Shown here: piece after piece, positions 1 to 64,000 of the stretch | Position numbering within the stretch: position 1 is the stretch's first letter | Layout of the letters: every line of letters starts with the position of its first letter | Assembly (NCBI RefSeq): GCF_022429565.1 | Contig: NZ_CP092487.1 | Location: 3,056,001 to 3,120,000 of the forward strand | DNA: 64,000 nt | DNA from: Lutibacter sp. A64 | Lineage (GTDB): Bacteria > Bacteroidota > Bacteroidia > Flavobacteriales > Flavobacteriaceae | Direction of reading: 5' to 3' | Position numbers and translations under genes: made by a program | The notes under the pieces: model-generated | The model's database searches: none | The model's input: only the letters and a program-made list of their open reading frames with translations | What the model was told of the DNA's origin: nothing

Positions 1-216
1 TTACAAAGAGCCAAATGTATTGGTTGTAATTATTGTGTAGAATTAGCTCCTGCTCAGTTTCAAATGTCTAAAAAAGACGGAAAATCTGTGTTGCTTCATT
101 CCAAAGAAAAAAAAGGATTTTTCACCATAAAATCACCAGATGATACTATTTTTAACGATAGTATAAAGGCAAAAGAAGCCTGTCCGGTAAAAATTATTGA
201 TGTAAAACAAACTTAA
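1..216 (+). CDS. Ferredoxin, single [4Fe-4S] type (5' end outside window)
   Basis: The first 71 codons read open from base 1 to a TAA, so the start lies upstream of the window. The visible protein has CIGCNYC near its start and a lone EACP cysteine near its end. This CxxCxxC...CP spacing is what one [4Fe-4S] cluster needs in short bacterial ferredoxins. It probably acts as a small cytoplasmic electron carrier; the partner is not visible. A 111-base gap separates it from the ricT-like gene. The identification rests on the cysteine pattern alone. Confidence 0.75.
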   Translation, partial: LQRAKCIGCNYCVELAPAQFQMSKKDGKSVLLHSKEKKGFFTIKSPDDTIFNDSIKAKEACPVKIIDVKQT

Positions 217-327
217 AAACCATTTTTTAACGTTTTACAGTTAGCATTTTTAATTTATCTTTACAAATTAGTGAAGATTGTAGAATTGGAATTCAATTTT
301 ACTTAACTTATAAATACAAAAGAATAT

Positions 328-1785
328 ATGAGCTGTAATAGTTGCTCTTCAGATATAAATAGTGTTCCGAAAGGATGTAAAAGTAATGGAAGTTGTAGTA
401 CTGGAGGCTGTGAAAAACTTTCGGTTTTCGACTGGCTATCTAATATGGCACTTCCTTCTGGTCAAGAAGCATTTAATATTGTAGAAGTACGATTTAAAAA
501 TGGACGTAAACATTTTTATAGAAATCAAGATAAATTACAAATTTCAATTGGAGATATAATTGCAGTTGAAGGGAATCCTGGACACGATATTGGTACAGTT
601 TCTTTAAGTGGAGAACTTGTAAAAGTTCAAATGAAAAAGAAAGGAGTATCTATAGATAGTGAAGATATTAAAAAAATATACCGTAAAGCTACCCAAAAAG
701 ATATTGATATTTGGCAAGCAGCACGTGCAAAAGAATACGATACTCAATACAAAGGTCGTGAAATTCTAGGCAGATTAGGATTAAAAATGAAGCTGTCAGA
801 TGTTGAATATCAAGGAGATGGAAACAAAGCCACCTTTTATTATACTGCAGATGAACGTGTAGATTTTAGACAGTTAATTAGAGATTTAGCGAGTGCATTT
901 AACATTCGTATTGAAATGAAACAAGTTGGTTTACGTCAAGAAGCAGCACGTTTAGGTGGTGTAGGATCTTGTGGTAGAGAATTATGTTGTTCTACCTGGT
1001 TAACCGATTTGCGTAAAGTAAATACAACCGCTGCACGTTACCAACAACTTTCTTTAAATCCGCAAAAATTAGCAGGTCAATGTGGAAAATTAAAATGTTG
1101 TTTAAATTACGAATTAGATACGTATTTAGATGCTTTAAAAGATTTTCCAAAACAAGATACTATTTTAAGAACTGAAAAAGGAAATGCAAGTTTTGTAAAA
1201 ATGGATATTTTTAAAGGCTTGCTTTGGTATACTTATATTGAAAATAGAAGTAAATGGTTTAAATTAACCTTAGAACAGGTTAATGAAATTATTACTTTAA
1301 ATAAAAATCAAGAAAAAGCTACGTCTTTAGAAGATTATGAAGATGATTTAATTGAAGAGATAAAAACAGATTTTGAAAATGTTGTTGGGCAAGATAGTTT
1401 AACGCGTTTTGATACTCCTAAAAGAACTAAAAAACGTAGAAATAAAGGAAGAAAAAAACAAAACCCTAAAAATAAAGTTCAAAATCAAAAGGGGCAAAGG
1501 CAAAATCCAGGTCAAAAACCTAAGGAAGTTGGTACTCAAAACCCAAATCAAAAGCCAAAGCCTAACCAGAAACAAAATCCAAATCAGAAGCCAAAGCCTA
1601 GGCCAAACCCAAATCAAAAGCCAAAAGCTGCTAGAGCTCAAAAACCAAAGCCTAATCAGCAAAAGAAAACTGTAAATACAGCTGAAAATAATGCTAATAA
1701 AACAAATCAGCAAAGAAATAAACCTAATAGAAATAAAAAAAGAAGACCTCCTAGAAAAAGTGCAAACAATACTAACAAAGAATAA
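328..1785 (+). CDS. ricT: RicT-like PSP1 C-terminal domain protein with long basic tail
   Basis: The protein has 485 residues. The core (about 45-290) matches the PSP1 C-terminal/RicT family, with two cysteine clusters, CGRELCC at 215-221 and CGKLKCC at 252-258. In the Bacillus Ric (YaaT-YlbF-YmcA) complex such cysteines bind Fe-S; that role here is inferred from the family. From about residue 362 the protein becomes a Lys/Asn/Gln/Pro-rich, probably disordered tail with repeats of NQKPKP type. This tail is far longer than in Firmicutes RicT, and its positive charge suggests RNA or membrane binding. The gene overlaps the start of gldH, which implies translational coupling. Confidence 0.8.
   Translation: MSCNSCSSDINSVPKGCKSNGSCSTGGCEKLSVFDWLSNMALPSGQEAFNIVEVRFKNGRKHFYRNQDKLQISIGDIIAVEGNPGHDIGTVSLSGELVKVQMKKKGVSIDSEDIKKIYRKATQKDIDIWQAARAKEYDTQYKGREILGRLGLKMKLSDVEYQGDGNKATFYYTADERVDFRQLIRDLASAFNIRIEMKQVGLRQEAARLGGVGSCGRELCCSTWLTDLRKVNTTAARYQQLSLNPQKLAGQCGKLKCCLNYELDTYLDALKDFPKQDTILRTEKGNASFVKMDIFKGLLWYTYIENRSKWFKLTLEQVNEIITLNKNQEKATSLEDYEDDLIEEIKTDFENVVGQDSLTRFDTPKRTKKRRNKGRKKQNPKNKVQNQKGQRQNPGQKPKEVGTQNPNQKPKPNQKQNPNQKPKPRPNPNQKPKAARAQKPKPNQQKKTVNTAENNANKTNQQRNKPNRNKKRRPPRKSANNTNKE
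1495..1665 (+). repeat. Low-complexity coding repeat (NQKPKP units) in the ricT tail
   Basis: Imperfect tandem units encoding NPNQKPKP-like peptides repeat about five times inside the 3' part of the ricT-like gene. At the DNA level the units are variants of AATCAAAAGCCAAAGCCT. They are coding repeats with no spacers, so this is not a CRISPR. Unit copy number could vary by slippage. Confidence 0.7.
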
Positions 1786-2263
1786 CTGCGTAATTACACT
1801 ATTATGTACACTATTTTTAGTGTCGTGTACTGGTGCAATAGATTATAGCAATTATAAATCTATTGATAAGCATCAATGGTTTTCAGAAAATGAAATAACG
1901 TTTATTGTAAATAATACAGATACTATTTCAAAAAAAAATGTGTTTATAAATATTAGAAATAACAAAGATTATGAGTTTAGTTCGTTGTTTTTAATTGCAA
2001 AAATTGAATTTCCAAGCGGATTTCAAGTTATAGATACCTTAGAATATGAAATGACAGATATTGAAGGAAATTGGTTGGGTTCTGGATTTACCGAGTTAAA
2101 AGAAAATAAACTTTTTTATAAAGAAAATGTATTGTTTTCAGAAAAAGGAGACTATAAATTTAATATTAAACATGCCACTAGAAGCATAAAAGACATTGAT
2201 GGACAACTTCCATTAAATGGAATTACAGATGTAGGTTTAAGTATAGAAAAAGTAATTGAATAA
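1760..2263 (+). CDS. gldH: Gliding motility lipoprotein GldH
   Basis: The product is a 167-residue lipoprotein. With the GTG start at 1760 it has a short n-region, a hydrophobic stretch and the lipobox LVSC with Cys23. An in-frame ATG at 1691 would add 23 charged residues and bury the signal, so I prefer the GTG. It overlaps the ricT-like gene by 26 bases, and its TAA shares one base with the next ATG. The length, the lipoprotein signal, and the position between a ricT-like gene and a class A PBP fit GldH, which in Flavobacterium is needed for gliding and is linked to the Gld/T9SS machinery. The sequence itself shows no catalytic motif. Confidence 0.8.
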   Translation: MQTILTKNNCVITLLCTLFLVSCTGAIDYSNYKSIDKHQWFSENEITFIVNNTDTISKKNVFINIRNNKDYEFSSLFLIAKIEFPSGFQVIDTLEYEMTDIEGNWLGSGFTELKENKLFYKENVLFSEKGDYKFNIKHATRSIKDIDGQLPLNGITDVGLSIEKVIE

Positions 2264-4551
2264 TGACAAAAAAAGAAACTGTTAACACTGATTTTTCAAA
2301 ATATATTAAATGGTTTTGGATAACCATAATAGGTGGTACTGCTATGGTAGTATTGCTATTTTTATTTGCTTCTTGGGGGTTTTATGGAACGCTTCCAACT
2401 TTTGAAGAATTAGAAAACCCAGAGCATAATTTAGCAACCGAAGTTATTTCTATAGATGGAAAAACCTTAGGTAAATATTATAAAGAAAACAGAACTCCTG
2501 TTAAATATAAAGACTTGCCACAAAGTTTACTAAAAGCATTAGTTGCTACTGAAGACGAACGTTTTTACGAGCATTCTGGTGTAGATTTTAAAGCAACAGC
2601 ACGTGCTGTTGCAAAACTTGGTAAAGATGGTGGAGGTAGTACTATAACACAGCAATTTGCAAAAATATTATTGCATGGTGAAGGTTCTAAAAATATAATT
2701 CAAAGGGTGCTTCAAAAATTTCAAGAATATGTTATTGCTGTTCGTTTAGAGCGTCAATACACAAAACAAGAAATTTTAACAATGTACTTAAATAAATACG
2801 ATTTTATAAATCAAGCTGTAGGTATTCGATCTGCATCACGTATTTATTTTGGTAAAGAACCAATAGATTTAACTATATCTGAATCTGCAATGTTAGTTGG
2901 AATGCTTAAAAATTCGTCTTATTACAATCCGTTAAGAAGAGAAGAGTTAGTGCTAAATCGTAGAAATGTGGTTTTAAGTCAGATGTATAGAAACAATTTT
3001 ATTTCAGAAAAATTAAAAGATTCTTTACAACAAAAAGGCCTAGGTTTAAACGTAAATAGAGAAAGCCACAGCGATGGAAATGCTACTTATTTTAGAGAGT
3101 ATTTACGCGATTTTATGAAAACTTGGATTAAAAACAATCCAAAACCAGATGGCACAGATTACAATTTGCATAGAGATGGTTTAAAAATATATGTAACATT
3201 AGATTCTCGAATGCAACAACATGCTGAAGATGCTATGGCAGAACATATGTCTAATTTACAACGCGTGTTTGATAAAGAACAAAAACGAAATAAAACAGCT
3301 CCGTTTTACGACATCGATAAAACACAAATTGCATCAACTATAAATGAGGCAATGAAACGTTCTGATCGTTGGAGAAAAATGAAAAACAATGGAGCTTCAG
3401 AAAAAGAAATAAAAGCATCTTTTGATAAAAAAACTGAGATGAAAGTATTTTCTTGGAAAGGAGATATTGATACTATTATGTCGCCAAAAGATTCCATTTT
3501 ATATTACAAACAGTTTTTAAGAGCAGGTTTACTGTCTGTAGAACCGCAGTCTGGACATGTTAAAGCTTGGGTTGGTGGTGTTAATTACAAACACTTTCAA
3601 TTTGATGCTGTAAAACAACAAAAACGTCAGGTTGGCTCAACATTTAAGCCATTTGTATATGCAACTGCAATCAATCAATTAAACCTATCTCCTTGTACAA
3701 AATTTCCAAATACATTGTACACCATTCCAAAAGAAAAATATGGAATGCCTTTAGATTGGACACCTGAAAATGCGGGTGATGAATATGGTGGAGAATTAAC
3801 TTTAAAAGAGGCCTTAGCAGGTTCTGTAAATGTGGTTACTGCTCAATTAATTGATATGGTACATCCCAAAAATGTAGCAAGTTTAGCACATAGAGCAGGT
3901 ATTACTTCAGAGATACCAGAAGTGCCTTCAATAGCTTTAGGATCGGTAGATTTATCATTGTACGAAATGGTTGGTGCATATGCTACTTTTGCAAATAAAG
4001 GTTTGCGCGTAGAGCCAATGATGATTTTAAAAATTGAAGACAAAAATGGGACTACTTTAGAGCAATTTACACCTAATTCTAAAGAGGTTTTAAGTGAAGA
4101 GTCTGCATATGTAATTATCAATTTATTAGAAGGGGTAACACAATCGGGTTCAGGAATTCGTTTACGTAGTAAATGGGGAAAATACCCACAAGATGTTGCC
4201 ACAGGTTATCCGTACCAATTTACAAATCCAATTGCAGGTAAAACAGGAACAACTCAAAATCAATCAGATGGATGGTTTATGGGAATTGTACCAAATTTAG
4301 CAACAGGTGTTTGGGTTGGAGGCGAAGATAGAGCAACCCACTTTGCTGGTATTACATTTGGTCAAGGTGCAACTATGGCATTACCAATTTGGGCATTGTA
4401 TTATAAAAAATTATATGCAGATCCAAAATTAAATGTAAGCATGGAAGCTTTTGATAAACCTGAAAATTTAAGTATTGAACTTGATTGCTCAAAATCTGAA
4501 GATGCAGAGCAAAACGAAGCTGATTCTATAGATGAAGATCCAGAATTTTAA
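2263..4551 (+). CDS. Class A penicillin-binding protein (PBP1A type)
   Basis: This 762-residue bifunctional peptidoglycan synthase has a short cytoplasmic N-terminus and one membrane helix at about 17-40. The GT51 glycosyltransferase domain follows, with catalytic Glu97 in EDERFYEHSGVDF and the GGSTITQQ motif. The transpeptidase has the nucleophile Ser459 in STFK, an SVN motif and KTGT from Lys660. All catalytic residues are present. It ends in an acidic tail. The start codon overlaps the gldH stop, so the two genes are in one operon. It polymerises and crosslinks glycan strands on the periplasmic face of the inner membrane. Confidence 0.93.
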   Translation: MTKKETVNTDFSKYIKWFWITIIGGTAMVVLLFLFASWGFYGTLPTFEELENPEHNLATEVISIDGKTLGKYYKENRTPVKYKDLPQSLLKALVATEDERFYEHSGVDFKATARAVAKLGKDGGGSTITQQFAKILLHGEGSKNIIQRVLQKFQEYVIAVRLERQYTKQEILTMYLNKYDFINQAVGIRSASRIYFGKEPIDLTISESAMLVGMLKNSSYYNPLRREELVLNRRNVVLSQMYRNNFISEKLKDSLQQKGLGLNVNRESHSDGNATYFREYLRDFMKTWIKNNPKPDGTDYNLHRDGLKIYVTLDSRMQQHAEDAMAEHMSNLQRVFDKEQKRNKTAPFYDIDKTQIASTINEAMKRSDRWRKMKNNGASEKEIKASFDKKTEMKVFSWKGDIDTIMSPKDSILYYKQFLRAGLLSVEPQSGHVKAWVGGVNYKHFQFDAVKQQKRQVGSTFKPFVYATAINQLNLSPCTKFPNTLYTIPKEKYGMPLDWTPENAGDEYGGELTLKEALAGSVNVVTAQLIDMVHPKNVASLAHRAGITSEIPEVPSIALGSVDLSLYEMVGAYATFANKGLRVEPMMILKIEDKNGTTLEQFTPNSKEVLSEESAYVIINLLEGVTQSGSGIRLRSKWGKYPQDVATGYPYQFTNPIAGKTGTTQNQSDGWFMGIVPNLATGVWVGGEDRATHFAGITFGQGATMALPIWALYYKKLYADPKLNVSMEAFDKPENLSIELDCSKSEDAEQNEADSIDEDPEF

Positions 4552-4559
4552 GTTTAATT

Positions 4560-6380
4560 ATGAGTCAGACCATTTGGAAACCTTCAAAAGAATTAATTGA
4601 AAGTAGCAACATTTATAAAATAATGCTACTTTATGGTTTTGATAATTATCAAGATTTTTGGAAGTGGTCAGTAACAAATAAAACAGCTTTTTGGGAAGCA
4701 ACAGTTCAAACGTTAGAAATTAAATTAGCAACAAATTATACTTCAATTTTAGATGTTTCTAAGGGTGTTGAAAATGCACAATGGTTAAAAAATAGTACAT
4801 TAAATATTGTTGATTCTTGCTTTCAAAATGAAGAAGATGCTACGGCAATAATTTTTCAGAAAGAAGGTGAACCATTACAAAAAGTTACTCAAAAAGAACT
4901 CTTAAAGTTAGTAAATAAAATAGCAAACGGACTCATAAGTTTAGGACTTAAAACAGGCGATAAAATTGCTATTAATATGCCAATGACTTTAGAAGCCGTT
5001 GCCATTTATTTAGCAGCAATTAAAGCAGGTATGCCCGTAGTTACTATTGCAGATAGTTTTACGCCAAACGAAATTGAAACTCGGTTAAAAATAGCGTCTC
5101 CTAAAGTAATTTTTACACAAGATGTTTTAAAAAGAGGTGAAAAGAAATTGCCTATTTTTCAAAAAGTAGTAGCGGCAAATGCGCCAAAAGCTATTGTTGT
5201 AAAAACTTCAGAGGAAAATTTAGTTTTAAGAAAAGATGATGTTTTATGGAACGCTTTTTTAAGCGCTAACACAGCGTTTAAAACTGTAGTTCAAAAACCG
5301 AAGGATATTATTACAATTTTATTTTCGTCGGGTACTACAGGGGCTCCAAAAGCAATTCCTTGGACACATACAACGCCAATAAAATGCGCAAGTGATGGGT
5401 TTTACCATCAAAATATTCATAAAAACGATGTGGTGTGCTGGTCTACAAATTTAGGGTGGATGATGGGCCCTTGGTTGGTATTTTCTTCATTAATAAATAA
5501 AGCAACTATTGCATTGTATTATGGAACACCAATTGAATCCAATTTTGGTAAATTTGTGCAAGATGCTAAGGTTACTATGTTGGGGGTAATCCCTAGTTTT
5601 GTAAAGTATTGGAAAGCCTCTAAAAATATGGAACAATTTAATTGGAATACAATACAATGTTACAGTTCAACCGGTGAAGTGTCTAATCCAATAGAAATGA
5701 ATTATTTAATGCAGTTGGCTAATAATAAACCTGTTATAGAGTATTGTGGAGGTACAGAAATTGGTGGTGCTTATGTTACAAGTACTGTAGTTCAACCAAA
5801 TATTGCTGGCACATTTTCTACCCAGGCGTTGGGTGGTGAGTTTATTTTATTAGATGAAACAAATAATAAAGCTAAAAAAGGAGAGTTATTTTTAATTCCT
5901 CCAATAATGGGGCTATCAACTACGTTACTTAATAGTAATCATTATAACGTGTATTATAAAAATACACCAATATATAAAGGTAAATTATTGCGGAGGCATG
6001 GCGATCAATTAGAACAATTGGAAAACGGTTATTATAAAATGCAAGGAAGAGTAGATGATGCTATGAATTTAGGAGGAATAAAAGTGAGTTCCATTCAAAT
6101 TGAAGCCGTATTAAATAAGTTAGAATTTATAAAAGAATCTGCTGCAATTGCTATTACTCCTTCAAATGGAGGTCCGAGTAAGTTAGTTGCTTATTATGTG
6201 GAAAACTCTTCAAAAATAAATACTGAAGAACGTTTTAAATTGGCTAAAAAAAGTATTAAAAATCAGTTAAATCCATTATTTAAATTAACCGATTTGATAA
6301 AAATTGCTAGTTTGCCTAGAACAGCTTCAAACAAGGTAATGCGAAAAAAATTGAGAGACGGTTTTTTTAATGAAAAATGA
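4560..6380 (+). CDS. AMP-dependent acyl-CoA synthetase (acetoacetyl/acetyl-CoA synthetase-like)
   Basis: The 606-residue protein belongs to the adenylate-forming superfamily. The phosphate-binding loop FSSGTTGAPKA lies in the middle, STGEVS and YCGGTEIGG in the acyl/adenylate-binding part, and QGRVDDAMNLGGIKVSS marks the hinge to the C-terminal domain. The end carries SNKVMRKKLRDGF with the expected catalytic lysine. The N-terminal 100 residues resemble the acetyl-CoA synthetase N-terminal region. It should activate a carboxylic acid as acyl-AMP and then form the CoA thioester; the substrate cannot be read from the sequence. It starts 9 bases after the PBP gene. Confidence 0.85.
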   Translation: MSQTIWKPSKELIESSNIYKIMLLYGFDNYQDFWKWSVTNKTAFWEATVQTLEIKLATNYTSILDVSKGVENAQWLKNSTLNIVDSCFQNEEDATAIIFQKEGEPLQKVTQKELLKLVNKIANGLISLGLKTGDKIAINMPMTLEAVAIYLAAIKAGMPVVTIADSFTPNEIETRLKIASPKVIFTQDVLKRGEKKLPIFQKVVAANAPKAIVVKTSEENLVLRKDDVLWNAFLSANTAFKTVVQKPKDIITILFSSGTTGAPKAIPWTHTTPIKCASDGFYHQNIHKNDVVCWSTNLGWMMGPWLVFSSLINKATIALYYGTPIESNFGKFVQDAKVTMLGVIPSFVKYWKASKNMEQFNWNTIQCYSSTGEVSNPIEMNYLMQLANNKPVIEYCGGTEIGGAYVTSTVVQPNIAGTFSTQALGGEFILLDETNNKAKKGELFLIPPIMGLSTTLLNSNHYNVYYKNTPIYKGKLLRRHGDQLEQLENGYYKMQGRVDDAMNLGGIKVSSIQIEAVLNKLEFIKESAAIAITPSNGGPSKLVAYYVENSSKINTEERFKLAKKSIKNQLNPLFKLTDLIKIASLPRTASNKVMRKKLRDGFFNEK

Positions 6381-6443
6381 ATAATTAAACACAAATGATG
6401 TATCAAATACAAGATACCAAATACTAGACACAAATAATAAATA

Positions 6444-7205
6444 ATGAAAATAATATCATATAACGTAAATGGCATTAGAGCTGCCTTAAAAAAAGGACTT
6501 ATTGAATGGTTAGAAGCAGCAAATCCAGATGTGCTTTGTATTCAAGAAACTAAAGCGCATAAAGAACAATTAGATTTAGAATTGTTTGAAAAAGCTGGTT
6601 ATCCCTATCATTATTGGTTTTCAGCAGAAAAAAAAGGATATAGTAGTGTTGCAATTTTATCGAAACATAAACCAAACCATGTAGAATATGGAACAGGTAT
6701 TGAATCTATGGATGTAGAAGGTAGAAATTTACGCATAGATTTTGATGATTTTTCTGTAATGAGTTTATACTTGCCTTCTGGAACTAATGATGCTCGTTTA
6801 GACTTTAAATTAAATTACATGGCCGAATTTCAAGAATATGTAAATAACTTAAAAAAAGAAATTCCAAACTTAATTATTTGTGGAGATTATAATATTTGTC
6901 ACGAAGAAATTGATATTCACAATCCAAAAATGAAAGGTGTTTCAGGATTTTTACCTGTTGAACGTGAATGGATAGGTAATTTTATTGATAGTGGATTTAT
7001 AGATTCTTTCCGTTATTTAAACAAAGAACCGAATCATTATTCGTGGTGGAGTTACAGAGCAAATGCCAGAAATAACAATAAGGGTTGGCGTATAGATTAT
7101 CATATGGTAAGCGCTCCTTTAAAAGACCGTATTAAAAGGGCATACATTTTACCTGAAGCAAAGCACTCAGATCATTGCCCAATTGTAGTAGAAATAGAAT
7201 CATAA
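6444..7205 (+). CDS. xth: Exodeoxyribonuclease III / AP endonuclease
   Basis: The protein has 253 residues, normal for the family. It begins MKIISYNVNGIRAA and carries QETKA (metal-binding Glu), GDYNICHEEIDI (catalytic Asp/Asn) and the closing HSDHCPI (catalytic Asp-His). These are the conserved motifs of the EEP-fold ExoIII family, which cleaves DNA at abasic sites and degrades 3' ends in base-excision repair. The 63-base gap upstream is AT-rich with short ACAAAT/ATACAA repetitions and no clear promoter. Confidence 0.93.
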   Translation: MKIISYNVNGIRAALKKGLIEWLEAANPDVLCIQETKAHKEQLDLELFEKAGYPYHYWFSAEKKGYSSVAILSKHKPNHVEYGTGIESMDVEGRNLRIDFDDFSVMSLYLPSGTNDARLDFKLNYMAEFQEYVNNLKKEIPNLIICGDYNICHEEIDIHNPKMKGVSGFLPVEREWIGNFIDSGFIDSFRYLNKEPNHYSWWSYRANARNNNKGWRIDYHMVSAPLKDRIKRAYILPEAKHSDHCPIVVEIES

Positions 7206-7224
7206 AAATTAAAAAAATAAGATA

Positions 7225-8175
7225 ATGTTAAAAAAAGTAGCAATTTTATTGGTTATAACATTCACATTAAATGGATGTGTTTCAAAAAAAGTATATCAAG
7301 AATTAGAAACAAAATTTAATAAATTAAGAACTTCTAATTCAGAATTAATTAAAGAAAAAGATGCTTTATTAACTGCTAAACAAGATTTGGAAGCAGAATT
7401 AGCAACACTTAAAGATGAATATGAAACATTAAAAAATGAAAAAAAATCGTTGGATAATGAATACGCTTCACTTCAAAATAAATATAAAAATTTAGACGAA
7501 TCATATGCTGCATTAGCAACTCAAAGTTCACAAAAATTAGCAGAACAATCTAAAACAAATCAAGATTTATTAGTGCAATTAGAAGAAAAAGAACGTAAAT
7601 TATTTTTAGAAAGTGAACGTTTAGAAAACTTGCAAAAAGAGTTGGATAAACGCTCTCAAGAAATTGATGAATTGCAAGCTTTAATAGATGCAAAAGAAGC
7701 ACAAATGCAACAATTAAAAAATGCAATTTCAAGTGCATTACACGACTTTGAAGGAAATGGTTTAACGGTGGTTCATAAAAACGGAAAAATTTACGTATCT
7801 ATGGAAAACAAGTTATTATTTAATTCTGGAAGTTGGGCTGTAGGTTCAGAAGGTAAAAACGCCGTAGAACAATTGGCTAGCGTTTTATCTCAAAACCCAG
7901 ATATAAATGTACTTATTGAAGGGCATACAGATAATGTGCCGTATAAAGGTACAACTCTAATAGATAACTGGGATTTATCTGTAAAAAGAGCAACAGCAAT
8001 TGTTAGAATTTTAAAAAATAAAGGTGTAGATCCAACGCAAATTACCGCTGCAGGTAGAAGTGAATTTGTGCCAATTAGCGACAATACAACTGCTGAAGGA
8101 AAAGCAAAAAACAGAAGAATTGAAATTATTTTAGCACCTAATTTAGATGAAATATCTAAACTTTTAAAGGAATAA
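7225..8175 (+). CDS. OmpA-family lipoprotein with N-terminal coiled coil
   Basis: The signal peptide ends in the lipobox LNGC with Cys18. Residues about 22-175 are a Lys/Glu/Leu-rich coiled coil. Residues about 185-310 form an OmpA-like peptidoglycan-binding domain, with IEGHTDNVPYKG and a closing NRRIEI arginine pair. It is probably anchored in the outer membrane by lipid and to peptidoglycan by the OmpA domain, with the coiled coil as a spacer. It lies 6 bases before a lytic transglycosylase gene, so the two are probably cotranscribed. Confidence 0.88.
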   Translation: MLKKVAILLVITFTLNGCVSKKVYQELETKFNKLRTSNSELIKEKDALLTAKQDLEAELATLKDEYETLKNEKKSLDNEYASLQNKYKNLDESYAALATQSSQKLAEQSKTNQDLLVQLEEKERKLFLESERLENLQKELDKRSQEIDELQALIDAKEAQMQQLKNAISSALHDFEGNGLTVVHKNGKIYVSMENKLLFNSGSWAVGSEGKNAVEQLASVLSQNPDINVLIEGHTDNVPYKGTTLIDNWDLSVKRATAIVRILKNKGVDPTQITAAGRSEFVPISDNTTAEGKAKNRRIEIILAPNLDEISKLLKE

Positions 8176-8181
8176 AATTTA

Positions 8182-9741
8182 ATGAAGCAGTTATTAAATA
8201 TTACATTATTACTATGTTTTAGTGTCGGGTTTTCACAAATAAAATCCGACACTATAAAACTAGAACCAGATACTATAAAACTTCAATCTTTTGAAGACTC
8301 TAAAATACTGTTTTCTAATAGTGATACATTATTGTTAAAAAATACAGATACTTTAGGGTTTAAAGAACATGTTGAAGCTACTTTAATAGATAGTTTATGG
8401 TTAAACGAATTAATAAAATCGCCACTTTATGATACCATACAATATGTATTAAAAGATGACGAAATTTTAATAACTGAATTAGAAGAGTTACCTACAGAAT
8501 TATTAAAAGAAAGATTAGCTGTTCTAAATAGTAAAACACCATTTAATATAGCATACAATACAGAGTTAGAGCAAATTATAAAAACTTATTTAAAAAGAAG
8601 AAAATCATCTTTTTCTACTTTAATGGAACGTGCACGTTTCTATTTTCCTTTGTTTGAAGAGCAATTAGATAAATACGATATTCCTTTAGAAATGAAATAT
8701 TTGGCAATTGTAGAATCTGCTTTAAGACCAAGAGCACGTTCTAGAGTTGGCGCAACTGGATTGTGGCAGTTTATGTATCAAACCGGAAAACAATTCAATT
8801 TAAATGTTAGCTCTTATGTAGATGAGCGTTCAGACCCTTACAGAGCAACAGAAGCTGCGTGTAAATTTTTAGCAAGTTTGTACAAGATTTTTGGTGATTG
8901 GGATTTGGCTTTGGCAGCATACAATTCTGGTCCAGGAAATGTAAGTAAAGCTATTAGGCGTTCTGGTGGAAGTACAAATTATTGGAATATAAGGCATAAT
9001 TTACCAAGAGAAACCGCTAATTATGTACCTGCTTTTTATGCAACGTTATATATTTTTGAATATGCAAATGAGCATAATATAAAAGCCAAAGAAAATACAC
9101 TTGCTTATTTTGAAACCGATACTGTACAAATAAAAAGACAATTAACTTTTGAACAAATCTACGAAACTTTAAATGTAGATATTGAAGTACTTCAATTTTT
9201 AAATCCACAATATAAATTAGACATTGTTCCGTTTATAAAAGGTAAAAATTATACACTTACGTTGCCGGTAAAAGATATTGGTAAATTTTTAAGTAACGAA
9301 AAACAAATTTATGCTTTTGCCGATAGTGAAGATGCTAAGAGAGAAAAACCTTTACCTCAATATATTGAAGAAAATTCTAGAACTGTTTACAGAGTTAAAA
9401 GTGGAGATTATTTAGGTAAAATTTCAGAAAAATTTGGAGTTTCAGTAAACAGTATTAAACGCTGGAATAATATGCGCTCTACACGTTTAAAAATTGGACA
9501 ACGTTTAACAATTTATCCTAAAAACGTAAATGCTGTTACCAGTTCAAAACCAAAAAATACGAGCAAAAAACCGTTGCCAACCGGGCCACATGAAATTTAT
9601 ACTGTACAATCTGGAGATTCTTTGTGGTTAATAGCTCAAAAATATTCTAACGTTTCTGTTCAAAATATTAAAGATTGGAACAATATTTGGAGTGTAAAAA
9701 GTTTGAAACCGGGAACCAAATTAAAAATTTTTAAAATTTGA
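8182..9741 (+). CDS. Lytic transglycosylase with two LysM domains (MltD-like)
   Basis: The protein has 519 residues and a signal peptide ending near GFSQ. An N-terminal stretch with repeated DTIKL peptides precedes the SLT domain (about 155-300). Catalytic Glu178 sits in IVESALRPRARS, followed by GATGLWQFM and AYNSGPGNV. Two LysM repeats of about 45 residues, each with an SGD motif, close the protein and bind glycan. This is the MltD architecture: non-hydrolytic cleavage of peptidoglycan to 1,6-anhydromuramyl products. No lipobox is visible, unlike Escherichia coli MltD. Confidence 0.9.
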   Translation: MKQLLNITLLLCFSVGFSQIKSDTIKLEPDTIKLQSFEDSKILFSNSDTLLLKNTDTLGFKEHVEATLIDSLWLNELIKSPLYDTIQYVLKDDEILITELEELPTELLKERLAVLNSKTPFNIAYNTELEQIIKTYLKRRKSSFSTLMERARFYFPLFEEQLDKYDIPLEMKYLAIVESALRPRARSRVGATGLWQFMYQTGKQFNLNVSSYVDERSDPYRATEAACKFLASLYKIFGDWDLALAAYNSGPGNVSKAIRRSGGSTNYWNIRHNLPRETANYVPAFYATLYIFEYANEHNIKAKENTLAYFETDTVQIKRQLTFEQIYETLNVDIEVLQFLNPQYKLDIVPFIKGKNYTLTLPVKDIGKFLSNEKQIYAFADSEDAKREKPLPQYIEENSRTVYRVKSGDYLGKISEKFGVSVNSIKRWNNMRSTRLKIGQRLTIYPKNVNAVTSSKPKNTSKKPLPTGPHEIYTVQSGDSLWLIAQKYSNVSVQNIKDWNNIWSVKSLKPGTKLKIFKI

Positions 9742-9950
9742 TATAATTTTTTAAAATTGTCTTTATAAATATAATTTCGATTTTATGTTTTTAAATTAGT
9801 ATCTGGCGGTTGAGCAGAGTCGAACCAATTATATGTAATAGTAGCTACTCAAGACTGTTATTTACGTATAGATAAGGTTTTAAATGTTATAAAAATAGAT
9901 TTCTGCTTGTGTAGAAATTACAGAATTGATAAAAATTAAACTTTTATAAA

Positions 9951-10937
9951 ATGAAAAAAATCGGCTTATTACTTGTAATTACTGCTTTATTTATTTCTTG
10001 TGGATCAGGTGAATCTAAAAAAACATTAAAAGAAGCAAATGGAAGAATTAATCACTTATTAGTGGTTATAAAAAATAGCGAATGGCAAGGTCAATTAGGT
10101 GACGAGCTTCGTAAAATTATTGCAGAACCAGTGTTGGGTTTACCACAACCAGAATCTCAGTTTGAAGTTACGCAAGTACCACCAGACAGTTTTTCTAGTA
10201 TGTTTAGAGCTACCAGAAATGTGTTAAATGTTGGTATTGGCGAAGAAACTGCTTTTACTGTAAGTAAAGATGTTTATGCAGCTCCTCAACAAATAATTAC
10301 CATTACCGGAAAAAATGAAGCAGAATTAATTGCTGAAATTCAAAAGAATAGTAAAAAAATTGTTGATATCTATAAAGCTGCGGATATTAAATCGGTTCAA
10401 AATAATATCTTAAAAAAGTTTTGGGATCCAACACAATCTCAAACGTTTACAAAACAAGGGTTTTCTCTTAAAATTCCTAGAAAATATAGAAAAGTTGAAG
10501 ATAACGGAGAATTTGTATGGTACCGCTACCATTTAAACGGAGATAATAGTATGGAATTAATTGCTTATACTGTTCCAATTACTTCTAAAGATGATGAAAA
10601 TGGAAACAATATTGTTGCCATACGTAATGCCTTCGGAAAAAAGAATATTCCAGGTCAAATTGAAGATTCTTATATGATGACTGAAGAAGCTTATTCTCCT
10701 CACATATTTGAAGTAGAAGTAGACGGAAAAAAAGCTTTTGAAACTCGTGGAAAATGGGAAGTTAAAAATGTATATATGGCAGGCCCGTTTTTAAGCTATA
10801 CCGTTATAGATAAACCAAATAACAGATTGGTTGTTGTTGAAGGACTAACATTTGCTCCTTCTATTAACAAACGCGATTATATGTTCGAATTAGAAGCTAT
10901 TTTAAAAACCTTAAAAATAGAAACTGTAGCTCCTTAA
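9951..10937 (+). CDS. DUF4837 family lipoprotein
   Basis: The 328-residue protein has a short signal and the lipobox FISC with Cys17. The segment ANGRINHLLVVIKNSEWQG and the following EPVLGLPQPE match the DUF4837 family, which occurs in Bacteroidota and has no established function. No enzymatic motif is visible. It stands alone, with about 209 bases before it and a repeat-containing gap after it. Confidence 0.8.
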   Translation: MKKIGLLLVITALFISCGSGESKKTLKEANGRINHLLVVIKNSEWQGQLGDELRKIIAEPVLGLPQPESQFEVTQVPPDSFSSMFRATRNVLNVGIGEETAFTVSKDVYAAPQQIITITGKNEAELIAEIQKNSKKIVDIYKAADIKSVQNNILKKFWDPTQSQTFTKQGFSLKIPRKYRKVEDNGEFVWYRYHLNGDNSMELIAYTVPITSKDDENGNNIVAIRNAFGKKNIPGQIEDSYMMTEEAYSPHIFEVEVDGKKAFETRGKWEVKNVYMAGPFLSYTVIDKPNNRLVVVEGLTFAPSINKRDYMFELEAILKTLKIETVAP

Positions 10938-11261
10938 TTTCAAATTTTATTTTTTCTTAGTGTCATGCTGATTTTGTTTCAACATTTCACTTCAATAAAT
11001 ATAATAGCTCTTAGTAAAGGCGGGCCTGAAACAATGCTGCTGGCAAGCTGGATTGTTCTGAGTAATTAATTTTGTATGATATAAAACATAGAATTTAATA
11101 AGTAAATTAATTGTGTATCTAAAATTTCATTTTACTATTTAACGTCATACTGAACTTGTTTCAGTATCTCACCCTCAGTAAAAGTGATGCAGAATAAATA
11201 AGCTAGCAAGTTTTTTTAGTTTACTAAATTTATAATTTTCATTAAACGTATGCTATTTAAA
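10938..11261. repeat. Intergenic region with two REP-like elements
   Basis: This 324-base gap has no gene. It holds two related sequences, at 10960-10990 and 11142-11173, both of the form GTCATnCTGA, then TTGTTTCA, then a TCAC end. A third copy and an inverted partner lie at 26374-26506. They look like degenerate dispersed intergenic repeats. The spacer between the copies has a GGCGGGCCTGAAACAATGC stretch, the only GC-rich part of the gap. Confidence 0.6.
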
Positions 11262-11612
11262 TTATTCCTTTTTAATTAAAAGGTAATAATCATTTTCTAA
11301 GGCAAGATATCCTTGGTTGTATATATAATAATAGGTGTTACCTGTTTTTGTAGTATAAATTGAAGTAAAAAAATTAAAATCGAAGTTACCATCTAATAAT
11401 TTAGTTCTGGTAACTTTTGTTTTTCCAGTAGTATTTAAATCGCAAAGTAGTTTGTAATTTTTTTTAAGCCTATTGTTTACATTTCTAATTAAATTTTTAC
11501 TTTCTTTATTTACTTTATTATTGAAAGAGTTTCTACAATAATCTGAACAAAACTTTTTATCAATGCGTCCTTTAAGCGGTTCGCCACATTCTAAGCATAA
11601 TTTTTTTTCCAT
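11262..11612 (-). CDS. Small putative zinc-ribbon protein
   Basis: The 116-residue protein begins MEKKLCLECGEPL and carries a second pair FCSDYC, giving a C-x2-C ... C-x3-C set that could bind one zinc ion. A KN-rich helical stretch follows, and the last 50 residues are predicted to be mostly beta. I do not recognise a named family; similar DUF2116-like ribbons occur in small nucleic-acid-associated proteins. It is divergent from ssb with a 206-base shared upstream region. Confidence 0.6.
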   Translation of the reverse strand: MEKKLCLECGEPLKGRIDKKFCSDYCRNSFNNKVNKESKNLIRNVNNRLKKNYKLLCDLNTTGKTKVTRTKLLDGNFDFNFFTSIYTTKTGNTYYYIYNQGYLALENDYYLLIKKE

Positions 11613-11774
11613 AGCTTGTATTTTTAATTAGAGTTTCTTTTTTGTCTAAAGTCTAAAGTCAATCACAACGAATATACTAAAAATTATCCGTTTACAAACG
11701 ACTACAACCATTTACATACGAAAGTAACTACATAACAACCGAATAAAATACCATTCATTTTAAATATTTGCACT

Positions 11775-11800
11775 GTTGAATTGACCGAATGATATTCAAC
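11775..11800 (+). promoter_or_regulatory. Inverted repeat in the ssb leader
   Basis: GTTGAAT at 11775-11781 and its exact complement ATTCAAC at 11794-11800 flank a 12-base centre, 18 bases before the ssb start codon. It could be an operator or an mRNA hairpin limiting translation. A TTTG at 11767-11770 just upstream may belong to a promoter. No regulator is assigned. Confidence 0.4.
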
Positions 11801-11818
11801 GTATAAAAACCTTATCTT

Positions 11819-12154
11819 ATGAGTACGTTAAGAAACAAAGTACAGTTAATTGGAAATTTAGGAAACAACCCAGAAATTATTACATTAGAATCTGGTAAAA
11901 AATTAGCAAAATTTTCAATTGCTACAAATGAAACTTACAAAAATGCGCAAGGCGAAAAAGTTACAAATACAGAATGGCATAATTTAGTTGCTTGGGGAAA
12001 GACAGCTGAAATTGTAGAAAAGTATTTAGAAAAAGGAAAAGAAATTGCTATTGAAGGTAAATTAACTTCTAGAACCTATGATGATAAAGACGGTAATAAA
12101 AGGTATATAACTGAAGTAGTGGTTACTGAGTTGTTATTGTTAGGTACAAAATAA
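11819..12154 (+). CDS. ssb: Single-stranded DNA-binding protein, short form
   Basis: The 111-residue protein is an SSB OB fold: NKVQLIGNLGNNPEI at the start, FSIATNETYKN, TEWHNLVAWGKTAEI and GKEIAIEGKLTSRTYDDKDG. It stops right after the OB fold and lacks the usual disordered linker and acidic DDDIPF-like tail that recruits partner proteins. It is therefore likely a secondary SSB and may not support SSB-partner contacts. Confidence 0.88.
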   Translation: MSTLRNKVQLIGNLGNNPEIITLESGKKLAKFSIATNETYKNAQGEKVTNTEWHNLVAWGKTAEIVEKYLEKGKEIAIEGKLTSRTYDDKDGNKRYITEVVVTELLLLGTK

Positions 12155-12192
12155 AAGTTTAAATTTTACTGAAATAGTTATCACTTTAAATA

Positions 12193-12230
12193 TATATGCT
12201 TTTTTAACATTAAAAAAGCATATATTAATT
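12193..12230 (+). terminator. AT-rich hairpin downstream of ssb
   Basis: TATATGCTTTTTTAA at 12193-12207 and its exact complement at 12210-12224 form a 15-bp stem with a minimal loop, about 40 bases after the ssb stop. The stem has only two G-C pairs, and there is no clean T run after it, so termination strength is uncertain. Confidence 0.5.
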
Positions 12231-12486
12231 TGGTAAAAAAACCTTCTAAAAAGCAAGAATCTGCCACTAAAAATTGTGAAATCTACTGCGGAATACTAAA
12301 AAAAATGCTTAAAAAATATAAATACGGTAATGTAAACGTGTTTTTTGTTTGAAAAAAACCAATCTTTTTGCAAAAAAAAAAGAACAATATAAAATTTAAA
12401 ATATTGTATATTAACATATTAAATCTAAATAATGCTTGTGTAGCCTATGCTAGGTGAAAAAAATAATAGTTTTAGCAATTCAATTA

Positions 12487-12516
12487 TTGCATAATTAAAA
12501 AAATTATGTAGTTTTG
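12487..12516 (+). promoter_or_regulatory. Bacteroidota-type promoter for the coiled-coil lipoprotein gene
   Basis: TTG at 12487-12489 and TAGTTTTG at 12509-12516 (fits TAnnTTTG) are separated by 19 bases, the expected form for the Bacteroidota primary sigma factor. It leaves a leader of about 65 bases before the ATG at 12589. The rest of the 12155-12588 gap shows only the ssb hairpin and AT-rich sequence. Confidence 0.65.
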
Positions 12517-12588
12517 TTAACTAATTGTAATAACACAAGTTTATTAACCTATTTAAATTTTAAAGAATATTAATTAAAAAGTTACAAA

Positions 12589-15396
12589 ATGAAAAATTTA
12601 AAAAAATTGTCGGTAGTATTATTTGCTACTTTACTAAGTTTAAACTTCACATCATGTATTGATGACGGAGTTTCTGACGCTGTAGACCAAGTATACTTGG
12701 CGCAAGCAGAGTATTTAAAAGCACAAGCTGCTTTACAAGAAGCGATGGCTGAAGCGGAATTAGCCGAAGCTACAAAAACTGAAGCTGAAGCTCAGTACCA
12801 ATTAGCATTGGCAGAAGTTCAATTAGCGATGGCTAGAGAAACTGATGCTAATACTGCACAAATTGAAGCAGGAACTGCTAATATTCTTGCTGCTGCTGAA
12901 TATTTAGCTGCAACAAATGCTATGACTTTACTTGAAAAACAAGCTGAATTAGATATATATTTAGTTGAGTTAGAAGAAGATCTTGAAATAGCAAAATCTT
13001 CATTAGCTGTTAAAATGGTAGAGTTAGCTGAAGCTATTGCTGATACTAAAAATGATTTAGTAAGAGGTTTATACGGAACTTATAGCCAAAAAATGAGCGC
13101 TGCTAGTTCTTTATACAACCAAAAAATTACTAAATTAAACCAAATTGCTAAACAAGAATTATTTTTAGTTACTGGAGATGATGTTTCTATGGCATTTGCT
13201 AAACAACAACTTGTTGATGCATTAGCAATGTTAAACGCTGATTTAGCTACTGCAAATGCAGAAATTGCTCGTTTACAAGCTTTAACTCCTAGTACTGCAC
13301 AAATGGATGTTACTGCTCTTGAAGCTGACATTGCTACAGTAGAAGCAAAAAAAGATTCTTTAGGAATTGTTTTAGGTGAAAAAGAAAATGACGTAACTGT
13401 TGCTAAAGCTGCTTGGGAAGATGCAACTAGCGATTATGCAGAAATTAATTCTAAACAAGCTGAAATTAAAGCTGTTTCTGATGTAATTGAAGCTCACGAA
13501 GCTGATATGAAAGCAGATACATTAGCTATTGCTGCTGCTCAAAATATTATTGATGTTGAAATTCCTGCTCTTGAAGCTGCTATTTTAACTGCAGAAGCTG
13601 ATGCTGCTGCTGATGTTGCTGCTGCTGAGGCTGCTGTAACTGCTGCTGAAGGTGATGTTGCTACTGCTGAGGCATTAGTAGTTACTACTAAAGCTGACCG
13701 TGTTGCTAAATTAGCTATTCTTGACGATGCAAATACAGCTTTAACTACTGCTGATGGTGTGTTGACTGATGCTAATGCTGCTAAACAAGTTGTTGAAGAT
13801 GATATTGCTGATTTAAACCTTAACTACAGACAAGCTGTAAATGCTTATACTCTTAAATTAGAAGAAGAAGATGGTTTAATTGCTACACAAGCTACTGCTA
13901 TTGGTGATCAAGCTGATGCACAAGCTGCATATGATGCTGCTAAAGCTCTTTATGATGCAAATCCAACTGGAAAAACTGCAACAGACGGTACTGATCTAGC
14001 TGCTAATCCTTGGCCATTTGAAGTTGATGCTATTGGTAACCATGACGATGCTATTTCAACTACATATCTTGAAGTTCTTACTTGGGAAGAAACTTCTGCA
14101 GGTTCTGGAAGATTTATTCCTGCAACTTGGAGTGCAGTAGGTATTGCTGAACTACCTACAGTAGTTGCTCCTGAAGAAGCTATTGATTACAATGCTAGAA
14201 CTTGGAGTGGAGCTGAAGGTATATCTGCAGCTAACAGTGTAAATACAAATTTAACTTATTACTTAGAAGTTGAAGCTGATGATGTTGATGTAATTACAAC
14301 TGCTCTTAATTTAAATTCAGCTACTGTTGAATTAGATGCTGCAAATGATGATTTAGATGCAGCAAATGATGCTGTAGACTCTTATACTACTGAAGTTGCT
14401 GAATTAGAAGCAGATTACCTTTACAAACAATCTTTATTTGAAGATGCTAGTGTTGAATTAGATGCTGCACAAGCTGTAGTTGATGCTGCACAAGATGATG
14501 TTGATGCTGCACAAGATGATGTTGATGCTGCACAAGCTGATTTTGACGCTGCTGTTGTTGCTAAAAATGAAGCTATTGCTGCTTTAGGAACTGAAACTAC
14601 TGCTCCTACTTCAGAAAGTGATTCTGCTATTGATCCAGAAGAATCTGCTTATGATGCTTTATATAACAGACAATTAGAACTTTTAATTGCTGAAGATGAA
14701 GCGGAAACTGCTGTTGAAGATGCTGAACAAGCTCTTGAAGATAAAGGATCTGTTGCGTCTTGGGAAGCTTATATTGATACTAAATGGGAAGAAATTGCAG
14801 AAGTTGCTGATTTATTACCAAGCCACGAAGCTGCTTTAGCTCATTTAGAAGAAGAATTAGCTGCTTTAACATTATCATTTGATTTAGACGAATTATTATT
14901 CGATCCTCAAGACCATACATTTACTTATGAAGTTGATGATGTAAATATTGGTGATGACTTAGGATATATTCCTTTATTAGCTGATTACTTAAATGCTATT
15001 ACTGCTAGAAATGCTGTAGATGCTTTAATGGATGCTTGTGATAGTGAAAAAGCATTAATTGAAAACACTATTGAACACATTAAATTATACTTAATCCCAA
15101 CTGGTTCTGATGAAGTTTCAGAAGATAATGTTGCTGATTTCGAAGAGTGGGTTGCTACTGCAATTGAAGCTCAAGAAGATATAATCAATGGTGACGGTTC
15201 AAGTGACGGTCTTATCAAAGATATCGAACAAGCAGAAGTAGATATTGATTTAGCTGATTATGACCAAGATGCTGCTGAACTTACTTTAGCAGAATACGAA
15301 AGAGAGTTAACTGTAATTGAAGCTAAACTTGACGTTCTTGAAACTTCAGCTGCTGCTATCTTAGTACGTATTGAAGCATTATTAGCTACAGAATAA
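12589..15396 (+). CDS. Large Ala-rich coiled-coil lipoprotein
   Basis: The 935-residue protein has a signal peptide with the lipobox FTSC (Cys23). Almost all the rest is Ala/Glu/Asp/Leu-rich helix with long coiled-coil stretches at about 30-140, 215-440 and 570-680. A less repetitive segment with Trp, Pro and Gly lies at about 465-560. Around residues 625-650 there are near-perfect heptads of the AQDDVDA type. It is very acidic. I do not recognise a family. A lipid-anchored long rod spanning or protruding from the envelope is the simplest reading. It has its own promoter and a strong terminator, and the next gene encodes an outer-membrane barrel. Confidence 0.75.
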   Translation: MKNLKKLSVVLFATLLSLNFTSCIDDGVSDAVDQVYLAQAEYLKAQAALQEAMAEAELAEATKTEAEAQYQLALAEVQLAMARETDANTAQIEAGTANILAAAEYLAATNAMTLLEKQAELDIYLVELEEDLEIAKSSLAVKMVELAEAIADTKNDLVRGLYGTYSQKMSAASSLYNQKITKLNQIAKQELFLVTGDDVSMAFAKQQLVDALAMLNADLATANAEIARLQALTPSTAQMDVTALEADIATVEAKKDSLGIVLGEKENDVTVAKAAWEDATSDYAEINSKQAEIKAVSDVIEAHEADMKADTLAIAAAQNIIDVEIPALEAAILTAEADAAADVAAAEAAVTAAEGDVATAEALVVTTKADRVAKLAILDDANTALTTADGVLTDANAAKQVVEDDIADLNLNYRQAVNAYTLKLEEEDGLIATQATAIGDQADAQAAYDAAKALYDANPTGKTATDGTDLAANPWPFEVDAIGNHDDAISTTYLEVLTWEETSAGSGRFIPATWSAVGIAELPTVVAPEEAIDYNARTWSGAEGISAANSVNTNLTYYLEVEADDVDVITTALNLNSATVELDAANDDLDAANDAVDSYTTEVAELEADYLYKQSLFEDASVELDAAQAVVDAAQDDVDAAQDDVDAAQADFDAAVVAKNEAIAALGTETTAPTSESDSAIDPEESAYDALYNRQLELLIAEDEAETAVEDAEQALEDKGSVASWEAYIDTKWEEIAEVADLLPSHEAALAHLEEELAALTLSFDLDELLFDPQDHTFTYEVDDVNIGDDLGYIPLLADYLNAITARNAVDALMDACDSEKALIENTIEHIKLYLIPTGSDEVSEDNVADFEEWVATAIEAQEDIINGDGSSDGLIKDIEQAEVDIDLADYDQDAAELTLAEYERELTVIEAKLDVLETSAAAILVRIEALLATE
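14460..14550 (+). repeat. 21-bp tandem repeat encoding heptads
   Basis: A 21-base unit close to GATGATGTTGATGCTGCAC plus AA is repeated about four times in a row, with two copies essentially identical. Each unit encodes one heptad (AQDDVDA). A related, more diverged pair (LDAANDD) lies near 14335-14380. It suggests growth of the coiled coil by heptad duplication. Confidence 0.7.
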
Positions 15397-15420
15397 AGTT
15401 TTTTTAAGAATTATTTGAAA

Positions 15421-15444
15421 CTGGAGAGTTCGCTCTCCAGTTTT
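15421..15444 (+). terminator. Intrinsic terminator with TTCG loop
   Basis: CTGGAGAG, loop TTCG, CTCTCCAG, then TTTT: a perfect 8-bp GC-rich stem 25 bases after the coiled-coil lipoprotein gene. It separates that gene from the barrel gene only 40 bases downstream, so the barrel is either expressed by read-through or from a promoter inside that short gap. Confidence 0.85.
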
Positions 15445-15484
15445 ATAAAACTAAATTAGTCGAATCTTAAAGAACTTTAATAAT

Positions 15485-16354
15485 ATGAAAAACAAAATAA
15501 TTTTAAGCATCTTACTAGCAACGTTTACCGTTGTAGGTATGAGTGCTCAAGATAAAGATTCACACAAAAAAGGAGATAAAAAAGAGTGTAAAGAATGTAA
15601 CGACACTCCTAGGTTTGCTCCTCAAAAAGGAGATTTTACCGCTCAAATGTTATTTGGACAAGGAAATTTTGCAAATTATACGTTGTATGTTCCTAGCTCA
15701 TCTGCTTCTAATCCATCATCAAGTAGTGCTTCTACTATATATAGTAGTCCACTTTATGTAGGTGAGGTTAGTGCTAATGATAACAGTATCACCAATATGA
15801 CTGGTGCTGAATTCAGATATTATGTGAGTAATAAAATAGCATTAAAAGCTAGTGGAGCTCTTATTTTAAGAAACACTCCTTATCAAGTAAACACTCCAGG
15901 TGTTTTTGATACTGCTAACAATGTTTGGATTATTCCTGAGTATGGTTCTGTTGATGCAACTGAACAAACTCAAGCGCAATTCTCTATTGGTGCTGAATTT
16001 TTATTAAAAACTAAAAATGAGAGATTATTCCCTTATGTAGGGGTAAACTTACCATTTGATTATGCAAGAGGGTCTGTGTTTACACCTGCTCATATTGATG
16101 CACTTGGTAATGTTACTATTCCTGATACTGGATCTCGTCATTATGAAGTAGTTGCATATAGTGCACAAGCTATTGCTGGTGTAGATTACTATATTGCTAA
16201 AGGTTTATTCCTTGGTTTTGAAATTAAACCAATATCTTATACTTACGCTACAAGCGTTAAGTCTCCTGCTCCTGAACTAAGTAATTTAGAAGTAGAAAAT
16301 AGTACATTTTCAATGTTTGCCCAATATAACTTTAAAGTTGGGTTTAAATTTTAA
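15485..16354 (+). CDS. Outer-membrane beta-barrel protein
   Basis: The 289-residue protein has a signal peptide ending in GMSAQ. A short charged segment with two cysteines (KKECKECND) follows, then alternating hydrophobic/aromatic strands and a terminal strand FSMFAQYNFKVGFKF ending in Phe, the classic outer-membrane barrel ending. A Ser-rich loop lies at about 75-90. I infer an outer-membrane protein of the PorT/OmpW-like size class. Its position suggests it works with the upstream coiled-coil lipoprotein. Confidence 0.7.
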   Translation: MKNKIILSILLATFTVVGMSAQDKDSHKKGDKKECKECNDTPRFAPQKGDFTAQMLFGQGNFANYTLYVPSSSASNPSSSSASTIYSSPLYVGEVSANDNSITNMTGAEFRYYVSNKIALKASGALILRNTPYQVNTPGVFDTANNVWIIPEYGSVDATEQTQAQFSIGAEFLLKTKNERLFPYVGVNLPFDYARGSVFTPAHIDALGNVTIPDTGSRHYEVVAYSAQAIAGVDYYIAKGLFLGFEIKPISYTYATSVKSPAPELSNLEVENSTFSMFAQYNFKVGFKF

Positions 16355-16383
16355 CTTGTGGGATATTACTATATTACGAAAAA

Positions 16384-16410
16384 GGCTACCAATTTGGTAG
16401 CCTTTTTTTT
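16384..16410. terminator. Bidirectional terminator between convergent genes
   Basis: GGCTACC, loop AATTT, GGTAGCC, followed by eight T on the plus strand and preceded by five A (a T run for minus transcripts). It lies between the barrel gene and the convergent dehydrogenase gene. Confidence 0.88.
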
Positions 16411-16472
16411 GCTTAATGTTTTATGAATATTAATACTATGTTTTAACTTAATTAAGTTCTTTCCTAGTTAAA

Positions 16473-17414
16473 TTATTTAATAAATAGTTCTTTTATCTTA
16501 TTTACTATTGTTTGAGCTAGTTTTACTTTAGATTCAACTGTCCAACCTGCAATATGTGGAGTTAATAATACATTTTCTGAATTTATTAAATAATTAAAAG
16601 CCTCTGGTAGGTTTTCATTTTCAAATAAATTTTCAAAAGATAATTTTTCATATTCAAGTACATCTAAACAGGCACCTAATACTTTTTTATGAATTAGTGC
16701 TTCAACTAAATCATCTGTTACTACGGCAGATCCTCTAGCGGTATTTATAAGGTAAAAAGGCTTTTTAAATGCGTTTATAAAGTCAGAATTCACCATTTTA
16801 TGTGATAGGGTGTTAAATGGAGTATGTAAGCTTAAAACGTCAGCTTTTGCTTGTACTTCATCTAAACTTACTTGTTTACAGTTTTCATCTCCAACATTAG
16901 CTTTAATATCATAACAAATAACTTCTACATCAAAACCATTTAATTTTTTAGCAAAAGCTTTTCCCATATTACCGTAACCAATAATTCCAACAGTTTTACC
17001 TTCTAATTCAATACCTCTGTTGTTTTCTCGCAACCATTTTCCATTTCTAATTTCAAGATCTGCTTTTTTTAAATTATTAAACAATGCTAATAACATGCCT
17101 AAAGCTTGTTCTCCAACAGCATTTCTATTACCCTCAGGGGCCGAAATTAAATGAATTCCTTTTTTTTGAGCGTAGTTAACATCTATACTCTCTAATCCCG
17201 CACCAACTCTAGCAATAAACTTTAAATTAGTTGCTGCATCTATAAACGTTTTATCAATTTTAAACCTACTTCTAATTACAATGCCATCGTAATTAGAAAT
17301 AATACCTTCAACTTCAGATTTGGATGCTGTATAATTTTCAATATTATCGAAACCTAAATCGTTTAGTTGATTAATTAATAACGGATGATTAGTATCTAAA
17401 TGAAGAATTTTCAT
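16473..17414 (-). CDS. D-2-hydroxyacid dehydrogenase (phosphoglycerate dehydrogenase-like)
   Basis: The 313-residue protein has the NAD-binding motif GIIGYGNMG at 143-151 and the catalytic set Arg227 in NTARG, Glu near 254 and His287 in LTPHIAGWT. It has no C-terminal ACT domain, so it is the short form. It could be SerA (3-phosphoglycerate to 3-phosphohydroxypyruvate, serine synthesis) or a glyoxylate/hydroxypyruvate reductase; the sequence alone does not decide. It follows panB by two bases, so the two form an operon. Confidence 0.87.
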   Translation of the reverse strand: MKILHLDTNHPLLINQLNDLGFDNIENYTASKSEVEGIISNYDGIVIRSRFKIDKTFIDAATNLKFIARVGAGLESIDVNYAQKKGIHLISAPEGNRNAVGEQALGMLLALFNNLKKADLEIRNGKWLRENNRGIELEGKTVGIIGYGNMGKAFAKKLNGFDVEVICYDIKANVGDENCKQVSLDEVQAKADVLSLHTPFNTLSHKMVNSDFINAFKKPFYLINTARGSAVVTDDLVEALIHKKVLGACLDVLEYEKLSFENLFENENLPEAFNYLINSENVLLTPHIAGWTVESKVKLAQTIVNKIKELFIK

Positions 17415-17416
17415 AA

Positions 17417-18235
17417 TTAATACTGTTCTTTATCGTTTGGAAAGTCTTTACTTTTAACATCTGAAATATAGCTTTGGAAAGCTCCAGTCATTTCATCATA
17501 AAGATCTAAATATCTTCGTAAAAATCTTGGATGGAATTCTTGAGTCATTCCTAACATATCGTGTGTAACTAAAACTTGTCCGTCTACACCGTTACCAGCG
17601 CCAATTCCAATAACAGGAATTGAAATACTTTCTGCAACTTGTTTTGCTAGTTTAGCAGGTATTTTTTCAAGAACCAAGGCAAAACAACCGAGTTCTTCAA
17701 GTAATTTTGCATCAGATAAGAGTTTTTTAGCCTCTTCTTCTTCTTTAGCTCTAACGGTAAAGGTTCCAAATTTATAAATAGATTGCGGCGTTAAACCTAA
17801 ATGACCCATAACAGGGATACCAGCGGTTAAAATTCTTGAAATTGATTCAGCAATTTCACTACCTCCTTCTAGTTTTACAGAGTGTCCACCAGATTCTTTC
17901 ATAATTCTAATAGCAGAATCTAAGGCGCTTTTAGAATTTCCTTGGTAACTACCAAAAGGTAAATCTACAACAACAAGAGAACGATTTGTAGCTCTAACAA
18001 CCGAACTTGCGTGGTAAATCATTTGATCTAAAGTAATAGGCAAGGTTGTTTCATGTCCAGCCATAACATTAGAAGCAGAATCACCAACTAAAATAATATC
18101 AATACCCGCACTATCAACAATTTTTGCCATTGTATAATCATATGCGGTTAACATGGCAATTTTCTCGCCATTCTTTTTCATATCAGTTAATGATTTTGTT
18201 GTAATCTTTTTGTAACTTTTTTTTGCAGTTGACAT
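17417..18235 (-). CDS. panB: 3-methyl-2-oxobutanoate hydroxymethyltransferase
   Basis: The 272-residue protein is a typical Pan[20 protein letters not shown] near the start, VGDSASNV (metal-binding Asp), [10 protein letters not shown] and [16 protein letters not shown]. It transfers a hydroxymethyl group from 5,10-methylene-THF to 2-oxoisovalerate, giving ketopantoate for CoA synthesis. No panC is in the window. Confidence 0.95.
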
Positions 18236-18384
18236 TTTATGTTGGTTTTATAACTAAAAGGTAAAAGTAATGAAAATTAAGATTATTATTAATATGATTT
18301 GTTAGGAGTATTTATAAAAATTAATTAAAAAAATAGCTTGTAATTGATTAATAATAGGATTTTTAATAAAAATAAACCTAAAAG

Positions 18385-18415
18385 TTTGAAAGTAATAAGA
18401 TTAAAATTATTTTTA
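18385..18415 (+). promoter_or_regulatory. Candidate promoter of the short histidine kinase gene
   Basis: TTTG at 18385-18388, a 19-base spacer and TATTTTTA at 18408-18415 (one mismatch to TAnnTTTG) stand just upstream of the TTG start at 18432, implying a very short leader. Confidence 0.5.
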
Positions 18416-18431
18416 CACAAAATAACTTGAT

Positions 18432-19229
18432 TTGAAGAAGCCCCAAAAAGATTCAAAAGAATATATAAGTGAACTAGAAGATAAAATTATTGACTTAAGC
18501 TTACAATTAAAAACGCAAAACAATTTATTAGAATTAATCGAAATTAAAAATAATAAGTTAATTTCTAAGCTTACACATAATTTAAAAAACCCAATTGGTA
18601 CAGCCTTTTCTTTTTCTGAAATGATGCTAGTAGATAGTGATAAATATACTCCTGAAAAATTAGAAAAACATTTACAAATTGTTAAAGATTCTTCTCAATA
18701 TGCAATAAGCTTATTAAATAAGTTTGCTAATTTTCAAAGAATTAGTACGTTAAATTGTAATTATAATTTTGAATTAATTAACTATATAGAGCTACTAACA
18801 AAAATTATAGAAAATTTTAACAAGCAGGCAGAAAGTAATTGTTCTATTTTAATAAATACCATACCTAAAGAAATTTTTGAATTAAATATTGATGCTGAAA
18901 AAATTACGTTAGTACTAAAACAAATTATAGAAAATGCAATGCGATTTTCTTCTGAATATTCTATAATTATAGTTGATATAAAAAACAATAATAATTATAT
19001 AGAAACTACTATAACCGATACAGGTATTGGTATTTCTGAAAATGATTTAAAAGATGTTTTTAACGATTTTTTTGTTGTTAATACATATGATTCTTATAAG
19101 AAAAAATGTATTGGATTAGGACTTTCTATGGCGCAAAAAATAATACAAAAACACAAAGGTATTATTTCAATAAATAGCATTTTAGGTAAAGGTACTACAG
19201 TAAAAATTTCATTACCAATCCATAAATAG
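18432..19229 (+). CDS. Soluble sensor histidine kinase without sensor domain
   Basis: The 265-residue protein starts with TTG. It begins with a coiled coil (about 8-40), then a HisKA-like helix with the phospho-acceptor His in THNLKNPIG, an N box QIIENAMRF, DTGIGIS and GLGLSMAQKI of the HATPase domain. There is no membrane segment and no PAS or GAF domain, so its input must come from a partner protein. The multi-PAS hybrid kinase 97 bases downstream is a candidate partner. Confidence 0.85.
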   Translation: MKKPQKDSKEYISELEDKIIDLSLQLKTQNNLLELIEIKNNKLISKLTHNLKNPIGTAFSFSEMMLVDSDKYTPEKLEKHLQIVKDSSQYAISLLNKFANFQRISTLNCNYNFELINYIELLTKIIENFNKQAESNCSILINTIPKEIFELNIDAEKITLVLKQIIENAMRFSSEYSIIIVDIKNNNNYIETTITDTGIGISENDLKDVFNDFFVVNTYDSYKKKCIGLGLSMAQKIIQKHKGIISINSILGKGTTVKISLPIHK

Positions 19230-19325
19230 ACTTTATTTAAGTTACAACCTATATTTTAAAATATCTAAAGAATAAAAATTTACGTATCTTTAACTGTTTT
19301 CAATAACCCCAATGAAAATTTTAAA

Positions 19326-22300
19326 ATGACTAAAGACAACATACATAATGTAAAAATTAAGGATATTAGCAGTAAAACTACTGACAACTATTTTTCATTT
19401 TTTGAATACTCCCCAATTGCTTTGGTTATTGAAGATTTTTCTGAAGCTAAAGAATTTATTAAATCAATTGTATTAGAAAATAATGTTGATATAAAAACAT
19501 ATATAGAAAATAACCCTATGGTTATTTCTAAGATACTTTCTTTAACAAAAGTAAAAGAAGTAAATGCAAAAGCGGTACAGCTTTACAAAGCCAAAAACAA
19601 AAGAGATTTAATAGATAATATAAGAAATGTTTATCCTGAAAAATCGGGTAAAGAATATAGAAAATTAATAACAGATATTTTAACAGGTGTAAAAGAAACA
19701 GAAATTGAAACTGTTAATAAAACACTTGATGGTAAAGAATTTAATGCGCTTATTAAATTTAATTTGGTAGAAAATGCCAATGAAGAAGCTGATAATTTAA
19801 TTTTATCAATTGAAAATATTACCAAAAATGTTGCGGATCAAAGAGCACTTGTTAATAGCGAAAATAGATATAAAGAATCCGAAATTATTGCTAAAGTTGG
19901 AAGTTGGTTTTATAATTTAGAAACAAAAAAAATTGAGTGTACAAACCAAATTTTTAAAATTTTAGAAGAAACACCCAAAAAAGAGCAGTTTAATATTAAT
20001 TATTTTCTTGATTTTGTTCATCCAGAAGACAGAAAAATACTTTTAAACTATAACTTTAATAAGTTATTAAAAAATCCGAATATAGAATTAAAATATCGGA
20101 TTATTACAAAAAAAGGAACACTTAAATATATACTTGAAAAACGAAATCTTATTAAAGAAAATAATAAATTTTCTAGAATTATTGGTATTATACAAGATAT
20201 AAGTGAAAATGTGTTTTTTGAACAAAAGCTTAATACTACTAAAAATTTACTTTCAAACACACTTTCAGGAATAAAAGATGGATTTGTGATTTTAGATAAA
20301 AGTTCTAAATATTTATATGTAAATGAACAGGCTTCTGCTATGTTAGGAAAGAGTTCTGAAGAACTTATTGGAAAACAAATGTGGAAAGAATTTCCAGTAA
20401 AAGATGATAATTTATTTTATACAGAATATGTTAAAGCTTTAAGCACAAAAAAACCAATAAGTTTTGAAAGTTATTTTGAACCTTGGGATAGATGGTTCGA
20501 AAACAGAATTATACCATCTAAAGATGAGGTTTTAATATTTTTTCATGAAATAACCGATAAAAAACGATCGGAAAACACCATTAAGGAAGCTTATAATATT
20601 ATAAATAAGAGTCCTACCATCGCAATTTTATGTAAAAATGAATTTAACTTTCCAGTACTTTTTGCATCTGAAAATTCTGAAAAATTATTTGGATATACCC
20701 AAAGTGAATTTTTAAATAGAAAATTAAATATTTATGACGTGGTACATCCAGAGGATTTACCAATGATTAGAGAAAAAATTTTTAAGAAAATAAAATATAA
20801 AAAAGCAAAAGGATTTGAAGCGAAACCATTTAGAATAATAACAAAAGAATCGAAAATTAAATGGATACATGCGCGGTTTGATTTCACTAAAGATGAAAAC
20901 AAAAACATTACACATATTCAAGCAATTGTAGAAGATATCACCGATAAAAAAAGAACACAAGATTTATATCATGAGAGCAATCAAAGGTTGCAAAATCAAT
21001 TTGAAAACACCCCTTTAGCTTCTATTATTTGGAATAAAGATTTTAAAGTAATACAATGGAATAATGCTGCTGAAAGAATTTTTGAATACACAGCAAAAGA
21101 AGCCTGTGGAAAACATATAAAAGAGCTTATTATACCAAAGACGGAAACCTCAAAGGTTGAGAAAATTTGGAACGGATTATTACAACAAAAAGGAGGTTAT
21201 AGAAGTACCAATAAAAATATTACTAAAACTGGTAAAGAAATTATTTGCGACTGGTACAACGTAACTTTAAAAGATGCTGAAGGCAATATTACAGGGGTAG
21301 CATCTATGGGAAATGATATTACAGAAAATATAAATTCAAAAAAACTTTTAGAAAAATCAGAAAAGAAATACCGTGATATTTTCGAGAAATCTATGGATGC
21401 CGTTATAATTATTAAAAATGGTGTTATAACAAATTGCAATGAAGCTACATTAAAAGTTTTTGGATATTCAGATAAAAAAGAGTTAATAAAGTTACACCCT
21501 GCAGATATTTCACCTCAATTACAACCTAATGGTGAAAATTCATTTTATGAAGCTCAAAAATTAATGAAAACTGCCTTAGAAAAAGGAAGTAATAGATTTC
21601 AATGGTATCATAAAAAAAAGAACGGACAGGTTTTTCCGGTTGAAGTTTCATTAACAAAAATTGAAGAAAGTGATAATATAATAAGAATACATGCGGTTGT
21701 TAAAGATATTTCAGAAAGAGTAAAAAAAGAAGAATTAGAAAGTGTACTGTATAACATATCAAAAGCGGCATTAACCATAGATGATTTTAATGAATTTAAT
21801 ACTTTTATAAAAAATCAACTACATAAAATTATAGATACTACTAATTTTTATATTGCATTATACAATAAAGAAAATAAGACTATTAGCTTGCCTTTTGTAG
21901 TAGATGAGAAAGATAAAACCGAAGTGTTTCCTTTAGAAAAATCGTTAACGGGTCTTGTTATAAAAACAGAAAAATCTATGCTTGTAAGTGCTGAGAATCA
22001 TAAGCATTTAATTGAAAAAGGTATTGTAGATATGATTGGAGAACCTGCAAAAATTTGGGCGGGAGTACCACTTAAAACACAAACTGAAGTATTTGGAGCA
22101 ATAGGTGTACAAAGCTATAAAGATGGAAATGCATACAATCAAAACGATTTACAATTATTAGAATTTGTAGCAGATCAAATTAGTATAGCCATTCAAAAAA
22201 ACAATACAGCTAATGAACTTAAAAAAGCACTTGTAAAAGCACAAGAGTCAGACAAATTAAAATCTGCATTTTTAGCAAATATGAGCCATGAAATAAGAAC

Positions 22301-23372
22301 ACCTATGAATGGTATTATAGGTTTTTCAGAACTGTTTTTAAATTCTGATTTACCAGAAGATGTACGAAAGAAATATGCTGAAATTGTAATAAATAGTAGT
22401 AAACAATTACTTTCAATTGTAAATGATATTTTAGATATTTCAAAAATTGAAGCAGGAGCCATTCAATTAAATTATACAAAAGTAAATATTAATAAACTGT
22501 TAGATAATGTTTACACATTCTATGCACCAATTGCTAAAAAACAAGACTTAAAATTTACTTGTGTAAAAGGACTTCCTGATAATGATAGTATTATTAAAAT
22601 AGACAAAACTAAATTGCATCAAGTGCTAACTAATTTATTATCTAATGCATTTAAATTTACAGATAATGGTAGTGTAGAAATTGGTTATAAACTTAAAAAC
22701 AACAACTTAAATTTTTATGTAAAAGATACAGGAATAGGAATTGATAAAAAAATACATACCACAATTTTTGAAAGGTTTACTCAAGGAAATTTAGATCTTG
22801 ATAAACAAACAAAAGGAACTGGTTTAGGTCTTTCCATTTCTAAAAAGTTTATTGAACTTTTTAAAGGAGAAATTAAGATTGAATCTAACAATAAGGGAAC
22901 AACAGTATTATTTACAATTCCATTTAAAAAAGCAAATGAAAATACAAAAACTATGGAAAGAGAAATAGATATTATTAAAAGCAACGCCCCTAGTAATAAA
23001 CAAATTACGTTATTGGTAGCTGAAGATGAAGAATATAATATGCTTTATATTAATGAGTTATTTTCTACAACACCTTATAAAATTATTGAAGCCATTAACG
23101 GTAAAGAAGCTATTGATCTTGCTTTGGCACATTCAGAAATTGATATGGTGTTTATGGACATAAAAATGCCTATTGTTAATGGAAACGAAGCAATGCTTAA
23201 AATTAAACAAGCAAAACCCGACTTGCCTGTAATTGCCCTTTCTGCTTTTGCTATGGAATCGGATAAAGAAAATGCTTTAAATAAAGGCTTTGATGATTAC
23301 TTAACAAAACCTATTGATAGAAAGAAAATATTTGAATTAATAAACCACTATGCTAGTCTTATAGGTGATTAA
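19326..23372 (+). CDS. Multi-PAS/GAF hybrid histidine kinase with receiver domain
   Basis: The 1348-residue protein has no membrane helix. Domains in order are a divergent PAS-like segment (25-165), PAS folds at about 180-295, 300-420, 425-540, 550-670 and 680-800, a GAF domain at about 810-960, and HisKA with His988 in MSHEIRTPMNG. A HATPase domain follows (about 1090-1205, with DTGIGID and GTGLGLSISKKF). The receiver domain (about 1225-1345) has phospho-acceptor Asp1278 in MDIKMP and Lys in LTKPID. It is a cytosolic integrator that would autophosphorylate and pass phosphate to its own receiver. Ligands of the PAS domains cannot be inferred. Confidence 0.92.
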   Translation: MTKDNIHNVKIKDISSKTTDNYFSFFEYSPIALVIEDFSEAKEFIKSIVLENNVDIKTYIENNPMVISKILSLTKVKEVNAKAVQLYKAKNKRDLIDNIRNVYPEKSGKEYRKLITDILTGVKETEIETVNKTLDGKEFNALIKFNLVENANEEADNLILSIENITKNVADQRALVNSENRYKESEIIAKVGSWFYNLETKKIECTNQIFKILEETPKKEQFNINYFLDFVHPEDRKILLNYNFNKLLKNPNIELKYRIITKKGTLKYILEKRNLIKENNKFSRIIGIIQDISENVFFEQKLNTTKNLLSNTLSGIKDGFVILDKSSKYLYVNEQASAMLGKSSEELIGKQMWKEFPVKDDNLFYTEYVKALSTKKPISFESYFEPWDRWFENRIIPSKDEVLIFFHEITDKKRSENTIKEAYNIINKSPTIAILCKNEFNFPVLFASENSEKLFGYTQSEFLNRKLNIYDVVHPEDLPMIREKIFKKIKYKKAKGFEAKPFRIITKESKIKWIHARFDFTKDENKNITHIQAIVEDITDKKRTQDLYHESNQRLQNQFENTPLASIIWNKDFKVIQWNNAAERIFEYTAKEACGKHIKELIIPKTETSKVEKIWNGLLQQKGGYRSTNKNITKTGKEIICDWYNVTLKDAEGNITGVASMGNDITENINSKKLLEKSEKKYRDIFEKSMDAVIIIKNGVITNCNEATLKVFGYSDKKELIKLHPADISPQLQPNGENSFYEAQKLMKTALEKGSNRFQWYHKKKNGQVFPVEVSLTKIEESDNIIRIHAVVKDISERVKKEELESVLYNISKAALTIDDFNEFNTFIKNQLHKIIDTTNFYIALYNKENKTISLPFVVDEKDKTEVFPLEKSLTGLVIKTEKSMLVSAENHKHLIEKGIVDMIGEPAKIWAGVPLKTQTEVFGAIGVQSYKDGNAYNQNDLQLLEFVADQISIAIQKNNTANELKKALVKAQESDKLKSAFLANMSHEIRTPMNGIIGFSELFLNSDLPEDVRKKYAEIVINSSKQLLSIVNDILDISKIEAGAIQLNYTKVNINKLLDNVYTFYAPIAKKQDLKFTCVKGLPDNDSIIKIDKTKLHQVLTNLLSNAFKFTDNGSVEIGYKLKNNNLNFYVKDTGIGIDKKIHTTIFERFTQGNLDLDKQTKGTGLGLSISKKFIELFKGEIKIESNNKGTTVLFTIPFKKANENTKTMEREIDIIKSNAPSNKQITLLVAEDEEYNMLYINELFSTTPYKIIEAINGKEAIDLALAHSEIDMVFMDIKMPIVNGNEAMLKIKQAKPDLPVIALSAFAMESDKENALNKGFDDYLTKPIDRKKIFELINHYASLIGD

Positions 23373-23389
23373 TAAAGTCACAATATGTA

Positions 23390-23430
23390 TTAATTATTAA
23401 ATTTAGAGTTTTTCTAAATTTAATAATTAA
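23390..23430. terminator. Perfect 18-bp AT-rich inverted repeat between kinase and sigma genes
   Basis: The 18 bases at 23390-23407 are the exact reverse complement of 23413-23430, with a GTTTT loop. The hairpin lies 18 bases after the hybrid kinase stop and 23 bases before the sigma factor ATG. It is only one-ninth G-C and lacks a T run, so it may be a weak terminator or an operator for the sigma gene. Confidence 0.5.
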
Positions 23431-23453
23431 TTTAGCTCTAAGTTTAAACTTAA

Positions 23454-24020
23454 ATGAGTACTAAAAAACATACCTTAAACCCCGAAAAATGGGTTTCACT
23501 TCATGCAGATTATCTGTATAACTATACCATTAGTAGAATCAATAACCACGATTTAGCTAAAGATTTAGTGCAAGATACATTTTTTGCAGGACTTAATGCA
23601 CAAGATAATTTTCAAGGAAAAGCAAGTGAACGTACTTGGTTAATTTCTATCTTAAAAAGAAAAATTATAGATCAATATCGAAAATTAAACTCCGCAAAAG
23701 GAAAGGCAGAAGTGAAAATGAATTTTTATTCAGATGGAGAACATGAAGGCGATTGGATAGAAGAACGTGTGCCTTCTGACTGGAATACTGAAATAGAAAA
23801 AAATATTGAGAATGAAGAGCTAAGTGATGCTTTAGAAAAATGTATAAACAACTTGCCAGAAAAATATGCTATAGTTTTTAGAATGAAAACAATACAACAA
23901 TTTGAAACAGAAGAAATATGTAAGGAACTAGAAATAAGTTCGTCAAATCTTTGGGTAATAATACATAGAGCTAGAACACAGCTAAGAAAATGTATGGAAG
24001 ATAATTGGTTTAAAAATTAA
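23454..24020 (+). CDS. ECF-type RNA polymerase sigma-70 factor
   Basis: The 188-residue protein has region 2 (YLYNYTISRINNHDLAKDLVQDTF and FQGKASERTWLISILKRKIIDQYR) and region 4 (INNLPEKYAIVFRMKT, then the helix-turn-helix ICKELEISSSNLWVIIHRAR). It has no region 3, as expected for ECF factors. A small zinc-motif protein gene follows 10 bases downstream, in the place where anti-sigma factors are usually encoded. Confidence 0.9.
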   Translation: MSTKKHTLNPEKWVSLHADYLYNYTISRINNHDLAKDLVQDTFFAGLNAQDNFQGKASERTWLISILKRKIIDQYRKLNSAKGKAEVKMNFYSDGEHEGDWIEERVPSDWNTEIEKNIENEELSDALEKCINNLPEKYAIVFRMKTIQQFETEEICKELEISSSNLWVIIHRARTQLRKCMEDNWFKN

Positions 24021-24030
24021 AAAGCTACAG

Positions 24031-24279
24031 ATGAAATTAACTTGCAATGAAGCTACAACAATTTGTGATAAAAGCCAGTATAACGAAGCAACTTTATGGG
24101 AAAAACTAAAGTTGAGATTACATCTTCTTTTATGCAAAAAATGTGGTAAATATTCTAAACAAAATAGTTTTATGTCTAAATGTTATGAAACAAAAAGAAT
24201 AACAGATTGTACTAAAAACAAGTGTTTATGTGATGAAGAAAAAAAAATAATGGAGCAGCAATTAAAAGAAAAGTTATAA
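24031..24279 (+). CDS. Small anti-sigma-like zinc-binding protein
   Basis: The 82-residue soluble protein has HLLLCKKC (an H-x3-C-x2-C set) near residues 31-38, like the zinc-binding anti-sigma domain, and more cysteines near the end. It has no membrane segment, so it would be a cytosolic anti-sigma factor for the ECF sigma encoded just upstream. Function is inferred from the motif plus position. Confidence 0.65.
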   Translation: MKLTCNEATTICDKSQYNEATLWEKLKLRLHLLLCKKCGKYSKQNSFMSKCYETKRITDCTKNKCLCDEEKKIMEQQLKEKL

Positions 24280-24921
24280 ATGAATTTTTTACCGGATCTT
24301 ATTGATAACTACGTTATTAATCATTCACAAAAAGAACCAGAATTACTAAAACAATTAAACAGAGAAACTTGGCAAAAAGTATTAAATCCTCGTATGCTAA
24401 GTGGAGCCTATCAAGGTAGGTTATTAAGTATAATTTCAAAATTAACAAACCCTAAAAACATTTTAGAAATAGGTACTTATACCGGTTATTCGGCATTATG
24501 CTTAGCTGAAGGCTTACAAAAAGATGGAGAATTAATTACCATAGATAAAAATGAAGAGTTAGAAAGCTTCGCTAAAAATTATTTCAACAAGTCAGATTAC
24601 AAAAATCAAATTAAGCAATTTATAGGTAATGCAATTGATATAGTTCCAACGCTTAATAAAAAATTTGATTTAGTTTTTATAGATGCTGATAAATCTAATT
24701 ATATAAATTACTTTAATTTAATAATAGAAAAAATGAACTCTGGAGGCGTTATTTTATCTGATAATGTATTATGGAGCGGTAAAATTGTTGAAGAACTCAA
24801 CCCAAAAGATATCGATACAAAAATACTTCTTGAATACAATAAATTACTAAATTCAGATACTAGAGTTGAAACTGTTTTACTTCCAATTAGAGATGGATTA
24901 ACAATAACAAGAGTAAAATAA
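24280..24921 (+). CDS. O-methyltransferase, SAM-dependent (CCoAMT family)
   Basis: The 213-residue protein has motif I ILEIGTYTGYSALCLAEGL, DKNEEL, VFIDADKSNYINYF and GGVILSDNVLWSGKI, which are the signature segments of the caffeoyl-CoA/catechol O-methyltransferase-like family. It would transfer a methyl group from SAM to a hydroxyl of an unknown substrate, with a divalent metal bound at the DADK Asp. Its ATG directly follows the stop of the anti-sigma-like gene, and it converges on the PAP2 gene with two bases between stops. Confidence 0.88.
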   Translation: MNFLPDLIDNYVINHSQKEPELLKQLNRETWQKVLNPRMLSGAYQGRLLSIISKLTNPKNILEIGTYTGYSALCLAEGLQKDGELITIDKNEELESFAKNYFNKSDYKNQIKQFIGNAIDIVPTLNKKFDLVFIDADKSNYINYFNLIIEKMNSGGVILSDNVLWSGKIVEELNPKDIDTKILLEYNKLLNSDTRVETVLLPIRDGLTITRVK

Positions 24922-24923
24922 CA

Positions 24924-25484
24924 CTAGTTTTTCAACACAAATAAGTTTGTTATTTTATAAAAAATAACTGCAACACAATAACCTAAAAGCATTCCTGCAA
25001 AAATATCAATAGGATAATGTAAGGCCAGATAAATTCTACTATACGCAAATAAAAAAGGGAAAATAAAAATCAATAATGCAGCTTTGTATTGTTTTTTTAA
25101 TATCCAAAACGAAAAAAAAGCAACAGTAAAAGATACTGCAGAATGCCCAGAAACAAAACTAAAATCGTGAGCTTCTACCAAAACTCGAATTGACTTATTT
25201 ATAGAAACATCATTTATAGGTCTAATTCTTTGAAAAATATTTTTAATAATATTTACAACTATTAAGGAAGTTCCTGCATTTAAAGTAGTTATTATTGAAA
25301 TGTAAATGGCTTTTTTAAGTCCAAAAGCTTTATAACCCAAATAAAATAATAGAAAAAATAATGGAATCCAATGTGGAGGATAGGTTATAAATAACCAAAA
25401 TCCATCCCAAAATTCAACCCCTTTTGAATGTAAAAAAAGTAATAATTGCTTATCGTATTCAATAAGAGAATTAAGAAATTCCAA
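24924..25484 (-). CDS. PAP2-family membrane phosphatase
   Basis: The 186-residue protein has about five membrane helices and the three PAP2 motifs: KNIFQRIRP, FVSGHSA (catalytic His) and SRIYLALHYPIDI. Family members dephosphorylate lipid phosphates such as undecaprenyl pyrophosphate or phosphatidylglycerol phosphate at the outer face of the inner membrane. Substrate unknown. The gene lies 2 bases after tatA. Confidence 0.87.
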   Translation of the reverse strand: MEFLNSLIEYDKQLLLFLHSKGVEFWDGFWLFITYPPHWIPLFFLLFYLGYKAFGLKKAIYISIITTLNAGTSLIVVNIIKNIFQRIRPINDVSINKSIRVLVEAHDFSFVSGHSAVSFTVAFFSFWILKKQYKAALLIFIFPFLFAYSRIYLALHYPIDIFAGMLLGYCVAVIFYKITNLFVLKN

Positions 25485-25486
25485 AA

Positions 25487-25804
25487 TTATTTGTTTCTTT
25501 TAATAGGTCCTGTAATTTCATCAGCAATAGTGTCTTTTACTTTTTTTACAGGCTTGCTATAGTCTTGAATGTTATCAGTTACTTTATTAATTTCTTCTTT
25601 AATACTTGAAGCAACATCAAGATCTATATTATTTTTTTCGGCACTATTTTTTATTTCGCGTTTAATATCGTTAGTAGCATCTTTAACTTGACGCATACCT
25701 TTTCCTAAGCCACGTGCAATTTCTGGTAATTTATCTGCACCAAAAAGCATTACAACAATAACGAGTACTACAAATATTTCAGCTCCGCTAATAAATAGAT
25801 ACAT
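25487..25804 (-). CDS. tatA: Sec-independent protein translocase TatA/E
   Basis: The 105-residue protein has one N-terminal membrane helix (about 5-20), then the FGADKLPEIARGLGKGMRQ amphipathic helix typical of TatA, and a charged tail. It forms the Tat pore for folded cofactor-bearing proteins. A clear Tat substrate is encoded in this window at 47043-48815. Confidence 0.9.
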   Translation of the reverse strand: MYLFISGAEIFVVLVIVVMLFGADKLPEIARGLGKGMRQVKDATNDIKREIKNSAEKNNIDLDVASSIKEEINKVTDNIQDYSKPVKKVKDTIADEITGPIKRNK

Positions 25805-25888
25805 TCTTAAATGTTTAGATTACAAATATAGTATAAAAACGTTATAATTTAAATGATGTTGTTTATACATGTTTAAGTTAAAAAAAAA

Positions 25889-26347
25889 TTACAATTTAAA
25901 AGCTTTTGCTTGCCTATCATACATTACAATACTACCAGCAACAGAGACATTTAAACTTAAAACGGATTTAAATTTTACTAAAAAATGCGATTTTTCTATG
26001 GCAGCTTTAGATAATCCGTGATCTTCTGCTCCTAATAAATATACACAACGCCTTGGGTGTTTAAATGTTTCAAGTTGAACAGCTTTTTCATCTAATTCAA
26101 CACCAACTAATTGCGCTCCTTTTGGTAAATTATTGTAAAAATCTTCAAAAGTTGCATAATGAAAATAAGGCATTGCTCCAGTTGCTTTATGTGTATCGCA
26201 GGCTTGTTTTGCATACCTATTTCCAATGGTAAAAATAAAACTGGCTCCCATATTTTGAGCAGAACGCCATAAAACACCTAAATTTTCGGGTGTTTTACCA
26301 TTTTGTATTCCAATACCAAAAAAACCTTGTTCTAAATTATTTATCAT
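25889..26347 (-). CDS. SpoU/TrmH-family RNA 2'-O-methyltransferase (short)
   Basis: The 152-residue protein is a bare SPOUT domain: GIGIQNGKTPENLGVLWRSA (motif 1 with Asn and Arg), YLLGAEDHGLS (motif 2) and VLSLNVSVAGSIVMYD (motif 3). It has no RNA-binding extension. It likely methylates a ribose in tRNA, as TrmL does, but the target cannot be read from the sequence. Confidence 0.85.
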   Translation of the reverse strand: MINNLEQGFFGIGIQNGKTPENLGVLWRSAQNMGASFIFTIGNRYAKQACDTHKATGAMPYFHYATFEDFYNNLPKGAQLVGVELDEKAVQLETFKHPRRCVYLLGAEDHGLSKAAIEKSHFLVKFKSVLSLNVSVAGSIVMYDRQAKAFKL

Positions 26348-26373
26348 TTATAGATTTTAAGACTTTTAAAAAA

Positions 26374-26508
26374 TACGTCAATCTAAACTTGTTTCAGAAT
26401 CTCATCATACAAAATACCTATCATTATGAGAACCTAAAATCGATGATTCACGAATTCCTTTAAAAAATTGATTAAATGAATGTGAGTAAACAAGTTCAGG
26501 TTGACGAT
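26374..26508. repeat. REP-like element with inverted arms
   Basis: ACGTCAATCTAAACTTG starts the left arm (26374-26406). The right arm at 26483-26506 reads CAAGTTCAGGTTGACG, its near reverse complement. The left arm matches the two REP-like copies in the 10938-11261 gap. The arms could fold the whole 135-base gap between the SpoU gene and mutS into a long stem-loop. Confidence 0.65.
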
Positions 26509-26525
26509 GTGACTAATATATTTAA

Positions 26526-29135
26526 TTACTTCTTTTTAGTCAACATTCGTTTAATTTCATTCAATTTCATCAATGCTTCAATTGGTGTAAGTGTATCAAT
26601 ATTTGTTGATAAAATTTCTTCTTTTATGTCTTCTAAAAGAGGATCGTCTAGTTGAAAAAAGCTCAATTGCATTTCTTCTTCCTGCGCATTTTTCAGAGTA
26701 TCTTTTACATCATCATTTGTATGATTTTTCTCTAATTGTTTCAGCATTTTACTTGCTCTATGAATAACCGAAGTTGGCATACCAGCTAATTTTGCAACAT
26801 AAATACCAAAACTATGTTCGCTTCCACCAGGTACTAATTTACGTAAGAAAATAACTTTGTCTTTTAATTCTTTTACTGAAACATTAAAGTTTTTAACACG
26901 TTCAAACGTATTGGTCATATCATTTAATTCGTGATAATGTGTTGCAAATAATGTTTTTGCTTTTGAAGGATGTTCGTGTAAATATTCGGCAATTGCCCAA
27001 GCAATTGAAATTCCGTCGTAAGTGCTTGTTCCACGTCCAATTTCATCTAATAAAACCAAACTACGTTCAGAAATATTATTTAAAATACTAGCGGTTTCAT
27101 TCATTTCTACCATAAAAGTAGATTCACCCATAGAAATATTATCACTTGCTCCAACACGTGTAAATATTTTGTCAACAATTCCAATTTTTGCATTTTGTGC
27201 AGGAACATAACTTCCCATTTGAGCCAATAATACAATAAGAGCTGTTTGACGTAAAATTGCAGATTTACCACTCATATTAGGACCGGTAATCATAATAATT
27301 TGTTGCATATTTCTGTTTAAAACAACATCATTTGCAATATATTCTTCACCAATAGGTAATTGCTTTTCAATAACAGGATGACGGCCATTTTTTATTTCTA
27401 AATCGGTGCTTTCATCAATTTGTGGACGAATATAATTATTGTACTTAGCAAGTTCAGCAAAAGACAGTAAACAGTCAATTTGAGCTATCAATTGCGCGTT
27501 TAATTGTATTGGTTGAATGTAATCTAATAAATAACTAATTAACTCTGCAAATAGCTCGTTTTCTAGTTTTCCTATTTTTTCTTCTGCACCTAATATTTTG
27601 GTTTCGTATTCTTTTAATTCTTCTGTAATATAACGTTCGGCATTTACCAACGTTTGCTTGCGAATCCAATCTTCTGGAACTTTATCTTTATGCGAGTTTC
27701 TAACTTCAATATAGTAGCCAAAAACATTGTTAAAAGCTATTTTTAACGATGAAATTCCAGTGCGTTCAATTTCACGTGCTAACATTGCATCTAAATAATC
27801 TTTTCCTGAAGTTGAAATAGCTCTTAACTCATCTAATTCAGTTGAAACACCTTGTGCAATTGCATTTCCTTTATTAATATTTACAGGTGCATCTTCGTTT
27901 AAAGTTTTGCCTATTTTTTCACGAAGCGTATTGCAATTTTGTAATTGTTCTCCAATAATTCTTAACGATTCATTATCGCTTTTTTCAGCGGCTTCTTTAA
28001 TAGGAATAATAGCATTTAGAGAATTTTTTAATAAAACAACTTCACGCGGGTTCACTTTGCCAGTTGCTACTTTAGAAACCAAGCGTTCTATATCGCTAAT
28101 TTGTTTTATTTGATAGGTTGAAAGTTCTAAAAAGTCATCGTTATCTATAAAATATTTAACAATATCGTGACGTTTTTTAATACGATTAATGTCTTTTAAA
28201 GGTAATGCCAGCCAGCGTTTTAACAAACGTCCACCCATTGGCGAAATAGTTTTATCAATAACATCTAACAGCGTAACAGCATTAACCGAAGTAGAATTGT
28301 ACAACTCTAAATTGCGAATTGTAAATCGGTCCATCCACACATAATTATCTTCTGAAATTCTATTAATTACAGAAATGTGTTCTAATTTATTATGTTGTGT
28401 TTCAGATAAATAATATAAGATTGAACCTGCGGCAATAACCCCTTCTTTTAAATCATCTACACCAAAGCCTTTTAATGTTTTTACTTTAAAATGATTGGTT
28501 AAGGTTTCTAAAGCATATTCCAATTGAAATATCCAATCTTCTAAATAAAATGTGTAAAAACGATCTCCAAACAGTTCTAAAAATTTGTTTTTATGTTGTT
28601 TTTGAACCAATACTTCACTCGGATTGAAATTTTGAAGTAATTTATCAATATATTCATGAGTTCCTTGTGCCGTTAAAAATTCTCCTGTAGAAACATCTAA
28701 AAAAGAGATTCCTAGTTGTTTTTTTCCAAAATGAACTGCTGCTAAAAAGTTGTTTGTTTTAGATTGTAAAACTTCATCATTTAAAGCTACTCCTGGGGTT
28801 ACCAATTCTGTAACACCGCGTTTTACAATGGTTTTGGTCATTTTTGGATCTTCTAACTGATCGCAAATTGCAACACGCATTCCTGCTTTTACCAGTTTTG
28901 GCAAATACGTATTTAAAGAATGATGTGGAAAACCAGCTAAGGCAGTTTCTGTTTCACTACCTGCGCCACGTTTGGTTAAAATAATTCCTAAAACATGAGC
29001 TGCTTTTTTTGCATCTTCACCAAAAGTTTCGTAAAAATCGCCCACTCTAAATAATAACATTGCATCAGGATATTTTACCTTTATTGCATTGTATTGTTTC
29101 ATTAATGGTGTGACTTTTTTTGATTTTGCTGCCAA
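26526..29135 (-). CDS. mutS: DNA mismatch repair protein MutS
   Basis: The 869-residue protein has every MutS part: mismatch-reading [10 protein letters not shown] near residue 31, connector, lever and clamp domains, Walker [21 protein letters not shown], the Walker B region [16 protein letters not shown] and ATHYHEL. The family recognises mismatches and recruits MutL. Length is normal. Confidence 0.97.
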
Positions 29136-29337
29136 TTTTTTAGGAAATTAAGTTAGATTTGCGAAGTTACATTTTATATTGAAAGATTGAAAAATTTGAT
29201 GATTTAAAAACGAGTTAATTCAAAACTCATTTCAATTTTAGGACAGAAGTATATTATAAATCAATAATTGTTTTATATCTTTAAAATTTGATTCTACTTA
29301 TGGGTATTTTAATATCTAAAAACAAATAAAATTGAAT

Positions 29338-30534
29338 ATGAAAAAACAATTCCTGCTCATTTTAATTACTCTCTTCTACCTTAGTAGTTATTCACAAATC
29401 TCTTTTAAAAAAGGGTATTTTATTAAAAATTCTGGTGAAAAAATAGAATGCTTCATTAAAAATATTGATTGGAAAAATAACCCCAGTCATTTTAATTACA
29501 AATTATCAAAAAATGATAACCAAAAAGAAGCAACAATTGAACTTGTCAAAGAATTTGGAATTTACAATATTGCAAAATACAAACGTTATACTGTTGACAT
29601 AGATATGTCTAATGGAAGTATAAACAGTTTAAATCAAGATAGAAGTCCAATTTATAAGAAAGAAACACTTTTTTTAAAAGTATTAATAGAAGGTAACGCT
29701 GATTTATTTTTTTATGAAAAAAAGAATTTAAAAAGATACTTTTATAAAACTGATACAATTAATATTGAACAATTAATTTATAAAAGTTACTTAACTTCTA
29801 GTGGTCAAATAGCTAAAAATAACACTTATATATATCAACTTAGGGCAAATTTAAAGTGCCAAAACATTTCAATAAAAGATACTGAACACCTTGATTACAG
29901 AACAAATAAATTAGTAGACTTTTTTATAAAATACAATAAATGCTCTAATTCTGAATTTGTTAATTATAATACAAAACAAAAAAAAGATTTATATCATTTA
30001 ACAATTAGACCTGGTTTAAATATTTCATCTCTTATACTTCGTGGTGATTATACTAAAGTAAAAGATGCTGATTTTGATAATAAAATAGGCTTTAGAATAG
30101 GGGTCGAGAATGAATTAATTTTACCTTTTAACAAAAATAAATGGGCTATTATAATTGAACCAACATATCAATATTTCAAATCAGAAACCTCAACAATTAG
30201 TTTTGGAACTAAACAATCTGTAAAAATTGATTACAACTCCATAGAATTACCAATTGGCGTTAGGCATTATATGTTTTTAAATAAAAATTCAAAATTATTT
30301 ATTAATACTTCTTGGGTTGTTGATTTTAATTTTGGCTCTTATTTAGATTATGAATTTAGTAAAGATATAAATACTTCAAGCCCTAATAGCAATTTTGCAA
30401 TAGGAGCGGGATATAGCACCCAAAAATATAGTGCAGAAATTAGATACTATACAAATAGAAATCTTTTAGAAAAGATGACTAATGATGCATATTATAAAAG
30501 TCTCTCTATAATTTTTGGATTTTCAATTTTTTAA
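29338..30534 (+). CDS. Putative outer-membrane beta-barrel protein
   Basis: I take the ATG at 29338, which gives a clean signal peptide (MKKQFLLIL to SYSQ); a TTG two codons earlier is also in frame. The first half (about 20-215) is beta-rich with no known motif. The second half, from LTIRPGLNISSLIL to the final SLSIIFGFSIF, has alternating strands and a terminal aromatic, as in PorT-like barrels. Function unknown. It has its own upstream region of about 200 bases after mutS on the other strand. Confidence 0.65.
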   Translation: MKKQFLLILITLFYLSSYSQISFKKGYFIKNSGEKIECFIKNIDWKNNPSHFNYKLSKNDNQKEATIELVKEFGIYNIAKYKRYTVDIDMSNGSINSLNQDRSPIYKKETLFLKVLIEGNADLFFYEKKNLKRYFYKTDTINIEQLIYKSYLTSSGQIAKNNTYIYQLRANLKCQNISIKDTEHLDYRTNKLVDFFIKYNKCSNSEFVNYNTKQKKDLYHLTIRPGLNISSLILRGDYTKVKDADFDNKIGFRIGVENELILPFNKNKWAIIIEPTYQYFKSETSTISFGTKQSVKIDYNSIELPIGVRHYMFLNKNSKLFINTSWVVDFNFGSYLDYEFSKDINTSSPNSNFAIGAGYSTQKYSAEIRYYTNRNLLEKMTNDAYYKSLSIIFGFSIF

Positions 30535-30569
30535 ACACATTTAAAACCCCACTTAATTAAAACAAGATA

Positions 30570-31100
30570 ATGAGAAAACTAAAAAACAGTGAACTTGGGA
30601 GATTAAATGTTGAAGATTTTAAGAAAACTGAAAAAATTCCACTAATTGTAATTCTAGATAATATTAGAAGTTTAAATAATATTGGATCAGTTTTTAGAAC
30701 AAGTGATGCTTTTTTAATTGAAAAAATATATTTATGCGGTATTACAGCGCAACCTCCTCATAAAGAAATTCATAAAACTGCATTGGGAGCTACGGAATCT
30801 GTAGCTTGGGAATATGCTGAAGATACCTTAACTTTAGTTGAGAAATTAAAAAATGAAAAGATTAAAATTTTAGCTATTGAACAAGCTGAAGACAGTACTA
30901 TGTTGCAAGATTTTACGCTAGAACCCAGCCAAAAATATGCTGTTGTTATGGGAAATGAAGTAAAAGGAGTGCAACAAGCAGTAGTTTCTGCAAGTAATTA
31001 TTGTATTGAAATTCCACAATTTGGAACCAAACACTCTTTAAATATTTCGGTAAGTTGTGGTGTTGTACTTTGGGATTTGTTTAAAAAGTTTAAATTCTAA
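30570..31100 (+). CDS. SpoU/TrmH-family RNA 2'-O-methyltransferase
   Basis: The 176-residue protein has SPOUT motifs LDNIRSLNNIGSVFRTSDAF, YAVVMGNEVKGVQ and IPQFGTKHSLNISVSCGVV. It is distinct from the other SpoU protein at 25889 and is closer to the TrmH type. It should methylate a ribose 2'-OH in tRNA or rRNA; the target is not identifiable. Confidence 0.87.
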   Translation: MRKLKNSELGRLNVEDFKKTEKIPLIVILDNIRSLNNIGSVFRTSDAFLIEKIYLCGITAQPPHKEIHKTALGATESVAWEYAEDTLTLVEKLKNEKIKILAIEQAEDSTMLQDFTLEPSQKYAVVMGNEVKGVQQAVVSASNYCIEIPQFGTKHSLNISVSCGVVLWDLFKKFKF

Positions 31101-31124
31101 TATTGGATTATACTTTACACACCG

Positions 31125-31619
31125 TTATTTATTATTATACAATTTAGAAACCTCATTAAAATTGGTTGATGCATTAATTTTATAGAAATAATTCAATTGC
31201 CATTTTTGAGATAATTGAGCTTGTTTATTTTTTGTAACGTCCCAACTCGGATACACTCTAAATGCTCTCTTTCCTTCTTTGTTTACTGTTGATATTATTC
31301 CTTTTTTAATCAGTATAGATTTTGGAAAAACAAATTGCCCAAATTCATTTTGTGTACGCACGTTTACAATAAAAAAATCTATTGTGTCGGTTTCATTAAA
31401 AGGTTCAATTATTCCGTCTGTATTCCGTTTCCAAAAAGTTACAAATTGACCAACTTTTTTAGGTGTAATTTTAGCATTTCTACTAATAATAATTTTTCCA
31501 TTGAGTTTAAAACTACAAGCATCATATGCCCTACTTTCTGGATCTAAATTAAGATCAGAAATATTAAAATTACATTTACTGTAAACTGCTTTTTTAATTT
31601 GATTTAGGGTATTATCCAT
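31125..31619 (-). CDS. MepB-family protein
   Basis: The 164-residue protein contains RNAKITPKKVGQFVTFWKR, FVFPKSILIKKGI, RVYPSWD and LSQKWQLNYF, which match the MepB family named from the Staphylococcus aureus mepRAB multidrug-efflux operon. MepB is thought to bind nucleic acid; its biochemical role is not settled. No MepR or MepA gene is adjacent here. Confidence 0.78.
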   Translation of the reverse strand: MDNTLNQIKKAVYSKCNFNISDLNLDPESRAYDACSFKLNGKIIISRNAKITPKKVGQFVTFWKRNTDGIIEPFNETDTIDFFIVNVRTQNEFGQFVFPKSILIKKGIISTVNKEGKRAFRVYPSWDVTKNKQAQLSQKWQLNYFYKINASTNFNEVSKLYNNK

Positions 31620-31673
31620 ATTTTTAAATTAGTAAAATTTAATTTAAAAAAGATTATTAGAAGTCAAAACCAC

Positions 31674-33026
31674 TTAAAATCCTAAAATTAATTTTGCAAT
31701 TAAAAAGTAAATTAAAATCCCCAAAATATCGTTACTTGTAGTTATAAATGGACCTGTAGCTAAGGCAGGATCTATATTTCTTTTATCTAAAATAATTGGA
31801 ACAAAGGTACCTATAATTGAAGCAATAATAATAACAGAAACTAACGAAATAGATACTGTTAGTCCTACTTTAAAGTCAAAACCAAGAAAAAACATCCCTG
31901 CAGACATTAATAATATGGCAAGTACTAAACCATTTAATAAGCTAAGTGATATTTCTTTAACAAGCCTATTCCAAAGCGAACCTCTTAAACTATCGTTTGC
32001 CAAACCTTGCACAACAATTGCAGATGATTGTACACCAACATTACCTGCCATTGCGGCAATTAATGGTGTAAAGAAAAATAGTTCAGGAAATTGTCTCATT
32101 GCATCTCCAAAGCCACCCAATACCGAAACACTAATAAAACCACCAAACAATGCTAAAATTAACCAAGGTAAACGCGCTTTAGTAAGTTCCCAAATGGTAT
32201 CATCTGCTTCAACATCTTGAGAAATACCTGCTGCTAATTGGTAATCTTTTTCAGCTTCTTCTCTAATTACATCTACAATATCATCAATAGTAATTCTACC
32301 AACTAAATGTCCAATTTCATCTACTACAGGAATTGCCTCCAAATCGTATTTTTGCATAACTCTAGCTACGTCTTCGGCTTGGTCATTTACATTAACAGAG
32401 TCTACTTTTTTTATTAAAACATCTTTAATTGCAGTTTTTGTAGAGGTGGTTAATAAATCTTTTAAAGAAAGTCTTCCTATAAGTTTATTGTCATCATCTA
32501 CAACATAAATAGAATGTACTCTGGTTACTTCTTCGGCTTGTGCACGCATTTCTTTTACACAAGTAAGTACATTCCAATTTTCGTTAACTTTTACTAATTC
32601 TTTTGCCATTAAACCACCAGCTGTATCTTCGTCGTAGCGTAAAAGTTCTACAATTTCTTTGGCGTGTTTAATATCTTCTAAATGAGCAATTACCTCTTCT
32701 TTCTGATCTTCAGAAAGTTCTGAAATAATATCTGCGGCATCATCGGTATCTAGTTCGTCAATTTCTTCAGCAATTTCTTTACTAGAAAGTTCGCTAAGTA
32801 TTTTTTCACGAATATCTTCATCTAATTCTGCAATTACTTCAGAAGTAACATCACTTTCTAAAAGACGAATTAAATAAATAGCTTCTTCTATAGATAAATC
32901 TTCAATAACTTCTGCAATATCGGCATAATGGAAATCTTCCAATAAAACCAATAAAGATTCATTGTTTTTTTCAGTAATTAATATTTGAATATCCTCTATG
33001 AACTGTTGTGTAATTTCAATTGACAT
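31674..33026 (-). CDS. mgtE: Magnesium transporter MgtE
   Basis: The 450-residue protein has an acidic N-domain of helical repeats (about 20-130), two CBS domains (about 135-255) and five membrane helices (about 285-450) ending in the conserved [10 protein letters not shown] and [18 protein letters not shown]. The CBS and N domains sense magnesium and gate the pore. It overlaps the end of rsmA by 11 bases. Confidence 0.94.
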
Positions 33027-33792
33027 CTTTTTCTATTTTAGAAGTAAGATTAATGAATTCTTGAACCGATAATTGTTCTGGACGTTGCCCAAAGATACTA
33101 TCTTCTCGTAAACTATCCGATAAATTAAGTGTTTTTAAACTATTACGAAGTGTTTTTCTACGTTGTTGAAAGGCTGTTTTTACTACTTTAAAAAACAATT
33201 TTTCATCAACAGGAAGGTTGTAATTTTCTTTTCTAATAAGTCTAATAACTCCAGAATCTACTTTTGGCGGTGGATTAAAAACAGTTGGTGGTACGGTAAA
33301 TAAATATTCTACATTGTAAAAAGCTTGTGTTAAAACAGAGAGTATTCCGTAAACTTTACTGCCTTCTTTTTCGGCAATTCTCTGGGCTACTTCTTTTTGA
33401 AACATGCCAGAAAATTCTGGTATTTGATGACGATTCTCTAGTGTTTTAAATACAATTTGAGTTGAAATATTGTATGGGAAATTGCCAATTATTGCTACTT
33501 GTTCTTTTGCAAAATAGTCTTCAATATTAATTTTTAAAAAATCTTTTGAAATAATTCTATCAGCTAAATTTAAATAATGAGCTTGTAAGTATTCTACAGA
33601 TTCTGTGTCTATTTCTATTACATGGGTTTTAAGTGGTTTTTTAAGCAAATATTTGGTTAAAACACCCATTCCAGGACCGATTTCTAATACATTTTTATAT
33701 CTTTTTTCGGTTAAACTATCGGCAATTTGTTGTGCAATTAGTTCGTCTTTTAAAAAATGTTGGCCTAGGTGTTTTTTTGCTTTTACACTCAT
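33016..33792 (-). CDS. rsmA: 16S rRNA (adenine1518/1519-N6)-dimethyltransferase
   Basis: The 258-residue KsgA/RsmA protein has [11 protein letters not shown] at the start, SAM motif [10 protein letters not shown] and the catalytic IGNFPYNIS (the NLPY/NFPY motif), then [11 protein letters not shown] and the [10 protein letters not shown] helix. It dimethylates two adenosines near the 3' end of 16S rRNA. mgtE follows with an 11-base overlap, so they are cotranscribed. Confidence 0.95.
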
Positions 33793-33795
33793 AAA

Positions 33796-34128
33796 TTAGT
33801 TTTTTACACTCATACTAAATTGTTCACTAATAACTTTTAACTCGGTTCTAAAAGCAACAATTTTATCTTTAAATAAATGCATTGCTTCAGTTCTTAATTT
33901 TTCAGCATCTTCTTGGTAATATTCTTGAAGAGTTTTAAGACTATCTGTTGTATATTGTACAGCATATGTTGTGCCTCCCATTTCTTCATCTACCATAACT
34001 TGAATCATTTTTGCATTGGTAAATTTCCCTAGAGAAAGCATATTTGGTATATGTACTTCTTTCATCCATTTTAACCATTGCTCATGAACTGACTCGTCAA
34101 CATTTGTTGTAACGTTATATATATACAT
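33796..34128 (-). CDS. DUF4286 family protein
   Basis: The 110-residue protein starts MYIYNVTTNVDESVHEQWLKW. The WMKEVHIPNMLSLGKF segment and the overall ferredoxin-like size fit DUF4286, common in Bacteroidota and often encoded beside rsmA. No function is established. It precedes rsmA by three bases. Upstream (34136-34190) is a run of TTTAAAGG/TTTAAGGG-like short repeats. Confidence 0.8.
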   Translation of the reverse strand: MYIYNVTTNVDESVHEQWLKWMKEVHIPNMLSLGKFTNAKMIQVMVDEEMGGTTYAVQYTTDSLKTLQEYYQEDAEKLRTEAMHLFKDKIVAFRTELKVISEQFSMSVKN

Positions 34129-34274
34129 TTTTTTTAGTTTAAAGGTTTAAGGGTTAAAAAGTTTATAGGTTTAAAGTAGCAAAGATACAAAGGTTTTCTT
34201 TAGAACTAATTAATTTAGTCATACTCATTAGTAAAGTATTAACCTTCTTTTTTATCTGTATGTTGTCTTTCTAT

Positions 34275-36050
34275 TCAATTAAGTGTATCTCCACGCAATT
34301 TTCTGTATTTTTTTCTGGCATCAACTAAGTAAATACTTGAAGGATATTCAAAAATAATTCTTTGATAATATTCTTTAGCATTTTCAGTATTATTTAACTG
34401 ATTTAAGTACAATTCTGCCAAATAATAAATTGCATCATCTGCTAAAATATCTTCGTTATTAAGTGCTATAATTTGTAAATAATTACTTTTGGCACGTATA
34501 AATTCACCTAATTTTTCTAGTAATTTTGCTTGTTTAAACAAGGCTTCATCTTCTAAAGTATGTCCTTTAAAATTGGTTAAAATAACTTGTAATGTATCTA
34601 TTGCTTGTTGGTTTTTATTTTGAAAAGCCAACAAATCGGCTTTTGCGTATGTTTTTAAAGCAATTTTTAAACTGTCTTTTACAATGTTATCTGTAATTAA
34701 TAAATTTAAATCTAATGCATCATTGGCTATTAATTGTGATGTTGAATTTTTTAATACTTTTAATTGTGATTGTGCCCATTCAAAATCTCCTTTAAAATAG
34801 GAAGTTTGTGCAATTTTAAAGCGTGCTGTTTGTCCAATACTATTATTTTTTAAATCGTTTTGAACTTGTGTGTAATAAATTAAAGCAGAACTAAACTTAT
34901 TTGTAAAGACTAGAATATCGGCCAATTTAGTTTTTATGTTTCCTTTTTGAAATCTGTTTATAGGAAGTTTTAGGGCTTCTTTTAATAATGAAATTGCATT
35001 ATTGGGTTCGTTTTTTTTAAACGCTAAAAATTCAGCATAAACTAATTGTACGGCAATAGTATGTTCGTTTTTTCCATATTCTGTAAAAATTTGTTGAAAT
35101 TGCTGATCTGTAACAGAAATTTCGTTATCTGTTTCAATAGAAATCTGCAACAAATACAATTTTGCTTTTAATTGGTCTTCTAAATTACTTGTATGCTCTA
35201 TTATATAATTAAAACAATTTTTAGAAACTGTATAATCTTTATTTGCAAAGGCAATTTCACCCAAATCGGTAATTCCTTTTAAGCTACTAGAATCTCTTTT
35301 AAATAATGCTTTTTCTTGAATAAAAGCCTTTCCATATTCTTTTTGTTGGGTGTATAGCCAGCTTAATAATTGATTCCAACTGTTTTGTGGATTGTTTTGC
35401 AACCTTTTAATTAATAATTTTCTTAGAAAAATATTAGCTTCATTTTCAGAATCATCGGTTATATATTTTCCAATATAGGTTTTTGAAGTGGGTAAGTAAC
35501 TCTCGTTAGTTTCAACCAAATTTAAATAGGTATCAATCATATTTTCTAAATCGGCTTTTTCACCATAAATGGCCGCAATTTGTAAGTTGTAATTAGAATT
35601 GGGGTTTACTTCCATTGCTTTTTTAAAAGCGGTTAGTGCATAATCTAACAAATGATTTTGTTGAAAAGATCTACCAATTAAATACCCTTGATTTCTGGTT
35701 TTTTCTATTGAGTTTATTGCTTTTTCATAAAAAAAAGAAGCGCTGTCTTGTTTGTATTGTAATTGGTAATTATACCCTAATTCAACAAATAAATAATGTT
35801 GATCTGGGCGTTTTTTTAATTGTTTATTTATTAGAGATTGTACTTCGTTAAATTTTTCTAGTTGCTGGTAACTATCTATTAAATTGGTTAAATAACTACT
35901 GTTAAATGGATTTTTTTCGTGTAGTGTTTTATAAATTGCTGCAGCTTTTTCATACTCACCATTTCTAAGATAAAGAAATGCTAATGAAGCTTCTTGCGCA
36001 TGTATTTGCAAGGAAAAACAACAAATAAGTAGGATTAAAATTTTACGCAT
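34275..36050 (-). CDS. Secreted/periplasmic tetratricopeptide-repeat protein
   Basis: The 591-residue protein has a signal peptide (MRKILILLICCFSLQIHAQ) and about ten TPR-like helical pairs. The clearest are LRNGEYEKAAAIYKTL, LLDYALTAFKKAMEVNPNS and NTENAKEYYQRIIFEYPSS. No enzymatic domain is present. It is likely a scaffold in the periplasm or on the outer membrane. Function unknown. Confidence 0.82.
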   Translation of the reverse strand: MRKILILLICCFSLQIHAQEASLAFLYLRNGEYEKAAAIYKTLHEKNPFNSSYLTNLIDSYQQLEKFNEVQSLINKQLKKRPDQHYLFVELGYNYQLQYKQDSASFFYEKAINSIEKTRNQGYLIGRSFQQNHLLDYALTAFKKAMEVNPNSNYNLQIAAIYGEKADLENMIDTYLNLVETNESYLPTSKTYIGKYITDDSENEANIFLRKLLIKRLQNNPQNSWNQLLSWLYTQQKEYGKAFIQEKALFKRDSSSLKGITDLGEIAFANKDYTVSKNCFNYIIEHTSNLEDQLKAKLYLLQISIETDNEISVTDQQFQQIFTEYGKNEHTIAVQLVYAEFLAFKKNEPNNAISLLKEALKLPINRFQKGNIKTKLADILVFTNKFSSALIYYTQVQNDLKNNSIGQTARFKIAQTSYFKGDFEWAQSQLKVLKNSTSQLIANDALDLNLLITDNIVKDSLKIALKTYAKADLLAFQNKNQQAIDTLQVILTNFKGHTLEDEALFKQAKLLEKLGEFIRAKSNYLQIIALNNEDILADDAIYYLAELYLNQLNNTENAKEYYQRIIFEYPSSIYLVDARKKYRKLRGDTLN

Positions 36051-36187
36051 TTTTTATTTTAAATTCATTCAAATATAACCAAACAAGTGTTAAAATTTTT
36101 ATAATTACCTTCTATTTTAGAAATATGGCTGTAACATTTTGGCACAAAAATTGTCTTTAACATATAAAACAACTAAATTTTTTTATT

Positions 36188-36328
36188 ATGAAAGAATTAA
36201 TAAGACAATACGAAACAGCAAAAAACAAAGCATTAATATTCATGAAAAAGGGACAAATAAACAACTATTTTGATGCCTTAATTGAAATGAATAAATACAA
36301 AAAAATGATAACCGTTAGTGTTAACTAA
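36188..36328 (+). CDS. Small protein, 46 residues
   Basis: An ATG at 36188 opens a 46-codon frame ending TAA at 36326-36328. The product (MKELIRQYETAKNKALIFMK at the start) is a Lys-rich amphipathic helical peptide with regular codon use. It fills most of the gap between divergent TPR and convergent serS genes, and an A/T-rich leader precedes it. I think it is a real small gene, but there is no functional hint. Confidence 0.55.
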   Translation: MKELIRQYETAKNKALIFMKKGQINNYFDALIEMNKYKKMITVSVN

Positions 36329-36329
36329 T

Positions 36330-37604
36330 TTAGTTAATAAGTTCAAAACCACAATATGGAACTAGCACCTTAGGGATTTTAATCCCCTCAGGTGTTTGGC
36401 AATTTTCTAACAAACCTGCTAACACGCGTGGTAATGCTAAAGAACTACCATTAAGAGTGTGTGCTAATTCGCTTTTTCCTTCGCTATTTTTAAAACGAAG
36501 TTTTAAACGATTTGCTTGAAATGTTTCAAAATTAGAAACAGAACTTACTTCTAACCAACGATCTTGAGCTGTTGAAAACACTTCAAAATCGTAAGTTAAT
36601 GCAGATGTAAATCCAATATCTCCACCACATAAACGTAAAATTCTAAAAGGTAAATTTAATTCGTTTAAAATTCCTTTTACGTGTGCAACCATACTATCTA
36701 AAGCTTTATATGAATTAGATGGATGTTCAATTCTAACTATTTCAATTTTATCAAATTGATGCAATCTATTTAAACCACGTACATGCGCTCCGTATGAACC
36801 AGCTTCGCGTCTAAAACAAGGTGTATATGCGGTATTTAATATAGGAAAATCACTTTCTTTTAAAATAACATCTCTATAAATATTAGTTACTGGAACTTCA
36901 GCCGTAGGAATTAAATATAAATTATCTTGTGCATCGTGGTACATTTGCCCTTCTTTATCTGGCAATTGCCCAGTCCCAAACCCTGAAGCTTCATTTACTA
37001 AAAGTGGCACTTGCACTTCATTATATCCAGCTTCGGTATTTTTATCTAAAAAATAATTGATTAAAGCGCGTTGTAATCTTGCTCCTTTACCTTTGTAAAC
37101 AGGAAAACCAGCTCCAGCAATTTTATTTCCAAGTTCAAAATCTATAATATCGTATTTTTTTGCCAATTCCCAATGTGGTAATGCGCCTTCGTGTAATACA
37201 GGAATTTCACCTTCTTGTAATACATTTAAATTGTGTTCTTCTGAAGAACCTGCAGGTACAATTTCGTTTGGAATGTTTGGAATTAAATACAACAATTCTT
37301 GTAATTCTGTTGCTTTATTTTGAAGGCTATCGGTTAAGCTTTTAGATTTTTCTTTTAAAAGCACCGTTTTTTGCTTTAAAACTTCAGCTTTTTGTCTTTC
37401 ACCAGATTTAAATAACTGTCCAATATCTTTCGATAATTTATTAGATTCTGCCAATACAGCATCCAATTCAGTTTGAATTGATCTTCTACTTTCATCAGCA
37501 GCAATGGTTTGTGCAACCAATTCAGCAGCGTTTTTTAAATTTCTTTTTTCTAAACCTTTTAAAACAGCTTCTGTGTTTTCTCTAATAAATGCAACTTGTA
37601 ACAT
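36330..37604 (-). CDS. serS: Seryl-tRNA synthetase
   Basis: The 424-residue class II synthetase has the N-terminal antiparallel coiled coil (about 25-110) that binds tRNA-Ser, then motif 2 (CFRREAGSYGAHVRGLNR) and motif 3 (SLALPRVLAGLLEN). Length is normal. It ends one base after the small gene on the other strand. Confidence 0.96.
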   Translation of the reverse strand: MLQVAFIRENTEAVLKGLEKRNLKNAAELVAQTIAADESRRSIQTELDAVLAESNKLSKDIGQLFKSGERQKAEVLKQKTVLLKEKSKSLTDSLQNKATELQELLYLIPNIPNEIVPAGSSEEHNLNVLQEGEIPVLHEGALPHWELAKKYDIIDFELGNKIAGAGFPVYKGKGARLQRALINYFLDKNTEAGYNEVQVPLLVNEASGFGTGQLPDKEGQMYHDAQDNLYLIPTAEVPVTNIYRDVILKESDFPILNTAYTPCFRREAGSYGAHVRGLNRLHQFDKIEIVRIEHPSNSYKALDSMVAHVKGILNELNLPFRILRLCGGDIGFTSALTYDFEVFSTAQDRWLEVSSVSNFETFQANRLKLRFKNSEGKSELAHTLNGSSLALPRVLAGLLENCQTPEGIKIPKVLVPYCGFELIN

Positions 37605-37665
37605 TGTTTTTTCCTTTTATTGAATGGCAAATTTAATAAATTGCTGATAAAAGAAACCAAATAGT

Positions 37666-38187
37666 TTAATTTGATTTTAAAGAAATAGTTTCTGAAATTT
37701 TTGAAATTATTTGAGGGACCTCAGAAATTGTAAAATCAAGATCAATTTTAAATGAGTTTTTATCTACTTTAGTAAGTTTGAATTTTCCGTTTTTTATAGG
37801 AAAATAACCAGTTTCACCTTTACAATAACACAGTCTTCCAAAATATAATTTTACGTTTTGTAGTGTTTCATTCGACAATTCCATGGGAGAAATATTTGCA
37901 TCAAATTCGGCGTATATAATTTCGGTATAACTGCTATCTTGTAGGTTTTTATGACTGTTTTTTTTATACGTGTATTTTAAAATTGTTTTAGATCCTTCAG
38001 AAATTACAGGGTACATAATACCTATATTGTCTGTTTTAAAAACTATAGTTTTATTAGGAATTAATTCAATTGAACAAATGCCATTTTTTGGACAAATAGC
38101 GGCTTCTTGATTAATTTGTTGGTTCACAGTATAATTAGATTTACAAGAAATCATTAAAAATGCACATACTATAAATAGATTTCTCAT
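37666..38187 (-). CDS. Hypothetical lipoprotein
   Basis: The 173-residue protein has a short signal and the lipobox MISC (Cys15). Later cysteines at CPKNGIC and LCYCKG could form disulfides. The family is not recognised. It lies 15 bases downstream of ribF and is likely cotranscribed with it. Confidence 0.65.
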   Translation of the reverse strand: MRNLFIVCAFLMISCKSNYTVNQQINQEAAICPKNGICSIELIPNKTIVFKTDNIGIMYPVISEGSKTILKYTYKKNSHKNLQDSSYTEIIYAEFDANISPMELSNETLQNVKLYFGRLCYCKGETGYFPIKNGKFKLTKVDKNSFKIDLDFTISEVPQIISKISETISLKSN

Positions 38188-38202
38188 AAAACTAATTTTT
38201 TT

Positions 38203-39135
38203 TTAAAAGTTGTTATAAATATATTCTAAACAAGTTTTTTTATCTTTTGCTAATTGACTTTTTAATGTAGTAATTGAGTCAAATTTTTGTTCATCTCTTA
38301 AAAATTTCAATACTTCAATCTGAATTTTTTCATCATAAATTTGTTGATTGAAATTAAAAAAATGAGTTTCTATAGTTTGGTTTTTACCACTAACTGTAGG
38401 TCTATAACCAATATTCATCATTCCAAAAACTTCTTTACCACCAATTATAGACTTTACAATATATGCACCGGTTTTTGGAACTAGTTTATAAGTTTCTGCA
38501 ATATGTAAATTAGCTGTTGGAAATCCTATTTTTGCACCTAAACTTTTTCCTTTTACAATCGTACCGGTTAACATAAAATTATATCCTAAGTAGGTATTAG
38601 CTTTTGCTATTTCTCCATTTTCAATAGCTTTTCTAATTTTTGTTGAGCTAACAGTAATATCGCTAATTTCTTGTTGCGTTATTTTTTTTACTTGAAAACT
38701 ATAAGCGTTTCCATACACTTGTAATTGTTCAAAATTACCTTCTCTATTTTTACCAAAATGATGGTCGTAACCAATTACTAATCTAGAAATATTTAAGGTA
38801 TCTATTAAAATATTTTTCACAAATTCTAATGCCGAAAGATTTGCAAATTCTTTTGAAAATTCGTGAATTACTAAGGTTTCTAAACCTAAGTTTTCTAATA
38901 ATTTTGTGCGCTCTTCAATTGTATTAATTAATTTAATATCTAAATCTTTTTGTAAAACCATACGCGGATGTGGAAAAAAAGTTAACAATGCAGAAGTTGC
39001 GTTGTTATTTTTAGCGCTTTTTACCAATTTTTTTATTACTTTTTGATGCCCAATATGAACCCCATCAAACGAGCCAATGGTAACAAAAGTTTTATTGTTT
39101 GATTTAAATTTAGATAAATTAGTGAAAATTTTCAA
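38203..39135 (-). CDS. ribF: Bifunctional riboflavin kinase / FAD synthetase
   Basis: The 310-residue protein has the nucleotidyltransferase motif GSFDGVHIGHQ near the start and the flavokinase segment KGKSLGAKIGFPTANL, then FGMMNIGYRPTV and THFFNF. It phosphorylates riboflavin to FMN and adenylates FMN to FAD in the cytoplasm. Confidence 0.95.
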   Translation of the reverse strand: MKIFTNLSKFKSNNKTFVTIGSFDGVHIGHQKVIKKLVKSAKNNNATSALLTFFPHPRMVLQKDLDIKLINTIEERTKLLENLGLETLVIHEFSKEFANLSALEFVKNILIDTLNISRLVIGYDHHFGKNREGNFEQLQVYGNAYSFQVKKITQQEISDITVSSTKIRKAIENGEIAKANTYLGYNFMLTGTIVKGKSLGAKIGFPTANLHIAETYKLVPKTGAYIVKSIIGGKEVFGMMNIGYRPTVSGKNQTIETHFFNFNQQIYDEKIQIEVLKFLRDEQKFDSITTLKSQLAKDKKTCLEYIYNNF

Positions 39136-39227
39136 AATGAGAAAATTAAATTAATTGTTATTAAGAAGCAAAAATACTGTATTTAATTAAATATAGGTTA
39201 AATCAAATAATTAAAAAGGTAATATAA

Positions 39228-39257
39228 TTGTGTTCCATATTTTATACTATATATTTG
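39228..39257 (+). promoter_or_regulatory. Bacteroidota-type promoter of the metalloprotease gene
   Basis: TTG at 39228-39230, exactly 19 bases, then TATATTTG at 39250-39257 (perfect TAnnTTTG). It lies 30 bases before the ATG of the reprolysin-like gene. Confidence 0.75.
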
Positions 39258-39287
39258 TAAGTTTCTTGTACATAAAAAAATTAAAGC

Positions 39288-42200
39288 ATGAAGTATTTAA
39301 ATATTAGATTTTTATTAGTATTCATAATTATTACCGCTCAATATTTTTCTGCTTCTGCTCAAAAATCAGGTAATCTTTGGTTTAAAAACGCTAATTCAGA
39401 AAAAAGTTCTGCGCCAAAATTAATGCGAAAATCTATTCCTAAAGCTTATACTGTGTACGATTTAGATTTAGAAACTTTAAAAGATAGATTAAAAGATGCT
39501 CCAAAAAGAAAAGAAGGTTTAAAAAACTCTAGTGTTATTTTAAATTTTCCAAATGGTAATGGTGAATTAGAAAAATATGAGATTTTTGAAACACCGATTT
39601 TAGCTGAAAATCTTCAAAAGAAATATCCAACTATTAAATCTTATATCGGTAAAAGTATTAAAAATCCTGGTGTAACTATACGGTTTAGTGTTACAGCTGC
39701 AGGTTTAAATGCAATGACTCTAAAAAAATCTGGAGAATCAACATTTATAGATCCTTATACCAAAAATAAAGCTTCATATTTAGTATATAAAAAAACTGAT
39801 TCGCCTGAGCCAGAAGAAGCTTTTGTATGTAAGTTTGATGATTATAACACAGAAATTAAACCTAAAACTAAAATAACTTCAAATACTTCAGCAAAAGAAG
39901 CAAATGCAAATGATGGTAAATTGAGAACTTATAGGTTAGCAGTTGCAACAACAGGTGAATATTCTCAATTTCATTTAACACAACAAGGGGTTGCTGCTAC
40001 CGAAACGGATTCTATTAAAAAAGTAGCTGTTTTATCGGCTATAGTAACAACAATGACTCGTGTTAATGGTATTTTTGAAAGAGATGTTGCCCTAACAATG
40101 GTTTTAGTTGATAACAATACCAATATTATTTTTTTAGATGCAGCAACAGATGGTTTTACAAATGATGATTCTGAAGAATTAATTGATGAAAGTCAAAAAA
40201 TAATAAGCAGTACTATTGGAACCGATAATTTTGATATAGGCCATACTTTTAGTACTGGAGGTGGTGGTTTAGCACAATTAAGTTCACCTTGTACTTCTTA
40301 TGGAAAAGCGAGCGGAATTACGGGTTCTAGTAATCCTATTGGAGATGCTTATGATATTGATTATGTAGCACATGAAATGGGACATCAATATGGTGCACAT
40401 CATACTTTTAACGCTTCTTCTGGAAATTGTGATGGTAATATTAACTCAGGTACAGCTGTTGAACCAGGAAGTGGGTCAACAATTATGGCTTATGCAGGGC
40501 TTTGTTCTCCACATAATATTCAAAATTATGGAGATGCTTATTTTCATTATGTAAGTATTCAAGAAATGTGGGCAAATATTACTGAAGGTAATAGTAGTGC
40601 TTGTGCTGAAATTACTGACACCGATAATAATACTCCGGTAATTGAAAGTCTTCAAAATTATACAATTCCAGTTTCTACGCCCTTTGTTTTATCTGCAACT
40701 GCTTCAGATGTAGATGGCGATCTTTTAACATATACTTGGGAGCAGATAGATACTGAAACTGCTGCACACCCACTTGTGTCAACTTCAACAGAAGGTCCGG
40801 CATTTAGATCTTTAGAGCCAAGTGAAAGTCCTGAAAGAACATTTCCTAATATGTCAACTATTTTAGGCGGTAATACGTACAATCAATGGGAAGTTTTACC
40901 TTCAGTTTCAAGGTCAATGACATTTGCTGTTACGGTAAGAGATAATAATAAAAGTGGAGGGCAAACAGCTAGTGATATAACAGAAATAACTTTTTCAGAT
41001 AAAGCTAAAGCTTTTAAATTAACTTCTCAAACTACTCAAGAAAGTTGGGATGCGGGTACTTCTCAAACAATTAATTGGGATGTTGCTAATACTGATAGTG
41101 CACCTGTAAATTGTTCTTATGTAAATATTTTATTTTCTAATGATGGAGGTTTAACATACCCTATTACTTTAGCTTCTAATGTGTTAAATAATGGTACTCA
41201 TACTATTGTAAGTCCAGATGTTACAACAACAACCGGAAGAATTAAAATTGAGAGTGTTGGTAATATCTTTTTTAATGTAAATGTTGCAAATATTTCGGTT
41301 CAATCTTCAGAATTTATTATGGAATTTGATGAATTTAAACTTGAAACTTGTGCGCCAGATGATGTTATTTATAATATGACGTACAATACATTTTTAGATT
41401 TTAATGAAGAAACAACTTTTTCTGCAACAGATTTACCAGAAGGAGCCAATGTAACTTTTAACCCGGCAACGGCAACTGCAAATAATACAGCTGTAACAAT
41501 GAAGATAACAGGAATGGATACTGATAATCTTGGTCTTCATACTATTACTGTAACAGGTACATCGGCCTCAGTAACTAAAAGTACAGTAGTCGAGTTAAAT
41601 GTTTATTCATCTGAAATAACTGCACCTGTTTTAAATTTCCCAGAAAATGAAAGTACTGGAGTATTAGAACCTTATAATTTAAGTTGGAATGATAATGAAA
41701 ATATTAAAGATTATACTATTGAAATTGCTTTAGACTCATTATTTACTACTATTGTAGAAACTGATACTTTAAATTCTGCGTATTTTAAACCAGAATTGTT
41801 AGAATTTAATACAACCTATTATTGGAGAGTAAAAGGCGCTAATAGTTGTAGCGAGAGTTCGTTTTCAACTTATTATAGTTTTACAACAGCAAATGTTGTT
41901 TGCGACTCTAACACATCAACAAATAAACCATTAAATATACCTGATAATAATACCACAGGAGTAAATTCAAATATAAGTATAACAACCAATAAAATTATTA
42001 CAGATGTAAATGTTACAGTAACAGCTCCTCACGAGTGGGTTGGAGATTTATCGTTGTATTTAATAAGTCCTTTAGGTACAAAGGTTTTATTATCTGCAAA
42101 TAATGGAAATGAAGGTTTAAATTATACAAATACTTTTTTTGATGATGATGCAGAAGCTTCTATAACTTCAGGAATTCCTCCTTTTTCAGGAACGTTTAAG

Positions 42201-43118
42201 CCACAAGGTAAATTATCTGATTTTAATGATGAAGAATCTTATGGAGATTGGACATTGCAAGCTATTGATAATGGGCCAGCAGATACAGGTACTATTGATA
42301 GTTGGAGCATAGAAATTTGTGGAGTAGCGGTAATTGGTGATGATGATGATAAAGATGGCGTAAAAAATGAGGATGATATTTGTCCTGAAACTCCTTTAGG
42401 AAGTGCAGTTGATAGTACAGGCTGTCCTGTATTTAGTTTACCAGTTGATAATTTTACAATAGAAACTATAAGTGAAACGTGTCCAGATAAAAATAATGGT
42501 CAAATTTTAATTTCAGCTAATGAAACATATACATATAAAGTAACATTAAATGGTGTTGAAGCGACATTGCAAAATACAGATTTATCTCCTGGAAGTTATA
42601 CTATTTGTATTGGTGTAGAAGAAGATGAAGATTATGAACAGTGTTATGATGTTGTTATAGATGAGGGAACTACCATTTCTGGTAAAGTAGCTGTAAATTC
42701 AGGAAAAGCTTCTATAGAAATTGAAGAAGGTACAGGTCCTTTTATGGTTTTTGTAAACGATAAAATAGTTTTAGAAACAGTAGCGCCAATTTTCACTTTT
42801 GATGTAAAACACGGAGATAAAGTTGAAATAAAATCTAGTGTTTCTTGTGAAGGTGTTTTTGCAAAAACAATTAATTTGTTCGATGAAATTATTGCATACC
42901 CAAATCCTACAAAGGGAAATTTAGAAATTGCGTTACCAGTTTCTGTAAACACTGTAAAAATTGAAGTGTACAATATACAGTCACAGTTAATTTCGGTACA
43001 AAATTATACGGTAACTAATAATAAGGTTCAATTAAATATTGCTAATAATGCTACGGGGCTATACTTTGCAAAAGTATATTTAGAAGAACCTATAGTTCTT
43101 AAAATTATTAAAGAATAA
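39288..43118 (+). CDS. Secreted reprolysin-like metalloprotease with P-domain and T9SS sorting domain
   Basis: The 1276-residue protein has a signal peptide (to SASAQ) and a propeptide-like N-part (30-215). The metzincin catalytic domain has the zinc motif HEMGHQYGAHH at 362-372 and a Met-turn STIMAYAG. Immunoglobulin-like domains follow (about 455-870), then a proprotein-convertase P-like domain (about 890-1015, with HEWVGDLSLYLISP and GDWTLQAIDN) and one thrombospondin type 3 calcium repeat (DDDDKDGVKNEDDICPETP). A C-terminal module shared with the next gene ends in the sorting domain (about 1202-1276). It should be exported by T9SS and digest extracellular protein. Confidence 0.92.
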   Translation: MKYLNIRFLLVFIIITAQYFSASAQKSGNLWFKNANSEKSSAPKLMRKSIPKAYTVYDLDLETLKDRLKDAPKRKEGLKNSSVILNFPNGNGELEKYEIFETPILAENLQKKYPTIKSYIGKSIKNPGVTIRFSVTAAGLNAMTLKKSGESTFIDPYTKNKASYLVYKKTDSPEPEEAFVCKFDDYNTEIKPKTKITSNTSAKEANANDGKLRTYRLAVATTGEYSQFHLTQQGVAATETDSIKKVAVLSAIVTTMTRVNGIFERDVALTMVLVDNNTNIIFLDAATDGFTNDDSEELIDESQKIISSTIGTDNFDIGHTFSTGGGGLAQLSSPCTSYGKASGITGSSNPIGDAYDIDYVAHEMGHQYGAHHTFNASSGNCDGNINSGTAVEPGSGSTIMAYAGLCSPHNIQNYGDAYFHYVSIQEMWANITEGNSSACAEITDTDNNTPVIESLQNYTIPVSTPFVLSATASDVDGDLLTYTWEQIDTETAAHPLVSTSTEGPAFRSLEPSESPERTFPNMSTILGGNTYNQWEVLPSVSRSMTFAVTVRDNNKSGGQTASDITEITFSDKAKAFKLTSQTTQESWDAGTSQTINWDVANTDSAPVNCSYVNILFSNDGGLTYPITLASNVLNNGTHTIVSPDVTTTTGRIKIESVGNIFFNVNVANISVQSSEFIMEFDEFKLETCAPDDVIYNMTYNTFLDFNEETTFSATDLPEGANVTFNPATATANNTAVTMKITGMDTDNLGLHTITVTGTSASVTKSTVVELNVYSSEITAPVLNFPENESTGVLEPYNLSWNDNENIKDYTIEIALDSLFTTIVETDTLNSAYFKPELLEFNTTYYWRVKGANSCSESSFSTYYSFTTANVVCDSNTSTNKPLNIPDNNTTGVNSNISITTNKIITDVNVTVTAPHEWVGDLSLYLISPLGTKVLLSANNGNEGLNYTNTFFDDDAEASITSGIPPFSGTFKPQGKLSDFNDEESYGDWTLQAIDNGPADTGTIDSWSIEICGVAVIGDDDDKDGVKNEDDICPETPLGSAVDSTGCPVFSLPVDNFTIETISETCPDKNNGQILISANETYTYKVTLNGVEATLQNTDLSPGSYTICIGVEEDEDYEQCYDVVIDEGTTISGKVAVNSGKASIEIEEGTGPFMVFVNDKIVLETVAPIFTFDVKHGDKVEIKSSVSCEGVFAKTINLFDEIIAYPNPTKGNLEIALPVSVNTVKIEVYNIQSQLISVQNYTVTNNKVQLNIANNATGLYFAKVYLEEPIVLKIIKE

Positions 43119-43150
43119 GAGTCTTTAAAACGTTATTAATATTAAAATAT

Positions 43151-43180
43151 ACACCTTCAACTTGTTTGAAGGTGTTTTTA
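43151..43180 (+). terminator. Intrinsic terminator after the metalloprotease gene
   Basis: ACACCTTCAA at 43151-43160 pairs exactly with TTGAAGGTGT at 43166-43175 around a CTTGT loop, followed by a T-rich tail, 33 bases after the stop codon. Confidence 0.85.
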
Positions 43181-43289
43181 TTTAAATTAACTTAATGTTA
43201 TAAGAATTAAGATTAACACTAATAATCAAAAATTAATAATAAATTTGTAACACTATTTATTATTGAATAAGTACTAAAAACTACATATC

Positions 43290-45980
43290 TTGAAAAAAAC
43301 TACACTCTCAATACTGCTATTTATAACAATTATCCCTTTTTATGGGCAAATTCAAAGTTATTATAACGGTCTTGACTTTACAAAAACAGGTAACGAACTA
43401 TTTTTAGAACTTTCTGAAAGATTAGAAAGTACGCATTCAGCAATTCCATATACAGGTTCTCCTATAGATGTTTGGGAAGCTTGTAGACGTGCTGATGAAG
43501 ATCCAGATAATGCAGATAATGTATTGTTAATTTATGGATATAACGATACTGATGGAATTCCTAACACAGATAGATCTAGAGATAAAGATTTAAAAGATAC
43601 TGGAGGTGGTGATCTTGAGAGATGGAATAGAGAACACGTTTTTGCTAAATCATTAGCAAATCCTGGCTTAGATACAGATGAACCTGGTCCAGGCACTGAT
43701 GTGCATAATTTAAGGCCTGCGGATTCAGAAAGAAATTCAGATAGGAGTAATAGAAAATTTACAGATGGATCTGGAAATTCTGCTATTGTTTCTAGCAATG
43801 GAGGTTGGTATCCTGGTGACGAATGGAAAGGAGATGTAGCTAGAATTGTAATGTATATGTACACGAGATACCACGGTGCAGGAAATCTAGTGTCTCAAAC
43901 AAATTGTTTGCCTATAAATGTAGGTTTTGGAACTACATTAACGGTTGATGAAAATATGGTTGATTTATTTTTAAAATGGAATAAAGAAGATCCAGTTTCA
44001 GAATTTGAAGCAAATAGAAACGAAGTTTTAGCCGGTATACAAGGAAATAGAAATCCGTTTATAGATAATCCATACTTGGCAACCTTAATTTGGGGTGGTT
44101 TAGAAGCAGAAGATAAATGGTGGTCTAATAATTCATCTGATGACGAAATGCCAACTACTCCTTCAAATTTAATAGTTTCTGATATTACAAATGAAACTGC
44201 GGTTGTTACTTGGGATGCTTCAACAGATAATGTTGCGGTATATGATTATTTAATTTATTTAAATGGAGAATATTTACAATCTGAAATTACAAATTCAACA
44301 ATAATTTCAGGATTAAAGGCTTCAACTAATTATACAGTAACTATAAAAGCTAGAGATGTAGCGTCTAATTTATCCGGTGAAGGAGAAGTTAGTTTTACAA
44401 CTTTAGAAGGGCCATATTATTTAATAAATGAAGATTTTGAAAATTGTGCAAATATTCAATTTGTTGCATATAATGAAGAAAGTAACAAAAATTGGGAATG
44501 CAGCACTGTTTTTGGAGAAAATAATTCTGGATCTTATGGTATGAATGGGTATAGTGAAAATGTAGCGAGCAAAGATTGGTTAATTACAACTTCTCCAATA
44601 AATTTTGACGAAAGTACAGCTGAAAAATTAAGTTTTTACACCGATGCCGCTTATGGAAGTTCAACTTTAGAATTGGTTTATTCTTCAAATTACGATGGAT
44701 CAAGTAATCCTAGTGATTTTACATGGACTGCAATGCCTAATATTAACATTCCTACACATTCAAATGGAGGTTCAACAGAAGAGGTTTATTCGTTTTCAAA
44801 TGTAGATATTAGTTCAATTACTGGAACTGTTTATATAGCATTTAAATACTATTCTAATGAAAGTCCAACAAGATGGACTGTTGATAGTTTTGAAATTACT
44901 GCTGAAATTAGTGATGATATTGATGAAGATGGTGTTTTAAATGAAGATGATTTATGTCCAAATACGCCTGTTGGTGAAACTGTTGATGAAAATGGTTGCT
45001 CAAATGGCCAATTAGATGATGATGAAGATGGTGTAGAAAATAGTATTGATATTTGTCCAAATACTCCTGAAGGTGAAACTGTTGATGCAAATGGTTGTTC
45101 AGACAGTCAATTAGATGATGATAATGATGGTATTATGAACAATATAGATACCTGTCCAGATACTCCTGCTGGAGAAACTGTTGATGAAAACGGTTGTTCA
45201 GACAGTCAATTAGACGATGACGGAGATGGTGTTATGAATAATATTGATTTATGTGAAAATTCAACACCTGGTTCAAGTGTTAATACTTCTGGTTGTTTTA
45301 CATTGCCAGCAAATAACTTTAGCATTCAAACTATTAGTGAAACGTGCCCTGATAAAAACAACGGTCAAATTTTAATAACTGCCCAAGAAGATTATACATA
45401 TAACGTTACATTAAATGGTACTGCCGCTACTTTACAAAATAAAGATTTAGAGCCTGGAAATTATACAATTTGTATTGAAGTAGCAGGTGAAGATTATGAA
45501 CAATGTTTTGATGTTGTTATAGAAGAAGGAACAACAATATCTGGTAAAGCAAGCGTTAGTTCTGGTAAAGTTTCAATAAATATTTCAGAAGGAACAGCTC
45601 CTTTTAATGTATTTGTAAATGACAATTTAATTTTACAAACATTAGACTCCTCATTTACTATAAATGCCAAATATGGAGATAGTATTCAGGTTAAAAGTAG
45701 TGTAACCTGTGAAGGTGTGTTTTCTAAAAATATGAATTTAGTTGAAAGTGTAACAGCATATCCAAACCCAACAAAAGGTACTTTTGAAATTGCTGTTCCT
45801 GTTTCACAAAGCACTATAAAAATTGAAATTTACAATACACAATCTCAACTAATATCTACAAAAAATTACGAGGTAGTGAATGGTAAAGTTCAATTAAACC
45901 TATCCAACAATACTGTTGGTTTATACTTTGCCAAAGTATATTTAGATAGTCCTGTTTTACTTAAAATTATAAAAGAATAA
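43290..45980 (+). CDS. Secreted endonuclease I-type nuclease with T9SS sorting domain
   Basis: The 896-residue protein starts at TTG (43290), which gives the only clean signal peptide. The nuclease domain (about 15-270) has WNREHVFAKS and TDVHNLRPADSERNSDRSN of the endonuclease I family. Then come a fibronectin III domain (about 285-375), a choice-of-anchor-J-like domain (about 378-535), four thrombospondin type 3 repeats (540-670) and a C-terminal module close to that of the upstream protease, ending in the T9SS sorting domain (822-896). It likely degrades extracellular DNA. A TAAATTTG at 43240-43247 may be its -7 box, with a poor -33. Confidence 0.9.
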   Translation: MKKTTLSILLFITIIPFYGQIQSYYNGLDFTKTGNELFLELSERLESTHSAIPYTGSPIDVWEACRRADEDPDNADNVLLIYGYNDTDGIPNTDRSRDKDLKDTGGGDLERWNREHVFAKSLANPGLDTDEPGPGTDVHNLRPADSERNSDRSNRKFTDGSGNSAIVSSNGGWYPGDEWKGDVARIVMYMYTRYHGAGNLVSQTNCLPINVGFGTTLTVDENMVDLFLKWNKEDPVSEFEANRNEVLAGIQGNRNPFIDNPYLATLIWGGLEAEDKWWSNNSSDDEMPTTPSNLIVSDITNETAVVTWDASTDNVAVYDYLIYLNGEYLQSEITNSTIISGLKASTNYTVTIKARDVASNLSGEGEVSFTTLEGPYYLINEDFENCANIQFVAYNEESNKNWECSTVFGENNSGSYGMNGYSENVASKDWLITTSPINFDESTAEKLSFYTDAAYGSSTLELVYSSNYDGSSNPSDFTWTAMPNINIPTHSNGGSTEEVYSFSNVDISSITGTVYIAFKYYSNESPTRWTVDSFEITAEISDDIDEDGVLNEDDLCPNTPVGETVDENGCSNGQLDDDEDGVENSIDICPNTPEGETVDANGCSDSQLDDDNDGIMNNIDTCPDTPAGETVDENGCSDSQLDDDGDGVMNNIDLCENSTPGSSVNTSGCFTLPANNFSIQTISETCPDKNNGQILITAQEDYTYNVTLNGTAATLQNKDLEPGNYTICIEVAGEDYEQCFDVVIEEGTTISGKASVSSGKVSINISEGTAPFNVFVNDNLILQTLDSSFTINAKYGDSIQVKSSVTCEGVFSKNMNLVESVTAYPNPTKGTFEIAVPVSQSTIKIEIYNTQSQLISTKNYEVVNGKVQLNLSNNTVGLYFAKVYLDSPVLLKIIKE
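44905..45300 (+). repeat. Thrombospondin type 3 coding repeats
   Basis: Four units of about 31 codons repeat the pattern D-D-D-x-D-G-V then CPNTPxGETVDxNGC. The three middle units are close to identical at the protein level and similar in DNA. They are calcium-binding linker repeats, and the DNA similarity makes copy-number change possible. Confidence 0.85.
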
Positions 45981-46001
45981 TCGTTTTAAAAATCGATTTT
46001 T

Positions 46002-46031
46002 AAAAAGACGCTTTAATTAGCGTCTTTTTTT
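46002..46031 (+). terminator. Intrinsic terminator after the nuclease gene
   Basis: AAAAAGACGCT and AGCGTCTTTTT form an 11-bp stem around TTAATT, ending in a run of T, 21 bases after the stop. Confidence 0.88.
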
Positions 46032-46075
46032 ATGCTATAATATTTAGTTATTTATATTCTAAATTTTTAAAATAA

Positions 46076-46161
46076 TTCATTGAATGATATAACCAATTCA
46101 TTGATAAATATCTAGGACTAATTGATTCTTATTTACATAGAATACAATAATTTTTACCTTG
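46076..46161 (+). promoter_or_regulatory. Triple 21-bp-spaced repeats upstream of the redox operon
   Basis: TTCATTGAA (46076-46084), TTCATTGAT (46097-46105) and CTAATTGAT (46118-46126) are spaced exactly 21 bases apart, start to start. A -7-like TACCTTG follows at 46155-46161, and the ferredoxin ATG is 72 bases after the last repeat. Two-turn spacing of nonamers resembling [TA][AC][CA]GTTN[AG][TG] is the known form of LytTR-domain binding sites. Assignment to the LytTR regulator at 53852 is inferred. Confidence 0.65.
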
Positions 46162-46198
46162 TCTTTAAATTAGAGTTTAATTTTATAAATAAAGAATT

Positions 46199-46414
46199 AT
46201 GCCAATTAAAAGTATTAATGGATGTATTGGTTGCGAAGAGTGTATTAAAAGCTGTCCTACAGATGTAATTAGGTTAAATCCTGATTCAAAAAAAGCCGAG
46301 ATTTTATATCCAGAAGATTGTCAAATATGCCATTTATGCCGTATGTATTGTCCTGTAGATGCTATTACAATCACACCAGATAAATCTATACCAGTAATTG
46401 TATCATGGGGTTAG
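46199..46414 (+). CDS. Dicluster 2[4Fe-4S] ferredoxin
   Basis: The 71-residue protein has two CxxCxxCxxxCP sets: CIGCEECIKSCP and CQICHLCRMYCP. This is the bacterial 2[4Fe-4S] fold. It resembles the small ferredoxin subunits that feed flavoproteins such as APS reductase. It is first in an operon with a six-helix membrane protein and a Tat flavoprotein, so it probably relays electrons on the cytoplasmic side. Confidence 0.88.
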   Translation: MPIKSINGCIGCEECIKSCPTDVIRLNPDSKKAEILYPEDCQICHLCRMYCPVDAITITPDKSIPVIVSWG

Positions 46415-46416
46415 TT

Positions 46417-47046
46417 ATGAAAAATAAAAATTACATAAATAAAATAGTACTATTGGTTGTTGCTTTTATTGTTACGCCAATTGTTTTATACAACTTAGGT
46501 AATTTTCCAAAGAGAGGTTACCTTATGGAGACACTTTCACTAATAACCATTTTAGGGTTTACTTTACTTTTATCTCAGTTTTTTTTAACAAGAATTAATA
46601 GAGATTTAGTTAAAAGTATTAGAATGGTTAATGTTTTAAAAATTCATAAATTTATTGGCTATTTATTTATTTCAATTTTATTATTACATCCGTTTTTTAT
46701 TATTGTTCCAAAGTTATTCGACAATGGAGTTACACCTACAGATGCCTTTTTAAAATTAGTTACAACATATAGTAGTTTAGGAATTATACTTGGTTTAACA
46801 GCCTACTCTTGCATGCTTATAATTTTAGTTACTTCATTTTTCAGATTTAAATTGTATTTAAAATATAGAACGTGGAGAAATTTACATGGCTATTTAACCT
46901 TGCTATTTGTAATAACTGCAACTTGGCATGTAGTAAATATGGGAAGGCATAGTAATACTTCATTCGCAATTTATTATGTATTAATGGTACTTAGCGGAAT
47001 ATATTATTTGTTAAAAACTTATTTATTTAAAACTTCAAAAAAATGA
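46417..47046 (+). CDS. Ferric reductase-like six-helix membrane protein
   Basis: I take the ATG at 46417, two bases after the ferredoxin stop; an upstream ATG at 46405 would overlap that gene. The 209-residue protein has six predicted membrane helices. Histidines in HKFIGYLFISILLLH and WRNLHGYLTLLFVITATWH are spaced like the bis-haem ligands of the ferric reductase-like transmembrane domain (also NOX, YedZ/MsrQ). It lacks the FAD/NAD domains of full ferric reductases. It is likely to pass electrons across the membrane to the exported flavoprotein encoded next, with which it overlaps by 4 bases. Confidence 0.8.
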   Translation: MKNKNYINKIVLLVVAFIVTPIVLYNLGNFPKRGYLMETLSLITILGFTLLLSQFFLTRINRDLVKSIRMVNVLKIHKFIGYLFISILLLHPFFIIVPKLFDNGVTPTDAFLKLVTTYSSLGIILGLTAYSCMLIILVTSFFRFKLYLKYRTWRNLHGYLTLLFVITATWHVVNMGRHSNTSFAIYYVLMVLSGIYYLLKTYLFKTSKK

Positions 47047-48815
47047 AAAAGCAAAACAAAAAACAGGAAATGTCTAGACGAAAATTTATAAGCTTAGCGG
47101 GTGGAGCTGCTGCAAGTTTAGCTGCAATGTCGGCAATAGGAATGCCAGTAGACTGGGCTTTAAATAATCCTGAAATTGATGTTGATTCTTTAAATACAGA
47201 TAAAATTAAAACCGATGTATTGGTAATAGGAAGTGGAATGGCAGGTTTATTTGCAGCAGTAAAAGCACACGATGCAGGGGCAAAAGTAGTAATGGTTTCT
47301 AAAGGAAGGCTTGGTGCTTCTGGTCAAACACCTTTTGCTAAAGGAATTTTTGCTTTTGATCCAGAAAAAGAAGATTTAAGTTTAGATGAATTTGTTGCAA
47401 AAGTATCTCGTTCGGCCTTAGGTACAAATAATAAAGCTTATACAAAACAAATGGCGCAACATTCTTTAGCGCGTGTAAATGAGTTAAAAGAATGGGGCTT
47501 TTTTAATTCTTCATTATATAATAAAAGTTTTAGCAAACCTATTGAAGAAAGAAATATACCAGTGCAAGAGCGTATTACTATAACACATTTAATAAAAGAG
47601 AATGGGAGTGTTGTTGGTGCTGCTGGTTTTAGTATTGATACACAAAAAGTTCTATTTTATGAAGCAAAAAGCGTCATTTTATGTACTGGAGCAGGAGGTT
47701 TTAAACCAAACGGTTTTCCAATTTGCGATCTTACACACGACGGAACTATAATGGCTTACAATATTGGAGCAAAAGTAACAGGTAAAGAGTGGAATGATGG
47801 GCATCCTGGGAAATCTGAAAATGCAGCAGCGTGTTATGATGGTTGGGGAGATATGTTTGAACAAAAACCAAGTACAACAGGTGTTGAAATTCGCCATGAT
47901 TTAGGTGTGGATATGAATTATGTAGCTTATAAAAATGGAAGTCCTTTAAAAATGGGACCTCCTGGATCTGGTCAACAAACAGATGTTAGTGGAGGTCCTT
48001 ATACACCAGAAGAATTTACACGTCAAAATGCTACGCCACCGGGCGGAAAAGAAGGAGGAAGGCCACCAAGAGAAGGAAAAGGAGGTCCGCCAAAAGGAGG
48101 TAAAGGAGATGGAGCTCCTCCTGGAATGGGTGGTAGTATAGTTGGTGGTTCTTCTGCAGGAATGGCAATACATAAATCTGAAGGATTAGTACCAATTAAC
48201 GATCAATGTGAATCTACAATACCCGGACTCTATGCTGCTGGTGATGCGTTGGGTTCTTATATGGCAGGAGCAATTTATACTCAAATTGGTTCATCTTTGG
48301 CAGGTTCTGCTGTTCAAGGGGCTGTGGCAGGTGAAGCAGCTGCTAGTTATAGTAAAAAAATAAATACAGTTACAATTTCAATTTCAAAATTAAAAGAAAT
48401 TGAAGCAGAAATATTAGCGCCTTTAAAACTAGAGGCAGGTTATAGTCCGGCTTGGGTAACACAAACTTTACAAGGTATTATGATTCCTAATTTTATTATT
48501 TATATAAAAAAAGAGAATTTATTAAAAGCAGCCTTAGCTTATGTTGAAGAATTAAGAGACCATCATATACCAATGCTTAGAGCTGCAAATATGCACGAAT
48601 TACGTTTGGCACACGAAACTAAAAATATGATTGTTAGTGCTGAAATGAAACTAAAAGCGTCTATTATGAGAACTGAAAGTAGATGTAGTCATTATCGTTT
48701 AGATTACCCTGAAGTAGATACTGAAAATTGGGAAGTTTGGTTAAATATTTTTAAAGGTGAAGATAATACCATGCAGTTTGAAAAGCAACCTTTTAATACT
48801 TGGGCAACAACTTAA
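47043..48815 (+). CDS. Tat-exported FAD flavoprotein (fumarate reductase-like fold)
   Basis: The 590-residue protein has a twin-arginine signal (SRRKFISLAGG, Arg12-Arg13). An FAD-binding Rossmann motif VIGSGMAGLFAAVKAHDAG, the LGASGQTPFAKG segment and PGLYAAGDALGSYMAGA mark the succinate dehydrogenase/fumarate reductase flavoprotein family. The end has SRCSHYRLDYPEVDTENW, like the substrate-arginine region of that family. A Gly/Pro/Lys-rich insert (about 303-363, e.g. GKGGPPKGGKGDGAPPGMGG) is not usual for the family. No iron-sulfur subunit SdhB follows. Electrons likely come from the membrane partner; the substrate is unknown. Confidence 0.85.
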   Translation: MKKQNKKQEMSRRKFISLAGGAAASLAAMSAIGMPVDWALNNPEIDVDSLNTDKIKTDVLVIGSGMAGLFAAVKAHDAGAKVVMVSKGRLGASGQTPFAKGIFAFDPEKEDLSLDEFVAKVSRSALGTNNKAYTKQMAQHSLARVNELKEWGFFNSSLYNKSFSKPIEERNIPVQERITITHLIKENGSVVGAAGFSIDTQKVLFYEAKSVILCTGAGGFKPNGFPICDLTHDGTIMAYNIGAKVTGKEWNDGHPGKSENAAACYDGWGDMFEQKPSTTGVEIRHDLGVDMNYVAYKNGSPLKMGPPGSGQQTDVSGGPYTPEEFTRQNATPPGGKEGGRPPREGKGGPPKGGKGDGAPPGMGGSIVGGSSAGMAIHKSEGLVPINDQCESTIPGLYAAGDALGSYMAGAIYTQIGSSLAGSAVQGAVAGEAAASYSKKINTVTISISKLKEIEAEILAPLKLEAGYSPAWVTQTLQGIMIPNFIIYIKKENLLKAALAYVEELRDHHIPMLRAANMHELRLAHETKNMIVSAEMKLKASIMRTESRCSHYRLDYPEVDTENWEVWLNIFKGEDNTMQFEKQPFNTWATT

Positions 48816-48842
48816 AAAATTATTGATTAGTAATTTTACTTT

Positions 48843-48874
48843 GAAGAATCGGTTACTTCGGTAATCGGTTCTTC
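48843..48874 (+). terminator. cUUCGg hairpin downstream of the flavoprotein gene
   Basis: GAAGAATCGGTTAC (48843-48856), loop TTCG, GTAATCGGTTCTTC (48861-48874) pair over all 14 positions in plus-strand RNA, two of them as G-U. The closing C(UUCG)G is the ultra-stable tetraloop. No T run follows, so it may protect the 3' end of the operon mRNA instead of, or as well as, terminating. Confidence 0.7.
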
Positions 48875-48919
48875 TTCATTTAAAATTTCATTAAAATAAT
48901 CGTTTTATAAAACTAACAT

Positions 48920-48992
48920 TTGGTAGGTATTATACCTCAGTTTATTGATTTTAGTTTCAAAAATTATAAAGCATCACTTTCTTTGATGTAAG
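48920..48992 (+). promoter_or_regulatory. 21-bp-spaced repeats and -7-like box upstream of the DUF1566 gene
   Basis: TTGGTAGGT (48920-48928) and TTTATTGAT (48941-48949) are 21 bases apart. TTTCTTTGATGTAAG at 48978-48992 follows and is identical to the sequence at 50428-50442 in the next gene's promoter, at the same distance from the repeats. GATTTTAGTTT (48947-48957) is also shared at the same offset. The TTTCTTTG may be a -7 box with no good -33, as expected for an activator-dependent promoter. Confidence 0.65.
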
Positions 48993-49036
48993 GTTTAACA
49001 ATAAATAATATCCATAAAAAATTAAAATTTATTATT

Positions 49037-50293
49037 ATGAAATTAACAACAAAATTTTTAAGTGTTTTATTTCTTTCATTTTTAATTAGTGCAATTAGCT
49101 GTAGTGATGATGAAATTAATGGTACAGACACAAATTCTAATTCAGAATTAATCATAAATAATTACATTCAAATTGCTACAGGACAAACAACATTATACAA
49201 TAATGATGGTGAAGTATTAAGTAGTTTAAATACTGGAGATCGCTTTTACGGACAAGATGCCAATTACCAAAAAGGGGTAGCTATGTCTTTTAAAGATAAT
49301 AATGATGGAACTATAACAGATAATAATACGGGTTTAATGTGGGAACAAATACCTACACCTGATGAGTTTACTTGGGAAGAAGCTAAAGAATATTGCGAAA
49401 ATCTTGAATTAGGAGGCTATGATGATTGGAGATTGCCAAGCTTAAAAGAACTATATTCTGTTGCAGATTTTAGTGTCGGTTGGCCGTATATTGATACTGA
49501 CTATTTTGCATTAGCAAGTGGAGAAGTTTCTAAAGACGAGCAATTTTGGTCTAGTAATTTATATGTTGGCGTTACCGTTGAAGGTGGATCAAACGCTGCT
49601 TTTGGTGTTAATATTGTAACCGGACATATTAAAGCCTACGCAGCTTCAATGCCAGTAGATGGAGATATAGATGCTGGAACTCCTCCTGATTCTGGAACTC
49701 CTCCTTCAGCTGACGGAGATGGTATTCCAACTGGTAATCCTTTAGCAAAATATGTACGCGCAGTAAGAGGAGATACTTATGGTACTAATAATTTTGTAGA
49801 TAATGGAAATAATACTATTTCAGATAATAATACGGGTTTAATGTGGGCTAAAGAAGATGATGGTGTAGTATTAGACTGGGAAGATGCATTAGCGTATGCC
49901 GAAAATTCTGAATTAGCAGGTTATACAGACTGGCGTTTACCTAATGTTAAAGAACTACAAGGTATTGTAGATTACTCACGTTCTCCAACAGCAACTGATC
50001 CAGCAAATGTTGGACCTGCAATAGATCCAATATTTAATTGTACAGAAATGACAAGTGAAGCTGGATATGATGATTATGGTTATTATTGGACAAGTACGTC
50101 AGCTAACTTTACAAGTGGACAACCTTATTATTATGCCTGGTATGTTGCATTTGGTAGAGCTGTAAATGCAGAAGGTGAAGATTTTCATGGTGCTGGAGGA
50201 GTTCGATTTGATACTAAAGATGAAGATGGTCCTGCAGGAGAAGATGCCGAGCGTTATTTTAATTATGTAAGATTGGTTAGAAACATAAATTAA
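49037..50293 (+). CDS. Lipoprotein with two DUF1566 (Lcl C-terminal-like) domains
   Basis: The 418-residue protein has a signal with lipobox AISC (Cys22). Two DUF1566 repeats follow, each with an N-x-T-I-[TS]-D-N-N-T-G-L-M-W core and a W-R-L-P motif (about 95-220 and 250-415). A Pro/Gly-rich linker (GTPPDSGTPPSADGDGIPTG) joins them. DUF1566 is found in Legionella collagen-like adhesin tails and in many secreted proteins of unknown role. It is surface or periplasmic and preceded by the repeat element. Confidence 0.82.
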   Translation: MKLTTKFLSVLFLSFLISAISCSDDEINGTDTNSNSELIINNYIQIATGQTTLYNNDGEVLSSLNTGDRFYGQDANYQKGVAMSFKDNNDGTITDNNTGLMWEQIPTPDEFTWEEAKEYCENLELGGYDDWRLPSLKELYSVADFSVGWPYIDTDYFALASGEVSKDEQFWSSNLYVGVTVEGGSNAAFGVNIVTGHIKAYAASMPVDGDIDAGTPPDSGTPPSADGDGIPTGNPLAKYVRAVRGDTYGTNNFVDNGNNTISDNNTGLMWAKEDDGVVLDWEDALAYAENSELAGYTDWRLPNVKELQGIVDYSRSPTATDPANVGPAIDPIFNCTEMTSEAGYDDYGYYWTSTSANFTSGQPYYYAWYVAFGRAVNAEGEDFHGAGGVRFDTKDEDGPAGEDAERYFNYVRLVRNIN

Positions 50294-50308
50294 GTTTGGT
50301 TTAAATTC

Positions 50309-50349
50309 AGTCTTGTTATTTTACTAAAAATAACGAGACTTTCTTTTTT
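50309..50349 (+). terminator. Intrinsic terminator after the DUF1566 gene
   Basis: AGTCTTGTTATTTT (50309-50322) pairs with AAAATAACGAGACT (50327-50340), one pair being G-U, around ACTA, followed by TTTCTTTTTT. It makes the next gene a separate unit. Confidence 0.85.
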
Positions 50350-50369
50350 CAAACAAATGAAACATTGAT

Positions 50370-50442
50370 TTGGTTGATAAAATCAACTAGTTTGTAGATT
50401 TTAGTTTATTAACTCTACAAACCTTCGTTTCTTTGATGTAAG
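50370..50442 (+). promoter_or_regulatory. 21-bp-spaced repeats and -7-like box upstream of the LTXXQ-like gene
   Basis: TTGGTTGAT (50370-50378) and TTTGTAGAT (50391-50399) are 21 bases apart, followed by TTTCTTTGATGTAAG at 50428-50442. Layout and spacing equal those upstream of the DUF1566 gene. The first half-site has the GTTNAT core of known LytTR sites. Confidence 0.65.
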
Positions 50443-50479
50443 ATTAAAAAAAAGAATACTAATTTAAAAAATATAAATT

Positions 50480-50878
50480 ATGAAATTAAATAAAATAAAA
50501 GGTTTTAAAGTTTTAATTGTTGCATTAATTTTTTCAACTACAGCATTTGCTCAACAAAGAGGTGGGCAACGCGGAGGAGGACAAGGAGGGCAACAAGGTC
50601 CGCCAGCAGCACCAACTACAGAAGAAATTGTAAAAATGGTTGACGACCTTTCTAGTGAAATTTTATTGTCAGAAGAACAAAAAACAGAAGTGTTAACATT
50701 GTATAAAAAACACTTTGAGGAAATTGAAAGTAAGACAAGTTCTGGAAGACCAGATAGAGATGAAATGCAAGCACTAAAAGAAGATTTTGAAGATAACGTT
50801 AAAGCTGTTTTAACAGAAGATCAACAAAAGCTGTACACAGCTTATCTAAAAAAAAATACTAAAAAAAGAAGATCATAA
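50480..50878 (+). CDS. Small secreted LTXXQ/Spy-like protein with Gly/Gln/Pro-rich N-terminus
   Basis: The 132-residue protein has a signal peptide ending AFAQ. A low-complexity stretch (QQRGGQRGGGQGGQQGPPAAP) follows, then a helical domain with LSEEQKTEVLTLYKKH and LTEDQQKLYTAYL, repeats that recall the LTxxQ motifs of Spy/CpxP periplasmic stress proteins. It ends in a basic KKNTKKRRS. It may be a periplasmic chaperone or metal/stress sensor of this cluster. The match is by motif only. Confidence 0.65.
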   Translation: MKLNKIKGFKVLIVALIFSTTAFAQQRGGQRGGGQGGQQGPPAAPTTEEIVKMVDDLSSEILLSEEQKTEVLTLYKKHFEEIESKTSSGRPDRDEMQALKEDFEDNVKAVLTEDQQKLYTAYLKKNTKKRRS

Positions 50879-50917
50879 AGTAAGTTTGAATTAATAAATG
50901 TTTAGGTTAAGTTTAGG

Positions 50918-50956
50918 CTCCAATAATTATATTTTAATTATTGGAGTTTTTTTTTT
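50918..50956 (+). terminator. Intrinsic terminator after the LTXXQ-like gene
   Basis: CTCCAATAATTA (50918-50929) pairs exactly with TAATTATTGGAG (50935-50946) and is followed by ten T. Confidence 0.88.
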
Positions 50957-50972
50957 AATGCTTATTTATGTT

Positions 50973-51038
50973 TTCGTAGATAAAAAACGCCAGTTCATTG
51001 ATTCTTTTTTAAAAGTATATCTAAAAAATAGAATTTCG
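50973..51038 (+). promoter_or_regulatory. 21-bp-spaced repeats upstream of the CotH gene
   Basis: TTCGTAGAT (50973-50981) and TTCATTGAT (50994-51002) are 21 bases apart. The second equals the middle repeat before the ferredoxin gene. TAGAATTTCG at 51029-51038 sits where the -7 box lies in the other three promoters. The CotH ATG is 71 bases after the last repeat. Confidence 0.65.
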
Positions 51039-51073
51039 CTCAAGATTAATAACAACTAATAAATAGCCATAAA

Positions 51074-52531
51074 ATGAAAACACCATTTTTAATAAAAACA
51101 AGTCTTTTGGTATTGTCTACTTACTTTTTAGTGAGTTGTACAGATGATACTAATACAATTGCAGATATAGAAACAGAAATTGGAGAAGGTACTAATACAG
51201 AAGTACAAATAACTGATTTAGATTTTGAACCAACAGATTGGACTGAGGAAACACATAGTAAAAATGTAGACCCAAACTTTGATGAGGTATTTAGTAATAC
51301 AGAAGTAAAAAGATTTGATTTTGTTATTTCAGAAGACAATTGGGAAGCAATGCTAAATAATATGACTGATTTATATGGAAATTTTGGAGGTACATTTAGT
51401 GGGCCTGGTGGTTCATTTCCAGGAGGAGGAACTGCTTCTGTTTCTTCAGATGAAGACCCTATTTTTGTTCCAGGTTCTGTGTATTACAACGGTAAAGAAT
51501 GGTATAAAGTAGGTTTGCGTTTTAAAGGAAACTCTAGTTTACAAAGTTCTTGGCAAGCTGGTATTTTAAAATTGGCTTTTAAAATGGATTTTGATGAGTT
51601 TGAAGATGATTATCCACAGATAAAAAATCAACGTTTTTACGGGTTCAAAAAATTTAGTCTAAAAAATAATTATGATGATAGCTCATTTTTAAGAGAGAAA
51701 GTAGCTACAGAAGTGTTTCAAAATGCTGGGTTAGCAGCTTCAAATACGTCATTTTATACACTTTATGTAGATTATGGAGATGGACCAAAATATTTTGGAT
51801 TGTATACTTTGGTTGAAGAGGTTGATGGTACTGTAATTGACACTCAATTTTCTAGCGATGAAGGAAATCTGTACAAGCCAGAAGATTATGGGGCAAGTTT
51901 TGAAGAAGGAACATTTAATGAAGAAGGGTTTACCAAAAAAACTAACGAAGATGAAGCTGATTGGACAGATATTGAAAATGTATTTTCTGCTTTACACGCA
52001 ACAACAAGAACTACAGATGCCGCAACTTGGAGAACTAATTTAGAAGCAGTATTTGATGTAGATACATTTTTAAATTATTTAGCCGTAAATACAGTAATTC
52101 AAAATTGGGATACTTATGGTAGAATGGAACATAATTACTACCTATACAACAATCCAGAGAATAACTTAATAACGTGGATTCCTTGGGATAATAATGAAGC
52201 CTTACAAGAAGGTAAATTAGGAGGGTCATTAAATTTAAATTTCTCAGACCTTTCAAGTGGAGATTGGCCTTTAATTGAATATTTATATGATGATGAAGTA
52301 TATAGAGCTAAATACGATAGTTATGTACAAGCAACAATTGATGGGCCTTTTGAAACAAGTTACATTCAAGGAGTTTACGATACATATTCGAGTTTAGTAG
52401 AACCGTATGCAACTACAGAATTAAGTGGTTTCTCATTTTTAAGTAATAGCAATTCGTTTTATTCTGCAATTTCAACATTAAAAGCACATGCTGCAAGTAG
52501 AGCATCAGCTGTAAATAATTATTTGAATTAG
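51074..52531 (+). CDS. CotH-family lipoprotein kinase
   Basis: The 485-residue protein has a signal with lipobox LVSC (Cys22). The CotH domain runs from about 70 to 430, with VGLRFKGNSS, FYGFKKFSLKNNYDD, SFLREKVATEVFQNAGL, YFGLYTLVEEVDG and ITWIPWDNNEAL, the family's conserved segments for nucleotide and metal binding. Spore-coat CotH of Bacillus is an atypical protein kinase; extracellular relatives occur in many bacteria and fungi. A Gly/Pro-rich loop (GGTFSGPGGSFPGGG) interrupts the N-terminal part. It is expected outside the inner membrane. Confidence 0.88.
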   Translation: MKTPFLIKTSLLVLSTYFLVSCTDDTNTIADIETEIGEGTNTEVQITDLDFEPTDWTEETHSKNVDPNFDEVFSNTEVKRFDFVISEDNWEAMLNNMTDLYGNFGGTFSGPGGSFPGGGTASVSSDEDPIFVPGSVYYNGKEWYKVGLRFKGNSSLQSSWQAGILKLAFKMDFDEFEDDYPQIKNQRFYGFKKFSLKNNYDDSSFLREKVATEVFQNAGLAASNTSFYTLYVDYGDGPKYFGLYTLVEEVDGTVIDTQFSSDEGNLYKPEDYGASFEEGTFNEEGFTKKTNEDEADWTDIENVFSALHATTRTTDAATWRTNLEAVFDVDTFLNYLAVNTVIQNWDTYGRMEHNYYLYNNPENNLITWIPWDNNEALQEGKLGGSLNLNFSDLSSGDWPLIEYLYDDEVYRAKYDSYVQATIDGPFETSYIQGVYDTYSSLVEPYATTELSGFSFLSNSNSFYSAISTLKAHAASRASAVNNYLN

Positions 52532-52540
52532 TTTAGTTTT

Positions 52541-52592
52541 AATATCTTTGTTCGTGTTTTTTAATTAAAACATAGACAAAGATATTATTTTT
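52541..52592 (+). terminator. Probable terminator after the CotH gene
   Basis: AATATCTTTGT (52541-52551) pairs exactly with ACAAAGATATT (52576-52586), with ATTTTT after it. The 24-base loop can form a second small stem. Confidence 0.6.
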
Positions 52593-52745
52593 GATTGTTT
52601 ACAATATGGCATTTTTAAACTGAACTTATTTTAGCAATTCTTCTCTATTTAAAAAATTAGAACTAAGCTTTAGTTAACCAATACATTTTAGACTTACAAA
52701 TTAAAATGTTTTATATAAAGAATTTTAGTAAGTATACTATAAAAA

Positions 52746-53855
52746 ATGAAACTTATAAAGAAAAATTACAATTTCGCATCTTTTGAACCTTTTATAATTA
52801 TTGCCTTTTGGGCATTATTATTTGCTTCTCCTTTATTGTTTGGTCGTTATGAAAAACAAATAGAATGGGATCAAGTTTTTAAGGTTTGGATAAATTATTT
52901 ACCTTTATTAGCTTTGTTTTTAGTAAATAGGTTTATACTACTTCCCAAGCTTTTTTTTAAGAGTAAAAAACTATTGTATTTTGTTGTTACTTCATTAGTT
53001 ATTTTAATTATAGCAACAGGAATTTATTCTTTTGATAAAAATAATGATATTCCTAATTTAGAGCCTCCGGTAATGGAGTTACAAAAGGGAAATCCACCTC
53101 CAATACGCCAAGGGAGAGATTTACCTCCACCCAAAAACCTTAGGTTAGGCAATAGTCCTAGGCCAATACCATTGTATGCTAATTTTTTGATTTTAGCGGT
53201 TTTATTGGTAGGGTTCGATGCTGGTTTGCAAATTTCAATGCGCTGGGCAAATTTAGAGCAAGAAAAATTTAAAATTCAAAAAGAAAGTGTAGAAAATCAA
53301 TTGGCTTTTTTAAGAAACCAAATCAGTCCACATTTTTTTATGAATACACTTAACAATATTCATGCGCTTGTTGATATTGATACTGAAGAATCTAAAAATG
53401 CAATCATTAAATTGTCTAATTTAATGCGTCATTTATTATACGATTCTGAAGGAAAATCAACTTCAATAAAAAAAGAAATTGAATTTATTGAAAGTTATAT
53501 TGAATTGATGAAACTTCGTTTTTCAAGCAAAGTGAAAATTAATGTTGAAATTCCTTCAGAAATACCTGATAAATCAATTCCGCCATTGTTGTTTACTTCA
53601 TTATTAGAAAATGCTTTTAAACACGGTGTAAGCTATAATAAAGACTCTTTTATTAATATTTTAATGCGTTTTACTGAAGATAAATTGCAATTTGAAATTG
53701 AGAATAGTAACCATCCTAAAAAAGACGATGAAGCTTCAGGAATTGGTGTAGAAAACACCAAAAAAAGATTGGCTTTATTATTTAAAGATAATTTCGATTT
53801 TAAAATCTCTGAAACTAAAGAGGTTTACAAAGTTAATTTAAGTATACCGTTATGA
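52746..53855 (+). CDS. LytS-type sensor histidine kinase
   Basis: The 369-residue protein has four membrane helices (about 15-35, 48-66, 74-95 and 140-160), with a Pro-rich loop (GNPPPIRQGRDLPPP) between helices 3 and 4. Then comes the His_kinase domain with QISPHFFMNTLNNIHALVD (phospho-acceptor His) and an ATPase with LLENAFKHG and GIGVENTKKRL. The short loops make it likely to sense membrane or ligand state. It overlaps the response regulator gene by 4 bases. Confidence 0.9.
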   Translation: MKLIKKNYNFASFEPFIIIAFWALLFASPLLFGRYEKQIEWDQVFKVWINYLPLLALFLVNRFILLPKLFFKSKKLLYFVVTSLVILIIATGIYSFDKNNDIPNLEPPVMELQKGNPPPIRQGRDLPPPKNLRLGNSPRPIPLYANFLILAVLLVGFDAGLQISMRWANLEQEKFKIQKESVENQLAFLRNQISPHFFMNTLNNIHALVDIDTEESKNAIIKLSNLMRHLLYDSEGKSTSIKKEIEFIESYIELMKLRFSSKVKINVEIPSEIPDKSIPPLLFTSLLENAFKHGVSYNKDSFINILMRFTEDKLQFEIENSNHPKKDDEASGIGVENTKKRLALLFKDNFDFKISETKEVYKVNLSIPL

Positions 53856-54565
53856 TAAAATGTATTGCAATAGATGATGAGCCATTAGCTTTAAGGCAAA
53901 TTACAAGTTATATTGATAAAACACCTTTTTTAGAACTTCAAAATAGTTTTGAAAGCGCCATTGAAGCATTATCTTACCTTCAAGAAAATAGTGTAGAATT
54001 AATGTTTGTAGATATTAATATGCCCGATTTAAATGGAATGGACTTTGTAAAATCTTTAGAAAATCCTCCTAAAATTATTTTTACAACCGCATATAGCGAA
54101 TATGCCTTGGAAGGCTTTAAAGTTGACGCCTTAGATTATTTATTAAAACCTATTGATTATGCAGCATTTTTAAAATCTTCAAACAAAGCAAAATCTTGGT
54201 TTAGTTTACAAAATTCTAAACCCGAACAAATTAATAGTAATAACGATTTTTTATTTATAAAATCTGAATATAAAATTTTACGTGTTAAATTAAATGATAT
54301 AAAGTATATTGAAGGAATGCGTGAATATGTGCGTATTCATTTAATTAATGAAAAGCCAATTATGACCTTGTTAAGTATGAAAGTTGTAGAGCAACAATTA
54401 CCTAGCGATAGTTTTATGCGTGTGCACCGTTCTTTTATTGTAAATTTAAAAATGATTACAACTATTGAACGCAATAGAATTGTTTTTGACAAAGTTTACA
54501 TTCCAATAAGCGAACAACATAAGGAAGATTTTCAAAAATTTATAAATAATAATTTTTTATCATAA
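53852..54565 (+). CDS. LytTR-family response regulator
   Basis: The 237-residue protein has a receiver domain (about 3-120; acidic IDDEP, phospho-acceptor Asp in MFVDINMPDLNG, LKPIDY) and a LytTR DNA-binding domain (about 135-235; IKYIEGMREYVRIHL, MRVHRSFIVNL). LytTR domains bind two direct repeats two helical turns apart. Four such sites precede the four transcription units just upstream, so it is their likely regulator. No such repeat was found before its own operon. Confidence 0.92.
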   Translation: MIKCIAIDDEPLALRQITSYIDKTPFLELQNSFESAIEALSYLQENSVELMFVDINMPDLNGMDFVKSLENPPKIIFTTAYSEYALEGFKVDALDYLLKPIDYAAFLKSSNKAKSWFSLQNSKPEQINSNNDFLFIKSEYKILRVKLNDIKYIEGMREYVRIHLINEKPIMTLLSMKVVEQQLPSDSFMRVHRSFIVNLKMITTIERNRIVFDKVYIPISEQHKEDFQKFINNNFLS

Positions 54566-54600
54566 AAAAACCTAACAGGTTTTTAAAACCTGTTAGGTTT
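54564..54600. terminator. Bidirectional terminator between LytTR gene and hflX
   Basis: CCTAACAGG and CCTGTTAGG pair as a 9-bp core, extended by A/T pairs in the loop and flanks. On the minus strand it is followed by seven T, so it mainly ends hflX transcripts. Confidence 0.88.
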
Positions 54601-54605
54601 AAGTA

Positions 54606-55826
54606 TTAATTAGCGTCTTCTTCTGTATATTCATCGTATAAAAAATCGTTATACGGAAAACGCGTAATGTGTATTTTTTTTACTTCTTCAAAAACTTTTG
54701 CTCTAAACTCTTCCATATTTTCTTTGTTAAGAGCTGAAATAAATAAGCAATTATTTTCATCTAATTTATTCATCCATGTTTTTTTCCAATCTGCTAAAGT
54801 ATAGTGTGCTTTTGTTTTTTCGGTAACTAAATCATCCTCATCGATAGTTTGATGTTTATACGCATCAATTTTATTAAAAACCATTATAGTAGGTTTGTCT
54901 ACACTTTCAATTTCATCTAAAATTTTGTTTACAGATGCAATATGATCTTCAAAATTTGGATGCGAAATATCCACAACATGTAGTAATAAATCAGCCTCTC
55001 TAACTTCATCTAAAGTAGATTTAAAACTTTCAACTAATTGTGTTGGTAATTTTCTAATAAAACCAACGGTATCGGTTAATAAAAATGGAATGTTTTTAAT
55101 TACAACTTTTCTTACAGTTGTATCTAATGTAGCAAATAGTTTATTTTCTGCAAACACTTCACTTTTACTTACAACATTCATTAACGTAGATTTACCAACA
55201 TTTGTATAACCTACAAGAGCAACACGTACCATTTTACCACGGTTTTTACGTTGTACAGCCATTTGCTTATCTATGGTTTTTAATTTCTTTTTAAGCAAGG
55301 TTATTTTATCGCGTATAATACGTCTATCTGTTTCAATTTCTGTTTCACCAGGTCCACGCATACCAATTCCCCCTTTTTGACGCTCAAGGTGAGTCCAAAG
55401 TCTAGTTAATCGAGGTAGTAAATATTGACATTGAGCTAATTCTACTTGTGTGCGTGCATAACTTGTTTGCGCTCTACCGGCAAAAATATCAAGTATTAAA
55501 TTGGTTCTATCTAGTACTTTACAGTCGAGCACTTTTTCTATATTACGCAATTGTGAAGATGAAAGCTCATCATCAAAAATGGCAGTTTCTATATTGTTAG
55601 CAGTCATATAGGCTTTTACATCTTCCAATTTTCCTGTACCAATATATGTTTTAGGATGTGGGTTTTCTAATTTTTGAGTAAACCTTTTTACAGCCTTACC
55701 ACCAGCGGTTAATGTTAAAAACTCTAGTTCGTCTAAATATTCGTTAGATTGATCTTCATCTTGATGTTGCGTTACAACTCCAATTAAGACAGCTTCTTCA
55801 GATGTTACTTTTTTCTCTTCTATCAT
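54606..55826 (-). CDS. hflX: Ribosome-associated GTPase HflX
   Basis: The 406-residue protein has the HflX N-terminal domain (GGKAVKRFTQKLENPHPKT, FDDELSSSQLRNIEK), the glycine-rich linker RQKGGIGMRGPGETE and the G domain with GYTNVGKSTLMN, DTVGFIRKLP and NKIDAY. It binds the 50S subunit and splits stalled ribosomes under stress. Confidence 0.95.
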   Translation of the reverse strand: MIEEKKVTSEEAVLIGVVTQHQDEDQSNEYLDELEFLTLTAGGKAVKRFTQKLENPHPKTYIGTGKLEDVKAYMTANNIETAIFDDELSSSQLRNIEKVLDCKVLDRTNLILDIFAGRAQTSYARTQVELAQCQYLLPRLTRLWTHLERQKGGIGMRGPGETEIETDRRIIRDKITLLKKKLKTIDKQMAVQRKNRGKMVRVALVGYTNVGKSTLMNVVSKSEVFAENKLFATLDTTVRKVVIKNIPFLLTDTVGFIRKLPTQLVESFKSTLDEVREADLLLHVVDISHPNFEDHIASVNKILDEIESVDKPTIMVFNKIDAYKHQTIDEDDLVTEKTKAHYTLADWKKTWMNKLDENNCLFISALNKENMEEFRAKVFEEVKKIHITRFPYNDFLYDEYTEEDAN

Positions 55827-55875
55827 ATTGCAAATTTACAAATTAGTTTATTTGAAAATAGAAAATGATTTTTTT

Positions 55876-56958
55876 TTAATAAGGAAGTGTAAAATAAAAG
55901 GTTGTGCCTTTGTTTTCTTCGGATTCTAGCCAAATTTCACCATTTAATAAAGTTACCAATCCTTTACAAATACTTAATCCTAGGCCATTTCCTACTTTAA
56001 AATCACTTTCATCTGCTTGAAAAAAACGTTTAAAAATTAAGTTAAACTTACTTTTAGATATGCCGTTTCCAAAATCTCTTACATAAAATTCTACGTAAAC
56101 TTTCTTTTTATAATATTTTAAATAATATCCAATTTCAATAATTTCTTTATTTGGAGAAAATTTTACGGCATTGCTAATTAAGTTATTGACAATTTGAGAA
56201 AACCTGTTTTCATCCGAAGTAATAAAGTTATCTTGAATTGTTTGTGATGGAAATAATTTAAGTTCTAAATTTTTTTTAGCGACTAAAGGATTTGTTTTTT
56301 TCTGAATTTCAATAATTTCATTTAATGTTTGCTCAAAATTAAATTTTTTAGATACTGTTTTTAATTGGTTAGATTCTAATTTTGAAATATCAATAATATC
56401 ATTAATTATTGTCATTAAACGTTCTCCAGAAATGTTGATAATATCTATAAAATGATCTCTTTTTTTTGCATCTAAATTTGTGTTTTTTAAAAAATTAGAA
56501 AATCCCATAATTGCATTCATTGGAGTTCTAATTTCATGACTCATATTGGATAAAAAAGCAGATTTTAAACGGTCGCTTTCTTCTGCCTTTTCTTTTTCAA
56601 TTAACAATAAATTAAATGCTTTTTTACGTTCCTTTTTTTGTTTGTATAACACATGTATAAACACTAGAAAAAAAGCACTAAAAATAATAAGTACGTAAAT
56701 TATAATAGATCTATTCTTTAATTCAAATGCTGCAATTTTTTTATTGTTCTCTAATAAAGAAATTATATGTTCTTTTTCTTCTAGTTCATAAATTACATCT
56801 AATTTTGCTAATTGTTCATGTTTTTTAGAGCGTAAAACACTATCTCTATTTTTTTGATAAAGTTTGTGGTTAAATAGGGCCTTTTTATAATCTCCTTTTG
56901 CTTCATAAGCATTGCTTAGATAATTAAAATTTTCATATTCGAAAAATAGATATGGCAA
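55876..56958 (-). pseudogene. TPR-histidine kinase, C-terminal fragment (frameshifted from the TPR part)
   Basis: This part holds the last TPR, a coiled coil, one membrane helix (about 83-105), HisKA with MSHEIRTPMNAIMG and an HATPase with DFGNGIS and GNGLGLSICKGL. Its frame is open upstream to 57196 (about 79 more codons, reading NNDLEGLAICYSNIGECY), where an A8 tract in the coding strand (57197-57204) puts it out of frame with the TPR fragment. One extra A would restore the reading. The kinase core is intact but has lost its signal peptide and most TPRs, so I treat the locus as broken. Confidence 0.8.
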
Positions 56959-57185
56959 ACCTTTTGACGCTTCTAAACTTTTATCAACATAGATTATTAC
57001 AGAGTCGTATTCTTTTAAATTTAGTTTGGTGTGAGCTATGTTTTTAAGTATTAAAGGCTTTAGATTGGTTAGATTTATGCTGTCTGTTAGCTGAAAAGAT
57101 TTGTTAAGGTAATGTAATGCTTTAGCATGTTCTTTTTTTAATAAATAGCATTCGCCTATATTAGAATAGCAAATAGCAAGACCTT

Positions 57186-57775
57186 CTAAATCGTTGTTTT
57201 TTTTGAAATTTCTATAGATTTAAAATAGTATTCTAGACCTTCGTCAATTCTTCCTTGCTCAGAAATTGCATTTCCCAGATTTATATATGCAGAGATTAGG
57301 CCTTCTTCATCTTTGTTGTTTTGGTAAATTCTTTTAGATATTTGGTAGTGTTTTTCGGCTTTTTTATAGCTTTCGTTATCAAAATATAAACTACCAAAAC
57401 CATTGTTAACATCTGCAATTCCAATACTATCATTCAATTTTTTAAAAATATCAAGTGATTTTAGATAGTATTCAATAGATTTATCTATGGAGTTTAAATA
57501 GCTAAAACTGTAACCAATATAGCTATAACATAGTGCAATTCCTTGCTGGTCATTAATAGATTTATAGAGTTCTATAGCTCTGGAATAATAGTTTAGAGCA
57601 TCTTTATAGCGTTCTTCATCATCTAAAGAATAGCCTAAATTTAATAAACAAAGCGCTTCAAGTTTTTTGTTATTTAATTGTTTAGATAATTCTAATGCTT
57701 TGTTGTAATACACTATAGAAGAATCTATAGATGAGTAATACATGGAGTCTCCATAGTCAATTAATAACTGGAATA
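57186..57775 (-). pseudogene. TPR-histidine kinase, middle TPR fragment
   Basis: Reading from the IS edge, FQLLIDYGDSMYYSSIDSSI leads into five TPR units (ALELSKQLNNKKLEALCLLN, ALNYYSRAIELYKSINDQQG and similar) up to a stop at 57186-57188, caused by the A8-tract frameshift. An ATG at 57743 is the first possible start but has no signal peptide before it. Upstream it is cut by the IS3-family element. Confidence 0.8.
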
Positions 57776-57827
57776 CCTACATTTATAGTTACAGTTAAAA
57801 CGGCTCATAAATTAATATATTTGAATT

Positions 57828-58121
57828 ATGAGTAAAACAAAAAGGTACGACAAGGAATTTAAGATTATGTTAGTAGAATTAATGCTCTCAGGTCAGAGTG
57901 CAGAAGATTTGGGGAAAGAATATGGTGTCCATTCTGCAAGTATACGCAGTTGGAAAAGATCCTATTTATCAAACCGAGAATCTTTTACAGGTTCAGGAAC
58001 TCCGAGCTTAACACCAGAAGAAAAAGAGATTCGAGAATTGAAAAGGCGTCTTAGAGATGCTGAGATGGAGAGGGATATCTTAAAAAAGGCGGTGAGCATC
58101 TTCTCCAAGAACGACAGGTAA
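57828..58121 (+). CDS. IS3-family transposase OrfA
   Basis: The 97-residue protein is a helix-turn-helix DNA-binding protein (YDKEFKIMLVELMLSGQSAE, LGKEYGVHSASIRSWKRSY) followed by a leucine-zipper-like helix (IRELKRRLRDAEMERDILKK). An A6G slippery run at 58082-58088, read A-AAA-AAG in this frame, would let ribosomes slip by -1 into the OrfB frame, giving the OrfAB transposase. Confidence 0.9.
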   Translation: MSKTKRYDKEFKIMLVELMLSGQSAEDLGKEYGVHSASIRSWKRSYLSNRESFTGSGTPSLTPEEKEIRELKRRLRDAEMERDILKKAVSIFSKNDR

Positions 58122-58168
58122 AGTACAGGTTTATAAATAAACACAGTACCAACTATCCTGTTGAGAAG

Positions 58169-59002
58169 ATGTGTAAACTTTTAAAAATTAGTAGAAATTC
58201 TTATTATCAATGGCTAAGAAATAGTAGTATTATCAGAGTCTCTAAAACAAGAATACTTAAAGCGAAAATTTATCAAATATGGAAAACAAATCGTAAAGTA
58301 TATGGTAGTTATAAAATCACTAAAACCTTAGCTAGAGCGGGATATCATTATCATCCATCGTATATTTCAAGACTTATGCAGCAAATGGGAATTAGAAGCC
58401 AATCTAAAAGAAAATATGTAGTTACAACGAATTCTAATCATAATTATAACATCAGTCCTAATATATTGAATAGGAATTTCAACATAAAAGAACTTGGTAA
58501 GGTTTGGGTTTCTGATATTACCTACATTCGATGTAAAGACAAATGGATTTATTTAACTACTATGATAGATTTAGCTGATAGAAAGATTGTTGGATGGTCT
58601 TTAAGCAATGATATGACTGTAGAAAATACAGTTTATAAAGCCTGGGCAAGAGCTAGAAAAAACAGACCCATTTCAGATGATTTTATTTTTCATTCTGATA
58701 GAGGGGTTCAATATGCGTCAGGTAAAATGACTGCTATTTTTAGGCATAATAAAAAGATAAATCAAAGTATGAGTAGAAAAGGTAATTGTTGGGATAATGC
58801 AGTAGCTGAATCATTTTTTAAAACAATTAAATGCGAATTAATTTACAGAAGATCATTCAAAACCTTTATCCAGGCATATAGTCAAATAGATAGTTATATT
58901 CATTGGTATAATACTAAAAGAATACATCAGTCTTTAGACTATTTAACTCCTCTAGAAATGGAAATAATATTAAAAAATATCAAAACTAAACGAGCCGCTT
59001 AA
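58169..59002 (+). CDS. IS3-family transposase OrfB (DDE integrase)
   Basis: The 277-residue part has the HTH_21-like segment (KVYGSYKITKTLARAGY) and the DDE core: VWVSDITYIR, FHSDRGVQYAS and DNAVAESFFKTIKCELI. All three catalytic acids are present. The frame is open upstream to the slippery site at 58082, so the functional form is probably the OrfAB fusion. Confidence 0.92.
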   Translation: MCKLLKISRNSYYQWLRNSSIIRVSKTRILKAKIYQIWKTNRKVYGSYKITKTLARAGYHYHPSYISRLMQQMGIRSQSKRKYVVTTNSNHNYNISPNILNRNFNIKELGKVWVSDITYIRCKDKWIYLTTMIDLADRKIVGWSLSNDMTVENTVYKAWARARKNRPISDDFIFHSDRGVQYASGKMTAIFRHNKKINQSMSRKGNCWDNAVAESFFKTIKCELIYRRSFKTFIQAYSQIDSYIHWYNTKRIHQSLDYLTPLEMEIILKNIKTKRAA

Positions 59003-59023
59003 AAATGTAATCTTTTTTGTAGG

Positions 59024-59176
59024 AATATCAAACTGTGCCTTAAGAGTGTCGTTTTTAACTGTGGTTAATTTATGTTTTATACTTTCGCGAGAGTTGTGAG
59101 CATATAAAGCTTTAATTGTTAAACACAGAAAAAACAATATAAAATAAATTGTTTTATTTGGGTTTAGTAATTTCAT
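59024..59176 (-). pseudogene. TPR-histidine kinase, N-terminal fragment
   Basis: A start codon at 59176 opens a signal peptide (MKLLNPNKTIYFILFFLCLT and on to LYAH), then a short segment ending NDTLKAQFDI at the IS edge. NDT-x-KAQ is typical of the start of TPR-histidine kinases. Joining it to the middle fragment after removing the IS and one AATA leaves the two one base out of frame, so there is either another indel or my junction is off by a base. Confidence 0.7.
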
Positions 59177-59328
59177 TAAACTAAGGTTAGTTGCTTTTAT
59201 TTTAATTAAAAATTATTGGTAATAAGTAATTTACTATTTTTATTGGCTTTAAAAAGTGATAACTATCATTTTTTTAATAAAGTTAAAAATCTGTATTTTA
59301 GCAAATCATATAAATACACCACTTTTTT

Positions 59329-60300
59329 ATGTTTTCATTTTTTAAATCGAAAGGAAAAATTAAACACGCATATACCATTGCATTTTACAATCTCGAAAAT
59401 TTATTTGATACCAAAAACGATCCGGCTATTTTAGATGATGACTTTACTCCAAAAGGGAGGAAAAAATGGAGTTATAAAAGATATAAAAGAAAAATTAAGA
59501 AATTAAGCAGTGTAATACGTCAAATTGGTACCGAGAAATCTTTTTATACACCAGCTATTATTGGTGTTGTTGAAGTTGAGAATAGAGCTGTTTTGGTTGA
59601 TTTAATCAATACAAATAATTTAAAAAATGAACATTATGGAATTGTGCATTACGATTCTCCAGATGAACGTGGAATTGATGTTGCTTTGCTTTATAAAAAA
59701 GAATTGTTTGAATTGTTGCATTCTGAAACTTTTCCACTTTATATAAATGCTGAAAATGGAGAGAGGGATTATACAAGAGATGTTTTATTAGTGAAAGGAA
59801 ATTTAAATGGTGAATTGATTCATGTGTTAGTAAATCATTGGCCTTCTAGAAGAAGTGGAGAGGATTTTACAGAAATAAATAGAATTAAAGCTGCAGAATT
59901 AGTTTCAAGTATTACCAATAAAATTTCAAATGAATTTGAAGACGCTAAAATTATTATAATGGGTGATTTTAATGATGATCCAACCAGTAAGAGTGTTAAA
60001 AAATATTTAGTAAATGATACTTTTTATAACCCTATGGAGCGTTTAATTGCTTCAGGAAATGGCAGCTTAAACTATAAAAAGACCTGGCATTTATTTGATC
60101 AGGTGATTTTTTCTAAAAATTTCTTAACTGCAAAAGAAAATAAACATTCTTTTAAATACGCTGAAGTTTTTGATAGATACTTTTTAAAGGAATGGAAAGG
60201 AAAGTATAAAGGTAATCCGTTTAGAACTTATGTAGGTAAATGGTATCAGGGTGGTTTTAGTGATCATTTTCCGGTTTATGTTTATTTAAAAAAGAATTAG
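59329..60300 (+). CDS. Endonuclease/exonuclease/phosphatase family protein
   Basis: The 323-residue protein has AFYNLENLFDT, IGVVEVENR (metal-binding Glu), VNHWPSRRSG, IIMGDFNDDPTS (catalytic Asp/Asn) and GGFSDHFPVYV (catalytic Asp-His), which are the EEP-fold motifs. There is no signal peptide. The substrate (nucleic acid or phospho-ester) cannot be told. Confidence 0.85.
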   Translation: MFSFFKSKGKIKHAYTIAFYNLENLFDTKNDPAILDDDFTPKGRKKWSYKRYKRKIKKLSSVIRQIGTEKSFYTPAIIGVVEVENRAVLVDLINTNNLKNEHYGIVHYDSPDERGIDVALLYKKELFELLHSETFPLYINAENGERDYTRDVLLVKGNLNGELIHVLVNHWPSRRSGEDFTEINRIKAAELVSSITNKISNEFEDAKIIIMGDFNDDPTSKSVKKYLVNDTFYNPMERLIASGNGSLNYKKTWHLFDQVIFSKNFLTAKENKHSFKYAEVFDRYFLKEWKGKYKGNPFRTYVGKWYQGGFSDHFPVYVYLKKN

Positions 60301-60304
60301 GTAT

Positions 60305-60336
60305 AAAAAAACCCAAGCTTTATGCTTGGGCTTTTA
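60305..60336. terminator. Bidirectional terminator between convergent genes
   Basis: CCCAAGC (60312-60318) and GCTTGGG (60324-60330) with loop TTTAT. Seven A before the stem give a T run for minus transcripts; CTTTT follows on the plus strand. Confidence 0.85.
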
Positions 60337-60353
60337 AAATTTTATTAAACCTT

Positions 60354-60680
60354 TTACTTAATGTTAATGTTCATTGTGTAATGTTTGTTAGGTTTTCCTG
60401 GGTTCTCTAATACTTTATTATTTAAGTTTTCACGTATAAAAGATAATACTTTTTTATCTCTAGAATTTACTTTTAAAACAACTATTTCTCCTTCTGTACT
60501 AAAAGTAAAAGTTACATTTACTAAAACTTGACTTTCTATTGTATTACTAGAGTTTTCAACTAATTCTACAATTTGTTTTCTAATTTCATCTTTAGAAACA
60601 TCTGGCGTAATAATTGTACTTGCAAACAAACTTGTTGTACCAAATACTAATGCAATTGCTAATAATCTAAACTTGTTCAT
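60354..60680 (-). CDS. Small secreted protein, TonB-C-terminal-like
   Basis: The 108-residue protein has a signal peptide ending SLFAS. The rest (VLVNVTFTFSTEGEIVVLKV, then FIRENLNNKVLEN) looks like the two-strand, helix, strand pattern of a TonB C-terminal-like fold. It has no membrane anchor. This is a fold guess; function unknown. Confidence 0.6.
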   Translation of the reverse strand: MNKFRLLAIALVFGTTSLFASTIITPDVSKDEIRKQIVELVENSSNTIESQVLVNVTFTFSTEGEIVVLKVNSRDKKVLSFIRENLNNKVLENPGKPNKHYTMNINIK

Positions 60681-60872
60681 TTTATTTAATTTTTAAGGAT
60701 TATTTCATTTAATTAACTACTCAAAGTTATGACATTTTTAGCTTAATTTTTAGTTTTAAAAAGATTTAATAGAAATTGAATGAATTTTATAATTGTTGAA
60801 TAATTCTTAATTATAAAATTAAATAATTAATGATATCATATATTTAAGCGTTGAAAAGCTTATTATTTTACA

Positions 60873-62939
60873 TTATCTTAAATTTATAGAAAATCCGTTT
60901 GGAGCAATTTTCGGCGTATTTGGGTTAGAAATTAAATTATTATTAGCATCTGAGAAGCAGGTCCATTCGCTACTGGTAAATATTTTATTTGGTTCGTTTA
61001 TATCTAAATTTCTAACAGCTTGTCCGTCTAAATATTCCCAATTTGTTCCATTGCCATCTTCACCAATAACACCAAAAATATCAATTCTATTTCCAGAGTT
61101 GTCAACCAGCTCGTACACGTCGTCTCCATTTCCTGAAATATAGGTAGATGTAATGGTTGGAGTTATAGAAAACAGTTCTGCAAACCCGGTATTTGCAACA
61201 ATAACAAAACCACCTGCCGGAATTATAATTCCAGAAAAAACAACTGGAGAACTAGAAACGGAAGTCGATCCATTTACATATTTATTCAATTTCCAACCTG
61301 TTAAATCTATTTCAGTAGTTCCTGCATTGTACAGTTCAACAAATCTAGATGAAACACTATTTTTTGGATCAGCCACTTCTGTAATCATTATTTTAGGAAT
61401 AATAACTGGGCATTCTTCATAGGCTGAGTTAAACGCTACATCTTCTAGTTTTCTAATTTCTAAGGTTGAAGTTAAAACACCTGTAATAGCACCGTTACCT
61501 TCTGGAAACTTTTCATTTGCAAAAGAAGCCTCTCCACTTGTATAAACACCTAATCTTATAGCTTCGTTACACGATTCTATTGTTCTAATTCCATCGCTAT
61601 CTCCTGTATAAAAGGCAAAAGCTTTTCCTAATTCATTTAAAGTTAATTGAACATTTGTTATAGTTACTAATGTATTTTTATAAATAGGATTGTTTATTTC
61701 AGAAATAGAAATTTCAGTTGGTGTTATGGTGTAGTTTTCTCCGCTATTAAAAATAAAACTGCCAACTTTTGAAGTCTCAATTTTGGAAATTCCAGATCCG
61801 TTTGCGAAACCAATTGTTAAAACACCATCTACTTTATTCATATACAATTTGTTTAAGTTAATAAAAACTTTATCTCCACTATTATAATTTTCAAAAATTA
61901 AATCTTGATCAACTAATAATTGAATTCCGGCGGTTGGGTTTTCTATAGCATTTTGTATGCTAATGCGGTTTTTAAAATTTCCAGAGGCATCGCTAGATAT
62001 TACATAACCTTCAATAATATAATTAGAGTCAATTCCAAATTCAACCATTTCATTTTGATACATTTCAGTTATTTCTAAAAGAGAAACAGTTGGCGTTAAT
62101 ACGTTAGAATAATCGCACCTTGGTTCTGTAAACTTTACATCATCTGTATCTCGAATATACAATTGAAAATCGTCGTAATAATTACTGAAAATTGCCACAA
62201 CACTTCCTTTTCCTTCTGGTAATAATTCGTTTTTAAAATCGGAATAACCACTATTTCTTAGCAGTACTTCTCCTGTTAAATTACAATTGTTATTAAAACT
62301 TTCTAGAGTTCTATTTTCTGTAGTAGAATTTTTAATATTTGCATACGCGTTTCCAAGTTCTGTAGTTTTAAATTGTACATTATCTATTCGAATTAACATT
62401 TCTAGCATAGCTTCGCTAAGCTCATCAATTGTTACTTTCTTTGGAATAATTTCTGCCACTTCGCAAGAGCGAATAATATGGTTTTTAACTTCTAGTGAAG
62501 GTATTCTGCCCAATTCTGTGTCTGTTGCTTTTCCTATTTGAATACTTCCAAAACTATAGCCAATTGCTAACCCTTTTAATTTTACATATACTTTTCGTCC
62601 TACATTATAACTTGTGTAAATATCTGATTGATCTATCGATATTTTTATTGCTGCAGTCGGATTTTCTGGTTTGTCTTGTATAGAAAGTGATTTGTAAATA
62701 TTACCAGATTTATCGTTAGAAACTACATAACCTTCAATAATTACATCGGTTTCTATTTTTGTTGCGCCACCAAAAGTGTACATGTCTTTTACTTGTGTAA
62801 TGGTGTTTGTTGCTGTAATTTCGGGCTCGTTACAATCTACTTTCGGAGTTGAAAAACCATCATCTTTTACACAACTTAAATATAGACTTATTATAAGGAA
62901 TAAAAATGTGGTAAATTTTAATCTTTTGAATTTATTCAT
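60873..62939 (-). CDS. Lipoprotein with two DUF5689 domains and a lamin-tail domain
   Basis: The 688-residue protein has a lipobox YLSC (Cys23). Two DUF5689 repeats (about 40-275 and 285-510) each have IEGYVVS(N/S)D-x-SGN and SIQ-x-P-E-N-P-T-A-like segments and an OB-like layout. A lamin-tail domain (about 520-680) has MITEVADPKN, SRFVELYNAGT and IDLTGWKLN. It lies 11 bases downstream of a TonB-dependent receptor gene, so it is likely its surface lipoprotein partner. DUF5689 has no established function. Confidence 0.83.
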   Translation of the reverse strand: MNKFKRLKFTTFLFLIISLYLSCVKDDGFSTPKVDCNEPEITATNTITQVKDMYTFGGATKIETDVIIEGYVVSNDKSGNIYKSLSIQDKPENPTAAIKISIDQSDIYTSYNVGRKVYVKLKGLAIGYSFGSIQIGKATDTELGRIPSLEVKNHIIRSCEVAEIIPKKVTIDELSEAMLEMLIRIDNVQFKTTELGNAYANIKNSTTENRTLESFNNNCNLTGEVLLRNSGYSDFKNELLPEGKGSVVAIFSNYYDDFQLYIRDTDDVKFTEPRCDYSNVLTPTVSLLEITEMYQNEMVEFGIDSNYIIEGYVISSDASGNFKNRISIQNAIENPTAGIQLLVDQDLIFENYNSGDKVFINLNKLYMNKVDGVLTIGFANGSGISKIETSKVGSFIFNSGENYTITPTEISISEINNPIYKNTLVTITNVQLTLNELGKAFAFYTGDSDGIRTIESCNEAIRLGVYTSGEASFANEKFPEGNGAITGVLTSTLEIRKLEDVAFNSAYEECPVIIPKIMITEVADPKNSVSSRFVELYNAGTTEIDLTGWKLNKYVNGSTSVSSSPVVFSGIIIPAGGFVIVANTGFAELFSITPTITSTYISGNGDDVYELVDNSGNRIDIFGVIGEDGNGTNWEYLDGQAVRNLDINEPNKIFTSSEWTCFSDANNNLISNPNTPKIAPNGFSINLR

Positions 62940-62950
62940 AGCGTTATATT

Positions 62951-64000
62951 TTAAAATCTTACATAAAAATTTAAATAGTACGAGGCTTTATTTCCGTACC
63001 AATATTTTGGACCAAAAATTGGTTTTTCTAATTGTTTATCTTGTTTTAATTCTGGATAATTAGATTTTCTAGATTGTTCAAAGCCACCTGTTTTAAAAAC
63101 TTCGCCTAAAACATTATTTATACCAATAAAAAAACCAGCATAGTATTGGTTTATCTTCCAAGATTTTCCTCCAACGGCATTTAATAAAAAAGCTTCTTCA
63201 AATTTTTCTTGTTTTAATAAAGCATCAATTTGATCTTGTGCTACTTCAACACCTGTTTCATCATTTATAAAAGGAACTCCATCTGCATCTGTATAAAAAT
63301 TATCGGTTCTTAATAAAGGTGAAATATCTAAATAATTATTGCGGAGTAAATTTCCATTTAGTTGAAACCACCAATAGTTTGGATCTCTATATTCAAAACC
63401 TAAAGAATAAGCTTCTTGTGGTGTTCCAGAAACTCGGTAATCTTTTAAATAAGCTGTTCCAAAATCACTACTTTCATCAATTAAACTTTCGGATTGTAAG
63501 TATAAATTGGGGTTGTTATTGTATGTAAATTGACCATAAGAACCTACAGCAATTAATTTTACTGAAGGCACAACTTGATACTCAAAACTGAGCTCCGCTC
63601 CAATATTTTTTTTAGATACACCTGTAATAATTTCGTTTACAAAATCTGCTTGGTCACCTAATAAGCCTTCGGCGAAAAAGAAAGATGTTTCTATGGCGTT
63701 TGTAAATTGTGTATAAAAACCAGTTATTCTGGCTTGTATTTTGGGATTTCTAAAAATATAATTTATGTCGCTAGTAATAACTTTTTCACTGGTTAAATTG
63801 GGTGTAATATTGTTATTTACTCTAGAGTTTGAAAATGTGGTTCTAATTGTTGGCGCATTTGAAACATAAGCGGTATTTAAATTAACCAAATGTCTTCCTG
63901 TTATTTTATAGGTAAACCCGCCTTTTAAGCTTATATCTGTAAAAGTTAGTTTTTCACTTTTTCCGAAGGAACTATTTGAATAAGTTCCATTTTTATACAA
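62951..64000 (-). CDS. TonB-dependent receptor, C-terminal part (continues beyond the window)
   Basis: The visible 349 residues are beta-barrel: strands such as TFTDISLKGGFTYKITGRH, GAELSFEYQVVPSVKLIAVG and YSLGFEYRDPNYWWFQLNG, and a terminal strand SYYLNFYVRF ending in Phe. The plug and N-terminus are outside the window. The barrel imports a ligand across the outer membrane with TonB energy. The linked DUF5689/lamin-tail lipoprotein may capture the ligand; its nature is unknown. Confidence 0.85.
   Translation of the reverse strand: MYKNGTYSNSSFGKSEKLTFTDISLKGGFTYKITGRHLVNLNTAYVSNAPTIRTTFSNSRVNNNITPNLTSEKVITSDINYIFRNPKIQARITGFYTQFTNAIETSFFFAEGLLGDQADFVNEIITGVSKKNIGAELSFEYQVVPSVKLIAVGSYGQFTYNNNPNLYLQSESLIDESSDFGTAYLKDYRVSGTPQEAYSLGFEYRDPNYWWFQLNGNLLRNNYLDISPLLRTDNFYTDADGVPFINDETGVEVAQDQIDALLKQEKFEEAFLLNAVGGKSWKINQYYAGFFIGINNVLGEVFKTGGFEQSRKSNYPELKQDKQLEKPIFGPKYWYGNKASYYLNFYVRF

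Follow-up and report, generated by a model that had tools for sequence, protein, structure and literature searches.

We found that four transcription units of Lutibacter sp. A64 are preceded by direct nonamer repeats with a period of 21 bp. Taken together, the evidence makes it very probable that these pairs are the sites of the LytTR response regulator encoded at 53852-54565, which would activate the four units via its kinase-regulator pair. A compact LytTR-controlled regulon had been proposed in an earlier sequence-only reading. It finds support in the conservation of the sites, in their constant geometry and in their linkage to the regulator gene, all of which, like the sites themselves, can be read directly from the DNA.

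Promoter geometry in the window

The window, a stretch of 64,000 nucleotides, carries nine nonamers upstream of the four units (Table 1). All of them are present where the sequence-only reading had placed them, with 0-2 mismatches to TTCRTWGAT, and the period claimed for each promoter is exactly 21 bp in 4/4 cases. The ferredoxin promoter has three repeats and the other three have two. The start codon distances of 71-87 bases given in that reading agree with the 72, 87, 80 and 71 bases that we measured from the last repeat to the ATG. The -7-like box described behind the repeats has the same offset in 4/4 promoters, 58 bases counted from the first base of the promoter-proximal pair (46155, 48978, 50428 and 51031). 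The Lcl_C (DUF1566) and LTxxQ-like promoters do share a sequence at the same offset, as had been noted: TTTCTTTGATGTAAG starts at the box offset in both. The name LTxxQ-like refers to the LTEDQQ of the protein encoded at 50480-50878; family and fold comparisons did not show it to belong to the Spy/LTXXQ chaperone family.

Table 1. Features of the cluster, in window positions.
Feature	Position	Strand	Remark
Third, promoter-distal repeat TTCATTGAA, ferredoxin promoter	46076..46084	+	
Half-sites TTCATTGAT (46097), CTAATTGAT (46118), ferredoxin-operon promoter	46097..46126	+	3 mismatches to composite
-7-like box TACCTTG, fixed offset 58	46155..46162	+	
Two-cluster 4Fe-4S ferredoxin, redox operon gene 1	46199..46414	+	Fer4
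Membrane protein, Ferric_reduct family	46417..47046	+	
Fumarate/APS-reductase-like flavoprotein, twin-arginine start, Gly/Pro-rich insert	47043..48815	+	
Terminator-like hairpin separating units	48843..48874	+	
Half-sites TTGGTAGGT (48920), TTTATTGAT (48941), Lcl_C promoter	48920..48949	+	3 mismatches to composite
-7-like box TTTCTTTG, Lcl_C promoter	48978..48985	+	
Exported protein, two Lcl_C (DUF1566) stretches	49037..50293	+	
Terminator-like hairpin after Lcl_C gene	50309..50340	+	
Half-sites TTGGTTGAT (50370), TTTGTAGAT (50391), LTxxQ-like gene promoter	50370..50399	+	1 mismatch to composite
-7-like box TTTCTTTG, LTxxQ-like gene promoter	50428..50435	+	
Small exported helical protein, LTEDQQ, LTxxQ-like	50480..50878	+	no Pfam match
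Terminator-like hairpin after LTxxQ-like gene	50915..50949	+	
Half-sites TTCGTAGAT (50973), TTCATTGAT (50994), CotH promoter	50973..51002	+	2 mismatches to composite
Weak -7-like box GAATTTCG, CotH promoter	51031..51038	+	
CotH kinase-family protein	51074..52531	+	PF08757, E 3e-68
LytS-type histidine kinase, Pro/Gly-rich stretch in N-terminal half	52746..53855	+	His_kinase PF06580
LytTR response regulator, putative reader of every site	53852..54565	+	

An exact TTCRTWGAT pair occurs once in the window and not at all in shuffles, and with at most 3 mismatches per pair there are five, all inside the four promoters. These five also pass a refined dimer (refined on the window sites and the relatives' sites themselves) at up to 1 mismatch, where an independent-base model expects 2.7 matches per 4 Mb on both strands. 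A genome-wide search, suggested with the sequence-only reading, gave four matches to a composite pattern at up to 3 mismatches in the 4.03-Mb genome, all at this cluster. The spacing in the window alone depends on stringency. At most 2 mismatches to TTSRTWGAT yield 7 pairs at 21 bp and no more than 3 at any other spacing; at most 3 mismatches yield 13 at 21 bp, 13 at 17, 11 at 12 and 11 at 25, so that 21 bp is not singled out. Specificity is lost with a loose exact dimer, TTNRTWGAT-N12-TTNRTWGAT: it is present in 26/38 genus genomes, and two of its four matches in this genome lie outside the cluster, both within open frames (497 and 241 codons).

Conservation within the genus and recurrence beyond it

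An orthologous regulator (75-93% identity) is encoded in 10/36 same-genus relatives, and the conservation in relatives that had been named as a check was found, with pairs preceding the cluster's transcription units in these ten genomes. From the ten loci and the window we aligned 37 sites, located before LTxxQ-like (10), CotH (9), ferredoxin (6), VTC (6), Lcl_C (3), DUF4956 (2) and Cthe_2159 (1) genes. They were picked by hand, and the promoter-proximal pair was taken where three repeats are in phase. Two sites of locus L010 (934, 4218) and a diverged ferredoxin site of L007 (4289) were left out; all three have a CTTT box at the same offset. Nonamer conservation in this set is partly circular because the sites were first selected by nonamer likeness, whereas the -7 offset is free of this circularity. 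The aligned sites have a 9-12-9 bp geometry with TT at columns 62-63 in 37/37, and nonamer position 7 is G in all 74 half-sites, partly by site choice.

The orthologous loci contain 36 forward pairs at 21 bp and 0-2 at other spacings, except for two overlap shoulders, and 21 bp is favoured over 34 other spacings. On the reverse strand of these loci no 21-bp pairs were found. A third repeat, matching at 7 or more of the 9 positions, is present in 5/6 ferredoxin promoters versus 1/31 other sites; over all 37 sites, its offset of -21 (6) does not rise above -29 (7), -33 (6) and -40 (6).

Sites precede the first gene of a unit. In L007 and L009, which lack VTC and have CotH directly next to DUF2490, DUF4956 is preceded by a site and CotH is not, and in genome G024 a target relocated about 50 kb away retains its site 85 bases before the ATG. 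The regulon appears to be larger in relatives, where it would also take in VTC/DUF4956/DUF2490 and Cthe_2159. CotH is found in the same 11 genomes as the regulator, with a remnant in G004. Sites, targets and regulator are present or absent together in the genus, and hence co-occurrence there cannot separate the regulator from its neighbourhood.

We also considered whether a paralogue system of 54% identity (G000:C1:984514 with its six relatives; L011-L017) uses the same site, and rejected this, as its seven loci have no 21-bp pairs at up to 2 mismatches. With an iterated matrix, L013 reaches a score of 20.0 and L015 one of 24.9. The second half of these matches ends in TAT, and the paralogue may therefore have a diverged site. 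Stray composite matches were likewise set aside: those in G002, G010, G021, G023 and G029 are one common 3-mismatch sequence within open frames of 350-791 codons (5/5), and those in G019 and G020 also lie inside open frames. The reversed composite pattern gave 1 match in 38 genomes.

Beyond the genus, a 66-base promoter layout is recognisable from Lutibacter to Prevotella. With a genus-only matrix, sites scoring at least 14 were found in 40 of 80 distant LytTR regulator loci (controls 3, 0 and 0), and the other 40 had none at this threshold. These loci were picked by the LytTR protein only, and they combine the same layout with other target genes. In distant pairs chosen without the -7 columns, TAnnTTTG stands at exactly offset 58 in 25/39. 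Genus-trained dimers scoring at least 20 gave 7 forward and 0 reverse pairs at 21 bp in the 80 loci, with mostly 0-2 at other spacings and 3 at 37; a lax score of at least 14 gave 27 forward pairs at 21 bp versus 1-13 elsewhere, as well as 12 reverse pairs at 21. A scan with the iterated matrix (69 sites at 18 or above versus 1.3) is circular, and the genus-only figures are preferred. The iterated matrix also placed sites before Lcl_C and CotH genes in G124, a genome of another genus with a 73% identical regulator. An order-wide composite search returned one 3-mismatch match each in G067, G181, G218 and G241.

The regulator and its kinase

The regulator has an N-terminal receiver domain (PF00072, E 8e-19) with an invariant phospho-acceptor Asp, D54 (11/11 aligned), and a C-terminal LytTR domain (PF04397, E 1e-19). 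The FhRhHRS motif described for LytTR DNA-binding domains (PMC4227749) is found as FMRVHRS at 188-194, again in 11/11 aligned. The domains of the predicted structure match ComE and AgrA (4cbv, 3bs1); the matches of a second comparison were receiver domains and added no information on the LytTR part.

The kinase carries a His_kinase domain (PF06580, E 1e-23) with PHF..N, and its SPHFFMNTLNN is invariant in 10/10 aligned. Its N-terminal half is presumably a membrane sensor. LytS proper carries a 5TMR_LYT sensor domain, which is absent among the Pfam matches of this kinase up to E 1. The kinase gene starts 214 bp after the CotH gene, and autoregulation via the same site was rejected for this window, as the best score upstream of the kinase gene is -6; unlike here, sites do precede kinase genes in several distant loci. 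As a separate observation, Gly/Pro-rich segments are common to a loop of the kinase and to several exported targets, namely the flavoprotein, CotH, Lcl_C, LTxxQ-like and Cthe_2159 proteins.

Regulator residues 157 and 158 sit in a strand-strand loop of the structure model and are associated with bases of the nonamer, judged on iterated-matrix sites (score of at least 24, 61/91 loci). With R/K at 157, C makes up at least half at nonamer position 5 in 0/27 loci, and with S/N in 26/34; with D at 158, it does so at position 6 in 6/6, and with E in 3/55. These associations correspond to 3 and 2 changes on the tree. As proof of a regulator-site match the co-variation failed, because so few changes are independent.

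Proposed circuit and its relation to known systems

In the published description, LytTR sites consist of repeats, direct or inverse, that are 9-11 nt long and separated by 11-13 nt (PMC4847170). The assignment of the nonamer pairs to this type is supported, since 9-bp repeats with a 12-bp gap fit the published length and spacing; two 9-bp direct repeats 12 bp apart are the usual form of a LytTR site. The same source says that sites of LytTR domains lack a common consensus. The likeness to a LytTR consensus quoted in the sequence-only reading is borne out, with at least 7/9 positions matching in 62% of the 74 half-sites versus 6.9% of window nonamers.

We infer that the kinase would sense an envelope signal and phosphorylate the regulator, a dimer of which would bind directly to both repeats on one helix face. 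The repeat centres would lie at about -66 and -45 relative to the predicted start site, immediately ahead of a poor -33 region, and the bound regulator may help the main sigma factor to use the poor -7 box. The redox operon (ferredoxin, Ferric_reduct membrane protein and exported flavoprotein), Lcl_C, the small LTxxQ-like exported protein and CotH would thereby be switched on. A more far-reaching version, which we regard as doubtful, is an envelope circuit common to the Bacteroidota. In it the kinase would monitor its own products via a common ligand or mutual binding, as a product-sensing feedback, and regulator residues 157-158 and the nonamer would have co-evolved so that each lineage has a site of its own. 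The Pro/Gly-rich stretch of the kinase and the Gly/Pro-rich segments of the targets might then share a ligand or bind each other.

It is improbable that the LytTR protein binds the sites but represses the units, or acts both ways. Site position alone is no proof of activation, and AgrA is reported to keep bsaA low through a site located downstream of the bsaA promoter (PMC4227749). Here, however, a fixed distance separates the sites from the -33 region that follows them, and the boxes at -33 and -7 depart in the genus from TTTG and TAnnTTTG, respectively, as would be expected of activator-dependent promoters. Still less probable is that another regulator reads the repeats and the LytTR gene is a mere neighbour. 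Linkage alone cannot discriminate here, as the genus has regulator and targets in the same genomes, and a LytTR query has 21 matches in this genome. Against this, the part of the window from the sites to the LytTR gene showed no other regulator gene, distant loci chosen by the LytTR protein repeat the layout with other targets, and repeat length and spacing agree with LytTR sites (PMC4847170). Chance or A/T-rich structural elements with no protein reader are strongly disfavoured, to the point of being nearly dismissible: the genome is A/T-rich and loose matching gives neither a clear excess at 21 bp in the window alone nor a dimer confined to few genus genomes, but the strand-specific 21-bp pairs of the orthologous loci, absent from the paralogue loci, the fixed -7 offset in distant loci and, partly by site choice, the invariant G argue otherwise.

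LytTR activation remains our preferred reading, and comparable promoters are known. Those of AgrA, ComE, YpdB, VirR and HdrR/BrsR carry, as here, two repeats 9-11 bp long with 11-13 bp between them (PMC4847170), and in S. mutans and other LytTR systems the -35 box is likewise preceded, at a distance of a few bp, by direct repeats (PMC6193735). Compared with AgrA/ComE-type promoters, the present ones have a Bacteroidota-type -33/-7 promoter, an invariant offset, other targets and, in most ferredoxin promoters, a third repeat. The Bacteroides 'LRS-like' operons, also from Bacteroidota, likewise place direct repeats ahead of a promoter, the end of which reads TATCTTTG (PMC6193735, Table 3). Their repeats are 11 bp long and 11 bp apart, a 22-bp period, whereas ours are 9 bp long at 21 bp, and the distance from the repeats to the TA of the -7 box is about 34 bases (summed from that table) versus 28 here. 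Their LytTR proteins have transmembrane segments and presumed autoregulation (PMC6193735), in contrast to the LytS-type kinase and receiver-LytTR protein of this cluster. An LRS consists of a LytTR protein and an inhibitory membrane protein, with no kinase (PMC6193735); we rejected membership, as a receiver was found in the regulator and a histidine kinase domain in its partner.

CotH, polyphosphate polymerase and DUF4956 genes form a group beside Gram-positive pel loci (PMC7112168), and NELoc-2 of C. perfringens contains VTC and CotH genes (PMC2879425). CotH and VTC families, with DUF4956 in the pel group, are grouped there and in the window's relatives. LytTR control, proposed here, is not mentioned for either group in the passages concerned (PMC7112168, PMC2879425).

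We did not find a description of a regulon of the redox operon, Lcl_C, LTxxQ-like and CotH genes in the literature, and the published account of LytTR sites in Bacteroidota that we found is that of the Bacteroides LRS-like repeats (parts of PMC6193735). One circuit would tie together CotH, VTC, DUF4956, DUF2490, Cthe_2159, Lcl_C and the redox operon. Moreover, the residue-to-base association may offer a testable code for the LytTR domain, and the 66-base layout a handle for reading the regulons of Bacteroidota LytTR regulators.

Repeat pairs in the cluster and its relatives

Nine nonamers close to TTCRTWGAT, spaced 21 bp apart before four genes, had been claimed by the sequence-only reading, and all nine are present (Table). 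With up to three mismatches per pair, five 21-bp pairs occur across the 64-kb window, all within the four promoters. When a looser unit is combined with three mismatches, other spacings are equally frequent in the window alone, and a loose exact dimer is found in 26 of the 38 genomes of the genus, with two matches outside the cluster in the window genome, both in open reading frames. Because loose matching yields these other spacings and outside matches, the window taken alone is only suggestive.

The LytTR protein was searched against sixty genomes, 36 of them same-genus relatives, and an ortholog at 75-93% identity was found in ten of the 36; among the matches listed, the best outside those ten reached 55%. 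We compared the neighbourhoods of all ten ortholog loci and of seven paralogue loci. CotH, kinase and LytTR genes are adjacent in 10/10 ortholog loci, with HflX beside them in eight, while ferredoxin, Ferric_reduct protein, flavoprotein, Lcl_C, LTxxQ-like, VTC (PF09359), DUF4956, DUF2490 and Cthe_2159 genes vary. The ortholog loci hold 36 forward pairs at 21 bp; other spacings give 0-2, save 17 (9 pairs) and 25 (17 pairs), an excess attributed to TTGATT overlap within the unit. No 21-bp pairs were found on the reverse strand of these loci or in the paralogue loci. Comparison of the promoters in related genomes, proposed together with the original claim, found repeats and spacing conserved across the ten ortholog loci and, at the level of sequence, settles the reality of the repeats. 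Judging from G036, a relative with duplicated target genes, the regulon seems to have grown by local duplication of genes together with their promoters. The sister system of the paralogue loci may use a diverged site that ends in TAT (L013 scores 20.0 and L015 24.9).

A composite of repeat pair and -7-like box, allowing up to three mismatches, matched in 16 of 38 same-genus genomes: the 11 that carry the ortholog (counting the window genome) and five without, which have one 3-mismatch sequence in common that lies in coding DNA in each of them. Exactly four matches occur in the window genome, all in the cluster; G024 has one about 50 kb off, with a displaced LTxxQ-like gene following after 85 bases. 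CotH occurs in the same 11 genomes, with a 3' remnant in G004, and the flavoprotein in 9/38, all among the 11. Since both are confined to the same genomes, the cluster is gained or lost as one unit in the genus, and presence or absence alone does not tie the site to the regulator. The G004 remnant looks like a decayed cluster copy at the same place; no kinase or LytTR match was found in the 9 kb fetched around it. Across 296 genomes of the order, the regulator was found at E <= 1e-85 only in the window genome and G124, and the composite in six, these two and four with single 3-mismatch matches. By the iterated, circular matrix, Lcl_C and CotH genes of G124 are preceded by sites whose second repeats include AACGTTGAT and AACATAGAT.

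Coordinates of features in the window and in compared loci
Location	Position	Feature
Window	46076, 46097, 46118; 48920, 48941; 50370, 50391; 50973, 50994	Nonamers of the four promoters
Window	~46002-46031	Extra hairpin ahead of first promoter (by reading the sequence, not from the scan)
Window	48843, 50309, 50915	Terminator-like hairpins between units (hairpin scan)
Window	46199-48815	Operon: ferredoxin, Ferric_reduct-type membrane protein, Tat-type fumarate/APS-reductase-like flavoprotein
Window	47043-53855	Kinase and four exported targets with low-complexity segments rich in Gly and Pro
Window	57828-58121	ORF resembling an IS3-type transposase OrfA; adjoins tetratricopeptide-like and kinase reading frames on minus strand
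G036	L001:3615-7507 (cluster orientation)	Lcl_C and LTxxQ-like genes, two of each; a listed site lies upstream of three, and the fourth abuts an LTxxQ-like gene
G009	L010:4218 and 934 (cluster orientation)	Two further sites, each with CTTT box at fixed offset: one 278 bases before LTxxQ-like gene, behind another site; one before 96-codon ORF
G004	L106:4824-6438	CotH 3' remnant (query residues 361-485) directly beside HflX
L011-L017	e.g. G000:C1:984514	Sister kinase-LytTR system, 54% identical, conserved in part of genus

A fixed promoter layout

A gap-free alignment of 37 sites chosen from the pair listing reads TTSRTWGAT, RAAW, a CCAG-like spacer end, TTYRTTGAT, T, four bases, TTY, twenty bases and T..CTTTG, ahead of a unit's first gene. 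The TT of the -7-like box occupies columns 62-63 in 37/37 sites, and TTTG itself stands at offset 62 in 24/37, elsewhere in single cases (offsets from the first base of the promoter-proximal pair). Outside the 37, a like box at the same offset also follows three sites, one of them ahead of the L007 ferredoxin and the others in L010. A third repeat occurs in five of six ferredoxin promoters versus 1/31 other sites; over all sites, offset -21 is not above its neighbours. According to PMC7366714 and PMC2483708, the -7 element of Bacteroidota promoters is TAnnTTTG and a TTTG lies near -33; RNA-seq data from F. johnsoniae did not show the -33 element. Both boxes are imperfect at the candidate sites, as one would expect of activator-dependent promoters.

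The layout extends to distant relatives. Scanning a sequence collection with the LytTR alignment gave 580 confirmed loci, of which the best 80, 49-70% identical, are labelled mostly as Bacteroidota (Prolixibacteraceae, Flammeovirga, Bacteroides, Parabacteroides, Prevotella, others), a few being assembled genomes labelled otherwise. A matrix from same-genus sites only found a site (score >=14) in 40 of these 80, compared with 3 in reverse-complemented, 0 in reversed and 0 in complemented controls. Among distant-locus dimers selected independently of the -7 box, TAnnTTTG starts at exactly the expected offset 58 in 25/39, with at most one at each other offset. Downstream lie, partly by the iterated matrix, the kinase-LytTR operon itself and Cthe_2159, Lcl_C, LTxxQ-like, VTC, DUF2490 and CotH genes.

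Regulator, targets and proposed mechanism

The regulator combines a receiver with a LytTR domain, and its predicted structure is similar to ComE at full length and to the LytTR domain of AgrA; with a mean pLDDT of 76.9 and a pTM of 0.48, the way the domains are arranged is unsure. In 61 of 91 loci with an iterated-matrix site score >=24, R/K at residue 157 pairs with T at nonamer position 5 (C makes up half or more in 0/27 loci) and S/N pairs with C (26/34); C at position 6 accompanies D at residue 158 (6/6) but not E (3/55). Both residues lie between predicted strands 150-155 and 160-164 and correspond in the alignment to FFESSTKSHRL of AgrA, a loop that we take to hold AgrA's base-reading His169. 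Because these traits change just three (157) and two (158) times on the tree, a possible residue-base code is a lead.

Ranked by Gly+Pro per 30 residues, the top five window ORFs are the flavoprotein (20), CotH (13), Lcl_C (13), kinase (12) and LTxxQ-like protein (11), the median of all 51 being 6. Genus-locus medians are 17, 13, 9, 11.5 and 10, respectively, 6 for unlabelled ORFs and just 4 for VTC, DUF4956 and DUF2490. In the best 80 of 580 distant loci, values >=11 occur in 32/80 kinases, 15/21 Cthe_2159 and 4/6 CotH proteins and in 39/812 other ORFs; Lcl_C (3/10) and LTxxQ-like proteins (0/3) do not follow the trend. Gly/Pro enrichment common to kinase and exported targets is only a hypothesis, because the pattern was sought after the proteins had been seen.

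If transcription starts about 12 bases downstream of where the -7 box begins, the repeat centres would fall near -66 and -45; promoter-proximal AgrA repeats are centred near -60, according to PMC4227749. The usual LytTR site, as outlined in part of PMC4847170, has 9-11 bp repeats with 11-13 bp between, and the present sites are alike in repeat length and gap, so the cis-element belongs to a known kind. Most likely, the kinase would signal to the LytTR regulator, a dimer of which would bind upstream of -33 and activate the four units. Among the titles and abstracts brought up by searches of open-licence PubMed Central, none dealt with the regulon; the part that appears new is the regulon and the wide extent of one fixed layout.
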